This document shows positions 1 to 64,000 of a stretch of DNA of 64,000 bases, one piece after another. The DNA comes from Microcaldota archaeon (GTDB taxonomy: Archaea > Micrarchaeota > Micrarchaeia > Micrarchaeales > Micrarchaeaceae), in assembly GCA_021811605.1 (NCBI GenBank), contig JAJZNR010000011.1, forward strand, positions 1 to 64,000. Reading direction: 5' to 3'. Under the pieces are notes generated by a model. That model made no database searches and was not told where the DNA came from. It saw only the letters and a list, made by a program, of their open reading frames with translations. Position numbers and translations under genes: made by a program. The stretch's first letter is position 1. Every line of letters begins with the position of its first letter.

Positions 1-2
1 GT

Positions 3-1715
3 TACGTAAAGCTCTTCGTCAGATGCGTTCAACGCTGTGGTGTTGACTGACTGCGTCTTGCTCAGAGTGACGAACGTTCCAGAAACGTTGCCGAAGCTGT
101 ATATGTGGGCTGTCTGCGAAGTTCCGGCCGGGTTCTGGTAGGATGTTCCTACTCCGGCGTTGTTCTGCATGGAGAACTGCACTGGATCGTAGTTCTTGCC
201 CAGTGTGTCGCCGACGAACGTTGCCGTCCATGCGCTCGGGCTCTGCACCCACGAGAACGACTGGCCGGCGTTGAGGTTCTTGACCGCAGCTGCTCCGCCG
301 CCTGTTGGCGATGATGCATAGAGCACTATCGCGCCAAGAGCATTGATCGTGTTGCCCGCTGTTCCGGAGACGTTGCCCCACTCGAGGACTGTCTTCCAGG
401 ACGGGTTGCTTGTCTGGTTGAACACCTGACCTGACGTTACGTTCCATACATTACTATATAGCTGCATCTTTGCCCACTTCTGGTATGCGTACAAACCGGC
501 GAATGTCTGGTTTACGTTCACATACAGGTTGTGGCCGGAGATGTTGAACACAGCGATCTTGCCGCCAGCGCTTGCCGGGGTGATCTGCGTTACGTTTGTC
601 GGCGTTGTGCCTCCGTTGTAGAAGATATCTACAGATGCTGTCGAGATGCCGTTCGCGTTAGGCTGGCTCAAGTCTGTGAGCTCGACTGTGAACGGTCCGC
701 TTGTCAGGTTGTGGCCCACGTATACTGTTGTCATGTTTGTGAGCGACTCGGCGAGCTGGATCTTTCCGCCAGGGAGCAGAGATGTTCCTGTAGCGAGCGT
801 TCCGGTCGGCAGGTTGTAGTAGTTCAGTATCGTCCACGGCTGACCTAGCAGCTTTATCTGTGCCTGGTTGACCGCTCCTGTGGTCGAAAGCTTGTTTATC
901 ATCTTCCCGAAGAACGCCTCATAGGCGCCTCCCGCGCTCTGGATCTGGAGCTGCATCGACTTTGGCGACGTGCTCTGGTTGAACACAGGCATGCCTGTGA
1001 GCCAGAGGCTCTCGGATTCCGAGTACTGACCATAGTTGTTGAGCAGCGACGGCAGGTTAGATGACGTTATCTGTACTATGTTGTCGCCATTCCCTGAGGT
1101 GTTGTTCACGAAGTTCTGGTTGAAGGTCATACCACCGCCGTTGGACGTTGCTGCAGGCACCGTCGGCGAGTAGATTGCTCCGGCATCAGTATATGGAGAC
1201 TGTGTCGGGCTGTGCGTGGTGTCCCATGTCCTTGGACCAGTGTCCGTGTAAGCGTAGTTGCTTGTGGCGTTCTCCATGAACTTGCTCTGGAGAGGTGCAC
1301 CGGTTATCACTGCGCGGTTGAGCACAGAGCCGATGAGAGCCGTGAGCAGATATGTCCCGCTTCCGTAGGAAGTCGAGCCAGTCACGTTCAGCCAGACCTG
1401 CTGGTTAGCGAGCTTGTACGACGCGCCTGATACCTGCACGCTGAGTACGCTCTTAGCCTGCGTCTGGTTAACGCTTGCGGTTACCGGTACCGACGTGTAT
1501 GCCAGGTTTCCGATTGCTGCAGCGATGTTTGCTGCGGCGACACCGTCGCTCGGCTTTGCGTTCGATCCGATGACTATCTGTGCCACTGGCTGTCCGCTAT
1601 TGCTTATTATGGGTACGTTCTGGAAAGTTACCGCACCTGCAGATGCAAGTCCCATTCCCAGTAGAGCTGCGCCTGCGGCGACAGCTGCGATTCTCTTTGC
1701 ATTCAGAGTTTTCAT
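3..1715 (-). CDS. S-layer protein, N-terminal part (gene runs off the left edge of the window)
   Basis: Open minus-strand frame, absent from the supplied ORF track: MKTLNAKRIAAVAAGAALLGMGLASAGAVTFQNVPIISNSGQPVAQIVIGSNAKPSDGVAAANIAAAIGNLAYTSVPV...; signal peptide followed by an N-terminus like methanococcal-type archaeal S-layer proteins; many N-x-S/T sequons; SD AGGTGA (tcacct at 1721-1726). Confidence 0.85.
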   Translation of the reverse strand, partial: MKTLNAKRIAAVAAGAALLGMGLASAGAVTFQNVPIISNSGQPVAQIVIGSNAKPSDGVAAANIAAAIGNLAYTSVPVTASVNQTQAKSVLSVQVSGASYKLANQQVWLNVTGSTSYGSGTYLLTALIGSVLNRAVITGAPLQSKFMENATSNYAYTDTGPRTWDTTHSPTQSPYTDAGAIYSPTVPAATSNGGGMTFNQNFVNNTSGNGDNIVQITSSNLPSLLNNYGQYSESESLWLTGMPVFNQSTSPKSMQLQIQSAGGAYEAFFGKMINKLSTTGAVNQAQIKLLGQPWTILNYYNLPTGTLATGTSLLPGGKIQLAESLTNMTTVYVGHNLTSGPFTVELTDLSQPNANGISTASVDIFYNGGTTPTNVTQITPASAGGKIAVFNISGHNLYVNVNQTFAGLYAYQKWAKMQLYSNVWNVTSGQVFNQTSNPSWKTVLEWGNVSGTAGNTINALGAIVLYASSPTGGGAAAVKNLNAGQSFSWVQSPSAWTATFVGDTLGKNYDPVQFSMQNNAGVGTSYQNPAGTSQTAHIYSFGNVSGTFVTLSKTQSVNTTALNASDEELYV

Positions 1716-1755
1716 TCAGTTCACCTAAATGTTTTCGTCATTACATGAAATGGAA

Positions 1756-1766
1756 GGTATTTAAAC
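1756..1766 (-). promoter_or_regulatory. TATA-box-like element for the S-layer gene (TTTAAATACC on minus strand)
   Basis: A/T-rich TTTAAATA about 45 nt upstream of the start codon, with SD between. Confidence 0.5.
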
Positions 1767-2108
1767 CCATACCATTTACATAAACTTTATTTTGCATATT
1801 TCTGTTTATACTTCGGCAATTGCAGTAGTCCCTTTCTGTGAGAGACGACACCCTCCCTCGAGAGCCATCCCTGGCTTGATATACGACCATCGGCGTAATC
1901 TCGGCAGGTGACGGCAGGAATAAACTGGATATCAGCCTGATTGAGCGCCTGCCAAGGCTCTGGCCGAAGCCAACGGCCATCCTCATCCATCCCACTGCCT
2001 GGTTATTCATGGTTCCGCCCTTTCTATCTTTCTGTCTTCCTATACCCATATATCAATGCGTTATCCATTATCTGGATTGCACCTAGTATGTATATGTGGT
2101 TGGAAAAC

Positions 2109-2118
2109 CTTTTATACC
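2109..2118 (+). promoter_or_regulatory. TATA-box-like element upstream of the radical SAM gene (reads as TTTATACC on plus, GGTATAAAAG on minus)
   Basis: cttttatacc; bidirectionally plausible. Confidence 0.4.
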
Positions 2119-2135
2119 ACTCTGGACAATAAGGT

Positions 2136-2168
2136 ATTGATTCGGTTGCCTGACAACCACGAATCGAT
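2136..2168 (+). promoter_or_regulatory. Long imperfect hairpin in the leader/operator region of the radical SAM gene
   Basis: ATTGATTCG-GTTG / cctga / CAAC-(ca)-CGAATCGAT: about 13 bp stem (one G.U, one 2-nt bulge), 5-nt loop, about 25 nt downstream of the TATA-like element. Confidence 0.5.
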
Positions 2169-2267
2169 GGCGGTGATACACTGAACCTCGACTCCGGATC
2201 CCATCCTATATTATATAAGATAGGGCTGAAGCTGCAGAAACAGGACCCCAGGCTTTGGAATCTGGGC

Positions 2268-3377
2268 GTGCGCGCCATAACCATGCCTGAGAGGATAGCC
2301 GGAAGGTTCTCCAAGAAGCCCGCAGATCCTACCGTGTCTGCCGGAATACGGAACATGACCATAGAGCTCACTGTAATCTGCAACCTCAGGTGCACGATGT
2401 GCTGGTGGTGGGGCGAGAAGGGCATAGTCTTCGACATGCTGAAGAACAAGGACTCCATGGTAACCCAGGAGCTGAAGACCGATGAGATAAAGCGCCTGGT
2501 GGACCAGGTTGCCCACCTCAAGCCGAGCTTCTACCTCGCGGGAGGTGAACCCTTCCTGAGGAAGGACACGGTGGACATTATAGAGTACATAAACTCGAAG
2601 AAGCTGCCGACGATACTCACAAACAACGGCACCATGCTCAGCGAGGAGGCGATGCAGAGGCTGGCGAAGGTCGACCGCCTCACCATGAACTTCTCGATAG
2701 ACGGCCCAAGGGACGTCCACGACCGCATACGCGGTCAGGGGAACTACGACCGCACCATGAACACCGTAAAGAGGCTCGTGGAGCTGAGAGGCAGGAGGGT
2801 GAACCCAAGCATAAAGACCAACACCACGTTCTCGCCGTGGATAGTGGGCAGGATAGACGAGCTTATACGAGACCTCCAGGCCTATGGCATCGACGCTGCG
2901 CGGTTCCAGCACCTCTGGTTCACTGATGAACAGACTGCGGAAAACCACAGGCTCGCGCTCAAGGAGCTCTATGGCATAGAGGACAGGGGTGCGCGCACCC
3001 ATGTCATAAGCACACCGACGCAGAAATACGTGGAGGCGCTCGCCAAGGAGATCGCAGATGTAGAGAAGAGGAGGTATAGCATACCTGTGTTCATGCATCC
3101 GAAGCTCACAGAGGAGCAGGTGGTCAAGTACTACACCGACCTCACGTTCTCGAAGAGCGACCACTGCAGCGCTCCGTGGACACACGCGCTCGTGAAGGCG
3201 AACGGCGACGTGATGTTCTGCCCGGACGAATGGGTGACGCAGTACAAGATAGGCAACGTGCGTGAGGGCAACGTGGTCGAGATGTGGAACAACGAGAAGG
3301 CAAGGTTCTTCCGCCAGCAGCTGAACAAGGTGCAGCTCTTCCCTGCATGCAAGAGATGCTGCGCTATGTCTGATTGA
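2268..3377 (+). CDS. Radical SAM / SPASM-like protein (intact copy)
   Basis: CxxxCxxC motif (CNLRCTMC), GGEPFLR, C-terminal Cys cluster (C-x-PW...NGDVMFCPDEW...GNVREG...FPACKRCC); GTG start or ATG at 2283. Confidence 0.8.
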   Translation: MRAITMPERIAGRFSKKPADPTVSAGIRNMTIELTVICNLRCTMCWWWGEKGIVFDMLKNKDSMVTQELKTDEIKRLVDQVAHLKPSFYLAGGEPFLRKDTVDIIEYINSKKLPTILTNNGTMLSEEAMQRLAKVDRLTMNFSIDGPRDVHDRIRGQGNYDRTMNTVKRLVELRGRRVNPSIKTNTTFSPWIVGRIDELIRDLQAYGIDAARFQHLWFTDEQTAENHRLALKELYGIEDRGARTHVISTPTQKYVEALAKEIADVEKRRYSIPVFMHPKLTEEQVVKYYTDLTFSKSDHCSAPWTHALVKANGDVMFCPDEWVTQYKIGNVREGNVVEMWNNEKARFFRQQLNKVQLFPACKRCCAMSD

Positions 3378-6300
3378 TAGAAGAGCGGGCTCACCGCCGC
3401 GGCCCCAGCAAGCCGGTATGCATCAAACAGAAGAAGCAGAGGGACGCGCAGCATATGTGCAGTGCAAGAAACTAAGAAAATAAAAAGGGCAGCCAGCGGG
3501 CGCGACGACCGCCGGGCTGGCGCTGCTGTCAAGGATTTCCGTTATCTCTTCTTCCTTGTCGCATAGTACGCAATTGCAGCTATGATTATCACGACGACGA
3601 TCGCCTCAACGATCGTGGAGGTGCCGATGCCGCTGCCTGGAGAGCTCTGCGGCGTTGTCACTACGGTCGTAGGCGTGCTTGACGAGCTGACGCTAGTCGA
3701 TGACGATGGCGCCGGAGCGGTGTAGTTGGAGAACACGCCGAACTCCGGATCCTTCGATATAGAGAATGCTACAGTGCACGCGGTTGCGTTGACCGTGTAC
3801 GGGGTTATCGCCTTCCACGAACCGTTGACGAACTCCTGCGGAGCCACGCTTGACGCAGGCAGGCTGCAGTTGTACTTCAGCATCACGTTTATCGTGACGT
3901 TGGCGTTTGTGTTGAACGTTGCATTTAGCACTGGGCTTGCCGGGATGTAGCCTGGCGGTGCCGCAGGCGCGGGTGTCACGTTGACTATGGTGTAGTTGAC
4001 ATTTCCTGAAGAGCCAGCCATTGAGCCAATGATAAACGATGCACCGCCGTTGCCAAAGCTCACGTTTTGCGAGCCGCCCTGCGATAGCGTGAAGTTGCCT
4101 GATTGCTGCGGGTTTGAGGGCACTGTGGTTGTAGCTGCTGTAGTGGCAGCGGTCGTTGTAGATGCCTGTACAGTGGTGGTCGTCGAGGTTGTTGTAGTCG
4201 CGGTCGTTGTGCTGCTACCCCCTCCGCTGCTGCGAACCGTCACGGCGACCGGAGTGGTGTTGAATACTATCCACGGCACAATCGCCTTATCGCTGGCTAT
4301 CGCATTGTAAGTGTACGTTCCTGAAGGCCCGGCAGTGAACGTTATCGTGTTGCTTCCGCCGGTTCCCAAGATTGTGACGTTGCTGCCTACCTGCGTGCGG
4401 CTGGTTGTGTTGTAGAGCGCTATCGTGAATGGACCTGTGCCTCCGGAAACCGATACTGTCCACGTCTCTGTCTCTCCAGGAGAGTAGGTGCCGCTGCTTG
4501 GCGATAGCGTCAGTGTAGGCACAGAATTGACTGTGAGCGGCAGTATGGTATCTGTGCGGAAGCCGTACGGTGTAGTCGTTCCGACATCGTTAGCGTTGAC
4601 AGCGAATGTGTAGCTCCCCGTAGCAGTAGGAGTGAATGAGATGTGGGTGTATCCGCCGATGGCGATCCCTGTCGCAGAACCAACGAGCACTCCGTTGTTT
4701 GAGTATATGACATTGACTATGAACGGCCCGGCACCTCCAGAGAGAACTGTGTTGAAGACGTCGGTTTGGCCGATATCGATCCCGGAGTTCGACTGCGTGA
4801 ACGATGGTATTGCTGGATCGGTGTTCGCGGTGAGCGTCAGGGTGACGGAGCTGCCGAAAGCGAACGGCGTGAATGTTCCGACGTCGTTAGCGTTGACATC
4901 GAATGTGTAGCTGCCGGCCACGGTCGGGAAGAATGCGAAGTGCGCGTATCCTCCTTTCGCGACTCCAGTAACGGAGCGGGCTACTACGCCGTTGTTTGCA
5001 TATACGAAGTTGACAGTGAATGGACCAGACCCTCCCGAGAGCACTGCGTTGAAGACGTCAGCCTGTCCCAGATCGACCACAGAGTTCGACTGAGTGAACG
5101 ACGTCACAGTTGGAGTGGAATTGACATTGAAGGGCTGGCTTCCGCTGCTACTCTCAGGCGTCGAGGCGCTGTCACTTTCCTTTGCGTCGAAATGGAGATT
5201 GGTGCCAGTCTGGGTCGAGACCCATGAAAACGTGTTGCTTGTTGCAGAGGTGACAACTAACGAGTTTACGATTGGTGTGGAGCAGCTGCTTGGTGGACAT
5301 ATCAGGAAGTTGTATGTATATGAAGGAGTCCCTCCGGAAGCGTATGCGGTCATGCTCACAGTCTGCCCTTCGTCATAACTTCCGGACGGGTTTGTGCTGC
5401 CGTAATTGAAGGCTGGATTTATCGTAAGGAGCGGTATGTCATTTGTAGTAAGCGTGTTCGCCCCAGGAAGATCCTCTAAGATTGCGTTGACGACTTCTGT
5501 GCGCGGCGCCGCAGAGTGGCTGTAGTAACCAGATACTATAAGATTCGCCGGGATGGCAATCCCGTTGTATTCGAAGTCGTTGACTGTTATGCTGTTGTAA
5601 GTGCTCAGCACCAGAGATATCGTATTCGAGAATATAGTGTTGTATGTACCTAGGTCCAATGCGCCGAACCCTTGCTGCGCGTCGTTCCAGTCAGCAGTGT
5701 ATCCATTTACTCCAGGAGCTCCGCCGTTTATCCCATTGATTGTAATGACCGTTCTCTGTCCAACGTCTATCGTGGTATTTGTAACATTGATGAAGCCGCA
5801 GGCGATATTTGCTGGATTGCCAGTGCCTGTGCATGGCACTATAGTAGGAGCCGCGCCTGCATAATTGAACAGCATCAATGAAACGAATAACCCTAACGCT
5901 ATGAGAGAGAGACGATTATACATAACAATTACACCCACCAAATATTCTATACAAAACTTTAATAACCTTATGGTGGCCTGTTTTCGTGGGTTGCAATCCT
6001 CTTTTCTATTCTCGGAAAGCTGCTCTGTTGCAGCTAAAACTTCAAAACAGGTGCAGAGGATGCTGGCGGAAGCGTGAACATGTTGCTCTGTCATTGCGCT
6101 TTGTGTGCGCTCTGAACAGTGTCGGCTGACGCTGAAACCACCGCGGAAGGCTGCGGATATCCTTGAGTCTGATGGGATGGTCTGAACGCAAGACTTAAAA
6201 ACATAAAAACCTTTACTTGCATGCAATTAAGGTTGCTACTCTGTAGTTTTGTAGTTTTGTAATTTTGTGGGTTTGAAGAAATGAGTGAGGAACGGATGTC

Positions 6301-7045
6301 GGAATCGAAACAGCAGCAGGGTGGATTGGGGAGCATGCTCAGTCTCGACAACAAGTACGTGCTGGCGCTCTGCTTCGTAGTCCTTCTCATAATACTTTAC
6401 TATCTCCGGATAGGGCTGATGGGCAACGAAGGGTTGTTCGAACCAGACGGATTTTTCTATTATACCGCGATAAAGCAGGCGATAGCGAACAACTTCTTCT
6501 TCCAGAACCCGGTGCAGCTGTCCGGGTATCCGTGGCACAACAACCTCGGGGAAGAATCAGGCCTCCTTTACTTTGTCATAGTGCCGTACTTCTTCCTCAG
6601 GTTCTTCGGGATTAGCGCATACACCGTGATGACGTACTCGGCGATAGGCGCGGGGGCAGTGATAGCGGCGCTCTCCTATCTTCTTGCGAAAAGGATATCT
6701 AACAGCAGGGTGCTAGGCCTGCTTGCGTTCTTCTTCGTCGCGACCTCCAGCGGCAACATCGCCAGGACCGCAGGCACCGTCTTCAGGGGCGATACGTTCG
6801 TCTCAATTTTCGTGCTCGCTGGCCTTCTCGCGCTTCTCGAGATATACAAGGCTAAGACCGACAGGCAGAAGTACATTTTCACTGCATTGGCCGTGCTTGC
6901 GGTGAGCTCATCGTACCTGTTCTGGACAGGCGGCTCGCTGGCCAACGCGGTCTACCTGTTCGCAGCTACCATGATATTGGCTTACGCGTTCGTAATCGGA
7001 GACGTGAAGGTTGTGAGGGATTCCGTACTCGCGATTTTTGGCGGG
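2399..7045. repeat. Tandem duplication unit A (4,647 bp)
   Basis: All ORFs in this interval recur at +4647 with identical translations; 7-bp GTGCTGG at 2399, 7046 and 11693. Confidence 0.97.
3542..5923 (-). CDS. Surface protein with signal peptide, Ig/PKD-like repeats, Thr-rich linker and C-terminal TM anchor (copy A)
   Basis: MYNRLSLIALGLFVSLMLFNYAGA signal peptide; two ~100-aa repeats (SFTQSNS..D.GQ.DVFN.VLSGG.GPF.VN..Y.NNGV...); (T)n linker; TM + TRKKR at C-terminus. Start moved from 6226 to 5923 because of the signal peptide. Confidence 0.85.
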   Translation of the reverse strand: MYNRLSLIALGLFVSLMLFNYAGAAPTIVPCTGTGNPANIACGFINVTNTTIDVGQRTVITINGINGGAPGVNGYTADWNDAQQGFGALDLGTYNTIFSNTISLVLSTYNSITVNDFEYNGIAIPANLIVSGYYSHSAAPRTEVVNAILEDLPGANTLTTNDIPLLTINPAFNYGSTNPSGSYDEGQTVSMTAYASGGTPSYTYNFLICPPSSCSTPIVNSLVVTSATSNTFSWVSTQTGTNLHFDAKESDSASTPESSSGSQPFNVNSTPTVTSFTQSNSVVDLGQADVFNAVLSGGSGPFTVNFVYANNGVVARSVTGVAKGGYAHFAFFPTVAGSYTFDVNANDVGTFTPFAFGSSVTLTLTANTDPAIPSFTQSNSGIDIGQTDVFNTVLSGGAGPFIVNVIYSNNGVLVGSATGIAIGGYTHISFTPTATGSYTFAVNANDVGTTTPYGFRTDTILPLTVNSVPTLTLSPSSGTYSPGETETWTVSVSGGTGPFTIALYNTTSRTQVGSNVTILGTGGSNTITFTAGPSGTYTYNAIASDKAIVPWIVFNTTPVAVTVRSSGGGSSTTTATTTTSTTTTVQASTTTAATTAATTTVPSNPQQSGNFTLSQGGSQNVSFGNGGASFIIGSMAGSSGNVNYTIVNVTPAPAAPPGYIPASPVLNATFNTNANVTINVMLKYNCSLPASSVAPQEFVNGSWKAITPYTVNATACTVAFSISKDPEFGVFSNYTAPAPSSSTSVSSSSTPTTVVTTPQSSPGSGIGTSTIVEAIVVVIIIAAIAYYATRKKR

Positions 7046-7132
7046 GTGCTGGTGGTGGGGCGAGAAGGGCATAGTCTTCGACATGCTGAAGAACAAGGAC
7101 TCCATGGTAACCCAGGAGCTGAAGACCGATGA
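6281..7132 (+). pseudogene. Truncated STT3/AglB: N-terminal TM part fused out of frame to a radical SAM fragment at the duplication junction
   Basis: Identical to residues 1-257 of the full-length copy at 10928, then out-of-frame tail VVGREGHSLRHAEEQGLHGNPGAEDR. Confidence 0.9.
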
Positions 7133-8024
7133 GATAAAGCGCCTGGTGGACCAGGTTGCCCACCTCAAGCCGAGCTTCTACCTCGCGGGAGGTGAACCCT
7201 TCCTGAGGAAGGACACGGTGGACATTATAGAGTACATAAACTCGAAGAAGCTGCCGACGATACTCACAAACAACGGCACCATGCTCAGCGAGGAGGCGAT
7301 GCAGAGGCTGGCGAAGGTCGACCGCCTCACCATGAACTTCTCGATAGACGGCCCAAGGGACGTCCACGACCGCATACGCGGTCAGGGGAACTACGACCGC
7401 ACCATGAACACCGTAAAGAGGCTCGTGGAGCTGAGAGGCAGGAGGGTGAACCCAAGCATAAAGACCAACACCACGTTCTCGCCGTGGATAGTGGGCAGGA
7501 TAGACGAGCTTATACGAGACCTCCAGGCCTATGGCATCGACGCTGCGCGGTTCCAGCACCTCTGGTTCACTGATGAACAGACTGCGGAAAACCACAGGCT
7601 CGCGCTCAAGGAGCTCTATGGCATAGAGGACAGGGGTGCGCGCACCCATGTCATAAGCACACCGACGCAGAAATACGTGGAGGCGCTCGCCAAGGAGATC
7701 GCAGATGTAGAGAAGAGGAGGTATAGCATACCTGTGTTCATGCATCCGAAGCTCACAGAGGAGCAGGTGGTCAAGTACTACACCGACCTCACGTTCTCGA
7801 AGAGCGACCACTGCAGCGCTCCGTGGACACACGCGCTCGTGAAGGCGAACGGCGACGTGATGTTCTGCCCGGACGAATGGGTGACGCAGTACAAGATAGG
7901 CAACGTGCGTGAGGGCAACGTGGTCGAGATGTGGAACAACGAGAAGGCAAGGTTCTTCCGCCAGCAGCTGAACAAGGTGCAGCTCTTCCCTGCATGCAAG
8001 AGATGCTGCGCTATGTCTGATTGA
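7046..8024 (+). pseudogene. 5'-truncated radical SAM gene (copy B), missing its promoter and two of three cluster cysteines
   Basis: Identical to the 3' portion of 2268-3377 starting at ...CWWWGEKG; the first two Cys of CxxxCxxC are absent. Confidence 0.9.
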
Positions 8025-8188
8025 TAGAAGAGCGGGCTCACCGCCGCGGCCCCAGCAAGCCGGTATGCATCAAACAGAAGAAGCAGAGGGACGCGCAGCA
8101 TATGTGCAGTGCAAGAAACTAAGAAAATAAAAAGGGCAGCCAGCGGGCGCGACGACCGCCGGGCTGGCGCTGCTGTCAAGGATTTCCG

Positions 8189-10570
8189 TTATCTCTTCTT
8201 CCTTGTCGCATAGTACGCAATTGCAGCTATGATTATCACGACGACGATCGCCTCAACGATCGTGGAGGTGCCGATGCCGCTGCCTGGAGAGCTCTGCGGC
8301 GTTGTCACTACGGTCGTAGGCGTGCTTGACGAGCTGACGCTAGTCGATGACGATGGCGCCGGAGCGGTGTAGTTGGAGAACACGCCGAACTCCGGATCCT
8401 TCGATATAGAGAATGCTACAGTGCACGCGGTTGCGTTGACCGTGTACGGGGTTATCGCCTTCCACGAACCGTTGACGAACTCCTGCGGAGCCACGCTTGA
8501 CGCAGGCAGGCTGCAGTTGTACTTCAGCATCACGTTTATCGTGACGTTGGCGTTTGTGTTGAACGTTGCATTTAGCACTGGGCTTGCCGGGATGTAGCCT
8601 GGCGGTGCCGCAGGCGCGGGTGTCACGTTGACTATGGTGTAGTTGACATTTCCTGAAGAGCCAGCCATTGAGCCAATGATAAACGATGCACCGCCGTTGC
8701 CAAAGCTCACGTTTTGCGAGCCGCCCTGCGATAGCGTGAAGTTGCCTGATTGCTGCGGGTTTGAGGGCACTGTGGTTGTAGCTGCTGTAGTGGCAGCGGT
8801 CGTTGTAGATGCCTGTACAGTGGTGGTCGTCGAGGTTGTTGTAGTCGCGGTCGTTGTGCTGCTACCCCCTCCGCTGCTGCGAACCGTCACGGCGACCGGA
8901 GTGGTGTTGAATACTATCCACGGCACAATCGCCTTATCGCTGGCTATCGCATTGTAAGTGTACGTTCCTGAAGGCCCGGCAGTGAACGTTATCGTGTTGC
9001 TTCCGCCGGTTCCCAAGATTGTGACGTTGCTGCCTACCTGCGTGCGGCTGGTTGTGTTGTAGAGCGCTATCGTGAATGGACCTGTGCCTCCGGAAACCGA
9101 TACTGTCCACGTCTCTGTCTCTCCAGGAGAGTAGGTGCCGCTGCTTGGCGATAGCGTCAGTGTAGGCACAGAATTGACTGTGAGCGGCAGTATGGTATCT
9201 GTGCGGAAGCCGTACGGTGTAGTCGTTCCGACATCGTTAGCGTTGACAGCGAATGTGTAGCTCCCCGTAGCAGTAGGAGTGAATGAGATGTGGGTGTATC
9301 CGCCGATGGCGATCCCTGTCGCAGAACCAACGAGCACTCCGTTGTTTGAGTATATGACATTGACTATGAACGGCCCGGCACCTCCAGAGAGAACTGTGTT
9401 GAAGACGTCGGTTTGGCCGATATCGATCCCGGAGTTCGACTGCGTGAACGATGGTATTGCTGGATCGGTGTTCGCGGTGAGCGTCAGGGTGACGGAGCTG
9501 CCGAAAGCGAACGGCGTGAATGTTCCGACGTCGTTAGCGTTGACATCGAATGTGTAGCTGCCGGCCACGGTCGGGAAGAATGCGAAGTGCGCGTATCCTC
9601 CTTTCGCGACTCCAGTAACGGAGCGGGCTACTACGCCGTTGTTTGCATATACGAAGTTGACAGTGAATGGACCAGACCCTCCCGAGAGCACTGCGTTGAA
9701 GACGTCAGCCTGTCCCAGATCGACCACAGAGTTCGACTGAGTGAACGACGTCACAGTTGGAGTGGAATTGACATTGAAGGGCTGGCTTCCGCTGCTACTC
9801 TCAGGCGTCGAGGCGCTGTCACTTTCCTTTGCGTCGAAATGGAGATTGGTGCCAGTCTGGGTCGAGACCCATGAAAACGTGTTGCTTGTTGCAGAGGTGA
9901 CAACTAACGAGTTTACGATTGGTGTGGAGCAGCTGCTTGGTGGACATATCAGGAAGTTGTATGTATATGAAGGAGTCCCTCCGGAAGCGTATGCGGTCAT
10001 GCTCACAGTCTGCCCTTCGTCATAACTTCCGGACGGGTTTGTGCTGCCGTAATTGAAGGCTGGATTTATCGTAAGGAGCGGTATGTCATTTGTAGTAAGC
10101 GTGTTCGCCCCAGGAAGATCCTCTAAGATTGCGTTGACGACTTCTGTGCGCGGCGCCGCAGAGTGGCTGTAGTAACCAGATACTATAAGATTCGCCGGGA
10201 TGGCAATCCCGTTGTATTCGAAGTCGTTGACTGTTATGCTGTTGTAAGTGCTCAGCACCAGAGATATCGTATTCGAGAATATAGTGTTGTATGTACCTAG
10301 GTCCAATGCGCCGAACCCTTGCTGCGCGTCGTTCCAGTCAGCAGTGTATCCATTTACTCCAGGAGCTCCGCCGTTTATCCCATTGATTGTAATGACCGTT
10401 CTCTGTCCAACGTCTATCGTGGTATTTGTAACATTGATGAAGCCGCAGGCGATATTTGCTGGATTGCCAGTGCCTGTGCATGGCACTATAGTAGGAGCCG
10501 CGCCTGCATAATTGAACAGCATCAATGAAACGAATAACCCTAACGCTATGAGAGAGAGACGATTATACAT
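8189..10570 (-). CDS. Surface protein with Ig/PKD-like repeats, Thr-rich linker, TM anchor (copy B, identical to copy A)
   Basis: Identical translation to 3542-5923. Confidence 0.85.
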   Translation of the reverse strand: MYNRLSLIALGLFVSLMLFNYAGAAPTIVPCTGTGNPANIACGFINVTNTTIDVGQRTVITINGINGGAPGVNGYTADWNDAQQGFGALDLGTYNTIFSNTISLVLSTYNSITVNDFEYNGIAIPANLIVSGYYSHSAAPRTEVVNAILEDLPGANTLTTNDIPLLTINPAFNYGSTNPSGSYDEGQTVSMTAYASGGTPSYTYNFLICPPSSCSTPIVNSLVVTSATSNTFSWVSTQTGTNLHFDAKESDSASTPESSSGSQPFNVNSTPTVTSFTQSNSVVDLGQADVFNAVLSGGSGPFTVNFVYANNGVVARSVTGVAKGGYAHFAFFPTVAGSYTFDVNANDVGTFTPFAFGSSVTLTLTANTDPAIPSFTQSNSGIDIGQTDVFNTVLSGGAGPFIVNVIYSNNGVLVGSATGIAIGGYTHISFTPTATGSYTFAVNANDVGTTTPYGFRTDTILPLTVNSVPTLTLSPSSGTYSPGETETWTVSVSGGTGPFTIALYNTTSRTQVGSNVTILGTGGSNTITFTAGPSGTYTYNAIASDKAIVPWIVFNTTPVAVTVRSSGGGSSTTTATTTTSTTTTVQASTTTAATTAATTTVPSNPQQSGNFTLSQGGSQNVSFGNGGASFIIGSMAGSSGNVNYTIVNVTPAPAAPPGYIPASPVLNATFNTNANVTINVMLKYNCSLPASSVAPQEFVNGSWKAITPYTVNATACTVAFSISKDPEFGVFSNYTAPAPSSSTSVSSSSTPTTVVTTPQSSPGSGIGTSTIVEAIVVVIIIAAIAYYATRKKR

Positions 10571-10927
10571 AACAATTACACCCACCAAATATTCTATACA
10601 AAACTTTAATAACCTTATGGTGGCCTGTTTTCGTGGGTTGCAATCCTCTTTTCTATTCTCGGAAAGCTGCTCTGTTGCAGCTAAAACTTCAAAACAGGTG
10701 CAGAGGATGCTGGCGGAAGCGTGAACATGTTGCTCTGTCATTGCGCTTTGTGTGCGCTCTGAACAGTGTCGGCTGACGCTGAAACCACCGCGGAAGGCTG
10801 CGGATATCCTTGAGTCTGATGGGATGGTCTGAACGCAAGACTTAAAAACATAAAAACCTTTACTTGCATGCAATTAAGGTTGCTACTCTGTAGTTTTGTA
10901 GTTTTGTAATTTTGTGGGTTTGAAGAA

Positions 10928-13195
10928 ATGAGTGAGGAACGGATGTCGGAATCGAAACAGCAGCAGGGTGGATTGGGGAGCATGCTCAGTCTCGACAACA
11001 AGTACGTGCTGGCGCTCTGCTTCGTAGTCCTTCTCATAATACTTTACTATCTCCGGATAGGGCTGATGGGCAACGAAGGGTTGTTCGAACCAGACGGATT
11101 TTTCTATTATACCGCGATAAAGCAGGCGATAGCGAACAACTTCTTCTTCCAGAACCCGGTGCAGCTGTCCGGGTATCCGTGGCACAACAACCTCGGGGAA
11201 GAATCAGGCCTCCTTTACTTTGTCATAGTGCCGTACTTCTTCCTCAGGTTCTTCGGGATTAGCGCATACACCGTGATGACGTACTCGGCGATAGGCGCGG
11301 GGGCAGTGATAGCGGCGCTCTCCTATCTTCTTGCGAAAAGGATATCTAACAGCAGGGTGCTAGGCCTGCTTGCGTTCTTCTTCGTCGCGACCTCCAGCGG
11401 CAACATCGCCAGGACCGCAGGCACCGTCTTCAGGGGCGATACGTTCGTCTCAATTTTCGTGCTCGCTGGCCTTCTCGCGCTTCTCGAGATATACAAGGCT
11501 AAGACCGACAGGCAGAAGTACATTTTCACTGCATTGGCCGTGCTTGCGGTGAGCTCATCGTACCTGTTCTGGACAGGCGGCTCGCTGGCCAACGCGGTCT
11601 ACCTGTTCGCAGCTACCATGATATTGGCTTACGCGTTCGTAATCGGAGACGTGAAGGTTGTGAGGGATTCCGTACTCGCGATTTTTGGCGGGGTGCTGGC
11701 CTTCCTGCTTCAGAAGTATGCCTACACCCCGTTGGGGCTTATGCACCCAGGGGTGGGCACTGGCTCATCGTTCTATTATGTATTGCTGCCGGTGTTTGTC
11801 GGAGCGCTCCTTGCGTGGTACGTGCTAAGGGAGAAAAAGCTGTCAGGATCGGTGATATTCTCATCGTGGGTGAACAGGCTGATACTGCTAGGCATAGGCG
11901 CAGTTATCGCATTCATAGTGGTCGCGTCGTCTACTGCCATACCGTTCCTCAACGTCCTCAACGGAGTGAACGCGCAGGTCGCCACCACAACGCAGGAGCT
12001 TCAGCCGCCGACGTTCGACTTCCTCTGGGCGAGCAACGGCCTTGAGCTCTATCTTGCGCCGCTCGGGGTGCTTCTCTTCCTGTTCATGGCGCACAAGGCG
12101 GGGCACACGCGTTCGCACAAGATAGGGGGCATACCGATAACAGTCAACTACGGTTTCCTCGTCGTTCTCGGCTATCTGCTCGTCACGGCTTATCTGCAGT
12201 CGACTGCGATAAGATACAACGCACTGGTCTCCGTACCTGTCGCGATATTCTCCGCATGGTTCATATATGGAATAGGAAAGTACCTCTCGAACTACATGGT
12301 GACTCTTGGCGGAACCAAGGTGCCGCTCCATGCCGTATTCGTCACCGTGGCCGTGGTGATACTTATCTACCAGTTCATGCTCACATCAGGGCAGACCATG
12401 ACGAGCCAGCAGGCCGACGGGGTGAACCCGCAATTCCTTAGCGCGATGACCTGGCTGAGCAACAACACTGCGAGCAACGCCACCGTCCTTGCGCTTTGGC
12501 CCGACGGCAGCGTAGTCGAGGCGTGGGGCAACAGGCAGAGCTATATGGACAGCGTCGGCGGTGAGAACGGAACGCGCATAGCTCCGTTCGCGCAGTTCCT
12601 GTTCAATTCCACTCCCGATTCGCGATACCTTCTCGGAGGGACGGCGAACGGCGATGCCGACAGGCCGCAGTACTTCGTTGCCAGGAACTTCTGGTTCGCG
12701 GAGCTGGCAGGCATAGCCATAGAGGGCAATATAACCACCAACCTCACCAACTACGGGTTCGATGCGCTCAATCTGGGCACCATCGGCGGCAATGCGACGG
12801 ACCAGGTATACCAGTTCGCGGGCACCGGCTACAACGTCGACCTGGTGATGAAGTTTGTCAACAACTCGAGAAGCATAAACGCCTACATAGGCAACGCCGG
12901 GACGAACCAGTTCGTGGAGATGAAGAACGTGCTCCTTGTGAACGCTACGAACGAGAACTACACGCTGATAACGAACCCGTCGCCGTCGGCGCAGAACTAC
13001 ACGCTTCTCGTCACCTACGTAGGCGACCAGATACAGGGAGCGACCCTGCTCGGGCCAAGCCTGATGGGCACCAACCTCTTCAAGTTCCTCGTACTGTGCG
13101 GAATGCAGAGCTGCCCGTACGGGGACAAGAACGTCACGGCGCAGATGGTCTTCCAGAACCAGGATACCAAGATATTCAGGTTCATCTACCACTGA
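10928..13195 (+). CDS. aglB: Oligosaccharyltransferase STT3/AglB-like (intact copy)
   Basis: 755 aa, ~12 TM then extracytoplasmic domain; EPDGFFYY, TVFRGDTFV, GGSLANAVY; WWDYG-like site reads WPDGS. Confidence 0.8.
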   Translation: MSEERMSESKQQQGGLGSMLSLDNKYVLALCFVVLLIILYYLRIGLMGNEGLFEPDGFFYYTAIKQAIANNFFFQNPVQLSGYPWHNNLGEESGLLYFVIVPYFFLRFFGISAYTVMTYSAIGAGAVIAALSYLLAKRISNSRVLGLLAFFFVATSSGNIARTAGTVFRGDTFVSIFVLAGLLALLEIYKAKTDRQKYIFTALAVLAVSSSYLFWTGGSLANAVYLFAATMILAYAFVIGDVKVVRDSVLAIFGGVLAFLLQKYAYTPLGLMHPGVGTGSSFYYVLLPVFVGALLAWYVLREKKLSGSVIFSSWVNRLILLGIGAVIAFIVVASSTAIPFLNVLNGVNAQVATTTQELQPPTFDFLWASNGLELYLAPLGVLLFLFMAHKAGHTRSHKIGGIPITVNYGFLVVLGYLLVTAYLQSTAIRYNALVSVPVAIFSAWFIYGIGKYLSNYMVTLGGTKVPLHAVFVTVAVVILIYQFMLTSGQTMTSQQADGVNPQFLSAMTWLSNNTASNATVLALWPDGSVVEAWGNRQSYMDSVGGENGTRIAPFAQFLFNSTPDSRYLLGGTANGDADRPQYFVARNFWFAELAGIAIEGNITTNLTNYGFDALNLGTIGGNATDQVYQFAGTGYNVDLVMKFVNNSRSINAYIGNAGTNQFVEMKNVLLVNATNENYTLITNPSPSAQNYTLLVTYVGDQIQGATLLGPSLMGTNLFKFLVLCGMQSCPYGDKNVTAQMVFQNQDTKIFRFIYH

Positions 13196-13419
13196 TGCAT
13201 GATACGCTGATCGCTTCCTGGCGTCCATCGCTGTTTTGAACAGTCCCGCTCGCTTTGATTCATTGCGCCTTCGCAGAACGATTGCGCGCGCGGCAAGCTT
13301 GAATCCTTCGCTGAAGATCTGGATATGATACAACAGCCAAGAGGGAGATTGATTTGGATCCGCTTATCGTACGCCTCGTAAAAAGGCGCGAAACAAGCGA
13401 CACGGATGCGTTAAATTTA

Positions 13420-13439
13420 AAGATGCGGCTTAGCATCTT
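13420..13439 (+). promoter_or_regulatory. Inverted repeat AAGATGC-N6-GCATCTT between TATA-like TTAAATTTA and the start codon of the ABC permease
   Basis: Perfect 7-bp arms; adjacent TATA-like element at 13411-13419; start ATG at 13445. Confidence 0.6.
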
Positions 13440-13444
13440 ATATT

Positions 13445-15019
13445 ATGCTGGACTTCGGCTCGCTGCTTTCGCTCCTGCTCCTCCTTGTCGAGGACACCGC
13501 GGCGTCATGGGGGCGAATGCTGGTTGCGCTTGCGATATCCGTAGTGGTCAGCCTCATGGTCGGGATATACACCGCAAGGTCCGAGAGGGCTGAACGCGTA
13601 ATCCTCCCGATCGTCGACATCTTCCAGACGCTCCCGATACTTGCCTTCTTCCCGTTCGTGATATTCGTGATTGTGGGCGCGTTTCCGGGCTGGATCGGCA
13701 TAAACGCGGCGGTAATCTTCCTGATAATAACCAGCATGATATGGAACATTATCTTCGCGGTCTACGAGGCGATAAAGACCCTTCCATCAGAGTATGAAGA
13801 TGTCGCGTCGCTCTACAAGCTCTCGAAGTGGCAGAGGCTTTTCCATATCTACATACCCGCAGCCATCCCCAGGCTAGTGGAGCAGAGCGAGCTTTCGTGG
13901 GCGATAGGGCTGTTCTATCTTGTCACTAGCGAGATATTCTCGACGGGAAATGCGGCTTACTCCGTGCACTACGGGATTGGTGCGACCCTGACGCAGCTAG
14001 CCACCAGCGGGGACTACACGAGCTACGCTATAGGCATCCTGGTCTTCCTCGCCTTCGTCATACTCACGAGGGAACTTCTGTTCAAGAGGGTCGAAAGAAG
14101 GCTTGAGAAGAAAAGTCTGGTGCAGAAACCGCACCAGCTCCACGCCGGCATAATGCACAGGTACAGGCTGTTCAGGGAGCTGGAGAGGATATCGATGCCC
14201 AGGCACAGGCACGAACACGCACTGACGGCGAAACGCAGCGGTGCAGCGGAAATCCCACAGACGCCAGAGCACAAAAGGCACTGGAAGTACTACACGCTGC
14301 TGCTTGCCGCGCTCCTTGCCGCGCTTTTCGCGTTGGGAGCGATAAACCAGACTACAGTCGCATACGAGGGGCTGGCGCTGGTTTCGCTTGCGGTCTCCTT
14401 CGTACGCATCTGGCTGACCTTCGCCATTATAATAATAGTTGCGGTCCCGCTGTGCGTCTATCTGATCTTCTTCGCGAAGAAAATCACGGCTTACAGCACA
14501 CTCTTCCAGGTCCTTGCGTCGATTCCAGCCACTATAATACTGCCGGTCATCGCTGTCGCGCTGTCCGGTTACATGTTCCACTCCAACCTTGTCGCCATTT
14601 CCGTATTCTTCCTGTCCGGAATCTGGTACGTTATATTCAGCATACTTGCGGCTGCGAGGGCGTTGCAGAGCGACGTGTTCGACGTGAGGCGGCTTTTCGG
14701 AGTGAGGAGGCTGTATGCATGGAAAACTATATACATCAAGGCGATAATGCCTGGGCTTATCACGGGGGCGGTCACAGCCATAGCCGCGGAGTGGAACGCA
14801 AGCATAGTCGCCGAGTATTTCACAAGCACAGGAATCGGCAACGGCACACTTGTCAGCTCTGTCGGCATCGGGATAGGCAAGCTCCTCGACACCAGCCTTG
14901 CAAATGGAAACCTTGTGCTTATGGCGATAGCGCTGGTTAATTTAACAGTTATGATAATACTGATTAACACCTTTGTGTGGAAAAGACTCTACAAAGGGAT
15001 TTCGGAAGTCTACAGGTGA
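13445..15019 (+). CDS. NitT/TauT-type ABC transporter permease, two permease domains fused
   Basis: 524 aa with two BPD_transp_1-like halves (YEDVASLYKLSKWQRLFHIYIPAAIPRL; DVRRLFGVRRLYAWKTIYIKAIMPGLITGAVTA). Confidence 0.85.
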   Translation: MLDFGSLLSLLLLLVEDTAASWGRMLVALAISVVVSLMVGIYTARSERAERVILPIVDIFQTLPILAFFPFVIFVIVGAFPGWIGINAAVIFLIITSMIWNIIFAVYEAIKTLPSEYEDVASLYKLSKWQRLFHIYIPAAIPRLVEQSELSWAIGLFYLVTSEIFSTGNAAYSVHYGIGATLTQLATSGDYTSYAIGILVFLAFVILTRELLFKRVERRLEKKSLVQKPHQLHAGIMHRYRLFRELERISMPRHRHEHALTAKRSGAAEIPQTPEHKRHWKYYTLLLAALLAALFALGAINQTTVAYEGLALVSLAVSFVRIWLTFAIIIIVAVPLCVYLIFFAKKITAYSTLFQVLASIPATIILPVIAVALSGYMFHSNLVAISVFFLSGIWYVIFSILAAARALQSDVFDVRRLFGVRRLYAWKTIYIKAIMPGLITGAVTAIAAEWNASIVAEYFTSTGIGNGTLVSSVGIGIGKLLDTSLANGNLVLMAIALVNLTVMIILINTFVWKRLYKGISEVYR

Positions 15020-15023
15020 GACG

Positions 15024-15794
15024 ATGGCAACCGCAACCTCAGGTGCAGGGATAATAAGCGTCGACGGCGTTGGCTTTTACTACGACCCGAAAAGGGAGTT
15101 TAAGGTAATAGACAGCATCAGCTTCGAGTCCAGGCAGAAGGAATTCCTGTCGGTGATAGGGCCATCTGGTTGCGGGAAGAGCACCCTTCTCAGGATAGTA
15201 GCAGGGCTTATCCGGCCAAGCGCCGGAAGTGTCACCTATATGGGAAACGAGATAACGGAGCCAATTCCGGAGATATCTTTCGTGTTCCAGGACTTTGCCC
15301 TCCTCCCATGGCTCACCAACATCGAGAACGTCAAGATGGGGCTCAATCTCTCGAGAATCGACAGCTATTCGAAGGAGCTGCGCGCAAGGAAACTGCTGAA
15401 GGAGTTCGGGCTGGAGGGATTCGAGGATTCTTACCCTAACGTGCTCAGCGGCGGAATGAAGCAGAGGGTCGGGATAGCCAGGGCGATAGCGTCTAACCCA
15501 AAGGTGCTGCTGATGGACGAGCCTTTCAGTTCTCTCGACGAATTGACCGCGAACACCCTGAGGGCGGACATAGTATACTTCCTTAGGAGCAAATACATAC
15601 GGGTGAGCAGCGTGATAATGGTAACTCATAACGTTGAAGAGGCTGTAGAGCTTTCCGACAGGATAATCGTGCTGTCGGACAAGCCCTCCAGGGTAAAGGC
15701 GATAAAGGATGTTGGTATGAAGTACCCGAGGGACAGGCACAGCAAGGAGTTCCTCTCCCTCGTTGAGGACATTTACACGGAGTTGAGCGAATGA
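15024..15794 (+). CDS. NitT/TauT-type ABC transporter ATP-binding protein
   Basis: Walker A GPSGCGKST, signature LSGGMKQRVGIARA, Walker B VLLMDEPF. Confidence 0.93.
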   Translation: MATATSGAGIISVDGVGFYYDPKREFKVIDSISFESRQKEFLSVIGPSGCGKSTLLRIVAGLIRPSAGSVTYMGNEITEPIPEISFVFQDFALLPWLTNIENVKMGLNLSRIDSYSKELRARKLLKEFGLEGFEDSYPNVLSGGMKQRVGIARAIASNPKVLLMDEPFSSLDELTANTLRADIVYFLRSKYIRVSSVIMVTHNVEEAVELSDRIIVLSDKPSRVKAIKDVGMKYPRDRHSKEFLSLVEDIYTELSE

Positions 15795-15806
15795 AACAGT
15801 GAGAAA

Positions 15807-16286
15807 GTGGCGGATATGTTCCCAAGCGGTGCAGGCATCAGCGAGATGCGCGGAGTGATACTGATAGTGCGCTCCGGCGGAGGCAGGGTATCGATGTCGC
15901 AGCTCGCCGGCCAGAGCGGCATGAATATCGACCACCTGCTCCCGGTGGTAGACGCCGCGCGCATGCTAGGGTTCGTCAGGATAAGAGACGGCTCGATATG
16001 GCTCACCGAGTCTGGAGAGAGGATGGACCTCGGTAACTTCCAGGAGCTGATAAGGAAAGGGATGGGAAGGGTAGAGCCTTTCAAAAGCGTCTTGGCGCTG
16101 CTTTCCCACGGTGCGGTTTCCACGCCACGGCTCGCGGAGTCGCTGAAGCGCAAGGGCGTGAAGATGAGCTCAAACAGGAAACTCGACGAGGAGCTGCTCA
16201 GGCGCATGCTTGCCAAGTGGGGCATAAGGACACGGCTTCTTAACTACAACGGAAGGAGGGACACGTGGAGCATAGTCGGACGGTGA
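15807..16286 (+). CDS. AAA-associated C-terminal-domain-like winged-helix protein (detached ABC regulatory domain)
   Basis: GTG start just after the ATPase; resembles the AAA_assoc_C family found with nitrate/sulfonate ABC ATPases. Confidence 0.6.
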   Translation: MADMFPSGAGISEMRGVILIVRSGGGRVSMSQLAGQSGMNIDHLLPVVDAARMLGFVRIRDGSIWLTESGERMDLGNFQELIRKGMGRVEPFKSVLALLSHGAVSTPRLAESLKRKGVKMSSNRKLDEELLRRMLAKWGIRTRLLNYNGRRDTWSIVGR

Positions 16287-16287
16287 T

Positions 16288-16401
16288 TCAGAGAAGGATC
16301 CACAACGCGACAAGAGAGACCACTACTGCGGATAGGAGGTAAAACAGAAACTTTGGCTCCCGGTTTTTCCTTCCGTGATAGCCGAATACGTTTTCCAGCA
16401 T
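16288..16401 (-). CDS. 37-aa single-TM protein, last gene of the T4SS-like operon
   Basis: Read directly from minus strand, not in ORF track: MLENVFGYHGRKNREPKFLFYLLSAVVVSLVALWILL*; start 4 nt from the stop of the upstream gene. Confidence 0.55.
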   Translation of the reverse strand: MLENVFGYHGRKNREPKFLFYLLSAVVVSLVALWILL

Positions 16402-16405
16402 GTAA

Positions 16406-16594
16406 TCACCACAATTTCACGAGCACTATCGCGATGGCGAGGAACAGCGAGGCGTTTATCATGCTCTTGGCGAGTTCCGATACCTGATGCTTCGAAGCGG
16501 TTTTGCCATAGTACAGTATGGAAACGCCGAAACCGGCCACCAGGAGCGCGACTAGCGCGGCGAACTTTAATACGTAATCAATAGCCTGAAGCAT
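16406..16594 (-). CDS. 62-aa two-TM hairpin protein (VirB2/CedA1/CedA2-like topology)
   Basis: MLQAIDYVLKFAALVALLVAGFGVSILYYGKTASKHQVSELAKSMINASLFLAIAIVLVKLW; overlaps upstream gene. Confidence 0.65.
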   Translation of the reverse strand: MLQAIDYVLKFAALVALLVAGFGVSILYYGKTASKHQVSELAKSMINASLFLAIAIVLVKLW

Positions 16595-17177
16595 ATTCGC
16601 ACCTTAGATTCCCTGTGCACAGGCTGAACAGCAGAATCGAGTTTGTCCTGGAATATCTTCCGATTAGCATGCCCAGCTTGGCATCCTGTTCGGCAGAAAA
16701 CGTGACTATCACGCCAGGCGGCGCCTTCTTTACAGGATCGCCAAGAAGGCAGTCTATAGTGGCGATCCTGTTCGCCTTTATCAGCCCCGAGACAGTAGTC
16801 GAAAATACATAATCGCCGGTGTTCACCGCTTTTTCGTATATGACTAGCGCCGCCCTGTGCAGCGAAGGCTCGAGATCGCGGCCGTTCCCCAAAGCCGCGG
16901 GCTGGCTCCCGGAAGTTTCCCTGTCAGGGGCTTCCGCGGAAGCCGCTGCGCTTTCCGCCCGCAATGTTATCATGTTCCTCCCTACGCCAATGTCTGACGC
17001 CTCTTTAAGAAGGAGATACGAGAGGGAGCCGACACCGATAAATGTAAGGCTTGCATAGTAGCTTCCTGAAGATGCCAGCACGGAGTAGTAATACAAGAGA
17101 CACATGACCGCGAGTATCAGCATCGACACCTTTAGCCTATTCTGCATCTTCATCGGCATCATCTTCTTCGTCTCCAT
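16578..17177 (-). CDS. Membrane protein of unknown function, T4SS-like operon
   Basis: 199 aa, two N-terminal TM segments; abuts the upstream gene. Confidence 0.65.
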   Translation of the reverse strand: METKKMMPMKMQNRLKVSMLILAVMCLLYYYSVLASSGSYYASLTFIGVGSLSYLLLKEASDIGVGRNMITLRAESAAASAEAPDRETSGSQPAALGNGRDLEPSLHRAALVIYEKAVNTGDYVFSTTVSGLIKANRIATIDCLLGDPVKKAPPGVIVTFSAEQDAKLGMLIGRYSRTNSILLFSLCTGNLRCEYASGY

Positions 17178-17837
17178 CTAATCGCCGGCGATCAGCCTGT
17201 CTTTTTTCAGCAGGGCCGCAGCGCAGCTGAAAAGCTCGGGCTCTACGCCCAGCTCCCTCGAAAGGTCCTGCATCGCGCCTTCCGATAACGCGCGCTTTGA
17301 CAGCCTCTGGAGAACCCTGAACAGCAGCTTGCGGTACACCTCGATGTTCGCCTTCAGTACGCCGTTTTCTCCCGAAATGCGCCTGATCGAATCCGCAAGC
17401 ACTACGTTGGACTCGGCCAGCTCCTTCAGCCTGCAATCTGACCGGTGTTCGGCAGGCTCTTGGACGCCTATGCGCGCCGCGTTTATCGCGCCGACAAGGT
17501 ATCCGTACAATGATGGAAGCCTTACTTCGTACACGCCGCCCAGATACGCGAGGATCGAAAGCATGACTACGAGGTTCGCGTTTGAGGAGTGAACGGAGTC
17601 ATGGTCTGTCGTGTAGCTGTAGATTATGCCGTTCCTGTCGAGCTCTAGGAGGGCGGTGCCAGAGCTGTTTTCTATTATGCACCTTATCCGAGTGCCGCAT
17701 GACATGACCCTCGCCTTCGGCAGACCGTCAAGCAGACGCTTTAGGGAAGCGAAGTCTCCGACTAGCTTTGCCTCGACATAAATCGAAGAAGTGGTTTGGA
17801 TATCATGTTCCGTTTTTTGCCTGCCTTGCGCTTGCAT
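17178..17837 (-). CDS. Soluble protein of unknown function with coiled-coil and helical C-terminus, T4SS-like operon
   Basis: 219 aa, overlaps the 3' end of the ATPase gene. Confidence 0.6.
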   Translation of the reverse strand: MQAQGRQKTEHDIQTTSSIYVEAKLVGDFASLKRLLDGLPKARVMSCGTRIRCIIENSSGTALLELDRNGIIYSYTTDHDSVHSSNANLVVMLSILAYLGGVYEVRLPSLYGYLVGAINAARIGVQEPAEHRSDCRLKELAESNVVLADSIRRISGENGVLKANIEVYRKLLFRVLQRLSKRALSEGAMQDLSRELGVEPELFSCAAALLKKDRLIAGD

Positions 17838-18915
17838 ACGAATCCACTATTGTTGAGTCGTCGAAACCGAGCTTTCTCAGGAACGTGACGATGTCCGGCC
17901 TGCCTGCCCCTTTCTTAATCAGCAGCTTTATTATGCCGACTATATCCGCGTCTCTGCGGTTGCTCTCTATGAGGTTAGCGAGGGCGCTTTCGATCTCGCC
18001 GTTCCCGAACACCTCTCTTGCCGTATCGGCGAATCTGGCGCCGGTTACCGATATTTTCATTTTCCCACCTGACAAACTATAGAAGCGCATCTCGAAACCG
18101 TCGATTTTCCTTATCGGCATGTGGATCGAGCCTTGCCGGCCCGTCTTGCGTATGGTATGGATCAGGCACTGCCCAAGCCCGAATCCGAATATCCTCCGCC
18201 TGTCTCTATCCGATATTATTCCGGAATCCACCAGAACCGTGAAGTCGTCGGTATTCTGCAGCTTGAATATCAAAAGGCAGGCCACGTTGGATACAATCTC
18301 ATTGCTTATGTCCTTGGCCATCTGAGACGCTATGACTACGCTGAAGCCGTACTTTCTCCCTTCGCGGAAGAGCTGCCCGAGTATCTTCCCGTCATCGAGC
18401 AGCCTCCAGGCTTCGTCGAGGACAACCACGCGCCTTTCCTTGGTGCCTATTCCTGTCTGCCTCATGAAGTCCGCAAGGAGGCCCAGCACGTTCTTCGCCG
18501 CGGATCGTTTCTCTGCGTCGGTCTGCAGGGAGGCGAGGCTTACGCTGTTCAATCCGCTGAACATCCCAGGAAAATCGATGTGGCTGCTCCCTTCCGGGCT
18601 TACCACCCTTCCATCCGCACCCCTGACCAGCTCGTCATACTCTCCGTTCCAGTCCACTATGAAGACGCCAGCGCCCTCGCCGAAAGCCGACCTGAAGAGG
18701 TAGTTCTTGAGGAAGTAGCTCTTGCCGGAGCCGGTCATGCCCAGAACTGCGATATGGGGGTTTATCAGCTGGTCGGTGTCTATGAATACTGGAATGTTGT
18801 AGACAAGCGATTTTCCGATGAAAACCCCCTGTTCCGGTATCTCTGAGAGCTCGGACTGCGCGACTATGCGCACGGATTTTCCCGCCTGCACCGAGTTTCC
18901 AAGCTGTTTAATCAT
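17803..18915 (-). CDS. VirB4/HerA-type ATPase (CedB-like)
   Basis: Walker A GMTGSGKS, VFIVDWNGEYDEL, Walker B VVVLDEAWRLLDDG, GRKYGFSVVIASQ. Confidence 0.88.
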   Translation of the reverse strand: MIKQLGNSVQAGKSVRIVAQSELSEIPEQGVFIGKSLVYNIPVFIDTDQLINPHIAVLGMTGSGKSYFLKNYLFRSAFGEGAGVFIVDWNGEYDELVRGADGRVVSPEGSSHIDFPGMFSGLNSVSLASLQTDAEKRSAAKNVLGLLADFMRQTGIGTKERRVVVLDEAWRLLDDGKILGQLFREGRKYGFSVVIASQMAKDISNEIVSNVACLLIFKLQNTDDFTVLVDSGIISDRDRRRIFGFGLGQCLIHTIRKTGRQGSIHMPIRKIDGFEMRFYSLSGGKMKISVTGARFADTAREVFGNGEIESALANLIESNRRDADIVGIIKLLIKKGAGRPDIVTFLRKLGFDDSTIVDSYASARQAKNGT

Positions 18916-18919
18916 CGGA

Positions 18920-19660
18920 TCACCAGGACATGGAGTCCAGCTTCAGCAGGTCAAGAAGGTCTGGTCCTTTGAGTACCCTCGATTTGGATTTGAGGATGCC
19001 GTCGAACTGGCTGGACAGTTCCCTTATCCTGGACTTCGCCTGCTCCTCGGCGTCATACGAGGTATCGGACACTGCGCACGCGACCGCATAGTACGCCAGC
19101 CGGAGCGGCGCGTTCCCGCTGCTTATAGCGGAGATGTCATGCTCCAGCTGCTCTATCTCCCTCTTTATCTGGTTTATCCTCGGGAGGTTCTGCTGCTTCT
19201 GCTCTATTCTCGACAGCGCAATCTCCTTCTCGCTGCGTTTTGTCCTAAGGTCGTCGACGACCTTGTCCGTATTGAGCCTTTCGACCTGCATGACGAATTT
19301 GAACGGGTGCGAGAAGTTTGCGATGATATTCTCTATCTGCGCGCTCTCTGGTGCGGCGTCATTTCCCACGGTGAAAACGGCTGCTGTTGTTGCGCTTATC
19401 GTCCCGCCCTTTCTCATGATGGCGCAGTTCCTGTCCCCGCTAAGCTCGTACCCGTTGAACACCTCGATGAGGTTTGTGTGCTTGAATATCAGGGAGTCGA
19501 TTATGTACCAGAGCTTGAACACCGACGCGGCGGATACCAGTAGCAAAGCGGTGGCTGCGACAAGGAACGGGTTCAGAGTGGCGATGCTGGCAGCAAGGGT
19601 CAGCACCGAGAGGGCGAGCAGGAGATAGAATAGCGTGTTCTCTTTCATATCGAAAACCAC
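18920..19660 (-). CDS. VirB3/VirB4 N-terminal-domain-like protein (TM hairpin + VirB4-NTD-like region)
   Basis: N-terminal TM hairpin then IANFSHPFKFVMQVERLNTDKVVDDLRTKRSEKEIALSR..., directly upstream of the VirB4-type ATPase. Confidence 0.65.
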   Translation of the reverse strand: MVFDMKENTLFYLLLALSVLTLAASIATLNPFLVAATALLLVSAASVFKLWYIIDSLIFKHTNLIEVFNGYELSGDRNCAIMRKGGTISATTAAVFTVGNDAAPESAQIENIIANFSHPFKFVMQVERLNTDKVVDDLRTKRSEKEIALSRIEQKQQNLPRINQIKREIEQLEHDISAISSGNAPLRLAYYAVACAVSDTSYDAEEQAKSRIRELSSQFDGILKSKSRVLKGPDLLDLLKLDSMSW

Positions 19661-20685
19661 AGCAGGTTCACGCGGCCGAGCTGGATGTCCGAACCCAGAA
19701 TCTTGGAAAGCTCGCGTATGGATATCACGGTCAGCGCTATGTCGATGAGGGGGAGCAGGAAGGTAGATATTATCAATTCGCCGACGTAGAACGTGGCGTA
19801 GTCTATGAGGGTGGAGAGGAGTTGGCTTATGGAGTTTGGTCCGCTTGAAATGAACCCTACCAACGAATTATACGTGGTTGATTGGTTGTCTGCAAGTATC
19901 CGATTGAGCGATGACAGGTTAAAGATATCCATTGCGGATTCTGAAATCGAATCGAAGGTATCCACTACGTTTTTGTAGTTGGCAGAACTTATCGAAACGT
20001 TGTTCGAGCTTACAATCTGCGAGTTGAGGAAGAATGTCATCGGATATACCACGGAAAACCCCACAGCTATGGCGAGGAACAGGCCGCCAAGGTTCCGCGT
20101 GAAGAAGAATGCGCGGAGGACCATACCAAGCGGAAGGAAGATATTGGCAGCCAACGGCGGTATCGCGGTCAGTATTGTGACCTGCATTACGATGAGCACC
20201 AGGACGGCCGTAAGCAGGTCGATCAGACCTGAAAGGGGACCCAGCGCAAAGTTGAGGCCGCTCAGCCCGATGGAAACGATCAGATCGAGTTTGATGGATG
20301 CCAGCGTCCCTATCAAGACATACGTGTCTACTGCGCTGTACAACATTGAGATGACGCTTTGCTGCGTGCCCTGCAGGTAACCGAGCGCGTAGCATATGGC
20401 ATAGTTGTATGGCTGGATCGGGCATCCTTGGGGACCGGGTATCTGCGTCCCGGCCGGGACGTAACTGCTCAGAGAGCTCAGCAGCCCGGATGGATTAAGC
20501 ACCCACGCCAGGATTCCTATCAGCGTCACGCCGAACAGCGCTTCGAAGAGCTCGTTCGTACCGAATTCCTTGAGGCGCCTCTGGTCCAGAGCGTAGCCCA
20601 GGCCGTAGACTATGCCAGCCACTGCGAACATAATCGAGATGACGGCGATGACAGTCGAGTACCCGGCCAGGGGATCCATATGCAT
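19645..20685 (-). CDS. Polytopic VirB6/TrbL/CedA-like membrane protein
   Basis: 346 aa, ~7-8 TM; PPLAANIFLPLGMVLRAFFFTRNLGGLFLAIAVGFSVVYPM; position between pilin-like and VirB4-like genes. Confidence 0.65.
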   Translation of the reverse strand: MHMDPLAGYSTVIAVISIMFAVAGIVYGLGYALDQRRLKEFGTNELFEALFGVTLIGILAWVLNPSGLLSSLSSYVPAGTQIPGPQGCPIQPYNYAICYALGYLQGTQQSVISMLYSAVDTYVLIGTLASIKLDLIVSIGLSGLNFALGPLSGLIDLLTAVLVLIVMQVTILTAIPPLAANIFLPLGMVLRAFFFTRNLGGLFLAIAVGFSVVYPMTFFLNSQIVSSNNVSISSANYKNVVDTFDSISESAMDIFNLSSLNRILADNQSTTYNSLVGFISSGPNSISQLLSTLIDYATFYVGELIISTFLLPLIDIALTVISIRELSKILGSDIQLGRVNLLWFSI

Positions 20686-21096
20686 CTACCCGACAGAGTT
20701 AGCAGTGCCGTTCACGGTAAGGTTGCTGAGCAGCTGCGAAGACACGCCGGCAAGCGAAGTCGATGCGACGCTAAGGACGCCGACCACTATCGCGCCTATT
20801 ATGATGTTCACCGCGGTGGTGTGGAACTGCGCCTTCTTCTCCGGAGGCATCAGCTGACCGAGAGCGTAGAATACGCCGGCAAGGACGAACAGCACGGCGC
20901 TGAGGGCCGGACCTATCTGCGCCAGGATCAGCTTCACCTCTTCTATAACCGGCAGGACGTCGAAAGCGGCATACGCCGGTCCGCCATAGCTGAATTTCGC
21001 TACGGCGAGCAACAGAACCGCCATAGGCAGTACCGTGTGTGACAGCCTGCCGACTGCAATCCAGACCGCATTCGTCTTACTTTTATATTTCCCCAT
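20686..21096 (-). CDS. VirB2/TrbC-like pilin candidate
   Basis: 136 aa: signal peptide to ...PAYAAF, then two TMs separated by a basic loop (QLMPPEKKAQFHTTAV). Confidence 0.65.
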   Translation of the reverse strand: MGKYKSKTNAVWIAVGRLSHTVLPMAVLLLAVAKFSYGGPAYAAFDVLPVIEEVKLILAQIGPALSAVLFVLAGVFYALGQLMPPEKKAQFHTTAVNIIIGAIVVGVLSVASTSLAGVSSQLLSNLTVNGTANSVG

Positions 21097-21107
21097 GATA
21101 ACACCTT

Positions 21108-21151
21108 ATACTATAGTATCTATTTTAATAGAATAATAAATATTTAAATAT
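21108..21151 (-). promoter_or_regulatory. Promoter/operator of T4SS-like operon: palindromes ATACTATAGTAT (21108-21119) and ATATTTAAATAT (21140-21151, TATA-like)
   Basis: Both 12-mers are perfect palindromes immediately upstream of the first gene's SD/start. Confidence 0.5.
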
Positions 21152-21275
21152 ATAGGTATAAGACGAAGCGGGGTTTGGGAGCGGTTTGGCTTGGAATGGA
21201 AGGCAGGGGCGACGTTCGCCGGAGAACGGAACCGTGAAGGGGAAATTATTTAAAGTCAGAGAATTGAATAAAAGC

Positions 21276-21962
21276 ATGGACATTGCAAAGACGCTCTTCT
21301 GGATCGGGCACGCATCCTTCTACGTAAAGGCGAAGGGGCAGACCATATTCATAGATCCGTTCAACCTTGGCGCAGAGATAAAGGAAAAGGCGGATCTTAT
21401 CCTGATAACCCACGCGCACGCCGACCACTGCGACAAGGGTTCAGTCAGCAAGATAATGAAGCCGGGTACGGAGGTGATGGGACCGGCAGACTGCCTGGAG
21501 AACCTCGGGATAAAGGACGGAAAAGCGGTGAAGCCAGGCCACAGCGAGATATGGAGGGAGATAAGCGTATCCACGGTTCCGGCCTACAACAACAAGTCCG
21601 GAAGGGAGAACTTCCATCCGAAGAGGAACGGCTGGGTGGGTTGGGTTCTGAACGTGGGGACCTTCGGCTCTGATGACTTCATCATATACCACGGAGGAGA
21701 CACGGACTTCATAGACGAGATGAAGGGATTCGCGAGGTATGGAATAGGGGCATCGCTCCTCCCGATAGGCGGCACCTACACCATGGACGTAGAGGAAGCG
21801 ATAGAGGCGCAGAAGTCGATAGGCGCGAAGCATGCGGTGCCTATGCACTACAAGAACCTTCTAGGCAGGGAGGGGTCGGAGAAAGCGGAGGCGCGCTTCA
21901 GGCAGGCGCTGCCTAACGCATTCGTGATGAAAGAGGTCCAGCCGCAGACCTTCAGGTTCTAG
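21276..21962 (+). CDS. UPF0173-like metallo-beta-lactamase-fold hydrolase
   Basis: THAHADHCD, HGGDTDF, MHYKN motifs. Confidence 0.85.
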   Translation: MDIAKTLFWIGHASFYVKAKGQTIFIDPFNLGAEIKEKADLILITHAHADHCDKGSVSKIMKPGTEVMGPADCLENLGIKDGKAVKPGHSEIWREISVSTVPAYNNKSGRENFHPKRNGWVGWVLNVGTFGSDDFIIYHGGDTDFIDEMKGFARYGIGASLLPIGGTYTMDVEEAIEAQKSIGAKHAVPMHYKNLLGREGSEKAEARFRQALPNAFVMKEVQPQTFRF

Positions 21963-22752
21963 CCCTGATGAGCTTTGCCACCCGCTCCGACACGTCGAGT
22001 ATATCTTCTGGGGAGAGCTGGAACGGTCTCGCGTCGTGATTTCGTATCGAATCCGCAAGTTCCCTTACCTCGTCCTTCGGCAGGCGCAATTCCTCGGAAG
22101 AGTCTATGAGCGCGTTCCTCACCTTCTTCTTCTTGTGCATCATTATCAGGGAGAGCACTTCGAGTGCGCGCCTGTCGAGCTTTGCGCGCTTCGGTTTCAG
22201 GAGCACGACAGAGGAATTGACCCTCGGCTGGGGGTAGAAGTTTGCGGCAGACACGTCGAAGACGCGCTTGAGGTCGAACTGCAGCGAGGCGACGACGCTG
22301 AGCTTGGAATAGGTCCTGCTCCCGGGCTCGGCGAGCATGTGGTCAACAAACTCCTCCTGGAGGCAGAGGAGAGCGGGCAGGTTCCGCTCAGCGAGCCAGA
22401 AGAGCACCTTGCTGGAAATATTGTAAGGTATGTTGGATATCAGTATGTCGGCTTCTGATGCCTTTCCCGAAACGTCGAAGAAGTCTGCGTTTATGAGTTC
22501 GAGGTTCTTGGCCTTCAGCGAGCCGCTCAGGTAATCGTAGAGGCGTTTGTCCTTCTCTATGGCGATTACCCTTGAGGCCTGCCTGCACAGCTCTTTCGTG
22601 AGAACCCCCAATCCGGGCCCTATCTCCACGACTACCTTGCCAATCCCGAAATTAGCCTCGCTCTTGGCGATCCTGCCGTTGACCAGGAAATTCTGGCCCA
22701 GCCTTTTCGATGGTCCCAGCGACCTTGCGATATCAGCGTACTCCGACATCAA
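21952..22752 (-). CDS. ksgA: rRNA small subunit dimethyladenosine transferase KsgA/RsmA
   Basis: RLGQNFL, VVEIGPGLGVLT, NIPYNISS. Confidence 0.95.
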   Translation of the reverse strand: MMSEYADIARSLGPSKRLGQNFLVNGRIAKSEANFGIGKVVVEIGPGLGVLTKELCRQASRVIAIEKDKRLYDYLSGSLKAKNLELINADFFDVSGKASEADILISNIPYNISSKVLFWLAERNLPALLCLQEEFVDHMLAEPGSRTYSKLSVVASLQFDLKRVFDVSAANFYPQPRVNSSVVLLKPKRAKLDRRALEVLSLIMMHKKKKVRNALIDSSEELRLPKDEVRELADSIRNHDARPFQLSPEDILDVSERVAKLIRART

Positions 22753-22805
22753 ACCAGAGTTACTGATACTGAATGATATTTATATGTTGTATCTGTAGTC
22801 TTACC

Positions 22806-24368
22806 ATGCGTGTGGAAAGCGGAAAAGGGCAGAGCGCTATAGAGTTTCTTACGGTCTACGGTTACGTCTTCCTCATACTCGGGATAATGATAGGGCTCAT
22901 TGCCCTGTACTTCAGCATACCGCGCACGATCGTGCCGTTCCAGTGCAACTTCTATTCCGGCTTCCAGTGCACAGACGCCGCATTCGCCACTAACACCATT
23001 AGCGGCGTTACATCGCTCATTATCGTAGCCTCGGATACGCAGCCGGGGATAGTCAACATCAGCGCGTTCAACGCTGTGGTGAATGGACAGCAGCAGGCGG
23101 CGGCTAGCACAAGCTTCTGCATGCCGCAGCAGGTCATGCAGGGGCAGTATGTCTATTGCATGGTCAACTTCAGCTTCACGACCTCTCAGAGCGCGGTCTA
23201 CACCGGAAACTTCAGCATGAGCGCGAACTACTGCGGCTCCTCGGCAGTGAACGTATCTACGGCGAATTGCGTGGCTGGGTCGAACTACGTTTATTCTGGA
23301 AGCGTCAGGATACAGCCCACGCTGCTCTACACCCCTCTCAACAGCATAATAAACAGCTCACCGCACACCTCATTCTATGTGCCCATAACGTTGACAGACA
23401 CACAGACCGCTGCAGAGCCCGCTCCGTTCCAGCAGTTCCTGGAGGTAGATGCAGCGAGCTATGCGAAATACGAAAGGAGCGATCTGGGCAACATCAGGTT
23501 CTTCTACAACAACAGGGAGCTTCAGAGCTGGTGCGAGGCGAACTGCGCCTCGTCTGCAGCCAACGCGCTGTTCTGGGTCAGGCTGCCGTTCGGGTTCTCG
23601 AACACGATCAGCCCCGTGGTGGACATGTATTTCCTTTCTAATACGGTGGATTATGATTGCGTGTATGCGGGGGAGAACCCCATGATACCGTCGGACTACC
23701 AGTCGTGCGACAATGGCGCGAACGTATTCCTTGACTATGGAACCGGAGTATCGGCGTCAGGATGGACCATATACGGCACGGCCGGAGTCACAACGGCAGC
23801 TCCTGCCGGATCGCCGTTCGGTGCGAACTCGTACTACAGCGACAGCGGGAGTCACATGAATACCAGCATGCCCAACATGCAAGGCAACAACTTCATAGTC
23901 GACTACTACGGATATACGCAGAGCCTCGAGGATATATTTTTCGACGCCAATTCAACAGGATACGGACAGATGTTGAGGGTGGGAAACGGCGCCGGCTGGT
24001 TCGGGACTACGGATACGACAAGCTGGTCGAACTGGGACTGCCCGACAGGCTCTGACACTTTCTCCAATGAGTGGGGGCTGGTAGAAGAGGCAGTGAATAG
24101 CATAGGATACCCAACTCTGACTGTTTGGTCTGGACCGCCACCCCTGCTAGGCCTGGCCTATCTCTCCCCCTCGACCACCGAAAACGGATTTAGCTCGGCG
24201 TGTGGAGGGAGGCAGATGACCGCGGTGCAGCATTTCGGAAATTATGTAGGCCTTATGGGCGACGGAGGGGGCGGCGTGCAGTACTTCCAGCTGTTCATAG
24301 TGCGCGCCTATCCGGCGAACGACATAATGCCAACAGCCACGTTTGGCAATGTGGTGAGGGTTACCTGA
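22806..24368 (+). CDS. Pilin-like protein with class III signal peptide and DUF2341-like domain
   Basis: GKGQSAIEFLTVYGYVFLILGIMIGLIALYF; then FLEVDAASYAKYERSDLGNIRFFYNNRELQSWCE...LFWVRLPF typical of DUF2341. Confidence 0.75.
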   Translation: MRVESGKGQSAIEFLTVYGYVFLILGIMIGLIALYFSIPRTIVPFQCNFYSGFQCTDAAFATNTISGVTSLIIVASDTQPGIVNISAFNAVVNGQQQAAASTSFCMPQQVMQGQYVYCMVNFSFTTSQSAVYTGNFSMSANYCGSSAVNVSTANCVAGSNYVYSGSVRIQPTLLYTPLNSIINSSPHTSFYVPITLTDTQTAAEPAPFQQFLEVDAASYAKYERSDLGNIRFFYNNRELQSWCEANCASSAANALFWVRLPFGFSNTISPVVDMYFLSNTVDYDCVYAGENPMIPSDYQSCDNGANVFLDYGTGVSASGWTIYGTAGVTTAAPAGSPFGANSYYSDSGSHMNTSMPNMQGNNFIVDYYGYTQSLEDIFFDANSTGYGQMLRVGNGAGWFGTTDTTSWSNWDCPTGSDTFSNEWGLVEEAVNSIGYPTLTVWSGPPPLLGLAYLSPSTTENGFSSACGGRQMTAVQHFGNYVGLMGDGGGGVQYFQLFIVRAYPANDIMPTATFGNVVRVT

Positions 24369-24460
24369 CTGGTTGCGCATACAGAAACCGCTTTATAGCT
24401 TTTTCATTATATCCTATCCATACCTTATCCATATCTTGTCAGCATCCGTATCCTTACGGT

Positions 24461-24532
24461 GCCCCAGTAGCTCAGTGGCAGAGCGTCTGCATGGTAAGCA
24501 GAAGGCCGAGGGTTCAACTCCCTTCTGGGGCT
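24461..24532 (+). tRNA. tRNA-Thr(GGT)
   Basis: GCCCCAG/CTGGGGC acceptor, anticodon loop ATGGTAA, T-arm GAGGG-TTCAACT-CCCTT; discriminator U; no encoded CCA. Confidence 0.93.
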
Positions 24533-24591
24533 TGCGTTTCTCAAGCTTCCGTAACAGATTTAGCTCTTCGTGAGCCATTGTGATTGATTCC

Positions 24592-25590
24592 ATGGCAAGG
24601 AAACACATCAGTGTATTCGCCAGAAAAGAGTTCATCTTCGGGGTTGTAATCGGTATTGCGCTCGTGGCAGGCTTGCCCGCAGTGGTTGCCCTCTTGATTG
24701 CTGAGAACCACGCTGTAGCGACTCCTGCGCAGTTGGGCGTGATAACGGACCTCAACTCCACACACGTGGGATTCCTTCTGGGTCAGGGAGTGCGCCTTAC
24801 CAGAACCGACCTAGCCCTAAATCAGGGCGAGGAGTCCTTCATAAGGAACGAGACGTCGAGGGGTGCCACCTATATCGGCATACTTGATTACGACACCCTG
24901 GGGGTGAGAATAGAAAACGGCACATGCGCGGCAGGCTGCAACTGGACGCTCAACGATTGGAACAGAACTGTCGGAGAGGCGGTAGCAGCATATCCTGAAG
25001 TGCATATCTGGGAGATTTGGAACGAGCCTGATGTGTCCACCTTCCAGAGCGGGATGGTCAACGGGAGCCCGTACAATTACTACCTAGTTGACAGAAGCGC
25101 ATACATGATAATAAAAGCGCATAACTCTACAGACAAAGTGCTCTGCCTCGGAGGGGTATACGTGCAGGACATCGCATGGGCGGAGCAGGCGTGGCAGTAC
25201 GGGATGTCGAACTACTGCGATGCGATATCGCTCCATATCTACACTGGAATAACCCTACTTAACCAGACACCCGCAGGCGCGACCGAGAGTTGGGGCAGCT
25301 ACCTGAACCAGACGCTTGCGGAATACGAATCGTTTACGGGAAAGCCGATCTGGATAACCGAGACAGGGATGCCTACAGACGTGGAAGGATCTGGCGACTC
25401 TACGCAAGCTGTGTTCGCCAGACAGGAGCTATCTGCGCTAACCGCGAAGCCGTATGTCAAGGCGGTGCTGTGGTACAACCTTATAAGCAGCAGTCCGCAG
25501 TCTCTCGACTTCGGCCTCCTCAACTCCACCACTATGCAGCCGAAGCCCGCATGGTATGTATTCAAAGGGTTCCTCAACGGCACGGGATAA
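24592..25590 (+). CDS. Membrane-anchored clan-A-like glycoside hydrolase
   Basis: N-terminal TM; IWEIWNEPD (acid/base) and PIWITETGMPT (nucleophile) motifs; many sequons. Confidence 0.75.
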   Translation: MARKHISVFARKEFIFGVVIGIALVAGLPAVVALLIAENHAVATPAQLGVITDLNSTHVGFLLGQGVRLTRTDLALNQGEESFIRNETSRGATYIGILDYDTLGVRIENGTCAAGCNWTLNDWNRTVGEAVAAYPEVHIWEIWNEPDVSTFQSGMVNGSPYNYYLVDRSAYMIIKAHNSTDKVLCLGGVYVQDIAWAEQAWQYGMSNYCDAISLHIYTGITLLNQTPAGATESWGSYLNQTLAEYESFTGKPIWITETGMPTDVEGSGDSTQAVFARQELSALTAKPYVKAVLWYNLISSSPQSLDFGLLNSTTMQPKPAWYVFKGFLNGTG

Positions 25591-25608
25591 AGTCTATGGT
25601 AGGGTAGC

Positions 25609-25878
25609 ATGTACGAAATGCTTGTTCTCGTTGGGATTGCACTGGTCGTGCTTGGATTCATCCTTGTATTCGCTTTTGTAGCGCTGAACGCAACCCCTGT
25701 GAAGCAGCCGCAGAGCGGCAGCGCAAATTCCTCTGTACAAGGAGGCGGCGTGATACTGATAGGGCCGATACCGATAGTATTTGGCACGAGCAGCACTATG
25801 ACGGTAATTGCAGGAATTGTTGGGCTGGTGCTATTCGTACTTGCTGTTATTTTCTACTTTTTCCTTGTTCCGCACTAG
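25609..25878 (+). CDS. DUF131-like archaeal membrane protein
   Basis: 89 aa, two TM; GVILIGPIPIVFG... Confidence 0.75.
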   Translation: MYEMLVLVGIALVVLGFILVFAFVALNATPVKQPQSGSANSSVQGGGVILIGPIPIVFGTSSTMTVIAGIVGLVLFVLAVIFYFFLVPH

Positions 25879-25958
25879 CTCCGCCATCGTAGATGCCGGC
25901 ACTGCCTGGCCGAGTGGAAGCCTTAAATACCTGCGATTTGTGAATGCATTGTGTTCGC

Positions 25959-27017
25959 ATGGACATAGAAACTAAGCTCGATCTCATAAAGTCGCAGCCG
26001 TTCGAGGAGGCTATAACCGAAGCGGAGCTTCGCACCCTTCTTGAGACGAAGGCGCATCCAAAGCACTACATAGGCATCGAGATAAGCGGAGTGCCCCACA
26101 TAGGACACCTGCTCTTCATGGGGAAGAAAGTCAACGACTTTTCCAGCGCCGGTGTAGATACGCAGATATACCTGGCGGACTGGCACACCATGGCGAACAA
26201 CAAGTTCGGCGGAGACTGGAAGAAGATTTTGAAAGCCGCGGAATTCTACAAGAAACTGTTTGGCCTCTTCTGCCCGAAGGCAAGGATAGTGCTGGGGTCG
26301 GATCTGTACCACAACAACGACGATTACTGGAAGATGATAATACAGTTTGCGCGCCGCACCACGATGGCACGCGCTACGAGGACGCTGATGATAATGGGAA
26401 GGAGCGAGAAGGACACCCTGCACGTGTCGCAGTACATATATCCGATGATGCAGGCTGCTGACATAGCTGCTCTCGATGCAGACATTCCACACGCAGGTAT
26501 GGACCAGCGAAGGATACACGTGCTTGCCAAGGAGCTGTTCCACGACCTCAAGATGCGCACGATAGTGCCCGTGCATCACCACCTTATGCCCGGGCTAGGC
26601 GAACCGCCGAAGATGGTGGAAGGACCGAAGGAAGAGGTGGTGGCGGCGATGAAGATGAGCAAGTCTAAACCGGGCTCGGCGATAAATGTGCTGGCGTCGG
26701 ACGCAGAGATAACAAAAACGTTGCAGCAGGCCTGGTGCCCGGAGAAGGTTGTTGAGGAGAACCCAGTCCTCCTTCTGTGCAAATACGTGCTCATTCCCAT
26801 AAACAAGAAGCTTAGAGTGGAGCGCAAGAGGGAATACGGAGGGGACGTGGAGTTTGAAGGCTACGGCGAGCTGGAGAAAACGTTCGCGGCCGGAAAGCTG
26901 CACCCTATGGACCTCAAAGCCGCTACGGCGAAATCACTGATATCGATACTCGGACCTGTGCGCGACAAGTTCACCGCAAAGGACGTAGAAGTCTTCAAGG
27001 AAGAGGGCTTGATTTGA
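25959..27017 (+). CDS. tyrS: Tyrosyl-tRNA synthetase
   Basis: GVPHIGHLL, KMSKSKPGSAI. Confidence 0.95.
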   Translation: MDIETKLDLIKSQPFEEAITEAELRTLLETKAHPKHYIGIEISGVPHIGHLLFMGKKVNDFSSAGVDTQIYLADWHTMANNKFGGDWKKILKAAEFYKKLFGLFCPKARIVLGSDLYHNNDDYWKMIIQFARRTTMARATRTLMIMGRSEKDTLHVSQYIYPMMQAADIAALDADIPHAGMDQRRIHVLAKELFHDLKMRTIVPVHHHLMPGLGEPPKMVEGPKEEVVAAMKMSKSKPGSAINVLASDAEITKTLQQAWCPEKVVEENPVLLLCKYVLIPINKKLRVERKREYGGDVEFEGYGELEKTFAAGKLHPMDLKAATAKSLISILGPVRDKFTAKDVEVFKEEGLI

Positions 27018-27170
27018 ACAGTGTTGCAGTGTAGGCATCTTTATATATTATACTCGGAGAGCCTTCGAAACCTATATATATTACCTGAGACGAAAGAGTG
27101 TTGTCGTGTCAACAATGCGACAGGTGGATACAGTAAATATATTTAAGCAGATGGGCAGAATATAGAGAGT

Positions 27171-27270
27171 GCAGGGGTGGCGGAGCTTGGTCAAACGCGG
27201 CAGACTCAAGATCTGTTGGCTTAGGCCTACGAGAGTTCAATGAACTACCGAACAAATCTCTCCCCCTGCA
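27171..27270 (+). tRNA. tRNA-Leu(CAA) with a 15-nt T-loop intron (27241-27255)
   Basis: Acceptor GCAGGGG/CCCCTGC, anticodon loop CTCAAGA, class II variable arm, T-stem GAGAG/CTCTC; loop interrupted by TGAACTACCGAACAA. Splicing restores TTCAAAT. Confidence 0.9.
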
Positions 27271-27294
27271 TATGATATTCGTTGGGTGAATGGG

Positions 27295-28005
27295 ATGGCA
27301 AAGAGAACAAGGACAACTACAAGGAAAGAGACGCGTTCAAGACCTTCAAGGAAGACGCGAACAAGCGCCGCACCAAGGGTGAAGAGCAAAATGTTTGAGA
27401 TACCGACATATGCGCAGACATACGAGTTCACAAGCAGCGCAGCCTGCGCCATGATGGTGCTGAAGTTTCTCGACAAGAACTTCAAGATGAAAAAAGAGAG
27501 CGAGTTCGAGATATGGCAGGACTCCATCCCTGGCAGTGTATGGCACGGTTCGCGATACGGGCTGGCGTATGCGCTGGCTAAGCGCGGAGCTGCACCCAGC
27601 ATAGTAAGCAATGTCAAGGACGCAGGTTACGAGAAGAAGCTCGCCGTGTTCGAGGGGGTGAATCTAGATACGCTCAACACCTCTTTCAACGAGATAAGGG
27701 AAAAGGCGAACCGCCTTGACGTCAAGGAGCAGTACGGGCTCACCACCATCAACACGATAAAGAAGCAGCTGGGCGCAGGCAAGATACCAATTGTGCTCGT
27801 CAACGCGGCTGCGCTGAACCCGTATCTAGACCCTAGCCCGCACTGGGTCGTGATAAAGGGCTACGACAAGGATACTTTCTACGTAAACGATCCCTACTCT
27901 GACAGTACACTGTCTCTCGACCCCGAGACCTTCAAGCAGGCGCTCGGATACGAGGGAGAGCATCACATGATAACGGTGAGCTCAAGAGCTTCGAGAAGGC
28001 GATGA
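27295..28005 (+). CDS. Peptidase C39-like papain-fold protein
   Basis: SSAACAMMVLKFL (candidate Cys), PSPHWVVIKGYD, VNDPYSD; basic N-terminus. Confidence 0.65.
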   Translation: MAKRTRTTTRKETRSRPSRKTRTSAAPRVKSKMFEIPTYAQTYEFTSSAACAMMVLKFLDKNFKMKKESEFEIWQDSIPGSVWHGSRYGLAYALAKRGAAPSIVSNVKDAGYEKKLAVFEGVNLDTLNTSFNEIREKANRLDVKEQYGLTTINTIKKQLGAGKIPIVLVNAAALNPYLDPSPHWVVIKGYDKDTFYVNDPYSDSTLSLDPETFKQALGYEGEHHMITVSSRASRRR

Positions 28006-28009
28006 TTAT

Positions 28010-28318
28010 ATGTTAGCCTTCGAACACAAATATACGCCATGCAGTGTCATTGGGCTTCGGATTGTGGAGAGAGGCTGCCTGGCATGCAAAGGCCCGATGA
28101 TTGAAATAACGCTCCGTTCTGAAGAAACAGGCGAGAACTTCAAAGACACGATGCCGCCAACACAGGCTGAAGGCATAAAAATAGGGCAGTTGGTTACGCT
28201 TCACAGGTGCTATCGCAACGGCAGATTGATGCAGCCAACTGAAATGATGACAGGCGTACGCGTGGGCAGCCGAACAAGCGGCCAGAGCGTTAACCCCGCA
28301 ACTTCAAAAGTGCGCTAA
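28010..28318 (+). CDS. Hypothetical protein
   Basis: 102-aa ORF immediately downstream of the C39-like gene; CLACKGP. Confidence 0.4.
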   Translation: MLAFEHKYTPCSVIGLRIVERGCLACKGPMIEITLRSEETGENFKDTMPPTQAEGIKIGQLVTLHRCYRNGRLMQPTEMMTGVRVGSRTSGQSVNPATSKVR

Positions 28319-28338
28319 ACCTGCGCCTATCCCTACGC

Positions 28339-28743
28339 CTACTCAGGAGCGGGGGTCTGCAGCGGTCTCTCCATGTCCCTGATAATCATCCTCTTCACAA
28401 TCCCTTTCCTTATCGCAGTCACGAGTGCAACCCTCATATGCCTCGAATCCCTTCTGTCGCGGCTCCTGCTTGCAAGCTTCCTGTGACAAGACAGGCACGA
28501 GACTCTCTCGAATACGCTCATCTTGGGATCCGCGAACCGGCTTGCCGGGAGCACGAACTTCAGCTCATCGTTGCCGAGGCGCTTCGTACAGATTGCGCAC
28601 GTATGCTTCGCGAGATACTCGCGGTCGGTCCTCTCCGCGCACTTTACACAGAAGAAGTCGCTCGCGCTCTCCGAGTACTTCTTAGAGAACGGATAGACCG
28701 TTGTCCCGCACTTACGGCAGTATTCAGTTGCAATCTCATCCAT
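28339..28743 (-). CDS. Zinc-ribbon protein, paralog 1
   Basis: CRKCG...CVKC...CAIC...CLSCHRK; start reset from 28920 to 28743 by alignment with the paralog. Confidence 0.75.
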   Translation of the reverse strand: MDEIATEYCRKCGTTVYPFSKKYSESASDFFCVKCAERTDREYLAKHTCAICTKRLGNDELKFVLPASRFADPKMSVFERVSCLSCHRKLASRSRDRRDSRHMRVALVTAIRKGIVKRMIIRDMERPLQTPAPE

Positions 28744-28873
28744 AAAAGCCCCCACGCTTTTGACTTGAACGCCATTCCCCACCTCATCCACCCGTGGCGT
28801 TTCAGTTGCAGTAGTATAGCGCCTTAGGAAATATATATACCTTTCCAGTATCTGTTTCGCCTGCGCCCCTATG

Positions 28874-29287
28874 CTACTTGCCGTCCTCTGCAGAAGATTT
28901 TTTTCCTGCTTCCTTTTCATGTTTGACTATCGTGGCTTTCACTATCCCCTTCCTGATTGCGTCGAGAAGCGCAGATCTCATCTGGCGGGCGTCATACGTG
29001 TCTCGAGTCCGGTCGCCCATCTTTTTGTGGCATTGGAAACAGCACACCCTCTCCACCTGATGCAGTTTTTCTTCTCCGAATATACTTGATGGCAGCACGA
29101 ACTTTAGCTCGCCTTTCTCCAGCTTCCGCCCGCAAAGCGCGCATGCAGTCCTTGCAAGATGCTCGCGGTCCAGTCTTTCGGCGCACTTTACGCAGAAGTA
29201 GTCGCCGGCACTCACCGAGTACTTCCGCGAGAATGGGAATATCTCTGTACCGCAGTTGCGGCAGTACTCCTTCTGCTGCTCGTCCAT
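28874..29287 (-). CDS. Zinc-ribbon protein, paralog 2
   Basis: CRNCG...CVKC...CALCG...CFQCHKK. Confidence 0.8.
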   Translation of the reverse strand: MDEQQKEYCRNCGTEIFPFSRKYSVSAGDYFCVKCAERLDREHLARTACALCGRKLEKGELKFVLPSSIFGEEKLHQVERVCCFQCHKKMGDRTRDTYDARQMRSALLDAIRKGIVKATIVKHEKEAGKKSSAEDGK

Positions 29288-29339
29288 AGACCTGTTGCGC
29301 CATTCCTCATATTTATATGATGCGCAGTACGTTTCGCAT

Positions 29340-30434
29340 TTATCCGCGCAGCGCCTTTTGCACTAGCCTCGTTATATCCTCGATTTTCGCATCGGTCTTT
29401 ATCGAAGACATGTCGAAATGAGGCCTTGACGCCACAAATCCTTCCTTCTTCAGCATATCTAGGATTATGAGCGGACTCACACCAGGGACTCCCATCTTCT
29501 TCGTAGTCACGGGTATGGAGTAGTAGAGCGGGATATCCGGTTCATCGTTAATCAGCGAGAGCGCTTTGAGGCCTGCCTTCTCCGTTTTGCCTTCCAGCTC
29601 TGTGATAAGCCTCGACACGAGCTCCTTGTCGTAAAGGTTTCCCAGCCACATCTTGCCGGATATCAGGGTGTTGGAGTGCGCCTTTGCGCAGCATCTGATG
29701 TCGGGTTTTGGGACTGCGCCTTTTCGCCAATAGCGGCTGCCGCAGCTGTTGCAGTAATAGACGTAACCCAGCTCCGAAAGCGAACGCGTGGCGTCATCAG
29801 AACCGTGCTCCAGCTTGACGAACACCCGCATGTAATGTGCGTATACTAGCGCAAGCTTCACCTCAATGCCATAGTCGAACTGCGATGCGAGCCTCGCAAC
29901 ATATCCTATCAGTATCCGGAGGCCGACCTCGTGGCATAGCTCGTTGTGCAGGGGCACAGCGTCGTAGAGCTTGAGGCAGGCTTTTTGGTGTGCGCCGCAC
30001 AGCACAGCGGCATCCGTGGCAGTGAACATCAGCCATCCCCCGCTCTTCGCTATCTTTAGGAGATCGAATATGCTGGGAGAGACCCCTCCGAAGGGATCGT
30101 AGTCTATGAAGTCAAACCGTTCGTCGGTTGTGTTCGCGAACTCCTGTATGCTCTGGTGCAGAACCCTTCCCTTTACCTTGTTGAAGGCCGTATTCATCTT
30201 CGCCTCCTTGTAAGCACGTTCATTGATGTCTAGCATCGTGACGTCCTTCGCCTTGGTCTCCAGCGCGTACCTTATGCCCCTGATGCCGGTGGCGGCAGTT
30301 GCATCGAGCACAGCGCTGTTCCTGTTCGCCTCCATCTTCACGAGCGAGACGCTGAGGTCGCGCAGGAACCTCGCAGTGGGATTGAGAAACGCCACATCGT
30401 GATACTTTATCCTGGCCTTGCCTTCCTCGTACAT
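29340..30434 (-). CDS. trm1: tRNA (guanine(26)-N(2))-dimethyltransferase
   Basis: FLNPTARFLRDLS, DATAATGIRGIRYA, DYDPFGG, C-terminal Zn motif. Confidence 0.93.
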   Translation of the reverse strand: MYEEGKARIKYHDVAFLNPTARFLRDLSVSLVKMEANRNSAVLDATAATGIRGIRYALETKAKDVTMLDINERAYKEAKMNTAFNKVKGRVLHQSIQEFANTTDERFDFIDYDPFGGVSPSIFDLLKIAKSGGWLMFTATDAAVLCGAHQKACLKLYDAVPLHNELCHEVGLRILIGYVARLASQFDYGIEVKLALVYAHYMRVFVKLEHGSDDATRSLSELGYVYYCNSCGSRYWRKGAVPKPDIRCCAKAHSNTLISGKMWLGNLYDKELVSRLITELEGKTEKAGLKALSLINDEPDIPLYYSIPVTTKKMGVPGVSPLIILDMLKKEGFVASRPHFDMSSIKTDAKIEDITRLVQKALRG

Positions 30435-30438
30435 AGGC

Positions 30439-30687
30439 TCACTCCAGATCCCCGTTCAGGTCGCGGATGGCGTCCAGCAGGCCATGCGCATACGAGATGC
30501 ATGAGAACGCGGTTGGGAGGTCTCCCTTGTCAAGATAGCTCCTGGCGTCGCTTGCATACATCTTCGACAGCTCTACAACCTTCTTGCTCTTCGCGTCGAT
30601 GTTATCCAGGAGCTTCCTCTTTACGTTATCGTTGAACATCGTTATGTCCTTTTCTATGCGCTTTCTTACGGCCTCATCGTCGTCCAT
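30439..30687 (-). CDS. DUF357-family protein
   Basis: 82 aa; SYLDKGDLPTAFSCISYAHGLLDAIRDL. Confidence 0.8.
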   Translation of the reverse strand: MDDDEAVRKRIEKDITMFNDNVKRKLLDNIDAKSKKVVELSKMYASDARSYLDKGDLPTAFSCISYAHGLLDAIRDLNGDLE

Positions 30688-30757
30688 AGCAATGCCTCTT
30701 ACCTTAACCTTATTAACCTTTTCAGTGTTATTACTCCTGTAAAAGGAGGATGGTAGA

Positions 30758-31351
30758 ATGGCTGATCTTTGGAGCGACTATACGGATGCCCTGATAAACG
30801 ATATCGATGACGAACTCGGTGCAAAATACAAGATGAGCGTGAGGCGCTTCCTGAGCGACCCCGGAAAGTACGCGAAGCAGGAGGGAATATCGATAACGGT
30901 AAGCAACATGCAGGAGGATGTGGACAACTTTATAGACCAGAGGCTTAAGGAACTGGCTGCGGAGCAGAAGTCGCTCATGGACGACGCCGCAAGGGCAGAC
31001 TCTATTACAAGCCAGATTGCGCAAACTCTAAGCCTAAAGGCGAAGCAGACCAAGCTGCCTCTTATACGACCAGTGGCGGTAGAACGCGATGAAACCCATG
31101 ACGAGGTAGTGTATATAAGCTCTGTAGACAGCGGGACGCTTGTGCTTATCGATAAACTGACAGAAAATGCGGATTTCGTAGCGGATTTCACGTATCAGTA
31201 CAAGAACTACAAGATAGGCAACTGGCTATTTTGCGGAAAAAAGACTTATGCGATTAGGGCGTACCTCCCGCCCAACGAGGTGCTCTATATAGAGAATGGA
31301 AAGAACGAAATAGACACGTTGTTCAACGACGCGAAGGCGCTCCTTGGATGA
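30758..31351 (+). CDS. Hypothetical protein
   Basis: 197 aa ORF with SD, overlapping the downstream kinase start. Confidence 0.65.
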   Translation: MADLWSDYTDALINDIDDELGAKYKMSVRRFLSDPGKYAKQEGISITVSNMQEDVDNFIDQRLKELAAEQKSLMDDAARADSITSQIAQTLSLKAKQTKLPLIRPVAVERDETHDEVVYISSVDSGTLVLIDKLTENADFVADFTYQYKNYKIGNWLFCGKKTYAIRAYLPPNEVLYIENGKNEIDTLFNDAKALLG

Positions 31352-31923
31352 AAAAACTGATTATCGCCATAACAGGCACGCCAGCGACCGGGAAGACAAG
31401 CTTTGCCAAGACGGTGAAACGCTATCTGAAGGGAATCGATGTCATAGAGATTAACGATATTGTGAACGAGAGGAACCTCTATTCGGGAGTGGACAAGTTC
31501 AACACCAAGATTGTCAGGCTTGTGGCGCTAAAGGGGGAGCTAAAGAAGATAATAAAAAGCACGAGGGGCAGGGCGGTTGTGCTCGTGGGCCACCTCGCTC
31601 CCGAACTCGGCATAAGGTACGACGCCGCTATAGTATTGAGATGCAGTCTGGGAACGTTGGCGCGAAGAATGGAGAAGAGAGGTTATGCAAAGGAGAAGAT
31701 CCGCGATAACCTGATTGCGGAGGCTGTTGACTACTGCGGTGCAACGATGGAGAAGAGATGCACAGCAGTATATGAGGCGGAGACCCGGAAGGAGAGAGAG
31801 CGCGCAGTGTCCATGATAAAGCTGTTGCTCGATGGAAAAAACGTCAGAGTGAAAAAGCGGGAGATAGACAAGATAGGAGACCTTCTCAAGCTTGTGAACA
31901 AGGGCAACCGGTATGGGCTCTGA
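31348..31923 (+). CDS. AK6/Fap7-like adenylate kinase family protein
   Basis: GTPATGKTSFA P-loop; EINDIVNERNLYSG. Confidence 0.85.
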   Translation: MKKLIIAITGTPATGKTSFAKTVKRYLKGIDVIEINDIVNERNLYSGVDKFNTKIVRLVALKGELKKIIKSTRGRAVVLVGHLAPELGIRYDAAIVLRCSLGTLARRMEKRGYAKEKIRDNLIAEAVDYCGATMEKRCTAVYEAETRKERERAVSMIKLLLDGKNVRVKKREIDKIGDLLKLVNKGNRYGL

Positions 31924-31971
31924 TTCTCAATAACAAAAGGAATTTAAAGGAATTGTTTCGATTATGATAAC

Positions 31972-32994
31972 ATGGTTGCGATAAGTTCCAAGACAAGGGA
32001 GATACTGCGTGAGCTCTGCATGAACTCGCGGATTACGATAACAGAGCTTTCTGAGAAACTTAGTATATCGAGATCGGCTGTCTCGAAAAGAATTTCTGCT
32101 CTTGAGGAGGAATTGGGATTACGCTATACCATAGATATCGAGAGGAGGGCGCTGGGGTTTGGCACGTTTGTGATATACTATCTATCATTCAAGAAAAAAC
32201 CGCCTGAGAAGGTTGTAAAGAGCTGGTTGGAGAAAAGCGAGATGGTCCAGCTTGCAGTAAAAACGTCTGGAAATTTCGACTTGGTTCTTTTCGTACTGCC
32301 GATAGACGACGAGAAGTTCGCGAAATGGAACCTTGGAATAGGATTGGAGTTCTCTGATTATGGCGTATCGGTCAACAAATCCGATATGGACATAATACAC
32401 CACGGCTTTGTGCCTCTGAACGACTCGATAATCATGGATGCGAAGATAGACGAAGTTTACAGGAAGCTCCTTGTCGAGCTGAACAAGAACTCCAGGGCGA
32501 GCATAAGGGAGCTATCGAAGAAACTAGAGCTCAATGAGGAGATGGTGCGTTACTACCTAAGCAAGCTCGTTAAGACAGATATCATAAAACGTTTCACTGC
32601 GGTGATAACGAAACCGCCGCAATCGGTAAGCCTTATGATGTTCTTTAAGTACGTGTACAGACCTGGCGCGATTGACAGGATAAACGAGAAGAGGAAGGTC
32701 TATTTCAAGAAAGAACTGGAACCTCCGGTATTCAATGACTGGCAGATGGTGTCGTCGACAAGCGGGAGCAGCGACGAATTCGAGTGGGCCATGGCAGAGA
32801 CACAGAAACAGGCAATCGATGAAAGGTTGGGTCTCCACAGAAGAATCTTCAGCAAAGATGAACCAGATATCAAGTACGGTGCGGTGGTGGATATTATGAA
32901 GGGCACATTGGCAATCCGCAACGTTGATATAAAGCAGCTGTATATAAAAACAGAGTGGCAACCGGGCAAGAACTACGTAGGTGGCGTGTCCTGA
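31972..32994 (+). CDS. Lrp/AsnC-like regulator with two HTH domains
   Basis: Two HTH regions (ITELSEKLSISRSAVSKRISALEEELG; SIRELSKKLELNEEMVRYYLSKLVK). Confidence 0.75.
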   Translation: MVAISSKTREILRELCMNSRITITELSEKLSISRSAVSKRISALEEELGLRYTIDIERRALGFGTFVIYYLSFKKKPPEKVVKSWLEKSEMVQLAVKTSGNFDLVLFVLPIDDEKFAKWNLGIGLEFSDYGVSVNKSDMDIIHHGFVPLNDSIIMDAKIDEVYRKLLVELNKNSRASIRELSKKLELNEEMVRYYLSKLVKTDIIKRFTAVITKPPQSVSLMMFFKYVYRPGAIDRINEKRKVYFKKELEPPVFNDWQMVSSTSGSSDEFEWAMAETQKQAIDERLGLHRRIFSKDEPDIKYGAVVDIMKGTLAIRNVDIKQLYIKTEWQPGKNYVGGVS

Positions 32995-34280
32995 CTCAGG
33001 CTTTGCACTTGGCGTCTCTTGCCTAACATGTCGTCTATAGCAGAGAATTTCTCCGTAATCGTGTCTGGATTGCCACTACCTAGAACTATCATATGCTCTT
33101 TTGTGGCTCCAGTAATGTCACGTATGAATTCGAGCTCGTCAATCGAGAGCATGTCAGGGTGGTGCTTGTCGCTGAACACTACACAGTCTCCACTTCCGAT
33201 TGCATCGAGCTCGCCTCTAGATATATTATGCCTGTGCGAGCCGTGGGTGTAGAAAGCAAGGACGCGGCCACCGCCGCGCATTGTCCTCGCCAGCTCCGGC
33301 TGCGATGTGTTGATGAATGCGCTGGTGACATCGTACATACTGACGCTGTATTTGTCCCTGCCCTTGCGTTTGCTTGGTATGAAATTGCCTGCAGCCTTTG
33401 GAGCCAGCTTTTGTATTGCGACACCTGCTGTGACGCCCAGCCCTATCACTATGTAAGACGGAATTATAGGAACACTAAGAAACAGGGCACTTATCAGCAT
33501 TGTTATGAATGGCACTGCCATGTATACGGTGCTGAATAGCGATGTCTTGACAACACGGAGCGCCTCTAGGAAGGTGAACCCGAAGACTGCATAGAATATT
33601 GCTCCGAGAAACAGTATTGAAAATATCACGCCAGGGGTAAATACAGTAAGCTGCCACGAGTTCGTGAGTATGGCTAGAGGAGCGAATGCAATAAGAGCGA
33701 TAAGGTTGTAGCAGAAAATGGATGCTGTCAGCTCGTAGTGGTAGCGCTTTGATACGACATTGGCGATTGCGACGCCGAGTGCGACGACAAGGAGGATACC
33801 GACATACGAAAGCTCGGCTGCAGGCATGCTTATAGCGGTGCCGCCGATGACGGTGGCGGCAAGTGCCAGGAAACTTACAGAGACAGCGGAAAGGTCCCAT
33901 TTTGTTATGCGCTCCCTCATCATAAATGGGGCGATTATTATCATGAGTACGGTCCACGTCCTGTAGACAACAGCAGTAAGGTCTGCAGTTATGAAGTGAG
34001 TGACAAAGCTAAGTCCGAGAGGCTCAACTATGTATTCTAGAACTGCCAAGATTATTATCGCAGAGAGGAACGTACGGTCCTTTGTCAGAGAGAGCAGCTG
34101 GTTGCCAGTGCCTTTAACCATCATCATAATGAACGACGTTGCGACCCCAACAAGCGAGACGTATAGGATTAGGGTAGTGAACGGTATGGCGCTACCCATG
34201 CTAAACGCTATGGGCACAAGCGCCCCCACCAGCACCGAGAATGCCAGAAGCACATACCCGTATACGCTGATTTTGTTCAC
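32973..34280 (-). CDS. DMT/EamA-like permease with ~130-aa C-terminal soluble domain
   Basis: ~10 TM then ...GRVLAFYTHGSHRHNISRGELDAIGSGDCVVFSDKHHPDML...; overlaps convergent Lrp gene by 22 bp. Confidence 0.7.
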   Translation of the reverse strand: MNKISVYGYVLLAFSVLVGALVPIAFSMGSAIPFTTLILYVSLVGVATSFIMMMVKGTGNQLLSLTKDRTFLSAIIILAVLEYIVEPLGLSFVTHFITADLTAVVYRTWTVLMIIIAPFMMRERITKWDLSAVSVSFLALAATVIGGTAISMPAAELSYVGILLVVALGVAIANVVSKRYHYELTASIFCYNLIALIAFAPLAILTNSWQLTVFTPGVIFSILFLGAIFYAVFGFTFLEALRVVKTSLFSTVYMAVPFITMLISALFLSVPIIPSYIVIGLGVTAGVAIQKLAPKAAGNFIPSKRKGRDKYSVSMYDVTSAFINTSQPELARTMRGGGRVLAFYTHGSHRHNISRGELDAIGSGDCVVFSDKHHPDMLSIDELEFIRDITGATKEHMIVLGSGNPDTITEKFSAIDDMLGKRRQVQSLSQDTPPT

Positions 34281-34633
34281 TTTTCTTCACTCGCTTCCCC
34301 GAATACCATTCTTTGTTCGCCTTTTTATTGGTTGTTAAATCTTGAAAAAAAGCAAATGGGTTTTGCTATTTTGACACTTGCAGAATCCTGAACCCTGTTT
34401 GACGAAAATGACAGAAAAGACGCCTATAAGTATTGGGGAAGCAGTAATATTATATGGAAGAGCGACGATTGCGGATATTCGTTAACTCGTCGATTTCCTC
34501 CGCCAGCAACTAAGATGATTATATGGCAAGGCCGAGAAATGGAGTTTGCAGCATGCACAAGGTTGCGCTGATTTTATATGAGGGCGCGCCAGTTTGCAGG
34601 ACATGCCTATCGAAGAGATACGGTATCAGGATC

Positions 34634-34652
34634 TGATCCGATTATCGGATCA
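34634..34652. repeat. Perfect inverted repeat TGATCCGA-tta-TCGGATCA just downstream of cca stop
   Basis: 8-bp perfect arms, 3-nt loop. Confidence 0.6.
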
Positions 34653-34657
34653 ATTAG

Positions 34658-36100
34658 TTATATCGTAGTTTTCCTTATAAAAGCAGAATATACAAGCTTT
34701 GCTATGTCTTCCGGCATATTGTTCATGAACAGGCGCATGTTCTTTTTCTTAAGGTAAGACGGGAACTCCCCATCATTTGAAAGGAGGTCTGTGATGAGCT
34801 CTTTTGGAGTATTGTATCTCGCTTCTTCTAGCGCAAGTATCCTGTCCTCTTTAAAGAAAATGCCAAGCGCCTTCGGGTGAGCTGCAAGAAATCTGCCCGC
34901 TGATTCATTCATAAATGCTGAAGGTCCTTCCGCGAGGAAGTGGCCCACGTATGCGTCGCTTATGAGAAGAGCTATGACACCGGTGGTGCCGGATATGTTT
35001 TCCAGTGACAACACGACATGGAAGCCCTCTTTTTTCATCGAGTATTCGAGCTTGCCCTTCAACCTGCGCAGCTGCTGCCAGAGTATGTCAGGAGCGATGT
35101 CGCGCATCTTGAACGCAAGGGTGTATACATTGAGATGAAGCGCGTCCCTCAGATGTGTAATCTTCCGTTCGGAATAGACCTCTGAGTAGCGCGGTCCGTA
35201 GAATACCTTGATGGATGGCTCTCCAAGCAGCAGACGTGCCGCAACAGACAGTCGCGCAACTGCTTCCTTCGAAACTACGGCAGCCACGTTCCTATCCGGG
35301 TCAGTGGGGTCTATGACTATGAAATCCTTATTGAACTTCTTCACCATGTTCTTCAGTTCCTCAGAACCCTGCTTGTGCTCTCCCCTGTTGAGAGGTAGGA
35401 TGACTTTAGGAAGTTTGAGTGTGGCAAACGCGCTAACCACATCGATAAATGAGCCGTAATGATGGACCAGCAGTTCGCACAGGTAGCCAGAGAATGCATC
35501 GAATTCTGCGCCTGCGCCGTAAATATTGTGGGCTTTGAGGAATGCCTTGAGTATGCGGACGTCGTCACGCTGCCTTGCGGTAAGCGCCTTGTTGATGAAC
35601 TCATTGTGCAGTTGTGTGCGGTCCACAGCAGTTATACGTTCGCTGGCGTTTGCTATCTTAAATGCGGGTACTATGTCGGCGTTCAGACCTACGTCATTAA
35701 ATATAAGCCTCACGTACGGATGCTCCGCATACTTTATCATGAACGACTCGTTCTTGTGTTTTGCTACTACCTTCTTCGCGAGCTCTATGCCTTTCTTCTC
35801 CATGGCGTCCTCGCTCTGCGTTTTCGGGAAGAGCAAGAAGATGTCTATGTCTGAGGTGCCGCGTATCTGCGTGCCTCTTGCAACGCTTCCTGCGGAGATT
35901 ATCTCTACGTCCTTCGGAGCCACCTGGAGAAGCCTTAGTATGAGCTGGTTCGAGTAGAAAGTCATCTGCTCCATTTCCTTCTCGCTCGGCTTCACGTCCC
36001 TGAGCACAGTCTTGAGAACGGGCTCGAGCTTTTTTCGGGTTGAGGGGCTTACAATGGATACGTGTCGCGCCGCTACGGGCTTACCTTTAGCTTTTGCCAT
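34658..36100 (-). CDS. cca: Archaeal class I CCA-adding enzyme
   Basis: AGSVARGTQIRGTSDIDIFLLFP; start set to MAKAKGK. Confidence 0.93.
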   Translation of the reverse strand: MAKAKGKPVAARHVSIVSPSTRKKLEPVLKTVLRDVKPSEKEMEQMTFYSNQLILRLLQVAPKDVEIISAGSVARGTQIRGTSDIDIFLLFPKTQSEDAMEKKGIELAKKVVAKHKNESFMIKYAEHPYVRLIFNDVGLNADIVPAFKIANASERITAVDRTQLHNEFINKALTARQRDDVRILKAFLKAHNIYGAGAEFDAFSGYLCELLVHHYGSFIDVVSAFATLKLPKVILPLNRGEHKQGSEELKNMVKKFNKDFIVIDPTDPDRNVAAVVSKEAVARLSVAARLLLGEPSIKVFYGPRYSEVYSERKITHLRDALHLNVYTLAFKMRDIAPDILWQQLRRLKGKLEYSMKKEGFHVVLSLENISGTTGVIALLISDAYVGHFLAEGPSAFMNESAGRFLAAHPKALGIFFKEDRILALEEARYNTPKELITDLLSNDGEFPSYLKKKNMRLFMNNMPEDIAKLVYSAFIRKTTI

Positions 36101-36160
36101 TCGATCGATAAGGATACAGTAATAAAGATTAAATACCTGTAATCTCTCACAATCCTGCAA

Positions 36161-36231
36161 GGGCCTGTAGTATAGTAGTAAAATACCCCGTTCGCAACGG
36201 GGAGTCGCGGGTGCGATTCCCGCCAGGTCCA
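36161..36231 (+). tRNA. tRNA-Ala(CGC)
   Basis: GGGCCTG/CAGGTCC with G3.U70, anticodon stem-loop CCCCG-TTCGCAA-CGGGG, T-arm GCGGG-TGCGATT-CCCGC. Confidence 0.9.
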
Positions 36232-36233
36232 TA

Positions 36234-37328
36234 TTAAATGGTTGAATCCTGTTTTGGCTTTGGCGCTTCGGCAATCAGTCCCCTTAGCCCTTCTGTGTCT
36301 TTGAATTCGTTGTGCGAAGACGCTTTCCGAATTCTATTCATTATCGCGAGTCCTATTCCCTCCTCATTGAAGATTTCCACCACCCCGAACTTCACCTTCA
36401 TGGAGTCAATGAGTATCAAGCCATCGTAAAGGTTCTTCGCAATCTCGTAAAGGTCCTTTGATGTGCCTAGCGCTATCGTACTGCAACCGGTTTCCGAGAG
36501 CTTTTTGCACGATTCGGCTGAACCTACGAATACGAATTCTGGAATCTCATCTATTTCCGAGATGATGTCGAGAAGCTCGTCGGCATTGCCGTCGAACATG
36601 AAAAGAGGAGTATCAGGCGCATAGTGTTTGTATTTGGTGCCCGGACTCAGCGCGATATCGACTTCGCGCATTCCCTTTGCGACGTCGCCAACCTTCGGAC
36701 GCTCGCCGAACGCTTTCTCGAGCTCTTCGATCGTAAAAGGGCCGGGTCTCAGCACCGTGAATGTCCTCAGGTCGATTATAGTGGATTCCAAACCGAAGAA
36801 AGAAGGGCCCGAGTCCACGATGCAGTCTACCTTCCCGTCAAAATATCGCAGCGCCTGCTGTGCATTCGTCGAGGTTGGCTTCTTTGAGAGGTTGGCGCTT
36901 GGAGCCGCTATTGGGACTCCTGCGGCCTTGATCAATTCGAGTGCGACAGGATGGGCAGGCATTCTTAACGCGACGGTGTTCAACCCTGCGGTGACCTCTC
37001 TCGGGAGCTCTCTGTTCGCATCGACTATGAACGTGAGCGGACAAGGCCACATCCTTCTGATTGCGCGGAGGCGCTCTTCTGGGATCTTACCGATTTCCTG
37101 CGCCTGTTCCAGCGAAGCCACAGTAACTATGAGCGGATTGTCGCTCGGCCTTCCCTTTGCCTTGAAGATTTTTCTGCACGCTTCGGGGTTGAACGCGTCG
37201 GCGCCTATGCCGTATACTGTTTCCGTAGGAAACACCACTAGACCGCCGTTGGCAATGTAACCGGCGGCCTCTCTTATCGCAAGATTATCCGGCCTGATGG
37301 GATCAATCTTCAGAACTTTTGTTTCCAT
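36234..37328 (-). CDS. Sua5/YrdC threonylcarbamoyl-AMP synthase
   Basis: GGLVVFPTETVYGIGADAFNPEACRKIFKAKGRPSDNPL; SANLSKKPTST; C-terminal Sua5 domain. Confidence 0.93.
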   Translation of the reverse strand: METKVLKIDPIRPDNLAIREAAGYIANGGLVVFPTETVYGIGADAFNPEACRKIFKAKGRPSDNPLIVTVASLEQAQEIGKIPEERLRAIRRMWPCPLTFIVDANRELPREVTAGLNTVALRMPAHPVALELIKAAGVPIAAPSANLSKKPTSTNAQQALRYFDGKVDCIVDSGPSFFGLESTIIDLRTFTVLRPGPFTIEELEKAFGERPKVGDVAKGMREVDIALSPGTKYKHYAPDTPLFMFDGNADELLDIISEIDEIPEFVFVGSAESCKKLSETGCSTIALGTSKDLYEIAKNLYDGLILIDSMKVKFGVVEIFNEEGIGLAIMNRIRKASSHNEFKDTEGLRGLIAEAPKPKQDSTI

Positions 37329-37884
37329 CTTCCAACCTATCCAACGAATAATTGACTATGTCTATACAGCTAGCCGCCAAGTACTTCTTCCGCCCGAGAG
37401 AAAGCTTATCGCCGTAACGAAGGGCGAAGCCCTCATCCTTCTTTGGCAGGCCGACATGGTCGCCGAGCACGAAGAGCGCACCCTCCCCCAATTCCATGCT
37501 GTCTATCGGCTTGCCGCTATCGCTCAAAACAAGTATCCTGCTGTTCTCCGCATGCTTCTGTTTTATTATCTCTTGGAACGATTTCCTATCCACTTCGATT
37601 CCAGGATGGCGCTTTCCGGCTATCACGTTCCTTAGAATCTCTTCCCAGCTCCTCTCGTCTATGTGCGCGTCTCGCAGCTCTGCGCCGCTTATCCTTATGT
37701 GCAGCGGCGGGCTCGGAGGGCCGTTGAGCACCGCGTGAAACACCACGTCCTGGCGGTGAGCCTGTGATTTGAATATCGCCATAAGAGCGCATTGGTAGAC
37801 TATGTCGAGTCTTCCTGCATCGATTAGGCTCCTGAAGTTGGGGCTCGTGAATCCGGTTCTGGAAAATAGAAGGAATTCCCTCAT
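37303..37884 (-). CDS. trmY: tRNA pseudouridine(54) N1-methyltransferase TrmY
   Basis: SRTGFTSPNFRSLIDAGRLDIVYQCALMAIF, HAVLNGPPSPP, FVLGDHVGLPKKDE. Confidence 0.85.
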   Translation of the reverse strand: MREFLLFSRTGFTSPNFRSLIDAGRLDIVYQCALMAIFKSQAHRQDVVFHAVLNGPPSPPLHIRISGAELRDAHIDERSWEEILRNVIAGKRHPGIEVDRKSFQEIIKQKHAENSRILVLSDSGKPIDSMELGEGALFVLGDHVGLPKKDEGFALRYGDKLSLGRKKYLAASCIDIVNYSLDRLEDGNKSSED

Positions 37885-37898
37885 GAAAATCTTTTTTC

Positions 37899-38939
37899 CT
37901 ATGGTTGTGGCGATTCTGCATGCGGTTCCGTTGCAGTATTGTCCCTGCCTTTCTTTACCGCATAGTTCTCCATCTTTATCGACCTGTCCAAGAGCTGCGA
38001 GAACCGCCTGTCCGCCTCGCTGTAGTTAATCTTGGTGATATGTTCGCTCCTCTTGGTTATGATGTTGAACGGCGGTATCTTGTACGCAATCTTGTCATCC
38101 ATGAGTATGCGCTCATGCTGTTGCATCGCATCTGTGCCGTCCATCACACGTATCTCCAGTCCTATTCCGGGGCCGCTGAGCTCCGCCCTGAAGTCCGACA
38201 CGCTCTCGTTGAACTTCGAATCTAGCATCTCCTTTGAGGTGAGTATCGATATCTTGGTGAAATTCGGCATGCTGTTCTCTATCAGCCTGTGGAGGTTCGC
38301 GAGCGCGATAGAATTAAAGTGCTTGTCGACTATCCGGAGGTGACCGTGCATCTGGGAGAAGAGCTGATCTTGCAGGTTGATGACGTTCGAGAAAGGTGTA
38401 CTGGGGTTGATGGAGAATGCGTGTTTCATATGCGGCTGTTTCGCAGAAGGTTTTCTCGATAGGTACACCAGATAGGTATCTGAAAGGAACGCCCCGGCCG
38501 CACCTGCGTAGACAAGATACAGGTATGCGCTCTGAAGGTACACTGCGAAGTCCGAAAGTATCACAAAAAGCAGCAATATGTATACTACAGTGAAGGCGGT
38601 GTGCAGTACCACGTACGTTCCCGAAAGCACGTCTCGGTCGTACGCTCTTATGAAATTGATGAAAGAGGCACCGATGAGCATGAACGCAATCATGAAAAGG
38701 AGGTACGATTCGAGTATGCCCTGGTGGAAAGAGCTGATGTTGGTCAGATATGACTGCAGGATCGGGACGATTGGTGAATTGCTGGCTGAGCTCTGCAGGC
38801 CGGCGCCGAGGCCGATGCCGTAGAATATAGAAAACTCCTTTATGGCATAGATTGCGCCGGCGAGAAGAAGGAATGAGCTCAGACCGGATATGCTGAGCGC
38901 AATAAGACCACTGCTCCTATCCTCGCCTACTTTCATCAA
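37899..38939 (-). CDS. Membrane protein with soluble C-terminal domain, unknown function
   Basis: 346 aa, ~4 TM then QQHERILMDDKIAYKIPPFNIITKRSEHIT. Confidence 0.65.
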   Translation of the reverse strand: MMKVGEDRSSGLIALSISGLSSFLLLAGAIYAIKEFSIFYGIGLGAGLQSSASNSPIVPILQSYLTNISSFHQGILESYLLFMIAFMLIGASFINFIRAYDRDVLSGTYVVLHTAFTVVYILLLFVILSDFAVYLQSAYLYLVYAGAAGAFLSDTYLVYLSRKPSAKQPHMKHAFSINPSTPFSNVINLQDQLFSQMHGHLRIVDKHFNSIALANLHRLIENSMPNFTKISILTSKEMLDSKFNESVSDFRAELSGPGIGLEIRVMDGTDAMQQHERILMDDKIAYKIPPFNIITKRSEHITKINYSEADRRFSQLLDRSIKMENYAVKKGRDNTATEPHAESPQP

Positions 38940-39030
38940 ACCCCCAGTTATTAACGAACAGTATTAACTATATGTATAAATATCTAAAAAGGCGCACTAC
39001 TAACTACTTTCAAACAATGTAGGTGACAGC

Positions 39031-39831
39031 ATGACAGAAGTCGTAATATTGAGAAATGCTGGCGGGGATGTTGACGCCCTGCGTGATGACATAACAGCGG
39101 CACTGAAGGGTGCGAAGGACACTATAGTCATAGTGGCTTGCATGGACTGCAGGCTTAATGGCTATCTTGATAAGCTGAGGGAACAGCTGGAATCAGGTAC
39201 AATCGGTGAAAAAACAGAGGTCTGGGAAACACAGCATGCAGACTGCGGAGCCATGAAGACGGTTGTAGCCAAATTTACGCAGGATATTGACCTTAGCGAT
39301 GAGGTGGCTGTGACGTTCGTCTCACCGTTGCAGAAAACGGTTGGTGCAGAGCTTTCTGCTGTTAAAATGTCACCTGAGAGCGCACTTGCCCTGGCGCTTG
39401 GCGAGAACGGCAGACTCCAGGTAGCGAGGCTGAAGAGGATGGGAGTGCCTGAAAAAGGGATAAAAAACAAACTCATAACAGCCAGGGATGCTGGGGAACT
39501 GAACACGCATTACACGCCTAACGAAGATGAGGACCTGCGTTCCCTGATAATATCTACGCCTTCGACCATGCCGTTTACGGATATTGCGGAGAGGATTGGA
39601 AGAGAGCCGAAAGAGGCCTATTTCATACAGGCAGGTGAACCTGAAAGAGAAATAGCGCATATAAAGCTGGCAGTGGAGCGGCTCGACATCAAGGACGTGG
39701 TGATAACAGCAAGAGATGAGAGGGACATTGAGAGGGCAGAGAAGCTTCAGAACGTACTCGAAAGGGACCTTGGAAGGAATATAGGCATAGAAGTGAGAAC
39801 TCTTAAAAAAAAGAGCAAGGTAGAAGGCTAG
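39031..39831 (+). CDS. Divergent beta-carbonic-anhydrase-like protein
   Basis: ILRNAGG, IVIVACMDCRLNG (CxDxR), QHADCGAM (HxxC). Confidence 0.5.
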   Translation: MTEVVILRNAGGDVDALRDDITAALKGAKDTIVIVACMDCRLNGYLDKLREQLESGTIGEKTEVWETQHADCGAMKTVVAKFTQDIDLSDEVAVTFVSPLQKTVGAELSAVKMSPESALALALGENGRLQVARLKRMGVPEKGIKNKLITARDAGELNTHYTPNEDEDLRSLIISTPSTMPFTDIAERIGREPKEAYFIQAGEPEREIAHIKLAVERLDIKDVVITARDERDIERAEKLQNVLERDLGRNIGIEVRTLKKKSKVEG

Positions 39832-39922
39832 ATTAAAGGTCTCGTTTCTGCGATGCCAGACTGGACAGAACAGATGCTGGGTATTATTCGATTTATATCC
39901 ATTCGGAAATGGGAAGCAGCGA

Positions 39923-40516
39923 TTAGCGTTTGTTATTTTCGATTTCTTTTACTTCGTTATGCCGCTCTGGTTCCGTTCCCCTTTTCATCGCCTTTTCGGT
40001 ATTCTGAAGGACAAAGACAAACCATGAGGCGTACTTCTTTGGATTCCTCTTCATGTCTTCCTTGATGCTGTCGATGCTCATCCACTTCCAGTCCTGCACC
40101 TCTTCGGGATTCGGCTCCGGCCTCCCGTCAAACTTCCCGAAAAAGAGGTGGTCATACTCGTTCTCGGTTAGGCCGTTTCCTACGTCGGCCCTGTAGACAA
40201 ACTCCGTAACCTGGTGCATTTCGCAGTCTATGCCCATCTCCTCCTTGAGCCTCCGATGCGCCGCCCTGTCCACGTGCTCTCCGGGGAACGGGTGGCTGCA
40301 CACCGTGTTCACCCATTTAAGCGGCTCGTGGTATTTTCCCGCAGAGCGCTGCTGCAACAGCAGCTCTCCTTTTGAGTTAAACACGCATATCGATATCGCG
40401 CGGTGAAGCCTGCCACCGTGCTGGTGCGCGGCTATCTTCTCCATAGTACCCAGGGGTTTGTCGCTTTTCGTAACTAATACAACTCTTTGATTGTTAGAGT
40501 CCATTAACTCACTCAA
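39923..40516 (-). CDS. idi: Isopentenyl-diphosphate delta-isomerase, type I (NUDIX)
   Basis: VNTVCSHP, NUDIX-like box AAHRRLKEEMGI, NEYDH. Confidence 0.9.
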   Translation of the reverse strand: MSELMDSNNQRVVLVTKSDKPLGTMEKIAAHQHGGRLHRAISICVFNSKGELLLQQRSAGKYHEPLKWVNTVCSHPFPGEHVDRAAHRRLKEEMGIDCEMHQVTEFVYRADVGNGLTENEYDHLFFGKFDGRPEPNPEEVQDWKWMSIDSIKEDMKRNPKKYASWFVFVLQNTEKAMKRGTEPERHNEVKEIENNKR

Positions 40517-40721
40517 CTAGCATGGAGCCAGAGCAGTATTCGACCTCTTCGGTATATAATGCTTTTCCCAGGATTCCACGTTTGCAGAATCTAGGGCGTA
40601 CCCTGTGTTCTGCGTTTTATGAATCGTGGTGGGTTTTTATTGATTACAGCCGGTATGCCATACTCGCTATCGGAGTGAGAGCTCTGTTGCGGAGTGCATA
40701 AATAGATTCCCAGTAGAAGAA

Positions 40722-42257
40722 ATGAATACAGGGTCGGATTTGATGTTCCTTGAGGGTTTCGGGCGGGTGGTAAACGCCAAGGCACCAGAGTTTCCAAAGG
40801 GATTCACATGGCTCAACACTAGGAAGGAGCTCCGGCTCTCGAAACTGAAGGGCAGTGTCATCCTTCTCGACTTCTGGACATATTGCTGCGGGAACTGTAT
40901 GCATATGGTCCCTGTCCTGGAACGGCTTGGAGAGAAGTACCGCGACATGCCAGTAGTCATAATAGGCGTTCATTCCGCTAAGTTTGAGAACGAGAAGAAG
41001 CAGGAGAACGTCCTCGAGGCAGTGAAGAGGTACGAGATAACACATCCTGTGGTCGTGGACCAGGAGATGAAGATATGGCGCAGCTACGGCGTAAGCGCGT
41101 GGCCTACCTTTGTTTTCATAGATCCGTCCGGGAAGATTGTGGCAAAAAAATCAGGGGAACGGGACTTCTCCGAGTTCGATACGATGATAGAGTCGATGCT
41201 GGGTAAGGCGGAGAGAGAGGGCACGCTGGCAAAGAAGCCCATCAGGATAATGAGGACGCCTGTCACGGATAAGCGAACGTTGTCCTACCCTGGCAAGATG
41301 TCGTTCTCCTCCGATGGGAAATCTTTCGCACTCAGCGACTCAAATCATAACCGTATACTCATAATCGACGCGGGCAGCGGGAGGATAAAACAGAGGATTG
41401 GAGGTGAGAAGGGACTCGAAGACGGTTCGTTCGATTCGGCGAGGTTCTACAGGCCGCAGGGAGTCCTCTGGCTCGGTGAAAATACGATTTATGTGGCGGA
41501 TACCGAAAATCATGCACTGCGTGTTATTGACCTGTCCCTGAAGGAGGTGAAGACCCTCGCGGGCAACGGGGAGAAGAGCGATTGGCAGGGTTACACCTAC
41601 GTACCTAAGGAGGGCGAAAACTCGGAACTGAACTCCCCTTGGGATCTCACTTACCACAACGGTTCGATAATCATAGCAATGGCTGGTCTTCACCAGCTAT
41701 GGGCTTACGACATAAAGAGCGGGCTCTTGTACCCTTTCGCCGGTTCTGGAAGGGAAAACCTGTTTGACGGGGATTACCAGAGTGCTGAATTCGCACAACC
41801 GAGCGGCCTGTGGACGCAGGACGGCCATCTCTATGTTGCAGACAGTGAGTCGTCTGCCATTAGGAGCATAGACCTGAAGAACAGGTTCGTGAGCACTCTC
41901 GCGGGGCACGGATTGTTCGTGTTCGGACATGGTGACGGTAAGCTGGCGAGCGCAACCCTCCAGCATCCGCTTGGCGTGTTCGCAGAGGATGGAAAGGTGT
42001 ACATCGCGGACACCTATAACAGCGCTATTAGGATGATAGACCTGAAGAAGAGGGAGGTGACCACACTGGTGGGAAAGCCTGGCGAGAGGTCGTTCTGCAG
42101 GTTCGACGACCCCGACTGCGATACCCTGGGCTTGTACGAACCAAGCGACGTGAAGGCGAAAGGCGGGGTGCTCTATATAGTAGATACCAACAACCACCTT
42201 GTGAGGACGTTTGACCTGAAGGAGATGGTTCTGGGCACGATGGACATAAAGGAATAA
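40722..42257 (+). CDS. Thioredoxin-like + NHL-repeat protein (NHLRC2-like)
   Basis: LLDFWTYCCGNCMHMVPVL; repeated YVADTENHALRVIDL / YVADSESSAIRSIDL / YIADTYNSAIRMIDL. Confidence 0.88.
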   Translation: MNTGSDLMFLEGFGRVVNAKAPEFPKGFTWLNTRKELRLSKLKGSVILLDFWTYCCGNCMHMVPVLERLGEKYRDMPVVIIGVHSAKFENEKKQENVLEAVKRYEITHPVVVDQEMKIWRSYGVSAWPTFVFIDPSGKIVAKKSGERDFSEFDTMIESMLGKAEREGTLAKKPIRIMRTPVTDKRTLSYPGKMSFSSDGKSFALSDSNHNRILIIDAGSGRIKQRIGGEKGLEDGSFDSARFYRPQGVLWLGENTIYVADTENHALRVIDLSLKEVKTLAGNGEKSDWQGYTYVPKEGENSELNSPWDLTYHNGSIIIAMAGLHQLWAYDIKSGLLYPFAGSGRENLFDGDYQSAEFAQPSGLWTQDGHLYVADSESSAIRSIDLKNRFVSTLAGHGLFVFGHGDGKLASATLQHPLGVFAEDGKVYIADTYNSAIRMIDLKKREVTTLVGKPGERSFCRFDDPDCDTLGLYEPSDVKAKGGVLYIVDTNNHLVRTFDLKEMVLGTMDIKE

Positions 42258-42315
42258 GATTCAAATTGTTGTTAAGCCGAGCCGTGGATTCGCTGCGGCG
42301 CGAGCCGCTTTGACC

Positions 42316-42492
42316 TCATACTTCCCTGATGGCTGCCTTTACCTTCGACATCGTTCCTGCGTCGATGCTTGCCATGTTGTGCGCCTTCTTGGCGTGTGCT
42401 GCTATCCTCTGCATCAGCTCCTCTTCCGTATTTGCCCTTGTCTGGAAGTTGCACTGCATTCCTATATCCTTGCACGCGAATGATTTCGCCAT
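42316..42492 (-). CDS. DUF1059-family small protein
   Basis: MAKSFACKDIGMQCNFQTRANTEEELMQRIAAHAKKAHNM... Confidence 0.8.
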   Translation of the reverse strand: MAKSFACKDIGMQCNFQTRANTEEELMQRIAAHAKKAHNMASIDAGTMSKVKAAIREV

Positions 42493-42607
42493 TCGATCAC
42501 CGATTAACTTACGAATCGGAAGTATTAAAGCCCGACTGCGGGATATACGGAAAACAACAAACAATATATTGTTTTGCTTTGAACTATATTTGAATGGAGG
42601 TGCGGCA

Positions 42608-43687
42608 GTGAAGAAGAGAGTTTTCGACGGTTCCATCGACTACATCCAAGTGATGGATGAGAATGGCAACATAGACAGAGAACTCTTTCCCAAGGATGTA
42701 GACGATCAGAAGATAGTGCAGATGTACAAGCTCATGTCGATGGCGAGAGCCCTCGACGCCAAGGCGCTGAGCCTGCAGAGGCAGGGGCGCGCAGTGACGT
42801 ACGCGCCGACACTCGGGCAGGAGGGGGAGATGGTAGGGAGCGCGCTCGCTATGGGAAAATCCGACTGGTTCGTGCCTAACTTCAGGCAGCATCCAGTTTT
42901 CATGGTGAGGGGCTTCCCGCTAGACATAGGACTTCTCTACTGGCGAGGGTTCGAGGAAGGTGTCCTGCCAAAGGGATTCCAGGCCACAGCGGTATGCGTC
43001 CCTGTAGCGACGCAGATGCCGCATGCCGCCGGTCTTGCTTATGCATTCAAGTACAGGAAGACTGGCGCGTCTGTGGTGGCTTACGTAGGCGACGGCGGGA
43101 CATCTGAGGGGGATTTCTACGAGGCGCTGAACTTTGCTGGCGTGATGAAGGCGCCGATGGTTGCGATAATAGAGAATAACGAATGGGCGATATCCGTGCC
43201 GCGGTCGAAGCAGAGCGCGGCGCAAACACTGGCGCAGAAAGCCATAGCAGCAGGCATAGCGGGTGTGCAGGTGGATGGCAACGACGTTATAGGCGTCTAC
43301 AAGGTAGTGAAAGACGCGCTGGCTAACGCGCAGAACGGTCCCACGCTCATAGAGGTGCTTACGTACAGGATGAGCCTGCACACCACTGCAGACGATCCAA
43401 CCAAGTACAGGGACACGCAGGAGCTGGCTCCGTGGCAGGCTAGGGATCCGATACTAAGAGTAAGGACATATCTCACGAAGAACGGATTGTGGGACGAAGC
43501 CAAGGAGAAGGAGATGGCGGAGGGCCAGCTGCAGGCGATAGACGAAGCCGTCGAAAAGGCGGAGCAGTTCAAACCAGACCCCGGCAGCATGTTCAGGCAC
43601 GTGTACAGCTTCATGCCGCAGACTTTGAAGGACGAATTCGATGCCGCTGTAAAGTCCGGTTACTGGCAGCAGCCGGGAAGCGAGTGA
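42608..43687 (+). CDS. pdhA: Pyruvate/2-oxoacid dehydrogenase E1 alpha
   Basis: TPP motif YVGDGGTSEGDFYEALNFAGVMKAPMVAIIENNEWAISVP; GTG start. Confidence 0.92.
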   Translation: MKKRVFDGSIDYIQVMDENGNIDRELFPKDVDDQKIVQMYKLMSMARALDAKALSLQRQGRAVTYAPTLGQEGEMVGSALAMGKSDWFVPNFRQHPVFMVRGFPLDIGLLYWRGFEEGVLPKGFQATAVCVPVATQMPHAAGLAYAFKYRKTGASVVAYVGDGGTSEGDFYEALNFAGVMKAPMVAIIENNEWAISVPRSKQSAAQTLAQKAIAAGIAGVQVDGNDVIGVYKVVKDALANAQNGPTLIEVLTYRMSLHTTADDPTKYRDTQELAPWQARDPILRVRTYLTKNGLWDEAKEKEMAEGQLQAIDEAVEKAEQFKPDPGSMFRHVYSFMPQTLKDEFDAAVKSGYWQQPGSE

Positions 43688-43691
43688 TTCT

Positions 43692-44657
43692 ATGCTTACA
43701 AACATGGTAGGAGCGATAAACAATGCGTTGGACCTGATTCTACAGGAGAACAAGAACGCTGTAGTGATGGGCGAGGACGTAGGCAAGGATGGTGGAGTGT
43801 TCAGGGTCACTGACGGGCTGTTCGCCAAGTATGGCGGCGAGCGTGTGATCGATACGCCTCTGGCGGAATCCAGCATAGTTGGCACAGCGGTAGGGATGGC
43901 GATAGGCGGGATGTTCCCGATTGCAGAGTGCCAGTTTGCCGGCTTCCAGCTGCTCGCATTTAGCCAGATTGCAAACCACATGGCGAGGTACAGGTCCAGG
44001 ACCCGTTCGGCGATAGAGCTTCCGATGATAGTGAGAACCCCTGTGAGCGGAGGGGTCAGGACTCTGGAGCACCATTCAGACAGCCCGGAGGCTCTTTACG
44101 CGCATATCGGCGGATTGATTGTCGTGGAGCCATCCAACCCCTACGATGCGAAAGGTCTTATGATAAAAGCGTCGCACCTGCGTGACCCAGTGATATTCCT
44201 CGAGCCGACAAAGCTGTACAGGCTTTTCAAGCAGGAGGTCCCGGATGGGATGTACGAGGTGGAGATAGGGAAGGCAAACGTAGTCAGGGAGGGAGACGAC
44301 CTTACGATAATAACATGGGGGACGATGGTGCCGGTAGTAAAGAACGCTGTTGAAAAGAAGAAGACCAACGCGGAGATACTCGACCTGAGGACGATAAACC
44401 CGCTCGATGAGCAGACCATACTGGATAGCGTGAAGAAGACGGGAAGGGCGATGATAGTCCACGAGGCGCCATTGTCGTTTGGGCCGGGCGCGGAAATAGC
44501 CGCGAGGATAGCGGAGAAAGCGATCTTCGAACTTGACGCGCCAGTGCTGAGGGTGGCGTCCGGCAGCTTCCCGTATCCGTTCCCAGGATACGAAAATTAT
44601 TACATCCCGAACGAGGCAAAGGTTTCTGAGGCGATTGATACTATATTATCTGAGTAA
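43692..44657 (+). CDS. pdhB: Pyruvate/2-oxoacid dehydrogenase E1 beta
   Basis: MGEDVGKDGGVFRVTDGL, ECQFAGFQ, VHEAPLSFGPGAEIAA. Confidence 0.93.
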   Translation: MLTNMVGAINNALDLILQENKNAVVMGEDVGKDGGVFRVTDGLFAKYGGERVIDTPLAESSIVGTAVGMAIGGMFPIAECQFAGFQLLAFSQIANHMARYRSRTRSAIELPMIVRTPVSGGVRTLEHHSDSPEALYAHIGGLIVVEPSNPYDAKGLMIKASHLRDPVIFLEPTKLYRLFKQEVPDGMYEVEIGKANVVREGDDLTIITWGTMVPVVKNAVEKKKTNAEILDLRTINPLDEQTILDSVKKTGRAMIVHEAPLSFGPGAEIAARIAEKAIFELDAPVLRVASGSFPYPFPGYENYYIPNEAKVSEAIDTILSE

Positions 44658-44673
44658 AGTTTATCTGAGTGGA

Positions 44674-45918
44674 GTGAAGCACGTGAAGGAGATAAAATTC
44701 GTTGACGTTGGAGAAGGCATAACTGAAGGTCACCTTGTAAAGTGGCTAGTGAAGGACGGCGACACGGTGAAGGAGGACCAGTCTGTTGCCCAGGTTGAGA
44801 CGGACAAGGCGGTTGTGCAGGTCCCAGCACCAATCGGTGGGATAGTAAAGCAGGTAACTAAGGAAGACGGAATACTTCACATAGGCGACGTCGTAGCCGC
44901 AATAGGGACCGCGGATGAGATAAAGAATTATAAGATAGGACAGCCTGCGGCAGCTGCACCGAAGGCGGTCTCCACAGTGGCAGCGCAAAAGACGACGCCT
45001 GGTGCGGCTCAGGCTTCAAAACCAAAAGAGGTAATCGCAACGCCTGCGGTGAGGAAGCTAGCCCACGACCTTGATGTCGACATAGGCACGGTCACCGGAA
45101 CCGGGCCTAACGGGAGGATACTTGAAAATGACGTGAGGACCGCTGCAGGAAAGGGAGTCCCATCCCATGCAGCCCCGCCGCAGAAGTTCTCGGAGGTGTT
45201 GGAACAGAAGCACGAGGAGAACATTGTGAGGGAACCGATGTCAATGACGAGGAAGGCGATAGCGCGCAACATGGAGGAATCGTGGAAGATACCGAGAGCG
45301 ACGCACATGGATCTCATAAACGCGACAGAACTATGGAATCTGGTCGGCAAGGAAAAGAAGAAGATGCAGGATGAGAGACAGGTGCACTTAACCTTCCTGC
45401 CGTTCATAATAAAGGCGCTGGTCGAGGCGCTGAAAGAGAATCCACACTTCAACGCAAGCTACGACCATGACAAGCAGGAGATAATAGTGAAGAAGTACTA
45501 CAACATCGGGCTTGCCGCCGAAGCGCCTGATGGCCTCAAGGTGGTGGTCATAAAGGACGCGGACAAGAAGAGCGTGGTTCAGATAGCAAAGGAGATACAG
45601 CAGCTCCACGACAAGGTACTGAAGCAGACCATAGCTATAGAGGAGATGAAGGACACCAGCATAACGATAACCAACATCGGAAGTCTGGGCGGAGGATTCC
45701 TGGCCGTGGCGATGATAAACCCGCCTGACGTGGCGATAATCGGAATTCTATCGATGAGGGATTGGCCTTTCGCCGACAACGGGAAGATACAGATCGGGAA
45801 GATTATGCCCTTCACGATAACCTTCGACCACAGGGTGGTGGATGGGGCGGAGGCTGTGAAGCTGGGGAACGCATTGAAGAAGTATCTTGAAGACCCTGAC
45901 TTTTTGGAGATGCTTTAA
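44674..45918 (+). CDS. pdhC: Dihydrolipoamide acyltransferase E2
   Basis: Lipoyl domain VETDKAVVQVPAP, PSBD region, FDHRVVDGAEA; start GTG 44674 or 44683. Confidence 0.93.
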   Translation: MKHVKEIKFVDVGEGITEGHLVKWLVKDGDTVKEDQSVAQVETDKAVVQVPAPIGGIVKQVTKEDGILHIGDVVAAIGTADEIKNYKIGQPAAAAPKAVSTVAAQKTTPGAAQASKPKEVIATPAVRKLAHDLDVDIGTVTGTGPNGRILENDVRTAAGKGVPSHAAPPQKFSEVLEQKHEENIVREPMSMTRKAIARNMEESWKIPRATHMDLINATELWNLVGKEKKKMQDERQVHLTFLPFIIKALVEALKENPHFNASYDHDKQEIIVKKYYNIGLAAEAPDGLKVVVIKDADKKSVVQIAKEIQQLHDKVLKQTIAIEEMKDTSITITNIGSLGGGFLAVAMINPPDVAIIGILSMRDWPFADNGKIQIGKIMPFTITFDHRVVDGAEAVKLGNALKKYLEDPDFLEML

Positions 45919-46781
45919 TGGCCTTGGAATATGGGATACTTCTTGCGCTTGCATCCATGGTGGCGTGGGGGCTTTACGATTTCTCCATCGCAATAGTTTC
46001 GCGGAAGATCGGGGCCCTCAGAACTTCGCTATGGGTAACGGTAATAACAGCCGTTGCTTTTGCTGTGCTTCTTTCTACGTACAGCATACCTGCGCTTACA
46101 CCTGCCCAGCTTCTGCTAATGCTCTTTGTTGCACTCGCCGCGATAGTTGGAATTCTCTCGTTTACGAAGGCGTTCAAAACGGGTCAAGTATCTATTGTTT
46201 CCCCGATAGTTAGCGCGTGGGTAGTAGTCACGATATTCCTTAGCATAATACTGCTGAATGAAAAACTGGATCTTATCCAGTCTGCGGGCATAGTAGCGAT
46301 AATACTTGGCGGGATACTGATATCGTTTAAATGGAGCGACCTGGTACGGGTTAGGTGGAAGAATGCAACAAAAGGAGTAAAGTATGCTCTTGTCGCTGCT
46401 TGCGCTTCGGGTCTTTATTATTTCTCTTTGAGCGTTCTGACCTCTCAGATTGGGTGGTTTCCGGCTGCATTTCTGTACAACATACCGATGATTGCCATGT
46501 TTATAGTGGTGGGAGCAGCGACGAAGAGACGCCTGGCATTCCCGATAGACAAGTATGGGGCTCTGACCGTAGTGGTTGGCCTTCTCAGTTTTGCCGGAGT
46601 ATTAACCTACAGCGCAGGCGTTTCATATAGCTACACGGCGCTTGTGGCGGCCATAGTCTCCGCCTCACCGATACTTACAGTGGTGCTTGCAATGGCGTTG
46701 TTAAAAGAGCGGCCCGAGTATAGCCAGCTGTTTGGTATCGCGATGGTTATAGCAGGTCTTATTACTGTGTCGTTTTGGTGA
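45918..46781 (+). CDS. EamA/DMT family permease
   Basis: 10 TM, two internal repeats. Confidence 0.8.
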   Translation: MALEYGILLALASMVAWGLYDFSIAIVSRKIGALRTSLWVTVITAVAFAVLLSTYSIPALTPAQLLLMLFVALAAIVGILSFTKAFKTGQVSIVSPIVSAWVVVTIFLSIILLNEKLDLIQSAGIVAIILGGILISFKWSDLVRVRWKNATKGVKYALVAACASGLYYFSLSVLTSQIGWFPAAFLYNIPMIAMFIVVGAATKRRLAFPIDKYGALTVVVGLLSFAGVLTYSAGVSYSYTALVAAIVSASPILTVVLAMALLKERPEYSQLFGIAMVIAGLITVSFW

Positions 46782-46806
46782 TGTTTGAAACTATTTTGGT
46801 GTTCTT

Positions 46807-47421
46807 ATGATATCGTTCGTATACTTTGACCTTGGAGGCGTACTCGTATTCGATCTGATGGATCTTGGCAGATGGGACAAGTTCAAGCGGCATCTTGGTG
46901 TGACCGAGGCCCAGGACATTGCATATGACGAGCTTTATGATTTATATGAACCGGATATGCATAAGGGCAAACGGGATACTGATACGCTAATCCCGTTGAT
47001 TACGGAAAGGTTCGGCATAAAATTTCCGAAAGGGTATTCGTTGCTGGACGATATAGTTTCCAATTTTGAAAAAAACGATGCAATCTGGCCGATAGTCAAA
47101 AAGGCACAGAGAAGCTGCAGGATAGGCATGCTGACGAACATGTATCCGCACATGCTCGAGAAGATAAAGAGCCGGGGTCTACTGCAAGACGTGGAGTGGG
47201 ATGTGATTATAGACTCCAGCGTTGTGGGGGTACAGAAGCCGGAGACTGAGATGTTCGAGTTAGCCGAAAAGAAAACGGGAGTCGACGGTGGGGAGATACT
47301 GTTTGTGGATAACAGTCCAAGAAACATAGACAAGGCAAAAGAGTTTGGATGGCAGACGTTCCTTTACAGTCGAGCAAAGTTAAAGGAGTCTAATGCTGCA
47401 CTTTCTGCGTTGTTCCAATAA
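46807..47421 (+). CDS. HAD-superfamily hydrolase
   Basis: VYFDLGGVLV, LTNMYPH, FVDNSPRNIDKAKEFG. Confidence 0.85.
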   Translation: MISFVYFDLGGVLVFDLMDLGRWDKFKRHLGVTEAQDIAYDELYDLYEPDMHKGKRDTDTLIPLITERFGIKFPKGYSLLDDIVSNFEKNDAIWPIVKKAQRSCRIGMLTNMYPHMLEKIKSRGLLQDVEWDVIIDSSVVGVQKPETEMFELAEKKTGVDGGEILFVDNSPRNIDKAKEFGWQTFLYSRAKLKESNAALSALFQ

Positions 47422-47431
47422 GTTCAATACG

Positions 47432-47737
47432 TTACTTGCTGCCATCGAGCACAATCCTCTTGCTGAATGCACCTCTTTCCGCGGCCTTCTTCTTCCTCAC
47501 ATCCTCAAGCTTCGCCATTGGTATCTTCTTCAGCTCGCACAGGGCGTAAACCACCTCAAGCACGTCGGCAAGCTCTTCCTCCCTTCCCGACACGTAGAAC
47601 TCCGTAGCTTCCTCCTTTAGCTTGTCGCGGAGTCTTCTCTCGTATTCCTCTTCTGTCGCGACGTGCGTTATTGCCCGCTTTCCCGCAGCCTGCATTATCT
47701 CCGGAATCCTGTCTCTCACAAGTTTATCGGTTGACAT
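47432..47737 (-). CDS. MazG/PRA-PH-like nucleotide pyrophosphohydrolase
   Basis: KLVRDRIPEIM, KLKEEATEF, EELADVLEVVYAL. Confidence 0.8.
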   Translation of the reverse strand: MSTDKLVRDRIPEIMQAAGKRAITHVATEEEYERRLRDKLKEEATEFYVSGREEELADVLEVVYALCELKKIPMAKLEDVRKKKAAERGAFSKRIVLDGSK

Positions 47738-47767
47738 GAAGAATGTTCTGCGCTCCGATTTAAAAGA

Positions 47768-48250
47768 TTATCTGCGCATCTGGACTGGTACATCAGCGCG
47801 TCTCCTTATGCAGGCGTTGCCAGATATTATCATCGGAGCTTTGATATCGACTCCGTATACGCGTGCATTGTCGATGATTTTTGCATCGACAACAGTGCAA
47901 CCGTACCTGCTAGCAGGTTCACCGGCCTTTCGTGGTATCACGTGGCAACATATGGAAGAATTGCCCTCCACATTCGCAGTACCCATGACCGCGCAGCCAT
48001 CAAATATCCACGAGGTATCTCCATTCTTGTAACCTAAGTTATCCTCCCTTTCGATGTAACCTCCCTTCTCTCCCTTACTTATATACATCCTGGTGATAGG
48101 ATCGACCAAACGCTTTCTTGCCGCTATCTGCCAAACCACCGTTTCGCCGATTCTCCTGCTTTTCCCCGTGAAGCGAAACTTGTTGTTATCGGAGCTTATC
48201 GCCGGAGGCGTCCGCTTCTCTGCTTTTGTGTCTTCCTGCTTCGTTGCCAT
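47768..48250 (-). CDS. Beta-helix/hexapeptide-like protein of a family common in phage genomes
   Basis: ISKGEKGGYIEREDNLGYKNGDTSWIFDGCAVMGTANVEGNS. Confidence 0.55.
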   Translation of the reverse strand: MATKQEDTKAEKRTPPAISSDNNKFRFTGKSRRIGETVVWQIAARKRLVDPITRMYISKGEKGGYIEREDNLGYKNGDTSWIFDGCAVMGTANVEGNSSICCHVIPRKAGEPASRYGCTVVDAKIIDNARVYGVDIKAPMIISGNACIRRRADVPVQMRR

Positions 48251-48293
48251 TTGATCACAGCAATATAGTGGAACGCTGTCCAGATATATTTTG

Positions 48294-48349
48294 TTGAATA
48301 ATTTTCAAATAAATTACCAAAAGATATTTAAATCTTGAATAATATTCAA
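48294..48349 (+). promoter_or_regulatory. Two copies of TTGAATAATWTTCAA (48294-48308, 48335-48349) flanking TATA-like TATTTAAAT, upstream of Lrp gene
   Basis: Site 2 is TTGAATA-A-TATTCAA (perfect), site 1 has one mismatch; centre-to-centre 41 bp. Confidence 0.75.
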
Positions 48350-48360
48350 ATACGACCTTT

Positions 48361-48816
48361 GTGAAAGATATACGCGCAAGGCTGACCAACCTTCTGAAGG
48401 GTGGTTACTGTACCCCCAGAATCAGTGAGCTGGCTAGGGCTCTGAATGAGCCCCCAGCCACTATTCACTACAACATCCGTCAGCTCGAGAAGGACACCAT
48501 TGTCGGCTACAAGGCGGTCTTTGATTATAAGAACATTGATCAGGGCTTCTGCACATATGTGATGATACATCTCATGCCCGAAGAGTATACGGATCCGGCG
48601 AAAGCCGCGAAGGAGCTTGCTGGATACCCGCAGATAGAGTGTGTCGATGTTGTGACCGGCGATTGGGACCTTATCCTGAGAGTGCGCACCAAGGACATGG
48701 ACGAGTACTACCAATTCGTGAAGAACGTCCTAGGGAAGAAAAGGCTTTCCAGGGTGCAGTCGGTGCCGTCGATGAGACAGATAAAGGACGAGTTTATGAT
48801 TATTAAGGACAAATGA
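48361..48816 (+). CDS. Lrp/AsnC family transcriptional regulator
   Basis: HTH + RAM-like region VTGDWDLILRVRTKDMDEYYQFV; GTG start; overlaps the E3 gene. Confidence 0.88.
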   Translation: MKDIRARLTNLLKGGYCTPRISELARALNEPPATIHYNIRQLEKDTIVGYKAVFDYKNIDQGFCTYVMIHLMPEEYTDPAKAAKELAGYPQIECVDVVTGDWDLILRVRTKDMDEYYQFVKNVLGKKRLSRVQSVPSMRQIKDEFMIIKDK

Positions 48817-50201
48817 TAAGTGATTTTATGGTAATGGGATCGATTCCGGAGCAGGTTGATGTCGCCGTCATAGGTGGAGGAGTTGGAGGATATGTCGCTG
48901 CCATAAGAGCCGCGCAACTGGGAAAGAGCGTTGCAATCGTCGAGAAGGAGAAGCTCGGAGGGCACTGCCTCAACTATGCGTGCATACCTTCGAAGGCGCT
49001 CATCCACATAGCCGAGCTTTTCTATGACATGCAGCATTCGCAGAACTTCGGGATAACTGCGCAGAACGTAGCGCTTGATGCGAAAAAGATGCTCGAATAC
49101 CGTATCGCGGTGTCGAGGAAGCTCGAGGAAGGGGTGGCGTTCCTATGCAAGTCCAACCAGATTGATGTCTTAAAGGGCACTGCCACTTTCCTAGACTCGA
49201 AGAGCGTACAGCTCACAGATGGGATAACGCTGGAGTTCAGAAAAGCGATAGTTGCGACCGGTTCCGAACCTATAGTGGTGCCAGGATTTGAGTTCGGAGG
49301 GAACGTCCTCGATTATAAACAGGCGCTGCTTCTTGACCATGTGCCGAAGAGCATGGCGATAATAGGCGCGGGTTATGTATCTGTTGAGATAGCCGCACTG
49401 TATGCGAAGCTCGGTTCAAAAGTGACCATACTGGCGCGCTCTGATGTGCTATCTAAGTTCGATAAGGACGCTGTGGCGCTTATCAAAAAGAGATTCCAGG
49501 ATCTTGGTGTAAGGGTAATCCTATCGGCCACTCCGGCCAAGCACGACGCAGGTTCTGTAGGACTAATAAACGGGGAGAGAATAGACGCCGAGGCGATAGT
49601 GGTGGCAACAGGGCTTCGCCCTTTCACCGATGGGCTTGGCCTCGAAAACACTAAAGTGAAGGTTGGGGAGAGGGGATTCATCAATGTAAACAACCAGCTC
49701 GTTACAGACGACCCGAACATATTAGCGGTAGGCGACGTGATCGGCGAACCTATGCTCGCGCACAAGGCGATGCGGCAGGGAGTGGTAGCCGGAGAGGTGG
49801 CGGCAGGAATGAACTCTTCGTATGATAACCTCGTGGTGCCTGCGGTGATCTTCTCCGACCCGGAAGTGGCGATAGCAGGCAACATAGATGAGAAAGAGGG
49901 GGTGAAGGTAGCAAAGTTCCCGCTTACCGCGCTAGGCAGGGCTATAGCGCTCGACAACACACTCGGTTTCGTGAAGATTGCGTTCGAGGAAAACGGCGGT
50001 CTGGTAAGAGGAGTGGAGATAGTGGGACCCGACGCGAACGCGGAGATAGCAGAGGCTGCGCTCGCTATCGAGATGGGGGCTACGGTAGAGGATCTCGCAG
50101 ATACTATACATCCACACCCGACGTACAGCGAAGCGATTATGGAAGCTGCGGAGGACGCGCTGGGAAGAGGAATACACTTCTTCAGACCAAGACAAAAGTA
50201 G
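48813..50201 (+). CDS. lpdA: Dihydrolipoamide dehydrogenase E3
   Basis: VIGGGVGGYVAAIRAAQLG, GGHCLNYACIPSKALI, HPHPTYSEAIMEAA. Confidence 0.95.
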   Translation: MISDFMVMGSIPEQVDVAVIGGGVGGYVAAIRAAQLGKSVAIVEKEKLGGHCLNYACIPSKALIHIAELFYDMQHSQNFGITAQNVALDAKKMLEYRIAVSRKLEEGVAFLCKSNQIDVLKGTATFLDSKSVQLTDGITLEFRKAIVATGSEPIVVPGFEFGGNVLDYKQALLLDHVPKSMAIIGAGYVSVEIAALYAKLGSKVTILARSDVLSKFDKDAVALIKKRFQDLGVRVILSATPAKHDAGSVGLINGERIDAEAIVVATGLRPFTDGLGLENTKVKVGERGFINVNNQLVTDDPNILAVGDVIGEPMLAHKAMRQGVVAGEVAAGMNSSYDNLVVPAVIFSDPEVAIAGNIDEKEGVKVAKFPLTALGRAIALDNTLGFVKIAFEENGGLVRGVEIVGPDANAEIAEAALAIEMGATVEDLADTIHPHPTYSEAIMEAAEDALGRGIHFFRPRQK

Positions 50202-50208
50202 TGCTCGC

Positions 50209-50979
50209 ATGGATTATCACAAGGACTTCGAAGATGGCGTCGCGGAGACGAAACTGGGCAGGCTGCACTATAAGTACCACAAGGGCATAGGCGCGACCTT
50301 GGTATTCCTCCACGGGATGGGCGGCACGACTATGGTCTGGGGGAAGTTGATGGAGGAGATGCCCGGAGACCTTAATATATACCTTATCGACCTCCTGGGC
50401 CACGGGGAATCCGACGCTCCGCATATTGATTACACGATAGAAGGGCAGGTGTCGACTTTGAAGGAGTTCGCTGAAAAACTGCAGCTTAACTCATTTTACC
50501 TTATTGGGCATTCCTATGGCGGCTGGATAGCTACGTACTATGCTTCCCAGTACGACCTCGCCGGGCTTGTGATAGTCGATGGCGCTGGACTGAAGGCGGC
50601 ATTCGACCAGATAAGGCTAGGTCACCGTGAGGACCATTACAAGAGCGCTTTCTTCAAATCTACAATGATGTTCGCAGGCAACCATGACTATGTGATAAAC
50701 AGCATACTGGACCAGGACCTGAAGGAGAGCTCAGAGCTGGACGACGACATTCTTGCAAAGGTGAGGGCGCCGACACTGATAATCTGGGGCACAAAGGACC
50801 CGATACTGAGCCCCCAGATAGGCTTCATGCTGAACGTGAAGATAAAGAGCAGCGTTTTCCAACCTATAGATGGAGCCGAGCACAACCCGCATCACTCACA
50901 CCCGAAGGAGTTTGCAGCTGCGGTACTGAGATTCATAGAAGAGACCAGTAAAAATAAAAGGGTTGAGGAAGGTAGATAG
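50209..50979 (+). CDS. Alpha/beta hydrolase
   Basis: VFLHGMGG, IGHSYGGWIA, WGTKDPI, GAEHNPH. Confidence 0.88.
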   Translation: MDYHKDFEDGVAETKLGRLHYKYHKGIGATLVFLHGMGGTTMVWGKLMEEMPGDLNIYLIDLLGHGESDAPHIDYTIEGQVSTLKEFAEKLQLNSFYLIGHSYGGWIATYYASQYDLAGLVIVDGAGLKAAFDQIRLGHREDHYKSAFFKSTMMFAGNHDYVINSILDQDLKESSELDDDILAKVRAPTLIIWGTKDPILSPQIGFMLNVKIKSSVFQPIDGAEHNPHHSHPKEFAAAVLRFIEETSKNKRVEEGR

Positions 50980-50992
50980 TTCGGTGACTGAC

Positions 50993-51733
50993 ATGGTTAC
51001 TTACAATATAGTTGAGCGGAAGTACATACTCGCAGAGAAGACAGATGAGACTCCAGAAGTGTTGATAGTGGGTTTCAAGCCAGATGACGGCATGCCCCCG
51101 AGCCCTTTTGACCCAGGCATGTTCATGATGATAACAGGAGTGGACGCCGCAGGGAAGAGGTACACAGCAAGGGCATTCTCAATAGCGTCAGACCCGTCGT
51201 CTCCGGAAATTGAGTTCTTTGTCATCAAGCAGCCGACTCACGGGGAGCATATTGGCACGTCACACTTTATGGAGGCGAAGGAAGGAGATATATTCATGCT
51301 GAAGGGGCCGAGCGGGCAGTTCAGGTTTGACCCGAACAAGGACAAAAAGGTTCTGTTCATTGCAGGCGGCACTGGGCTTGCCCCATTCATGTCTATGTTG
51401 AGGCACATGAAGCTTGTGGAAGCCGACTGCGACATAGATATGCTCTATAGTGTGAAGTTCCCTACAGAGATAATAAGGAAGGATGAGCTGGATGGTTACA
51501 GGAGCACTCTCGGGCTCAAGCTCACTGTAACGGTGACAAGGCCGACAGCCGGAGACGGATGGGCCGGGCAGACTGGGCACGTTGACGCGAACATGATACA
51601 GAAGTATTCGCAGGACGTGAATGAGCGGATGTGCTACATCTGTGGACCGCTGCCGTTCGTTAAGGCTGTGAAGGACGCGTTGGCTTCGATAGGGATTCCT
51701 CCGCAGAGAGTAAGCGCGGACGTTTGGGGATAG
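50993..51733 (+). CDS. FAD/NAD-binding ferredoxin-reductase-like oxidoreductase
   Basis: RAFSIAS, GPSGQF, FIAGGTGLAPFMSMLR, CGPLPFVKAV. Confidence 0.88.
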   Translation: MVTYNIVERKYILAEKTDETPEVLIVGFKPDDGMPPSPFDPGMFMMITGVDAAGKRYTARAFSIASDPSSPEIEFFVIKQPTHGEHIGTSHFMEAKEGDIFMLKGPSGQFRFDPNKDKKVLFIAGGTGLAPFMSMLRHMKLVEADCDIDMLYSVKFPTEIIRKDELDGYRSTLGLKLTVTVTRPTAGDGWAGQTGHVDANMIQKYSQDVNERMCYICGPLPFVKAVKDALASIGIPPQRVSADVWG

Positions 51734-51840
51734 ACTGTCTTTGCCTTATCTCTGGCGTAGATATCGGTGGTTTGGCATAATACTCGCAATGGAAGAATCG
51801 TCTAACCTTCTTACCTCTCGCGAGATGGAAAAGACTATAG

Positions 51841-52533
51841 TCAGATCTTGTTCAGTCTGCTCTCTATTTCGCTGATATCGAGCTTCGTGGAAAGCAGCGG
51901 TATCCTCTCGACCTGCGCAATCTTTACGGCGAGCTTATCCACCTGCGTGACGTTGTGGAGCACTATCACCTTCGGCTTTATCGGTGCGACTCTCACCACC
52001 ACCATCGGGGACTTCCCGTTCGATACATGCTCGAATATGAAGGCTCTCTCTGTAGTGGAACCGAAAAGCTTTGGGTACTCCGATGGTGACATCTCCAATA
52101 TCACGCGCAGGCTGTCCAGCCTCGTGTAGCCGAATAGCTTGAGCCCGTCCAGGTAACCAGGGTTCGACAGGACCTTTCCCTCTATTATCCTGCTGAAGTC
52201 CACCCCGTTTATCGGGGCTACGAAATCATGTATGTTGTAGAATGGCGGCTGCTTCTCCGGCGCAGGCGCGAACCTCTCCAGACCGTGCCTTACTGAACCC
52301 CCTTTTGAATCATCAATTGAGAAAAGGGCGTCAACGAACCGTCTTATAACACCCACCCCAGGGCTTAGCCTCCTGTTGCTCTCATAGTCGCTTATCGTCG
52401 ACGTCGAGATCTTAATCTGCTTTGCGAGCTCTATCTGTGTTATCCCGAACAGCTCCCTCCACTTCTTCATCGCGGAGCCTGGGCTGTCCGATAGTGTTAT
52501 CTCGCCCGCTATTCTCTCTTTCAACTCCTCCAT
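51841..52533 (-). CDS. XRE-type HTH archaeal transcriptional regulator
   Basis: WRELFGITQIELAKQIKISTSTISDYESNRR. Confidence 0.85.
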   Translation of the reverse strand: MEELKERIAGEITLSDSPGSAMKKWRELFGITQIELAKQIKISTSTISDYESNRRLSPGVGVIRRFVDALFSIDDSKGGSVRHGLERFAPAPEKQPPFYNIHDFVAPINGVDFSRIIEGKVLSNPGYLDGLKLFGYTRLDSLRVILEMSPSEYPKLFGSTTERAFIFEHVSNGKSPMVVVRVAPIKPKVIVLHNVTQVDKLAVKIAQVERIPLLSTKLDISEIESRLNKI

Positions 52534-52542
52534 GAACCCTCC

Positions 52543-52557
52543 TACGTCAATAACGTA
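52543..52557. promoter_or_regulatory. TACGT-N5-ACGTA inverted repeat in the XRE regulator promoter region
   Basis: tacgtcaataacgta; further acgtcat copy at ~52566. Confidence 0.4.
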
Positions 52558-52574
52558 ATAGCTTATACGTCATG

Positions 52575-53495
52575 TTATTTAAGCCTTCGTTTTCTGCCGT
52601 GCCTGTTGCCTCGAGCGCCATTACCGATCTTGCTCTTTCTGGTTTTTCTTGCTGTTCTGTGCTTGTGCTCTATTTCAGTATACATCTTGGCAATGTCAGA
52701 TGGCATTCCTCCATTCTTTTCTTTCTTCGCGGGCTCACTGCCATGCCCCTTTTTCGATGCAAGTACGGGAGCACCATCCCCGTTTTTATTCGCCTGCTCT
52801 TTTTCGGAATCTAAGTTAAGCAGCTTTCTTACGTATCCATAAATGAGTGACACTATGCCTGCCATGAGAAGCAGTATGAATATTATGCCAAGCTGCACTC
52901 CCTGGTTTACCTGCGAGTATACCGAGCTGAGTGTAGGTCCTTTCAGCGTACTGTTCGATATCGGCTGGAGATATGCCAGCTTTACGAATATGCTCTTGTT
53001 CTTGGATGCACTTCCATTAGTATTATCAAATACTAGGTAGTAGGTTCCTGGAGGGAACACCTGATTGGGTTTCTGATACAGTATAGGAACAGTTGGCTGT
53101 GTACTATTCTGCGTGTACGGTATTGTCACAAGTTCACTGGCATTCTGGTAGATATAGAAAACCCCCTTATTCGCAATCGAGATTGCGTAATCAAGACCCC
53201 GGGCTGCAGAAAGGTTTGAGTTCACATATGAACTCCATCCATCGAAGGCCGTGGAATTCATCAGATACACATTTGTACTGTTGTCGATGTTCATGAATAC
53301 CAGTAGGATAGACGCATTTGCAAAAGCTATGGATCTGTTTACGGATCCGTGCGCAGGGACAGTGAGGTTCTGAACAACCATGCCCTGGGTCAGAGGGGAT
53401 GGTGCGCTGTTCTGCATAGATACAGCAACGACCAGTGTTATGATGGCCAACACCAAAAGGATCAGCCCTGCTTTTGTATAGTTAGAGAACATCAT
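52575..53495 (-). CDS. Membrane-anchored extracytoplasmic protein with Lys/Arg-rich cytosolic tail
   Basis: N-terminal TM, sequon-rich ectodomain, second TM, basic C-terminus. Confidence 0.75.
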   Translation of the reverse strand: MMFSNYTKAGLILLVLAIITLVVAVSMQNSAPSPLTQGMVVQNLTVPAHGSVNRSIAFANASILLVFMNIDNSTNVYLMNSTAFDGWSSYVNSNLSAARGLDYAISIANKGVFYIYQNASELVTIPYTQNSTQPTVPILYQKPNQVFPPGTYYLVFDNTNGSASKNKSIFVKLAYLQPISNSTLKGPTLSSVYSQVNQGVQLGIIFILLLMAGIVSLIYGYVRKLLNLDSEKEQANKNGDGAPVLASKKGHGSEPAKKEKNGGMPSDIAKMYTEIEHKHRTARKTRKSKIGNGARGNRHGRKRRLK

Positions 53496-53808
53496 AGCAC
53501 CATGCAGTTATGTATTGCTGTGACCTAAAGAATAAAATAGGTATCGCAAATGCAGTGGCATGGCCGCATACATTGTCATGCAGCAATTGGATGCACTGTA
53601 GGATTTGGAGCATGTTGCCGCATTCACGGCAGATGTTGCATCCGCCTGATTCGGAGCTCGAGGATTATGTGGATGGATTGGATACTCGGAATCATGTTAA
53701 TCGCTGTTCTAAAAGTCTGGATGCAAAAACGGGACTTGCGACTTCGTTCTATATAGGGTCTGCGGGAAGTGACGACAAAGACTGCCGTAACTGTATTCAA
53801 TGACGTAA

Positions 53809-53855
53809 GAAGAAGAAGATGATGAAGATGGAGAAGGAGAAGGAGAAGATTCGGG
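53809..53855. repeat. Purine-rich low-complexity GAA/GAG/GAT tract
   Basis: agaagaagaagatgatgaagatggagaaggagaaggagaag. Confidence 0.8.
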
Positions 53856-53985
53856 ATAATAGATGGTCTTTCGGGTTAGGGAGTACGCGTCTGTCAGAGC
53901 TTCTGGCAAAATCCCTAAAAGAGGGAGTTTTTAATTTGTCGTGTTCCTAATGTTAATTGTAGATAAAGGCTGATGTGTTGTTGAC

Positions 53986-54843
53986 ATGGCTCGATATAAA
54001 GAAGAGGATAATAATGCAATAAAGCAGAAGGCAGAACTCAGCGAACATGGAAAGATAAAACTGCTAATCCTTGTCGCTATGGCTCTCTTGATCATATCGC
54101 TGATTGTTTACGTGGTAGGGATTAGCGCTGCGCCATCACAGAAACAACTGTCGCTTTCCACCTGTGCCGGATATTTCAATACGCTTGAGAAATATCAGTG
54201 TGTGGATTTTCTGGCTAACTCCACGGATAACCTCACGGAATGCAGCATGCTGCCAGGCTACCAAGCAGATGTGTGTTACTATGACACGGCATTAGGCAGG
54301 CACAATATCAGCGCATGCTCTCGCATAACTGCAAACAGCACAATCACTGCATCGGCTTATGACAATTGTGTGATAAGCCTTGCCAACAGTCCAGCGGATA
54401 TGGGATACTGCGGAACCCTTTCAATTAATGATGGTCTCAGGTGCATCTACAACATTTCCGTTAGGGCAGGATTCTCGAATGCAAGCGCATGCGATCAGAT
54501 ATCGAGCGCCTTCTTCGGAAATGAATGCAGGTATCTTGATTTCTATTATCAGGCACAGCAGATGAAAGACGCAGCTGACTGTGGATACCTTCAGCCCACC
54601 GCAAACGACACTACACTCTCATTGCTTCTCATGAATAATGAAACAGGCTTTTCGACTAATCCAAATTTAACGATAGAACGGGCATTGTTGCCTGCTTACT
54701 ATCTCCAGCAGAATGTCTCTCCTCGTGATTACTGCTATCTGAAGCTTGCACAATCTGAAAGCAACAGGAGCATATGTAGCCTGGCAACAACGAAAACAGG
54801 TGGCGCGCTGTGCAACGCCACCTTTGAAGGCACGGTTGTGTGA
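53986..54843 (+). CDS. Membrane-anchored Cys-rich extracytoplasmic repeat protein
   Basis: N-terminal TM; paired Cys repeats (C.....L....CVDFLA; C..I......YDNCVISLA...); sequons. Confidence 0.75.
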   Translation: MARYKEEDNNAIKQKAELSEHGKIKLLILVAMALLIISLIVYVVGISAAPSQKQLSLSTCAGYFNTLEKYQCVDFLANSTDNLTECSMLPGYQADVCYYDTALGRHNISACSRITANSTITASAYDNCVISLANSPADMGYCGTLSINDGLRCIYNISVRAGFSNASACDQISSAFFGNECRYLDFYYQAQQMKDAADCGYLQPTANDTTLSLLLMNNETGFSTNPNLTIERALLPAYYLQQNVSPRDYCYLKLAQSESNRSICSLATTKTGGALCNATFEGTVV

Positions 54844-54856
54844 GGAGGGTAGTCGC

Positions 54857-56254
54857 ATGAGAACAGACGGGATTGTAACTGCAGTCAGGATTGGCGCACA
54901 GACAAAAGATAACACCTACACTATACTGACTGCTGAACAGATACTCACTGTAAGATGCGGGATACTGCTGGAGCCCGGGGAAGAGGCATCAGTGGACACC
55001 GAAAAAATCGAGGACTCTGCAATCCCTTCCGGCGCCATTACCGTAGTGGGGAAAACCTCAAAAGTTAGGTACAGGAAGATGCTAAGTTTATTGACGAAGA
55101 AGGCGATTGACCCGAAAGGCGGACGCGGCGCGGAATATACGGGAAAGTTTAAGGCAACTACATCCTCCATGTCGAGGCAGCTTGGCGCAGCCGCGAAGCG
55201 GTTCCTAGAAAGCTATCTGACAGGCGCCGCGACAATAGTAAGGTTCCATAACGACTGTGACGGCTCCAGCGGCGCCATCGGACTACACATGGCGCTCGAT
55301 GCGGTGAACGCAAAACTAGGCTACCAGCCAAGGAACATTTCATGGAGGATGAACAAGAGCATCGCCTACAGGGTAGACGAATACTACGAAGATTCACTTT
55401 TCCTAAACAACTACAAATCCATAGCCCGACCACTGGTATTGGCAAGCGATTTTGGCACATCGCCGGAAAGCGAGGGCGCGATAAGAGAGCTGTGCAAGAC
55501 TGCAGACATGATGATGTTGGACCACCATCCAGTCTATGGCAGTTTTCCAAGGGAGCTGGTTACGTACATAAACCCGTGGGATTTCGGAGGCGACTCTGAT
55601 TACACCGCCGGCATGCTTACCTGCTCGTTCGCGGACAGGATTGTGGGAGTGAACCTCGAACTGCTCAAACACGCGTCGCTTATCGGGGACTACAGCGCGT
55701 GCGCAGATAGGAGCAACACGGAAGCGCAGAGAGTAGCCGTAGTGCTAGATTACCTCACAAGCAAGCGCGGGGAAGGCGAAAATTTCACGCCCAAGTACTT
55801 CGGCTCTGTGATATTCGACAGGGAGAAGCTGGCTGAGAGCTTCCTGTACGCGAGCACGCGGATGAGCGAGGCCATAGAGCTGGGAGTCAAGAACATAAAG
55901 CATTACATCACAGCGGGCAGGACGAACGTATACGTCCTGGACTTCAAACACGTCTCGAGAAGCGAGGACGATTACCCGCTCCCCGGCAGATACGCGTCGA
56001 GCCTGCAGAGAAAGATGGAGGAGATAGGAGGCGCGGACGTGATAACAGTGGTGCACTACGGCAACTATATATCGTTTAGGCTCAGCCCTACGGCCGCGAA
56101 AAAAATTGAGCTCCTGAAAATCATAGAAAGACTCAAGGAGGAGTCGGAGCACGTAATTGGCGGTGGTGGACACCATGCAGCCGCGAGCATAAGGGTGGAC
56201 AAGAACCACGTTGACGACGTGCTGGGACGCCTGCTGCAGGAGCTCGGGGCGTAA
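54857..56254 (+). CDS. DHH-family (RecJ/GAN-like) phosphoesterase
   Basis: FHNDCDGSSG, MLDHHP, GGGGHHAAASI. Confidence 0.88.
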   Translation: MRTDGIVTAVRIGAQTKDNTYTILTAEQILTVRCGILLEPGEEASVDTEKIEDSAIPSGAITVVGKTSKVRYRKMLSLLTKKAIDPKGGRGAEYTGKFKATTSSMSRQLGAAAKRFLESYLTGAATIVRFHNDCDGSSGAIGLHMALDAVNAKLGYQPRNISWRMNKSIAYRVDEYYEDSLFLNNYKSIARPLVLASDFGTSPESEGAIRELCKTADMMMLDHHPVYGSFPRELVTYINPWDFGGDSDYTAGMLTCSFADRIVGVNLELLKHASLIGDYSACADRSNTEAQRVAVVLDYLTSKRGEGENFTPKYFGSVIFDREKLAESFLYASTRMSEAIELGVKNIKHYITAGRTNVYVLDFKHVSRSEDDYPLPGRYASSLQRKMEEIGGADVITVVHYGNYISFRLSPTAAKKIELLKIIERLKEESEHVIGGGGHHAAASIRVDKNHVDDVLGRLLQELGA

Positions 56255-57472
56255 TCACATCTTTTCAGAGAGCCAGTCCATCTCCTTCCTGTCGAGCCCA
56301 TACCTTGCCTCGAAGAATTCGTACGTCCGTTCCTTGCTCTCCGCCCCCTCATTCGCGGCGATTTTCGCCATCCTGGCTATCATAGGCATCTCCATCTTCA
56401 TTATCCTTGCCCTGTCGGTGTGGATCCTCCTCTGCAGTTTCTCGGCGATCTCCTTGCCCTTGCCCCTCGCCTCCTTGCTCCTGCTGAGCTCGCTTATCCT
56501 CTTCGGGAATGTGTATCTTGTAGTCCGGTCGGGGTAGCTTTCCTTGGAGAGCGCTATGCCGCTGGACATCAGAACGTTCATGTACCTCCAGTACGTGTAG
56601 TACTGCTTTCTTGTAGCGTTGTTGAAGTACCTGGTCGCCTCCGAGAGCATTGCGTAGGCGCGGTCCAGGTCCCTGCCGTCCCTGTACCTCTTCGGCAGGT
56701 TCTCGTCCAGCCACGCCAGCAGCATGTCGTTATCAACATCGCTGCGTGTGACCGCTGCCATCGGCGCCGAGTATGTGTTCGAGAAAAATATCCCGTCGAG
56801 TGTCTTGAAGATGTCGACCTTCTTGTCCCTTAAGCCGACTATGTCTGCAACCTCGGGGTTTGCTCCGTCGAGCACGGTTATGTCGTTTATGGCGCAGCGC
56901 GCGTCTCCGTTTGCGCGGTTTGCCACGAGGTCCACCATCTCCTTGCTAACGTCTATGTCGTTCCTGCTTACATAGTCGGAGAGTATTGCTGCTATGTCCT
57001 GCGCCGTGAGCTTCGTGAACTCTATGTAATCGACAGCCTCCCTGAGGAAGGTTATGCTCTGGTTCCACCTGTCGTTGGCTATGAATACGATGGGATTCTT
57101 TGACGCTTTTATGAGGTTCGATATCGCGGAGCTGGCCCCCCTGTCGAACTTCGGTGCCAGCTCATCTATCTCGTCCAGGAGTATCATGTTCCTGGTGCCG
57201 AATATGGTTCTGGCCTGTGATGCTGCGCCAAGAAGGCTGTTTATGCTTTCCTGGTCGCGGTAATCGCCTGCATTTAGCTCTACGGTGTTCCACCTGTTCT
57301 CCCTGGCCACGATCCTTGCAGCGAGGGACTTCCCGGTTCCCGGCGGCCCGACGAGCATCACAGGTCTCCTCTTTTCGCCATTAGACACCGCCCTGGCATA
57401 AGCCCTGAGCGCGGCTATCGCGAACTGGTTCCCAACAAACATAAAGGAGTTATCGTCTTGTTCCATGTGCAT
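56255..57472 (-). CDS. rfcL: Replication factor C large subunit
   Basis: GPPGTGKSLAARIVA, LLDEIDEL, NGDARCAIND. Confidence 0.93.
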   Translation of the reverse strand: MHMEQDDNSFMFVGNQFAIAALRAYARAVSNGEKRRPVMLVGPPGTGKSLAARIVARENRWNTVELNAGDYRDQESINSLLGAASQARTIFGTRNMILLDEIDELAPKFDRGASSAISNLIKASKNPIVFIANDRWNQSITFLREAVDYIEFTKLTAQDIAAILSDYVSRNDIDVSKEMVDLVANRANGDARCAINDITVLDGANPEVADIVGLRDKKVDIFKTLDGIFFSNTYSAPMAAVTRSDVDNDMLLAWLDENLPKRYRDGRDLDRAYAMLSEATRYFNNATRKQYYTYWRYMNVLMSSGIALSKESYPDRTTRYTFPKRISELSRSKEARGKGKEIAEKLQRRIHTDRARIMKMEMPMIARMAKIAANEGAESKERTYEFFEARYGLDRKEMDWLSEKM

Positions 57473-57578
57473 ACCGCAAAAACAGCCTTTCGCAAGCCTT
57501 TAATAAGTTTTATTAATGATAAGTATTTAAAGATATGAAAGGAATGCTATTACGCATTCTATAGCTGTAGCTGAGACT

Positions 57579-58274
57579 ATGGAAAAGATTATACCGCCGG
57601 AGCACGTCGCGCTGATTCCAGACGGCAACAGGAGGTGGGCTAGGAGCCACTCGCGTGTCCTCCTGCAGAGCTACAAGCTCGGCATAGAGAAGTTCATAAC
57701 CTTCGCCACCTGGTCGAAGGAATTCGGAGTCAAGACCATTACGGTGTGGGCGCTTTCCACGGAGAACCTGAAGGGACGCACCAGGTTCGAGCTGCGCGTG
57801 CTTTTCGACCTGTACACCAGGTATGCGAAGGACAAGGTTCTCTACGCGATGCTCAAGGCGAACGGTGCACGTGTCAGGGTAATCGGGGACATTGCCCACC
57901 TGCCCAGGAAGCTCCAGGAGGCGCTGGCGGAACTCGAAAGGAAGACCGCGGATTTCCACTCCATGACAATAAACATGCTGATAAACTACGGAGGGCAGGA
58001 AGATATAGTATATTCAATAAATAGGCTCAAGGCCTCCGGCGTAAAGCACATAGACAGAGAGCTGATAAAGAGGAACCTCAGGAGCGCTGCGCTCCCGGAG
58101 GTGGATCTCATAGTAAGGACATCCGGGGAGCAGAGGCTCTCCGGGCTGCTTCCATGGCAGACAGCGTATTCAGAGCTTTATTTCGCGAAAAAGTACTGGC
58201 CGGATTTCAGGAAGGCCGACTTCAAGAAGGCGATTCTGGAGTTCTCCAGGAGGCAAAGGCGTTTCGGAAAGTGA
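57579..58274 (+). CDS. uppS: cis-Prenyltransferase (undecaprenyl diphosphate synthase family)
   Basis: HVALIPDGNRRWA, LSTEN, RTSGEQRLSGLLPWQTAYSELYF. Confidence 0.93.
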   Translation: MEKIIPPEHVALIPDGNRRWARSHSRVLLQSYKLGIEKFITFATWSKEFGVKTITVWALSTENLKGRTRFELRVLFDLYTRYAKDKVLYAMLKANGARVRVIGDIAHLPRKLQEALAELERKTADFHSMTINMLINYGGQEDIVYSINRLKASGVKHIDRELIKRNLRSAALPEVDLIVRTSGEQRLSGLLPWQTAYSELYFAKKYWPDFRKADFKKAILEFSRRQRRFGK

Positions 58275-58313
58275 AGAAGAGAAGAAGAAGCCGCATTTTT
58301 CCTGTGTGTTTAG

Positions 58314-60164
58314 ATGAAGATAAAGAGCAACGATAGCCTGATAACTAGCCTTCACCTCTTCTCGAGGACACTGCCCAACGTCTATGCGATTGTCGGAATC
58401 CTTCTCCTGATAAGCGTGATTGCGGGTATAGTCTCCGTCGCGCTGATAAACTATGACATGCTGTCGAACGCGCTCGCTCCGGTATACGTCCTCATAGACG
58501 GCTCGTTCTTCGGGATTATAGCCGTTTTGGTGCCTACGCTGCTGACAGCTGTGCTGATAAAGTGGCTGAAGAGGTTCATAAAGACGAAACACCTCCTTTT
58601 CATGACGCTGATAGGTGCGGTGATATACGGAGTGTTCATAATGATAAGCGCCGCTTCGTTCCTCTTCCTGAAAAACTACGCCCTCGCGAACGCGATAGTA
58701 CTTGTCGGAGATGCAGGAGTGTTTGGATGGTGGTTCTTCCTCAGCAAGGTTGTGCTCGACCAAAAGAAGAAGGCGGTCATATATTCCATAATACAGCCGG
58801 CGTTCAATATCCTGCTGTACATATCGGTTGGGACGTTCGTGTTCACCTTCTCGTTTCCGATATGGGTGATAGCGCTCAAGCTCTCCGTTGGCATACTCAT
58901 ATTCCTCGCGATAAGCTACGTAATAGTGTACATGCTGGATACCCCACTGAAGAAGAACCTGGGGTTCAGCGGCATTGCGGTGCTTTCGGACATGGTGCAG
59001 AACTGGCTCTTCGACATCGATGTAGCGAGCTCCTTTGGGGGGAAGTTCGGCGTCGTGACTGACGTAGAGACGCAAACGCTCGTTTTCAAGAGGAAGTATA
59101 ACGGCTCTACAAAGGCCATACTCTTCGCGCCGTGGATACACTACGGTCCGATAGGCAGCATGGGAGGCAGCAATTTCCCATACATGTTGGAGAGCTATTC
59201 GATGGCGAAGCACAAGGCGCCGACACTGGTGCTCCACTGCACGGTAAACGAAAGCTGCAATCCGGTATCGAGCTCGCAGATTTCCGCTCTGAAGGAATCG
59301 CTGGACAGGGCGGTGAAGGAGGCAAAGAAGCTTGGCGACGACTTCTCGTATTCGCAGAGCGAGCACGCCGGCGCATCCCTCTCGGCACTCGCGTTCGGAA
59401 AGCTGAGGATGGTCACGCTTACACGCGCCCCGCGCGTCACTGAAGACGTATATCCGGAAGCGGCGCGCATGTTCAAAGAGCTGCTGGAGCGCGATGGATT
59501 GGAATCGCTTTTGCTCGACGCCCATAACTCCAGATACGAAAGCGCGCCCTCAGAAGAGCTTGAAGGGGTAAGGCTCGGCACCTGCTATGCGAACGACTAC
59601 ATAAAGGCGATAAAGAAGCTGGGAAAGCCGGCGCACAAAGGCAAGAGGATGAGCCTGGGTGTGGGGTACGTCGAGGCCTACGAGGCGCTAGGGCAGCCTA
59701 CGGACCTTGGACCCGGAAACCTTAATGCCGTGCTCTTCGGTGTCAACGGATTCAGGCACGTGATGGTGCAGCTCAATGCGAACAACATGCTGCCCTCGTT
59801 CAGGGATGGGATAATAAAGCATATCAGGAGCAGGTACAAGATAAGCGCGGAGGTCTGCACCACTGACACCCATTATGTCAACTCGTTGGAGAAGAATGCC
59901 AGCAACGTACTCGGGAGGCAGACAAGCTTTTCCAGGCTGCTGAAACTCGTTGATGCGGCGGTTGAGACGGCACTATCAAATATAGAGCCGGTGGAAGTAT
60001 ACTACAAGAAGGGAGCTATGGAGAAGTTCAAGACCTGGGGACCTGAGGTGAGGGCGAAGTCAGTTGCGATAATAACCTCGGTTACCAGCATCGCGAGGCT
60101 GCTGGTGCCAGCCATAGTGATTGCGGGGTTCGTGCTCGCCTCTTGGATAATCACGTTCGTTTGA
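58314..60164 (+). CDS. DUF2070-family archaeal membrane protein
   Basis: N-terminal TM block, APWIHYGPIGSMGGSNFPY. Confidence 0.85.
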   Translation: MKIKSNDSLITSLHLFSRTLPNVYAIVGILLLISVIAGIVSVALINYDMLSNALAPVYVLIDGSFFGIIAVLVPTLLTAVLIKWLKRFIKTKHLLFMTLIGAVIYGVFIMISAASFLFLKNYALANAIVLVGDAGVFGWWFFLSKVVLDQKKKAVIYSIIQPAFNILLYISVGTFVFTFSFPIWVIALKLSVGILIFLAISYVIVYMLDTPLKKNLGFSGIAVLSDMVQNWLFDIDVASSFGGKFGVVTDVETQTLVFKRKYNGSTKAILFAPWIHYGPIGSMGGSNFPYMLESYSMAKHKAPTLVLHCTVNESCNPVSSSQISALKESLDRAVKEAKKLGDDFSYSQSEHAGASLSALAFGKLRMVTLTRAPRVTEDVYPEAARMFKELLERDGLESLLLDAHNSRYESAPSEELEGVRLGTCYANDYIKAIKKLGKPAHKGKRMSLGVGYVEAYEALGQPTDLGPGNLNAVLFGVNGFRHVMVQLNANNMLPSFRDGIIKHIRSRYKISAEVCTTDTHYVNSLEKNASNVLGRQTSFSRLLKLVDAAVETALSNIEPVEVYYKKGAMEKFKTWGPEVRAKSVAIITSVTSIARLLVPAIVIAGFVLASWIITFV

Positions 60165-60198
60165 TGTATGATATATTGATTGCGTATGGTGTGGTGTT

Positions 60199-61530
60199 AT
60201 GCTAGGACTCTATACAAAAGCTGTTGAGATAAAGGGCGCGCTTTCACATGACGGGAAGGTAGTGGTGCTGCGTGGATGGATACATAGGAAGAGGAGTTCT
60301 GGAGGGAAGCTTTTCGCAGTGATAAGGGACCGCACAGCGACGATACAGTGCGTTGTGGACAAGGCGAAAGTCTCCGAAAAGGAGTGGGATGCGATAGAGA
60401 AGGCTTACCTTGAGTCTAGCGTATTGCTGAGAGGTACGGTGAAGAAGGACGAGAGGGCCCCCGGCGGCGCAGAGGTCACTGTCACAGAGCTGCGCATAGT
60501 GCATTCCGGGGAGCAGTTCCCGATTCAGGAGTACCAGAGCCCCGAGTTCCTGATGGACGTCCGCCACCTCTGGCTGAGGAGCCAGAAGATGATAAAGGCG
60601 ATGCAGGCGCGATCGTACATATTCCGTTACGCAAGGAAGTTTCTCGACAAGAAGGGCTTTTATGAGATAACCCCTCCGCTGCTCACCAAGGCGGGAGGAG
60701 AGACGGGAGCTAACCTCTTCGAGGTGGACTACTTCGGGCAGAGGGTCTACCTGACCGAGTCGTCACAGCTGTATGCAGAAGCGATGATCGGATCTTTGGA
60801 GAAGGTGTATTCGTTCGCGCCGTCGTACAGGGCTGAGAAGTCGCGGACCACGAAGCATCTTGCCGAGTACTGGCACCTGGAGCCGGAGATGGCTTACTTC
60901 GACAACAAAAGGAGCATGGCGCTTCAGGAGCGCCTTGTCAGCTATATGGCGAACAGCCTTGCGGAAAATAACGAGGACATACTCAAGTTCTTTGAAGTGA
61001 AAAAAGAAGACCTCCTCAGGATAAAGCCACCTTTCGAGAGGATAACCTACGAGAGAGCGCTGGAGATACTGAACGAAAAGGGGGTGATTAACCCGGAGAC
61101 AAAACAGAAGAAGGAGAGGTTCGAGTGGGGTGCGGACTTCGGGGTCGAGGAAGAGAGGGTGCTCACGGAGGACAAGGAAAAGCCGATATTCGTTTACAAC
61201 TGGCCAAAGGAGATAAAGGCTTTCTACATGCCAGTGAACAGGGACGGAAAGACGGTGGCATGCGCTGACATGCTTGCACCGAAAGGTCACGGTGAGATAA
61301 TCGGAGGCAGCGAAAGGATATGGAAGCTCGACGAACTGCTCCAGCGCATGAAGGAAGTAGGGCTCAAGACGGAGAACTACAACTGGTACATTGACCTCAG
61401 GAAGTATGGTAGCGTGCCGCACGCGGGCTTCGGGCTCGGGATAGAGCGCGTGATAAAGTGGATGCTGAACCTTGATCATATCAGGGATGCGATACCGTTC
61501 CCGAGGCTCATTAACAGGATGGAACCGTGA
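60199..61530 (+). CDS. asnS: Asparaginyl-tRNA synthetase
   Basis: Class II motifs; LRGWIHRKRSSGGKLFAVIRD, FAPSYRAEKSRTTKHLAEYWHLEPEMAY, GFGLGIERVIKW. Confidence 0.88.
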   Translation: MLGLYTKAVEIKGALSHDGKVVVLRGWIHRKRSSGGKLFAVIRDRTATIQCVVDKAKVSEKEWDAIEKAYLESSVLLRGTVKKDERAPGGAEVTVTELRIVHSGEQFPIQEYQSPEFLMDVRHLWLRSQKMIKAMQARSYIFRYARKFLDKKGFYEITPPLLTKAGGETGANLFEVDYFGQRVYLTESSQLYAEAMIGSLEKVYSFAPSYRAEKSRTTKHLAEYWHLEPEMAYFDNKRSMALQERLVSYMANSLAENNEDILKFFEVKKEDLLRIKPPFERITYERALEILNEKGVINPETKQKKERFEWGADFGVEEERVLTEDKEKPIFVYNWPKEIKAFYMPVNRDGKTVACADMLAPKGHGEIIGGSERIWKLDELLQRMKEVGLKTENYNWYIDLRKYGSVPHAGFGLGIERVIKWMLNLDHIRDAIPFPRLINRMEP

Positions 61531-62519
61531 ACCCGATAGTAATCGCATTGGCGCTCCTGAGCGCGCTCGTTTTTGTAATGTACTTTAGGGACATCCTGCA
61601 GAAGCGCGATAAGCGCGGGCTTGTGCCTCTCGTCATGAGCGTGGCAGTCGGCGCAGCCGTACTTTGGCTGCTTCATGAGATAAGTAACGAGACCACTGTG
61701 TTCTTTGCCCTCACTTTTGCCGTGCTCTTCGCCATGATGCCGTTCTATTACACAATGCGGACCAGGAAGCTGCTCGCCATACTGATCCTTATAGGGATAG
61801 AGTTCTCCTATGCAACGTATACATACGGATCTCTTCTCTTCCCGTTCATACAGATGCTCGCGGTGGGCACCGCATTCGGGGTGTATCACAAGAGCGCAAC
61901 GCTATTCGGTGAAACGGAAAGGGGAGTTAGCAAGAAGGTGGAGACTCACAGGGACATTGTTCACATATTCCTCGGGGCGATACTCTTCTCCCTCTTTCTG
62001 CTCCTGCCTTTCTATTATGCGGTTTATATCGCCACGGTGCTGATAATACTCGGCTATCTCTACAACAGCGCAAGCGGGAAACACAAGAATGGGAATCTCT
62101 ACGCCTTCCTCAGCAGGTTCGAGAGGAGCGGGGCGCTTTATGGGCTTGGTGCCCTCTATCTCGGAGTAGGCGTTGCGCTCATATTGGGATTCATACATAC
62201 ACTCCATTTTGCGCTTATCGGGCTTGCCGCCATATTGTTCGCGGACCCGATCGCGACCATAGTCGGGATAAATCTTAACGGCCCGAAACTCCCATATAAC
62301 AAGAAAAAATCTGTATATGGTACGCTGGCATTCTTCCTCACCGTGACGATTCTGGGCTTCCCGTTTGTTGGGTATTACTCCATTTTCTTCGGCGCGGGGT
62401 TGGCGGTTGTTGAAAGCCTGAAGATACCGATAGACGACAACGTCCTGATAGCCGCGGTGATGATAGTGCTGTACATCGTCTACCTGGCTTATCTCGGGAT
62501 GTTGCCGGCTTATCTTTGA
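61527..62519 (+). CDS. Dolichol-kinase/CTP-dependent lipid kinase-like membrane protein
   Basis: C-terminal GLAAILFADPIATIVGINLNGPKLPYNKKKSVYGTLAFF; GTG start. Confidence 0.7.
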   Translation: MNPIVIALALLSALVFVMYFRDILQKRDKRGLVPLVMSVAVGAAVLWLLHEISNETTVFFALTFAVLFAMMPFYYTMRTRKLLAILILIGIEFSYATYTYGSLLFPFIQMLAVGTAFGVYHKSATLFGETERGVSKKVETHRDIVHIFLGAILFSLFLLLPFYYAVYIATVLIILGYLYNSASGKHKNGNLYAFLSRFERSGALYGLGALYLGVGVALILGFIHTLHFALIGLAAILFADPIATIVGINLNGPKLPYNKKKSVYGTLAFFLTVTILGFPFVGYYSIFFGAGLAVVESLKIPIDDNVLIAAVMIVLYIVYLAYLGMLPAYL

Positions 62520-63364
62520 AGTCGCGAGGCGGATGCGATTGCCTCCTTCGCGGCTTTTAGGTTACTTACCTCGTTGCCATCTCCGTTAACCGGGGTCTCC
62601 ATTATGTAGGTGCCGTTGGCGAAATGCCTGTTCCCGAACAGCGAAACGAATCCCTTCTTTCCTATGAACCCTTTTCCGAGGTGCCAGTGCCTATCGAGAC
62701 CGCTGCCGAGTTCGAACCGTGAGTCGTTCAGATGGACTAGTTTTAGCTTTCCGATGCCAATCGCGCTGTCGAACTTCTTTACCGTGTCTTCTACAGCTTC
62801 AGGAGTGCGGATGTCGTATCCGGCAGCGAACGCATGGCATGTGTCCAGGCATACTCCGACCCGCGGCGAACCGGCTTTATCTATGATGAGGCCTATCTCC
62901 TCGAATCTTGAGCCAACGCTGTGGTTGTATCCAGCTGTGTTCTCGAGAAGTATCTCGACATCTTCGGCTGCGTCGAGTCCGGAGCGTATTGCAGCGCATG
63001 CGTTCTCGATTCCGCGGTCGAGTCCTTTCCCAAGATGTGAGCCTATGTGTATTACAAGATACTTTACGCCTAGAAGCGAGCAATTCTGCATGTTATTTTC
63101 CAGCATCTCTACGCTTTTCTTGTGCATTTCTGGGTTTGTGGAGGATGGGTTGCACAAGTAGGGGATGTGCGCGTTAGCGGCAAGGTCCGCGCTCTTCACC
63201 AGTTCTCTGAATTCTTCCGCAGTTTTCTCGTCTATTTCCGAGTGTTTCCACGAACGCGAACTGGAAACGAACATCTGGAACGCAGTATAATGGCAATCCT
63301 TCGCGATCTTTGCGGCGTTGACCACGGAGCCGGCTATAGATGTATGAAAACCCAGCCTTATCAT
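62510..63364 (-). CDS. nfo: Endonuclease IV
   Basis: LGFHTSIAGS, HIGSHLGKG, LLENTAG, GVCLDTCHAFAAGYDI, HLNDSR. Confidence 0.93.
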   Translation of the reverse strand: MIRLGFHTSIAGSVVNAAKIAKDCHYTAFQMFVSSSRSWKHSEIDEKTAEEFRELVKSADLAANAHIPYLCNPSSTNPEMHKKSVEMLENNMQNCSLLGVKYLVIHIGSHLGKGLDRGIENACAAIRSGLDAAEDVEILLENTAGYNHSVGSRFEEIGLIIDKAGSPRVGVCLDTCHAFAAGYDIRTPEAVEDTVKKFDSAIGIGKLKLVHLNDSRFELGSGLDRHWHLGKGFIGKKGFVSLFGNRHFANGTYIMETPVNGDGNEVSNLKAAKEAIASASRLQR

Positions 63365-63453
63365 CGAACCACACGAATAGAGTGCCGCTAATCCTTCTGC
63401 TAAACATCTATTTAAAAAGGTTGCTTCACCTTTTCTTAGCGGAGGGTGATCAG

Positions 63454-63804
63454 ATGGCAAAGTCGCCAAAGAGGGCGTTTAGTCTATACGATATAGAACA
63501 GTACCTGCGGGAGGCTGGCGCTGAGAAAATCAACGAAAAAGCAGTGCTGAGCTTCGAGGAGGAGCTAGAGAGCACTGTTACTGGAATAGTGAACGAGGCG
63601 CAGATTTACGCCAATCATGCCGGAAGGAATACACTGATAAAGAGAGAGGATCTGGAACTTGTCGGATTTGGGGGAACCCCGAAGGGACATAGAGTAATAG
63701 TGAAGACGAAGATGCCGGCAAGAAGGAGAAAGGTTGTGAAACGCATGAGGCTGCCGGCAAAGCCAGTGATAAACGTAAGGATGGCAAGGCAACAGATGCT
63801 TTAA
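63454..63804 (+). CDS. Archaeal histone-fold protein with basic C-terminal tail
   Basis: Histone fold ending VNEAQIYANHAGRNTLIKREDLELVG; then ~45 aa PARRRKVVKRMRLPAKPVINVRMARQQML. Confidence 0.75.
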   Translation: MAKSPKRAFSLYDIEQYLREAGAEKINEKAVLSFEEELESTVTGIVNEAQIYANHAGRNTLIKREDLELVGFGGTPKGHRVIVKTKMPARRRKVVKRMRLPAKPVINVRMARQQML

Positions 63805-63998
63805 GGGAAAACGAACAGCTTCAGTCCGAACGCAAGAGCAACGAAACCCAGTTCCACGAGCCACATATACTGCGCGACCTGCCACTCCCTGCACTTCTTG
63901 AGGTTCATGATGATGTGTGTCCAGCTATAGATTTTCCTTCCGTACGGAGGCAGAAGGGTTCCATCTTTCTGCAGCACGCCAAGATCAGTAGTCTTGAA
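63801..63998 (-). CDS. C-terminus of a membrane protein running off the right edge
   Basis: ...FKTTDLGVLQKDGTLLPPYGRKIYSWTHIIMNLKKCREWQVAQYMWLVELGFVALAFGLKLFVFP*. Confidence 0.6.
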   Translation of the reverse strand, partial: FKTTDLGVLQKDGTLLPPYGRKIYSWTHIIMNLKKCREWQVAQYMWLVELGFVALAFGLKLFVFP

Positions 63999-64000
63999 CC

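Follow-up and report, generated by a model that had tools for sequence, protein, structure and literature searches.

A very short, putatively spliced T-loop intron in tRNA-Leu(CAA) shared by most genomes of an archaeal order

Introduction

Non-canonical introns are known from archaeal tRNA genes, as an initial sequence-only reading of the DNA studied here had noted, and those of the T-arm have been described at positions such as 53/54, 56/57 and 59/60 (PMC4090602). T-loop introns are among them, and relaxed motifs are efficiently removed only by splicing endonucleases of the (αβ)2 and ε2 types (PMC6379350, PMC4090602, PMC12397907). The closest described system is that of ARMAN-2 (Candidatus Micrarchaeum acidiphilum), whose tRNA introns are processed by a three-unit ε2 EndA (PDB 4fz2, 9w2k), an enzyme type of about 390 aa in which roles have been assigned to two residues of the ARMAN-specific loop, Y160 and K161, and to the catalytic residues Y236, H251 and K282 (PMC6379350, PMC12397907).

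Here we describe a tRNA-Leu(CAA) gene from a stretch of 64,000 nucleotides (the window) of a Micrarchaeaceae genome. Like the known archaeal T-arm introns (PMC4090602), the intron of this gene is of the bulge-helix-bulge (BHB) type, with a central helix formed partly by the exon and with removal – here predicted – by the splicing endonuclease; unlike them, it lies at 58/59, measures 10-21 nt among relatives, lacks an inner helix in the window, and is fixed, in a single tRNA, through most of an order. The window comes from the same family as ARMAN-2, and a genome close to ARMAN-2 carries an intron at the same site, but the genus and the intron sequence are different. Whilst T-loop introns and the ε2 enzyme are already known, the notable elements are the order-wide fixation and the brevity of introns that have no inner helix. 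We found no description of this order-wide conservation and minimal anatomy in the literature searched, the 2011 ARMAN EndA paper lying outside its scope.

Results

The gene lies on the forward strand at 27171-27270 and matches the Rfam tRNA model RF00005 with 43.7 bits (gathering score 29), the alignment placing 15 extra residues in the T-loop. Its anticodon is CAA and its variable arm is long, as in tRNA-Leu; direct reading also gives an acceptor stem GCAGGGG/CCCCTGC (27171-27177/27263-27269), a T-stem GAGAG/CTCTC (27231-27235/27258-27262) and, for the T-loop, the string TTCAA-TGAACTACCGAACAA-AT. Alignment to orthologues and to natural intronless alleles delimits a 5' exon of tRNA positions 1-58 (27171-27240). 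The 15-nt intron TGAACTACCGAACAA follows at position 58/59 (27241-27255), as placed by the TTCAAAT found at this site in intronless relatives and by the intron ends that limit the ambiguity, and the 3' exon, matched by Rfam and by alignment, covers positions 59-73 (27256-27270) with AT, CTCTC, CCCCTGC and the discriminator A. Upstream, taaatatatttaa (27134-27146, forward strand) is probably the archaeal TATA box of this gene, judging from its sequence and its distance of ~30 nt from the tRNA 5' end. ARAGORN, run on the window, did not call the gene.

Removal of 27241-27255 would leave the T-loop TTCAAAT and a standard T-arm, GAGAG-TTCAAAT-CTCTC. This restored arm had been anticipated by the sequence-only reading, and the same T-loop is indeed seen in natural intronless alleles; the proposed gene and its 15-nt insertion likewise hold at the same coordinates, given the Rfam match and the many genomes that share the site. 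A DNA search of 100 relatives returned matches in 98, with an insertion at the same site in ~90. We extended this by a pattern search of 302 genomes of the phylum, comprising 165 genomes (two families) of the window's order and 137 others. The intron-bearing pattern was found in 134 genomes, all within the order, and in none of the 137 outside it; together with G064, whose variant end was read by eye, the same-site T-loop intron is present in 135 of the 165 genomes of the order. These represent about 50 genera, across which the intron sequence drifts freely. In eight genomes of the order the gene is intronless, with the loop TTCGAAT in G006 and TTCAAAT in G018, G037, G061, G099, G216, G218 and G220, and the remainder, many of them incomplete, matched neither pattern. 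No genome of the order was found with both an intron-bearing and an intronless tRNA-Leu(CAA), a second pattern match in G020 not being a tRNA. As three of the four genera with intronless genomes also contain intron-bearing ones, a single gain followed by several losses would be the simplest history, on taxonomic labels rather than a tree.

Among 84 resolved genes the intron has a length of 10-21 nt (mode 13) and 82 distinct sequences, its interior evidently free, whilst the exon ends are invariant (5' exon ...TTCAA^, 3' exon ^AT...). The four nucleotides preceding the last two of the intron are only ever GAAC, GAGC, GAAT or GGAC; each substitution is G.U-compatible, so that pairing with G53-U54-U55-C56 is kept. 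In the 76 genes that had been found by BLAST, without use of the GAAC motif, this pairing holds in all 76, whereas 1000 shuffles of the introns gave 1.6 on average and never more than 7. In most genes a T stands ahead of the GAAC-type stretch and could also pair with A57. On these comparisons, the shared site and the pairing are far beyond chance.

In the window, the 5' strand of this central helix is exonic (G53-T54-T55-C56, 27235-27238) and its 3' strand, GAAC, is intronic (27250-27253). Fold and alignment place the 5' splice site in a bulge AA^T (27239-27241) and the 3' splice site in a bulge AA^A (27254-27256). The predicted minimum-energy fold of the pre-tRNA (-35.0 kcal/mol) contains GAGA-GTTC-AAT...GAAC-AAA-TCTC, exactly the motif proposed from the letters: a 4-bp central helix GTTC/GAAC between two 3-nt bulges at the exon-intron junctions, as expected of a BHB, with the nuance that the outer helix GAGA/TCTC stands two nucleotides out of register with the mature T-stem. 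AAT-GAACTACC contains no inner helix on the intron side, such as the full hBHBh' form has, in keeping with what had been suspected, and the motif is therefore a relaxed one. Relaxed members of the BHB family are those in which this inner helix is missing.

Which outer helix the endonuclease would meet is less clear-cut. There is a little short of an even chance that the substrate has its T-stem in register (49-52/62-65), the 3' bulge then being a relaxed one of 5 nt, and not the shifted GAGA/TCTC with a strict 3-nt bulge. The window's fold of lowest energy has the shifted helix, but the in-register form, at -33.9 kcal/mol, is about equally stable, and E(shift)-E(in-register) averages +0.6 kcal/mol across the intron-bearing set; we tried to choose between the two by energy, and the difference is too small to decide. 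The T-stem is able to shift in 82 of 84 intron-bearing genes, which speaks for the shifted helix, whereas the shift is impossible in G163, which belongs to another family and has the same GTTC/GAAC site with a 120-nt insert. The in-register stem is in any case a variant of the BHB-type intron favoured here, and not an alternative to it.

Position 50 of the T-stem is always a purine in intron-bearing genes. Two of the intron-loss lineages (L124, L132 and L148, compared with intron-bearing relatives) have T50, with which the shifted outer helix would be broken; perhaps this constraint was relaxed after intron loss, the independent events being few.

The position of the intron, given as about 58/59 in the sequence-only reading, deserves comment because A residues repeat in exon and intron and several cut phases would leave the window's mature tRNA unchanged. 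A real intron spliced instead at 56/57 or 57/58 would be invisible here for this reason, and the relatives make it very unlikely. The introns of four of them end in AC, and cutting them in another phase would turn the loop into TTCACAT and remove the conserved A58, so that only 58/59 is possible if A58 is kept; the intron of a fifth ends in TA, which rules out 56/57. The cut rule for BHB motifs also yields 58/59, and the position is thus supported by this rule and by five relatives that limit the ambiguity.

The sequence-only reading had also pointed to ARMAN lineages and their ε2 endonuclease, and had proposed the type of EndA as a check. The ARMAN-type lineage holds, and the enzyme stands for the order, where the ARMAN-2 EndA used as query detected orthologues in 157 of 165 genomes, and for the genus, where one genome has a 383-aa EndA ORF that matches 4fz2 over nearly its full length (E = 4e-157). 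It does not extend to the organism's own assembly, which is 62.8% complete and in which neither a family search nor the proteins of relatives found an EndA, probably through incompleteness. All 38 EndAs examined retain the loop residues Y160 and K161 as well as the catalytic Y236, H251 and K282. The EndA of G029 is identical to the 4fz2 sequence at 377 of 377 residues, whence G029 would be ARMAN-2 or extremely close to it, and the window would accordingly belong to the family Micrarchaeaceae of the order Micrarchaeales; the G029 tRNA-Leu(CAA) has a 13-nt intron, AAAATTTGAACAA, at the same site. From these sequences, the ε2 EndA is the enzyme that would match the T-loop intron, and cleavage is predicted. 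The RtcB ligase is encoded in the own genome (E = 4e-166), ~3.4 kb beyond the end of the window.

Discussion

We hold with high confidence that this gene is functional, that it is the sole tRNA-Leu(CAA) gene of the recovered sequence, and that its 15-nt intron at 58/59 is of the BHB type, with cleavage expected from an ε2 EndA and joining from RtcB. Only with the intron gone could the pre-tRNA form a normal T-loop. In the precursor, the GAAC near the 3' end of the intron would pair with the universal G53-UUC of the T-arm, giving the 4-bp helix and the two 3-nt bulges; the broad-specificity EndA would then cut both bulges between their second and third nucleotides, and ligation by RtcB would yield GAGAG-TTCAAAT-CTCTC. 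What the sequences show is the intron with its pairing and its conserved site, the intron-minus alleles, the organism's own RtcB and an ε2 EndA in most genomes of the order; that the transcript is cut and rejoined, and that the unrecovered third of the own genome contains an EndA gene, is what we infer.

Could a chance insertion instead have disabled this copy of tRNA-Leu(CAA)? Such a pseudogene would account for the disruption of a universally conserved loop and for a gene that ARAGORN does not call, but the same-site insertion recurs in 135 of 165 genomes with the tRNA body intact, and the end of the intron is constrained to pair with GUUC. Nor did a search of the own genome (62.8% complete assembly) find the second, intact tRNA-Leu(CAA) that a pseudogene might leave behind, and intronless copies are likewise missing from the intron-bearing relatives. 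With no redundant copy found and the tRNA body fully conserved, we consider the pseudogene highly improbable and reject it on comparative evidence; a functional intron follows from the constrained 3' end, the intronless relatives with the predicted T-loop, and the lack of any genome with both forms. An insertion retained unspliced, leaving a mature tRNA with an enlarged T-loop, is rejected on comparative evidence as scarcely credible, since its length would range over 10-21 nt with a free interior, intronless alleles have the standard 7-nt T-loop, and the order conserves a splicing endonuclease suited to relaxed motifs.

Returning to the spliced intron, its anatomy is that of a minimal tRNA intron, with the universal TPsiC sequence providing most of the splice signal. 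In principle, then, a GAAC-AA end would nearly suffice to make a T-loop insertion removable. A freely drifting intron, together with natural intron-minus alleles, offers a clean natural series in which to test what a broad-specificity ε2 endonuclease requires. There is a practical side as well: ARAGORN overlooked the gene here, and other tRNA finders not adjusted to introns of this sort can do likewise, in which case Leu(CAA) would be wrongly reported as absent. Why the intron has been kept across the order invites speculation, and one rather doubtful idea is that splicing at 58/59 checks the maturation of tRNA-Leu(CAA), the register-shifted stem held by GUUC blocking the D-loop/T-loop elbow, and the processing that depends on this elbow, before EndA acts.

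In tRNA-Leu(CAA) genes beyond the order, long insertions at 37/38 are frequent, and of two dozen resolved genes, read by eye, about seven are also interrupted in the T-loop, by 14-120 nt and mostly at 59/60. Most of these insertions show TTCR/YGAA-type pairing with an in-register stem, and one of the seven is without a convincing helix. These other families of the class (G115, G116, G187, G188 and G205 at 59/60; G163 at 58/59) thus share with the window the tRNA and the loop, with a central helix formed by T54-57 or G53-C56, and differ in the length of their inserts, in the usual position, and in the long 37/38 intron that often stands beside them (loci L186, L189, L190, L192, L251 and L279). 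At this frequency, T-loop introns of tRNA-Leu(CAA) are recurrent in the class, and that of the order is their shortest and most uniform version.

Other tRNA genes of the same genome

Three further tRNA genes of this genome, all outside the window, depart from the usual form. The tRNA-Leu(TAA) at L309 (G000:C9:31300-31700) has a D-loop insertion of ~21 nt (AATGGCAAAGCAAAGCCACGG), probably another non-canonical intron. At L307 (G000:C22:2300-3400), a tRNA-Leu(TAG) is without a 5' acceptor strand to pair with its 3' CCCCTGC; its relatives L158 and L159 have a normal GCAGGGG strand, and no GCAGGG was found within about 700 nt upstream of the gene. A split tRNA, an acceptor intron, a pseudogene and a misassembly are all candidates for L307. 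Lastly, a second tRNA-Glu(TTC)-like gene at L308 (G000:C6:11300-11900) has an unmatched 5' acceptor strand, and its D-arm region contains a TTTCGTC/GACGAAA hairpin.
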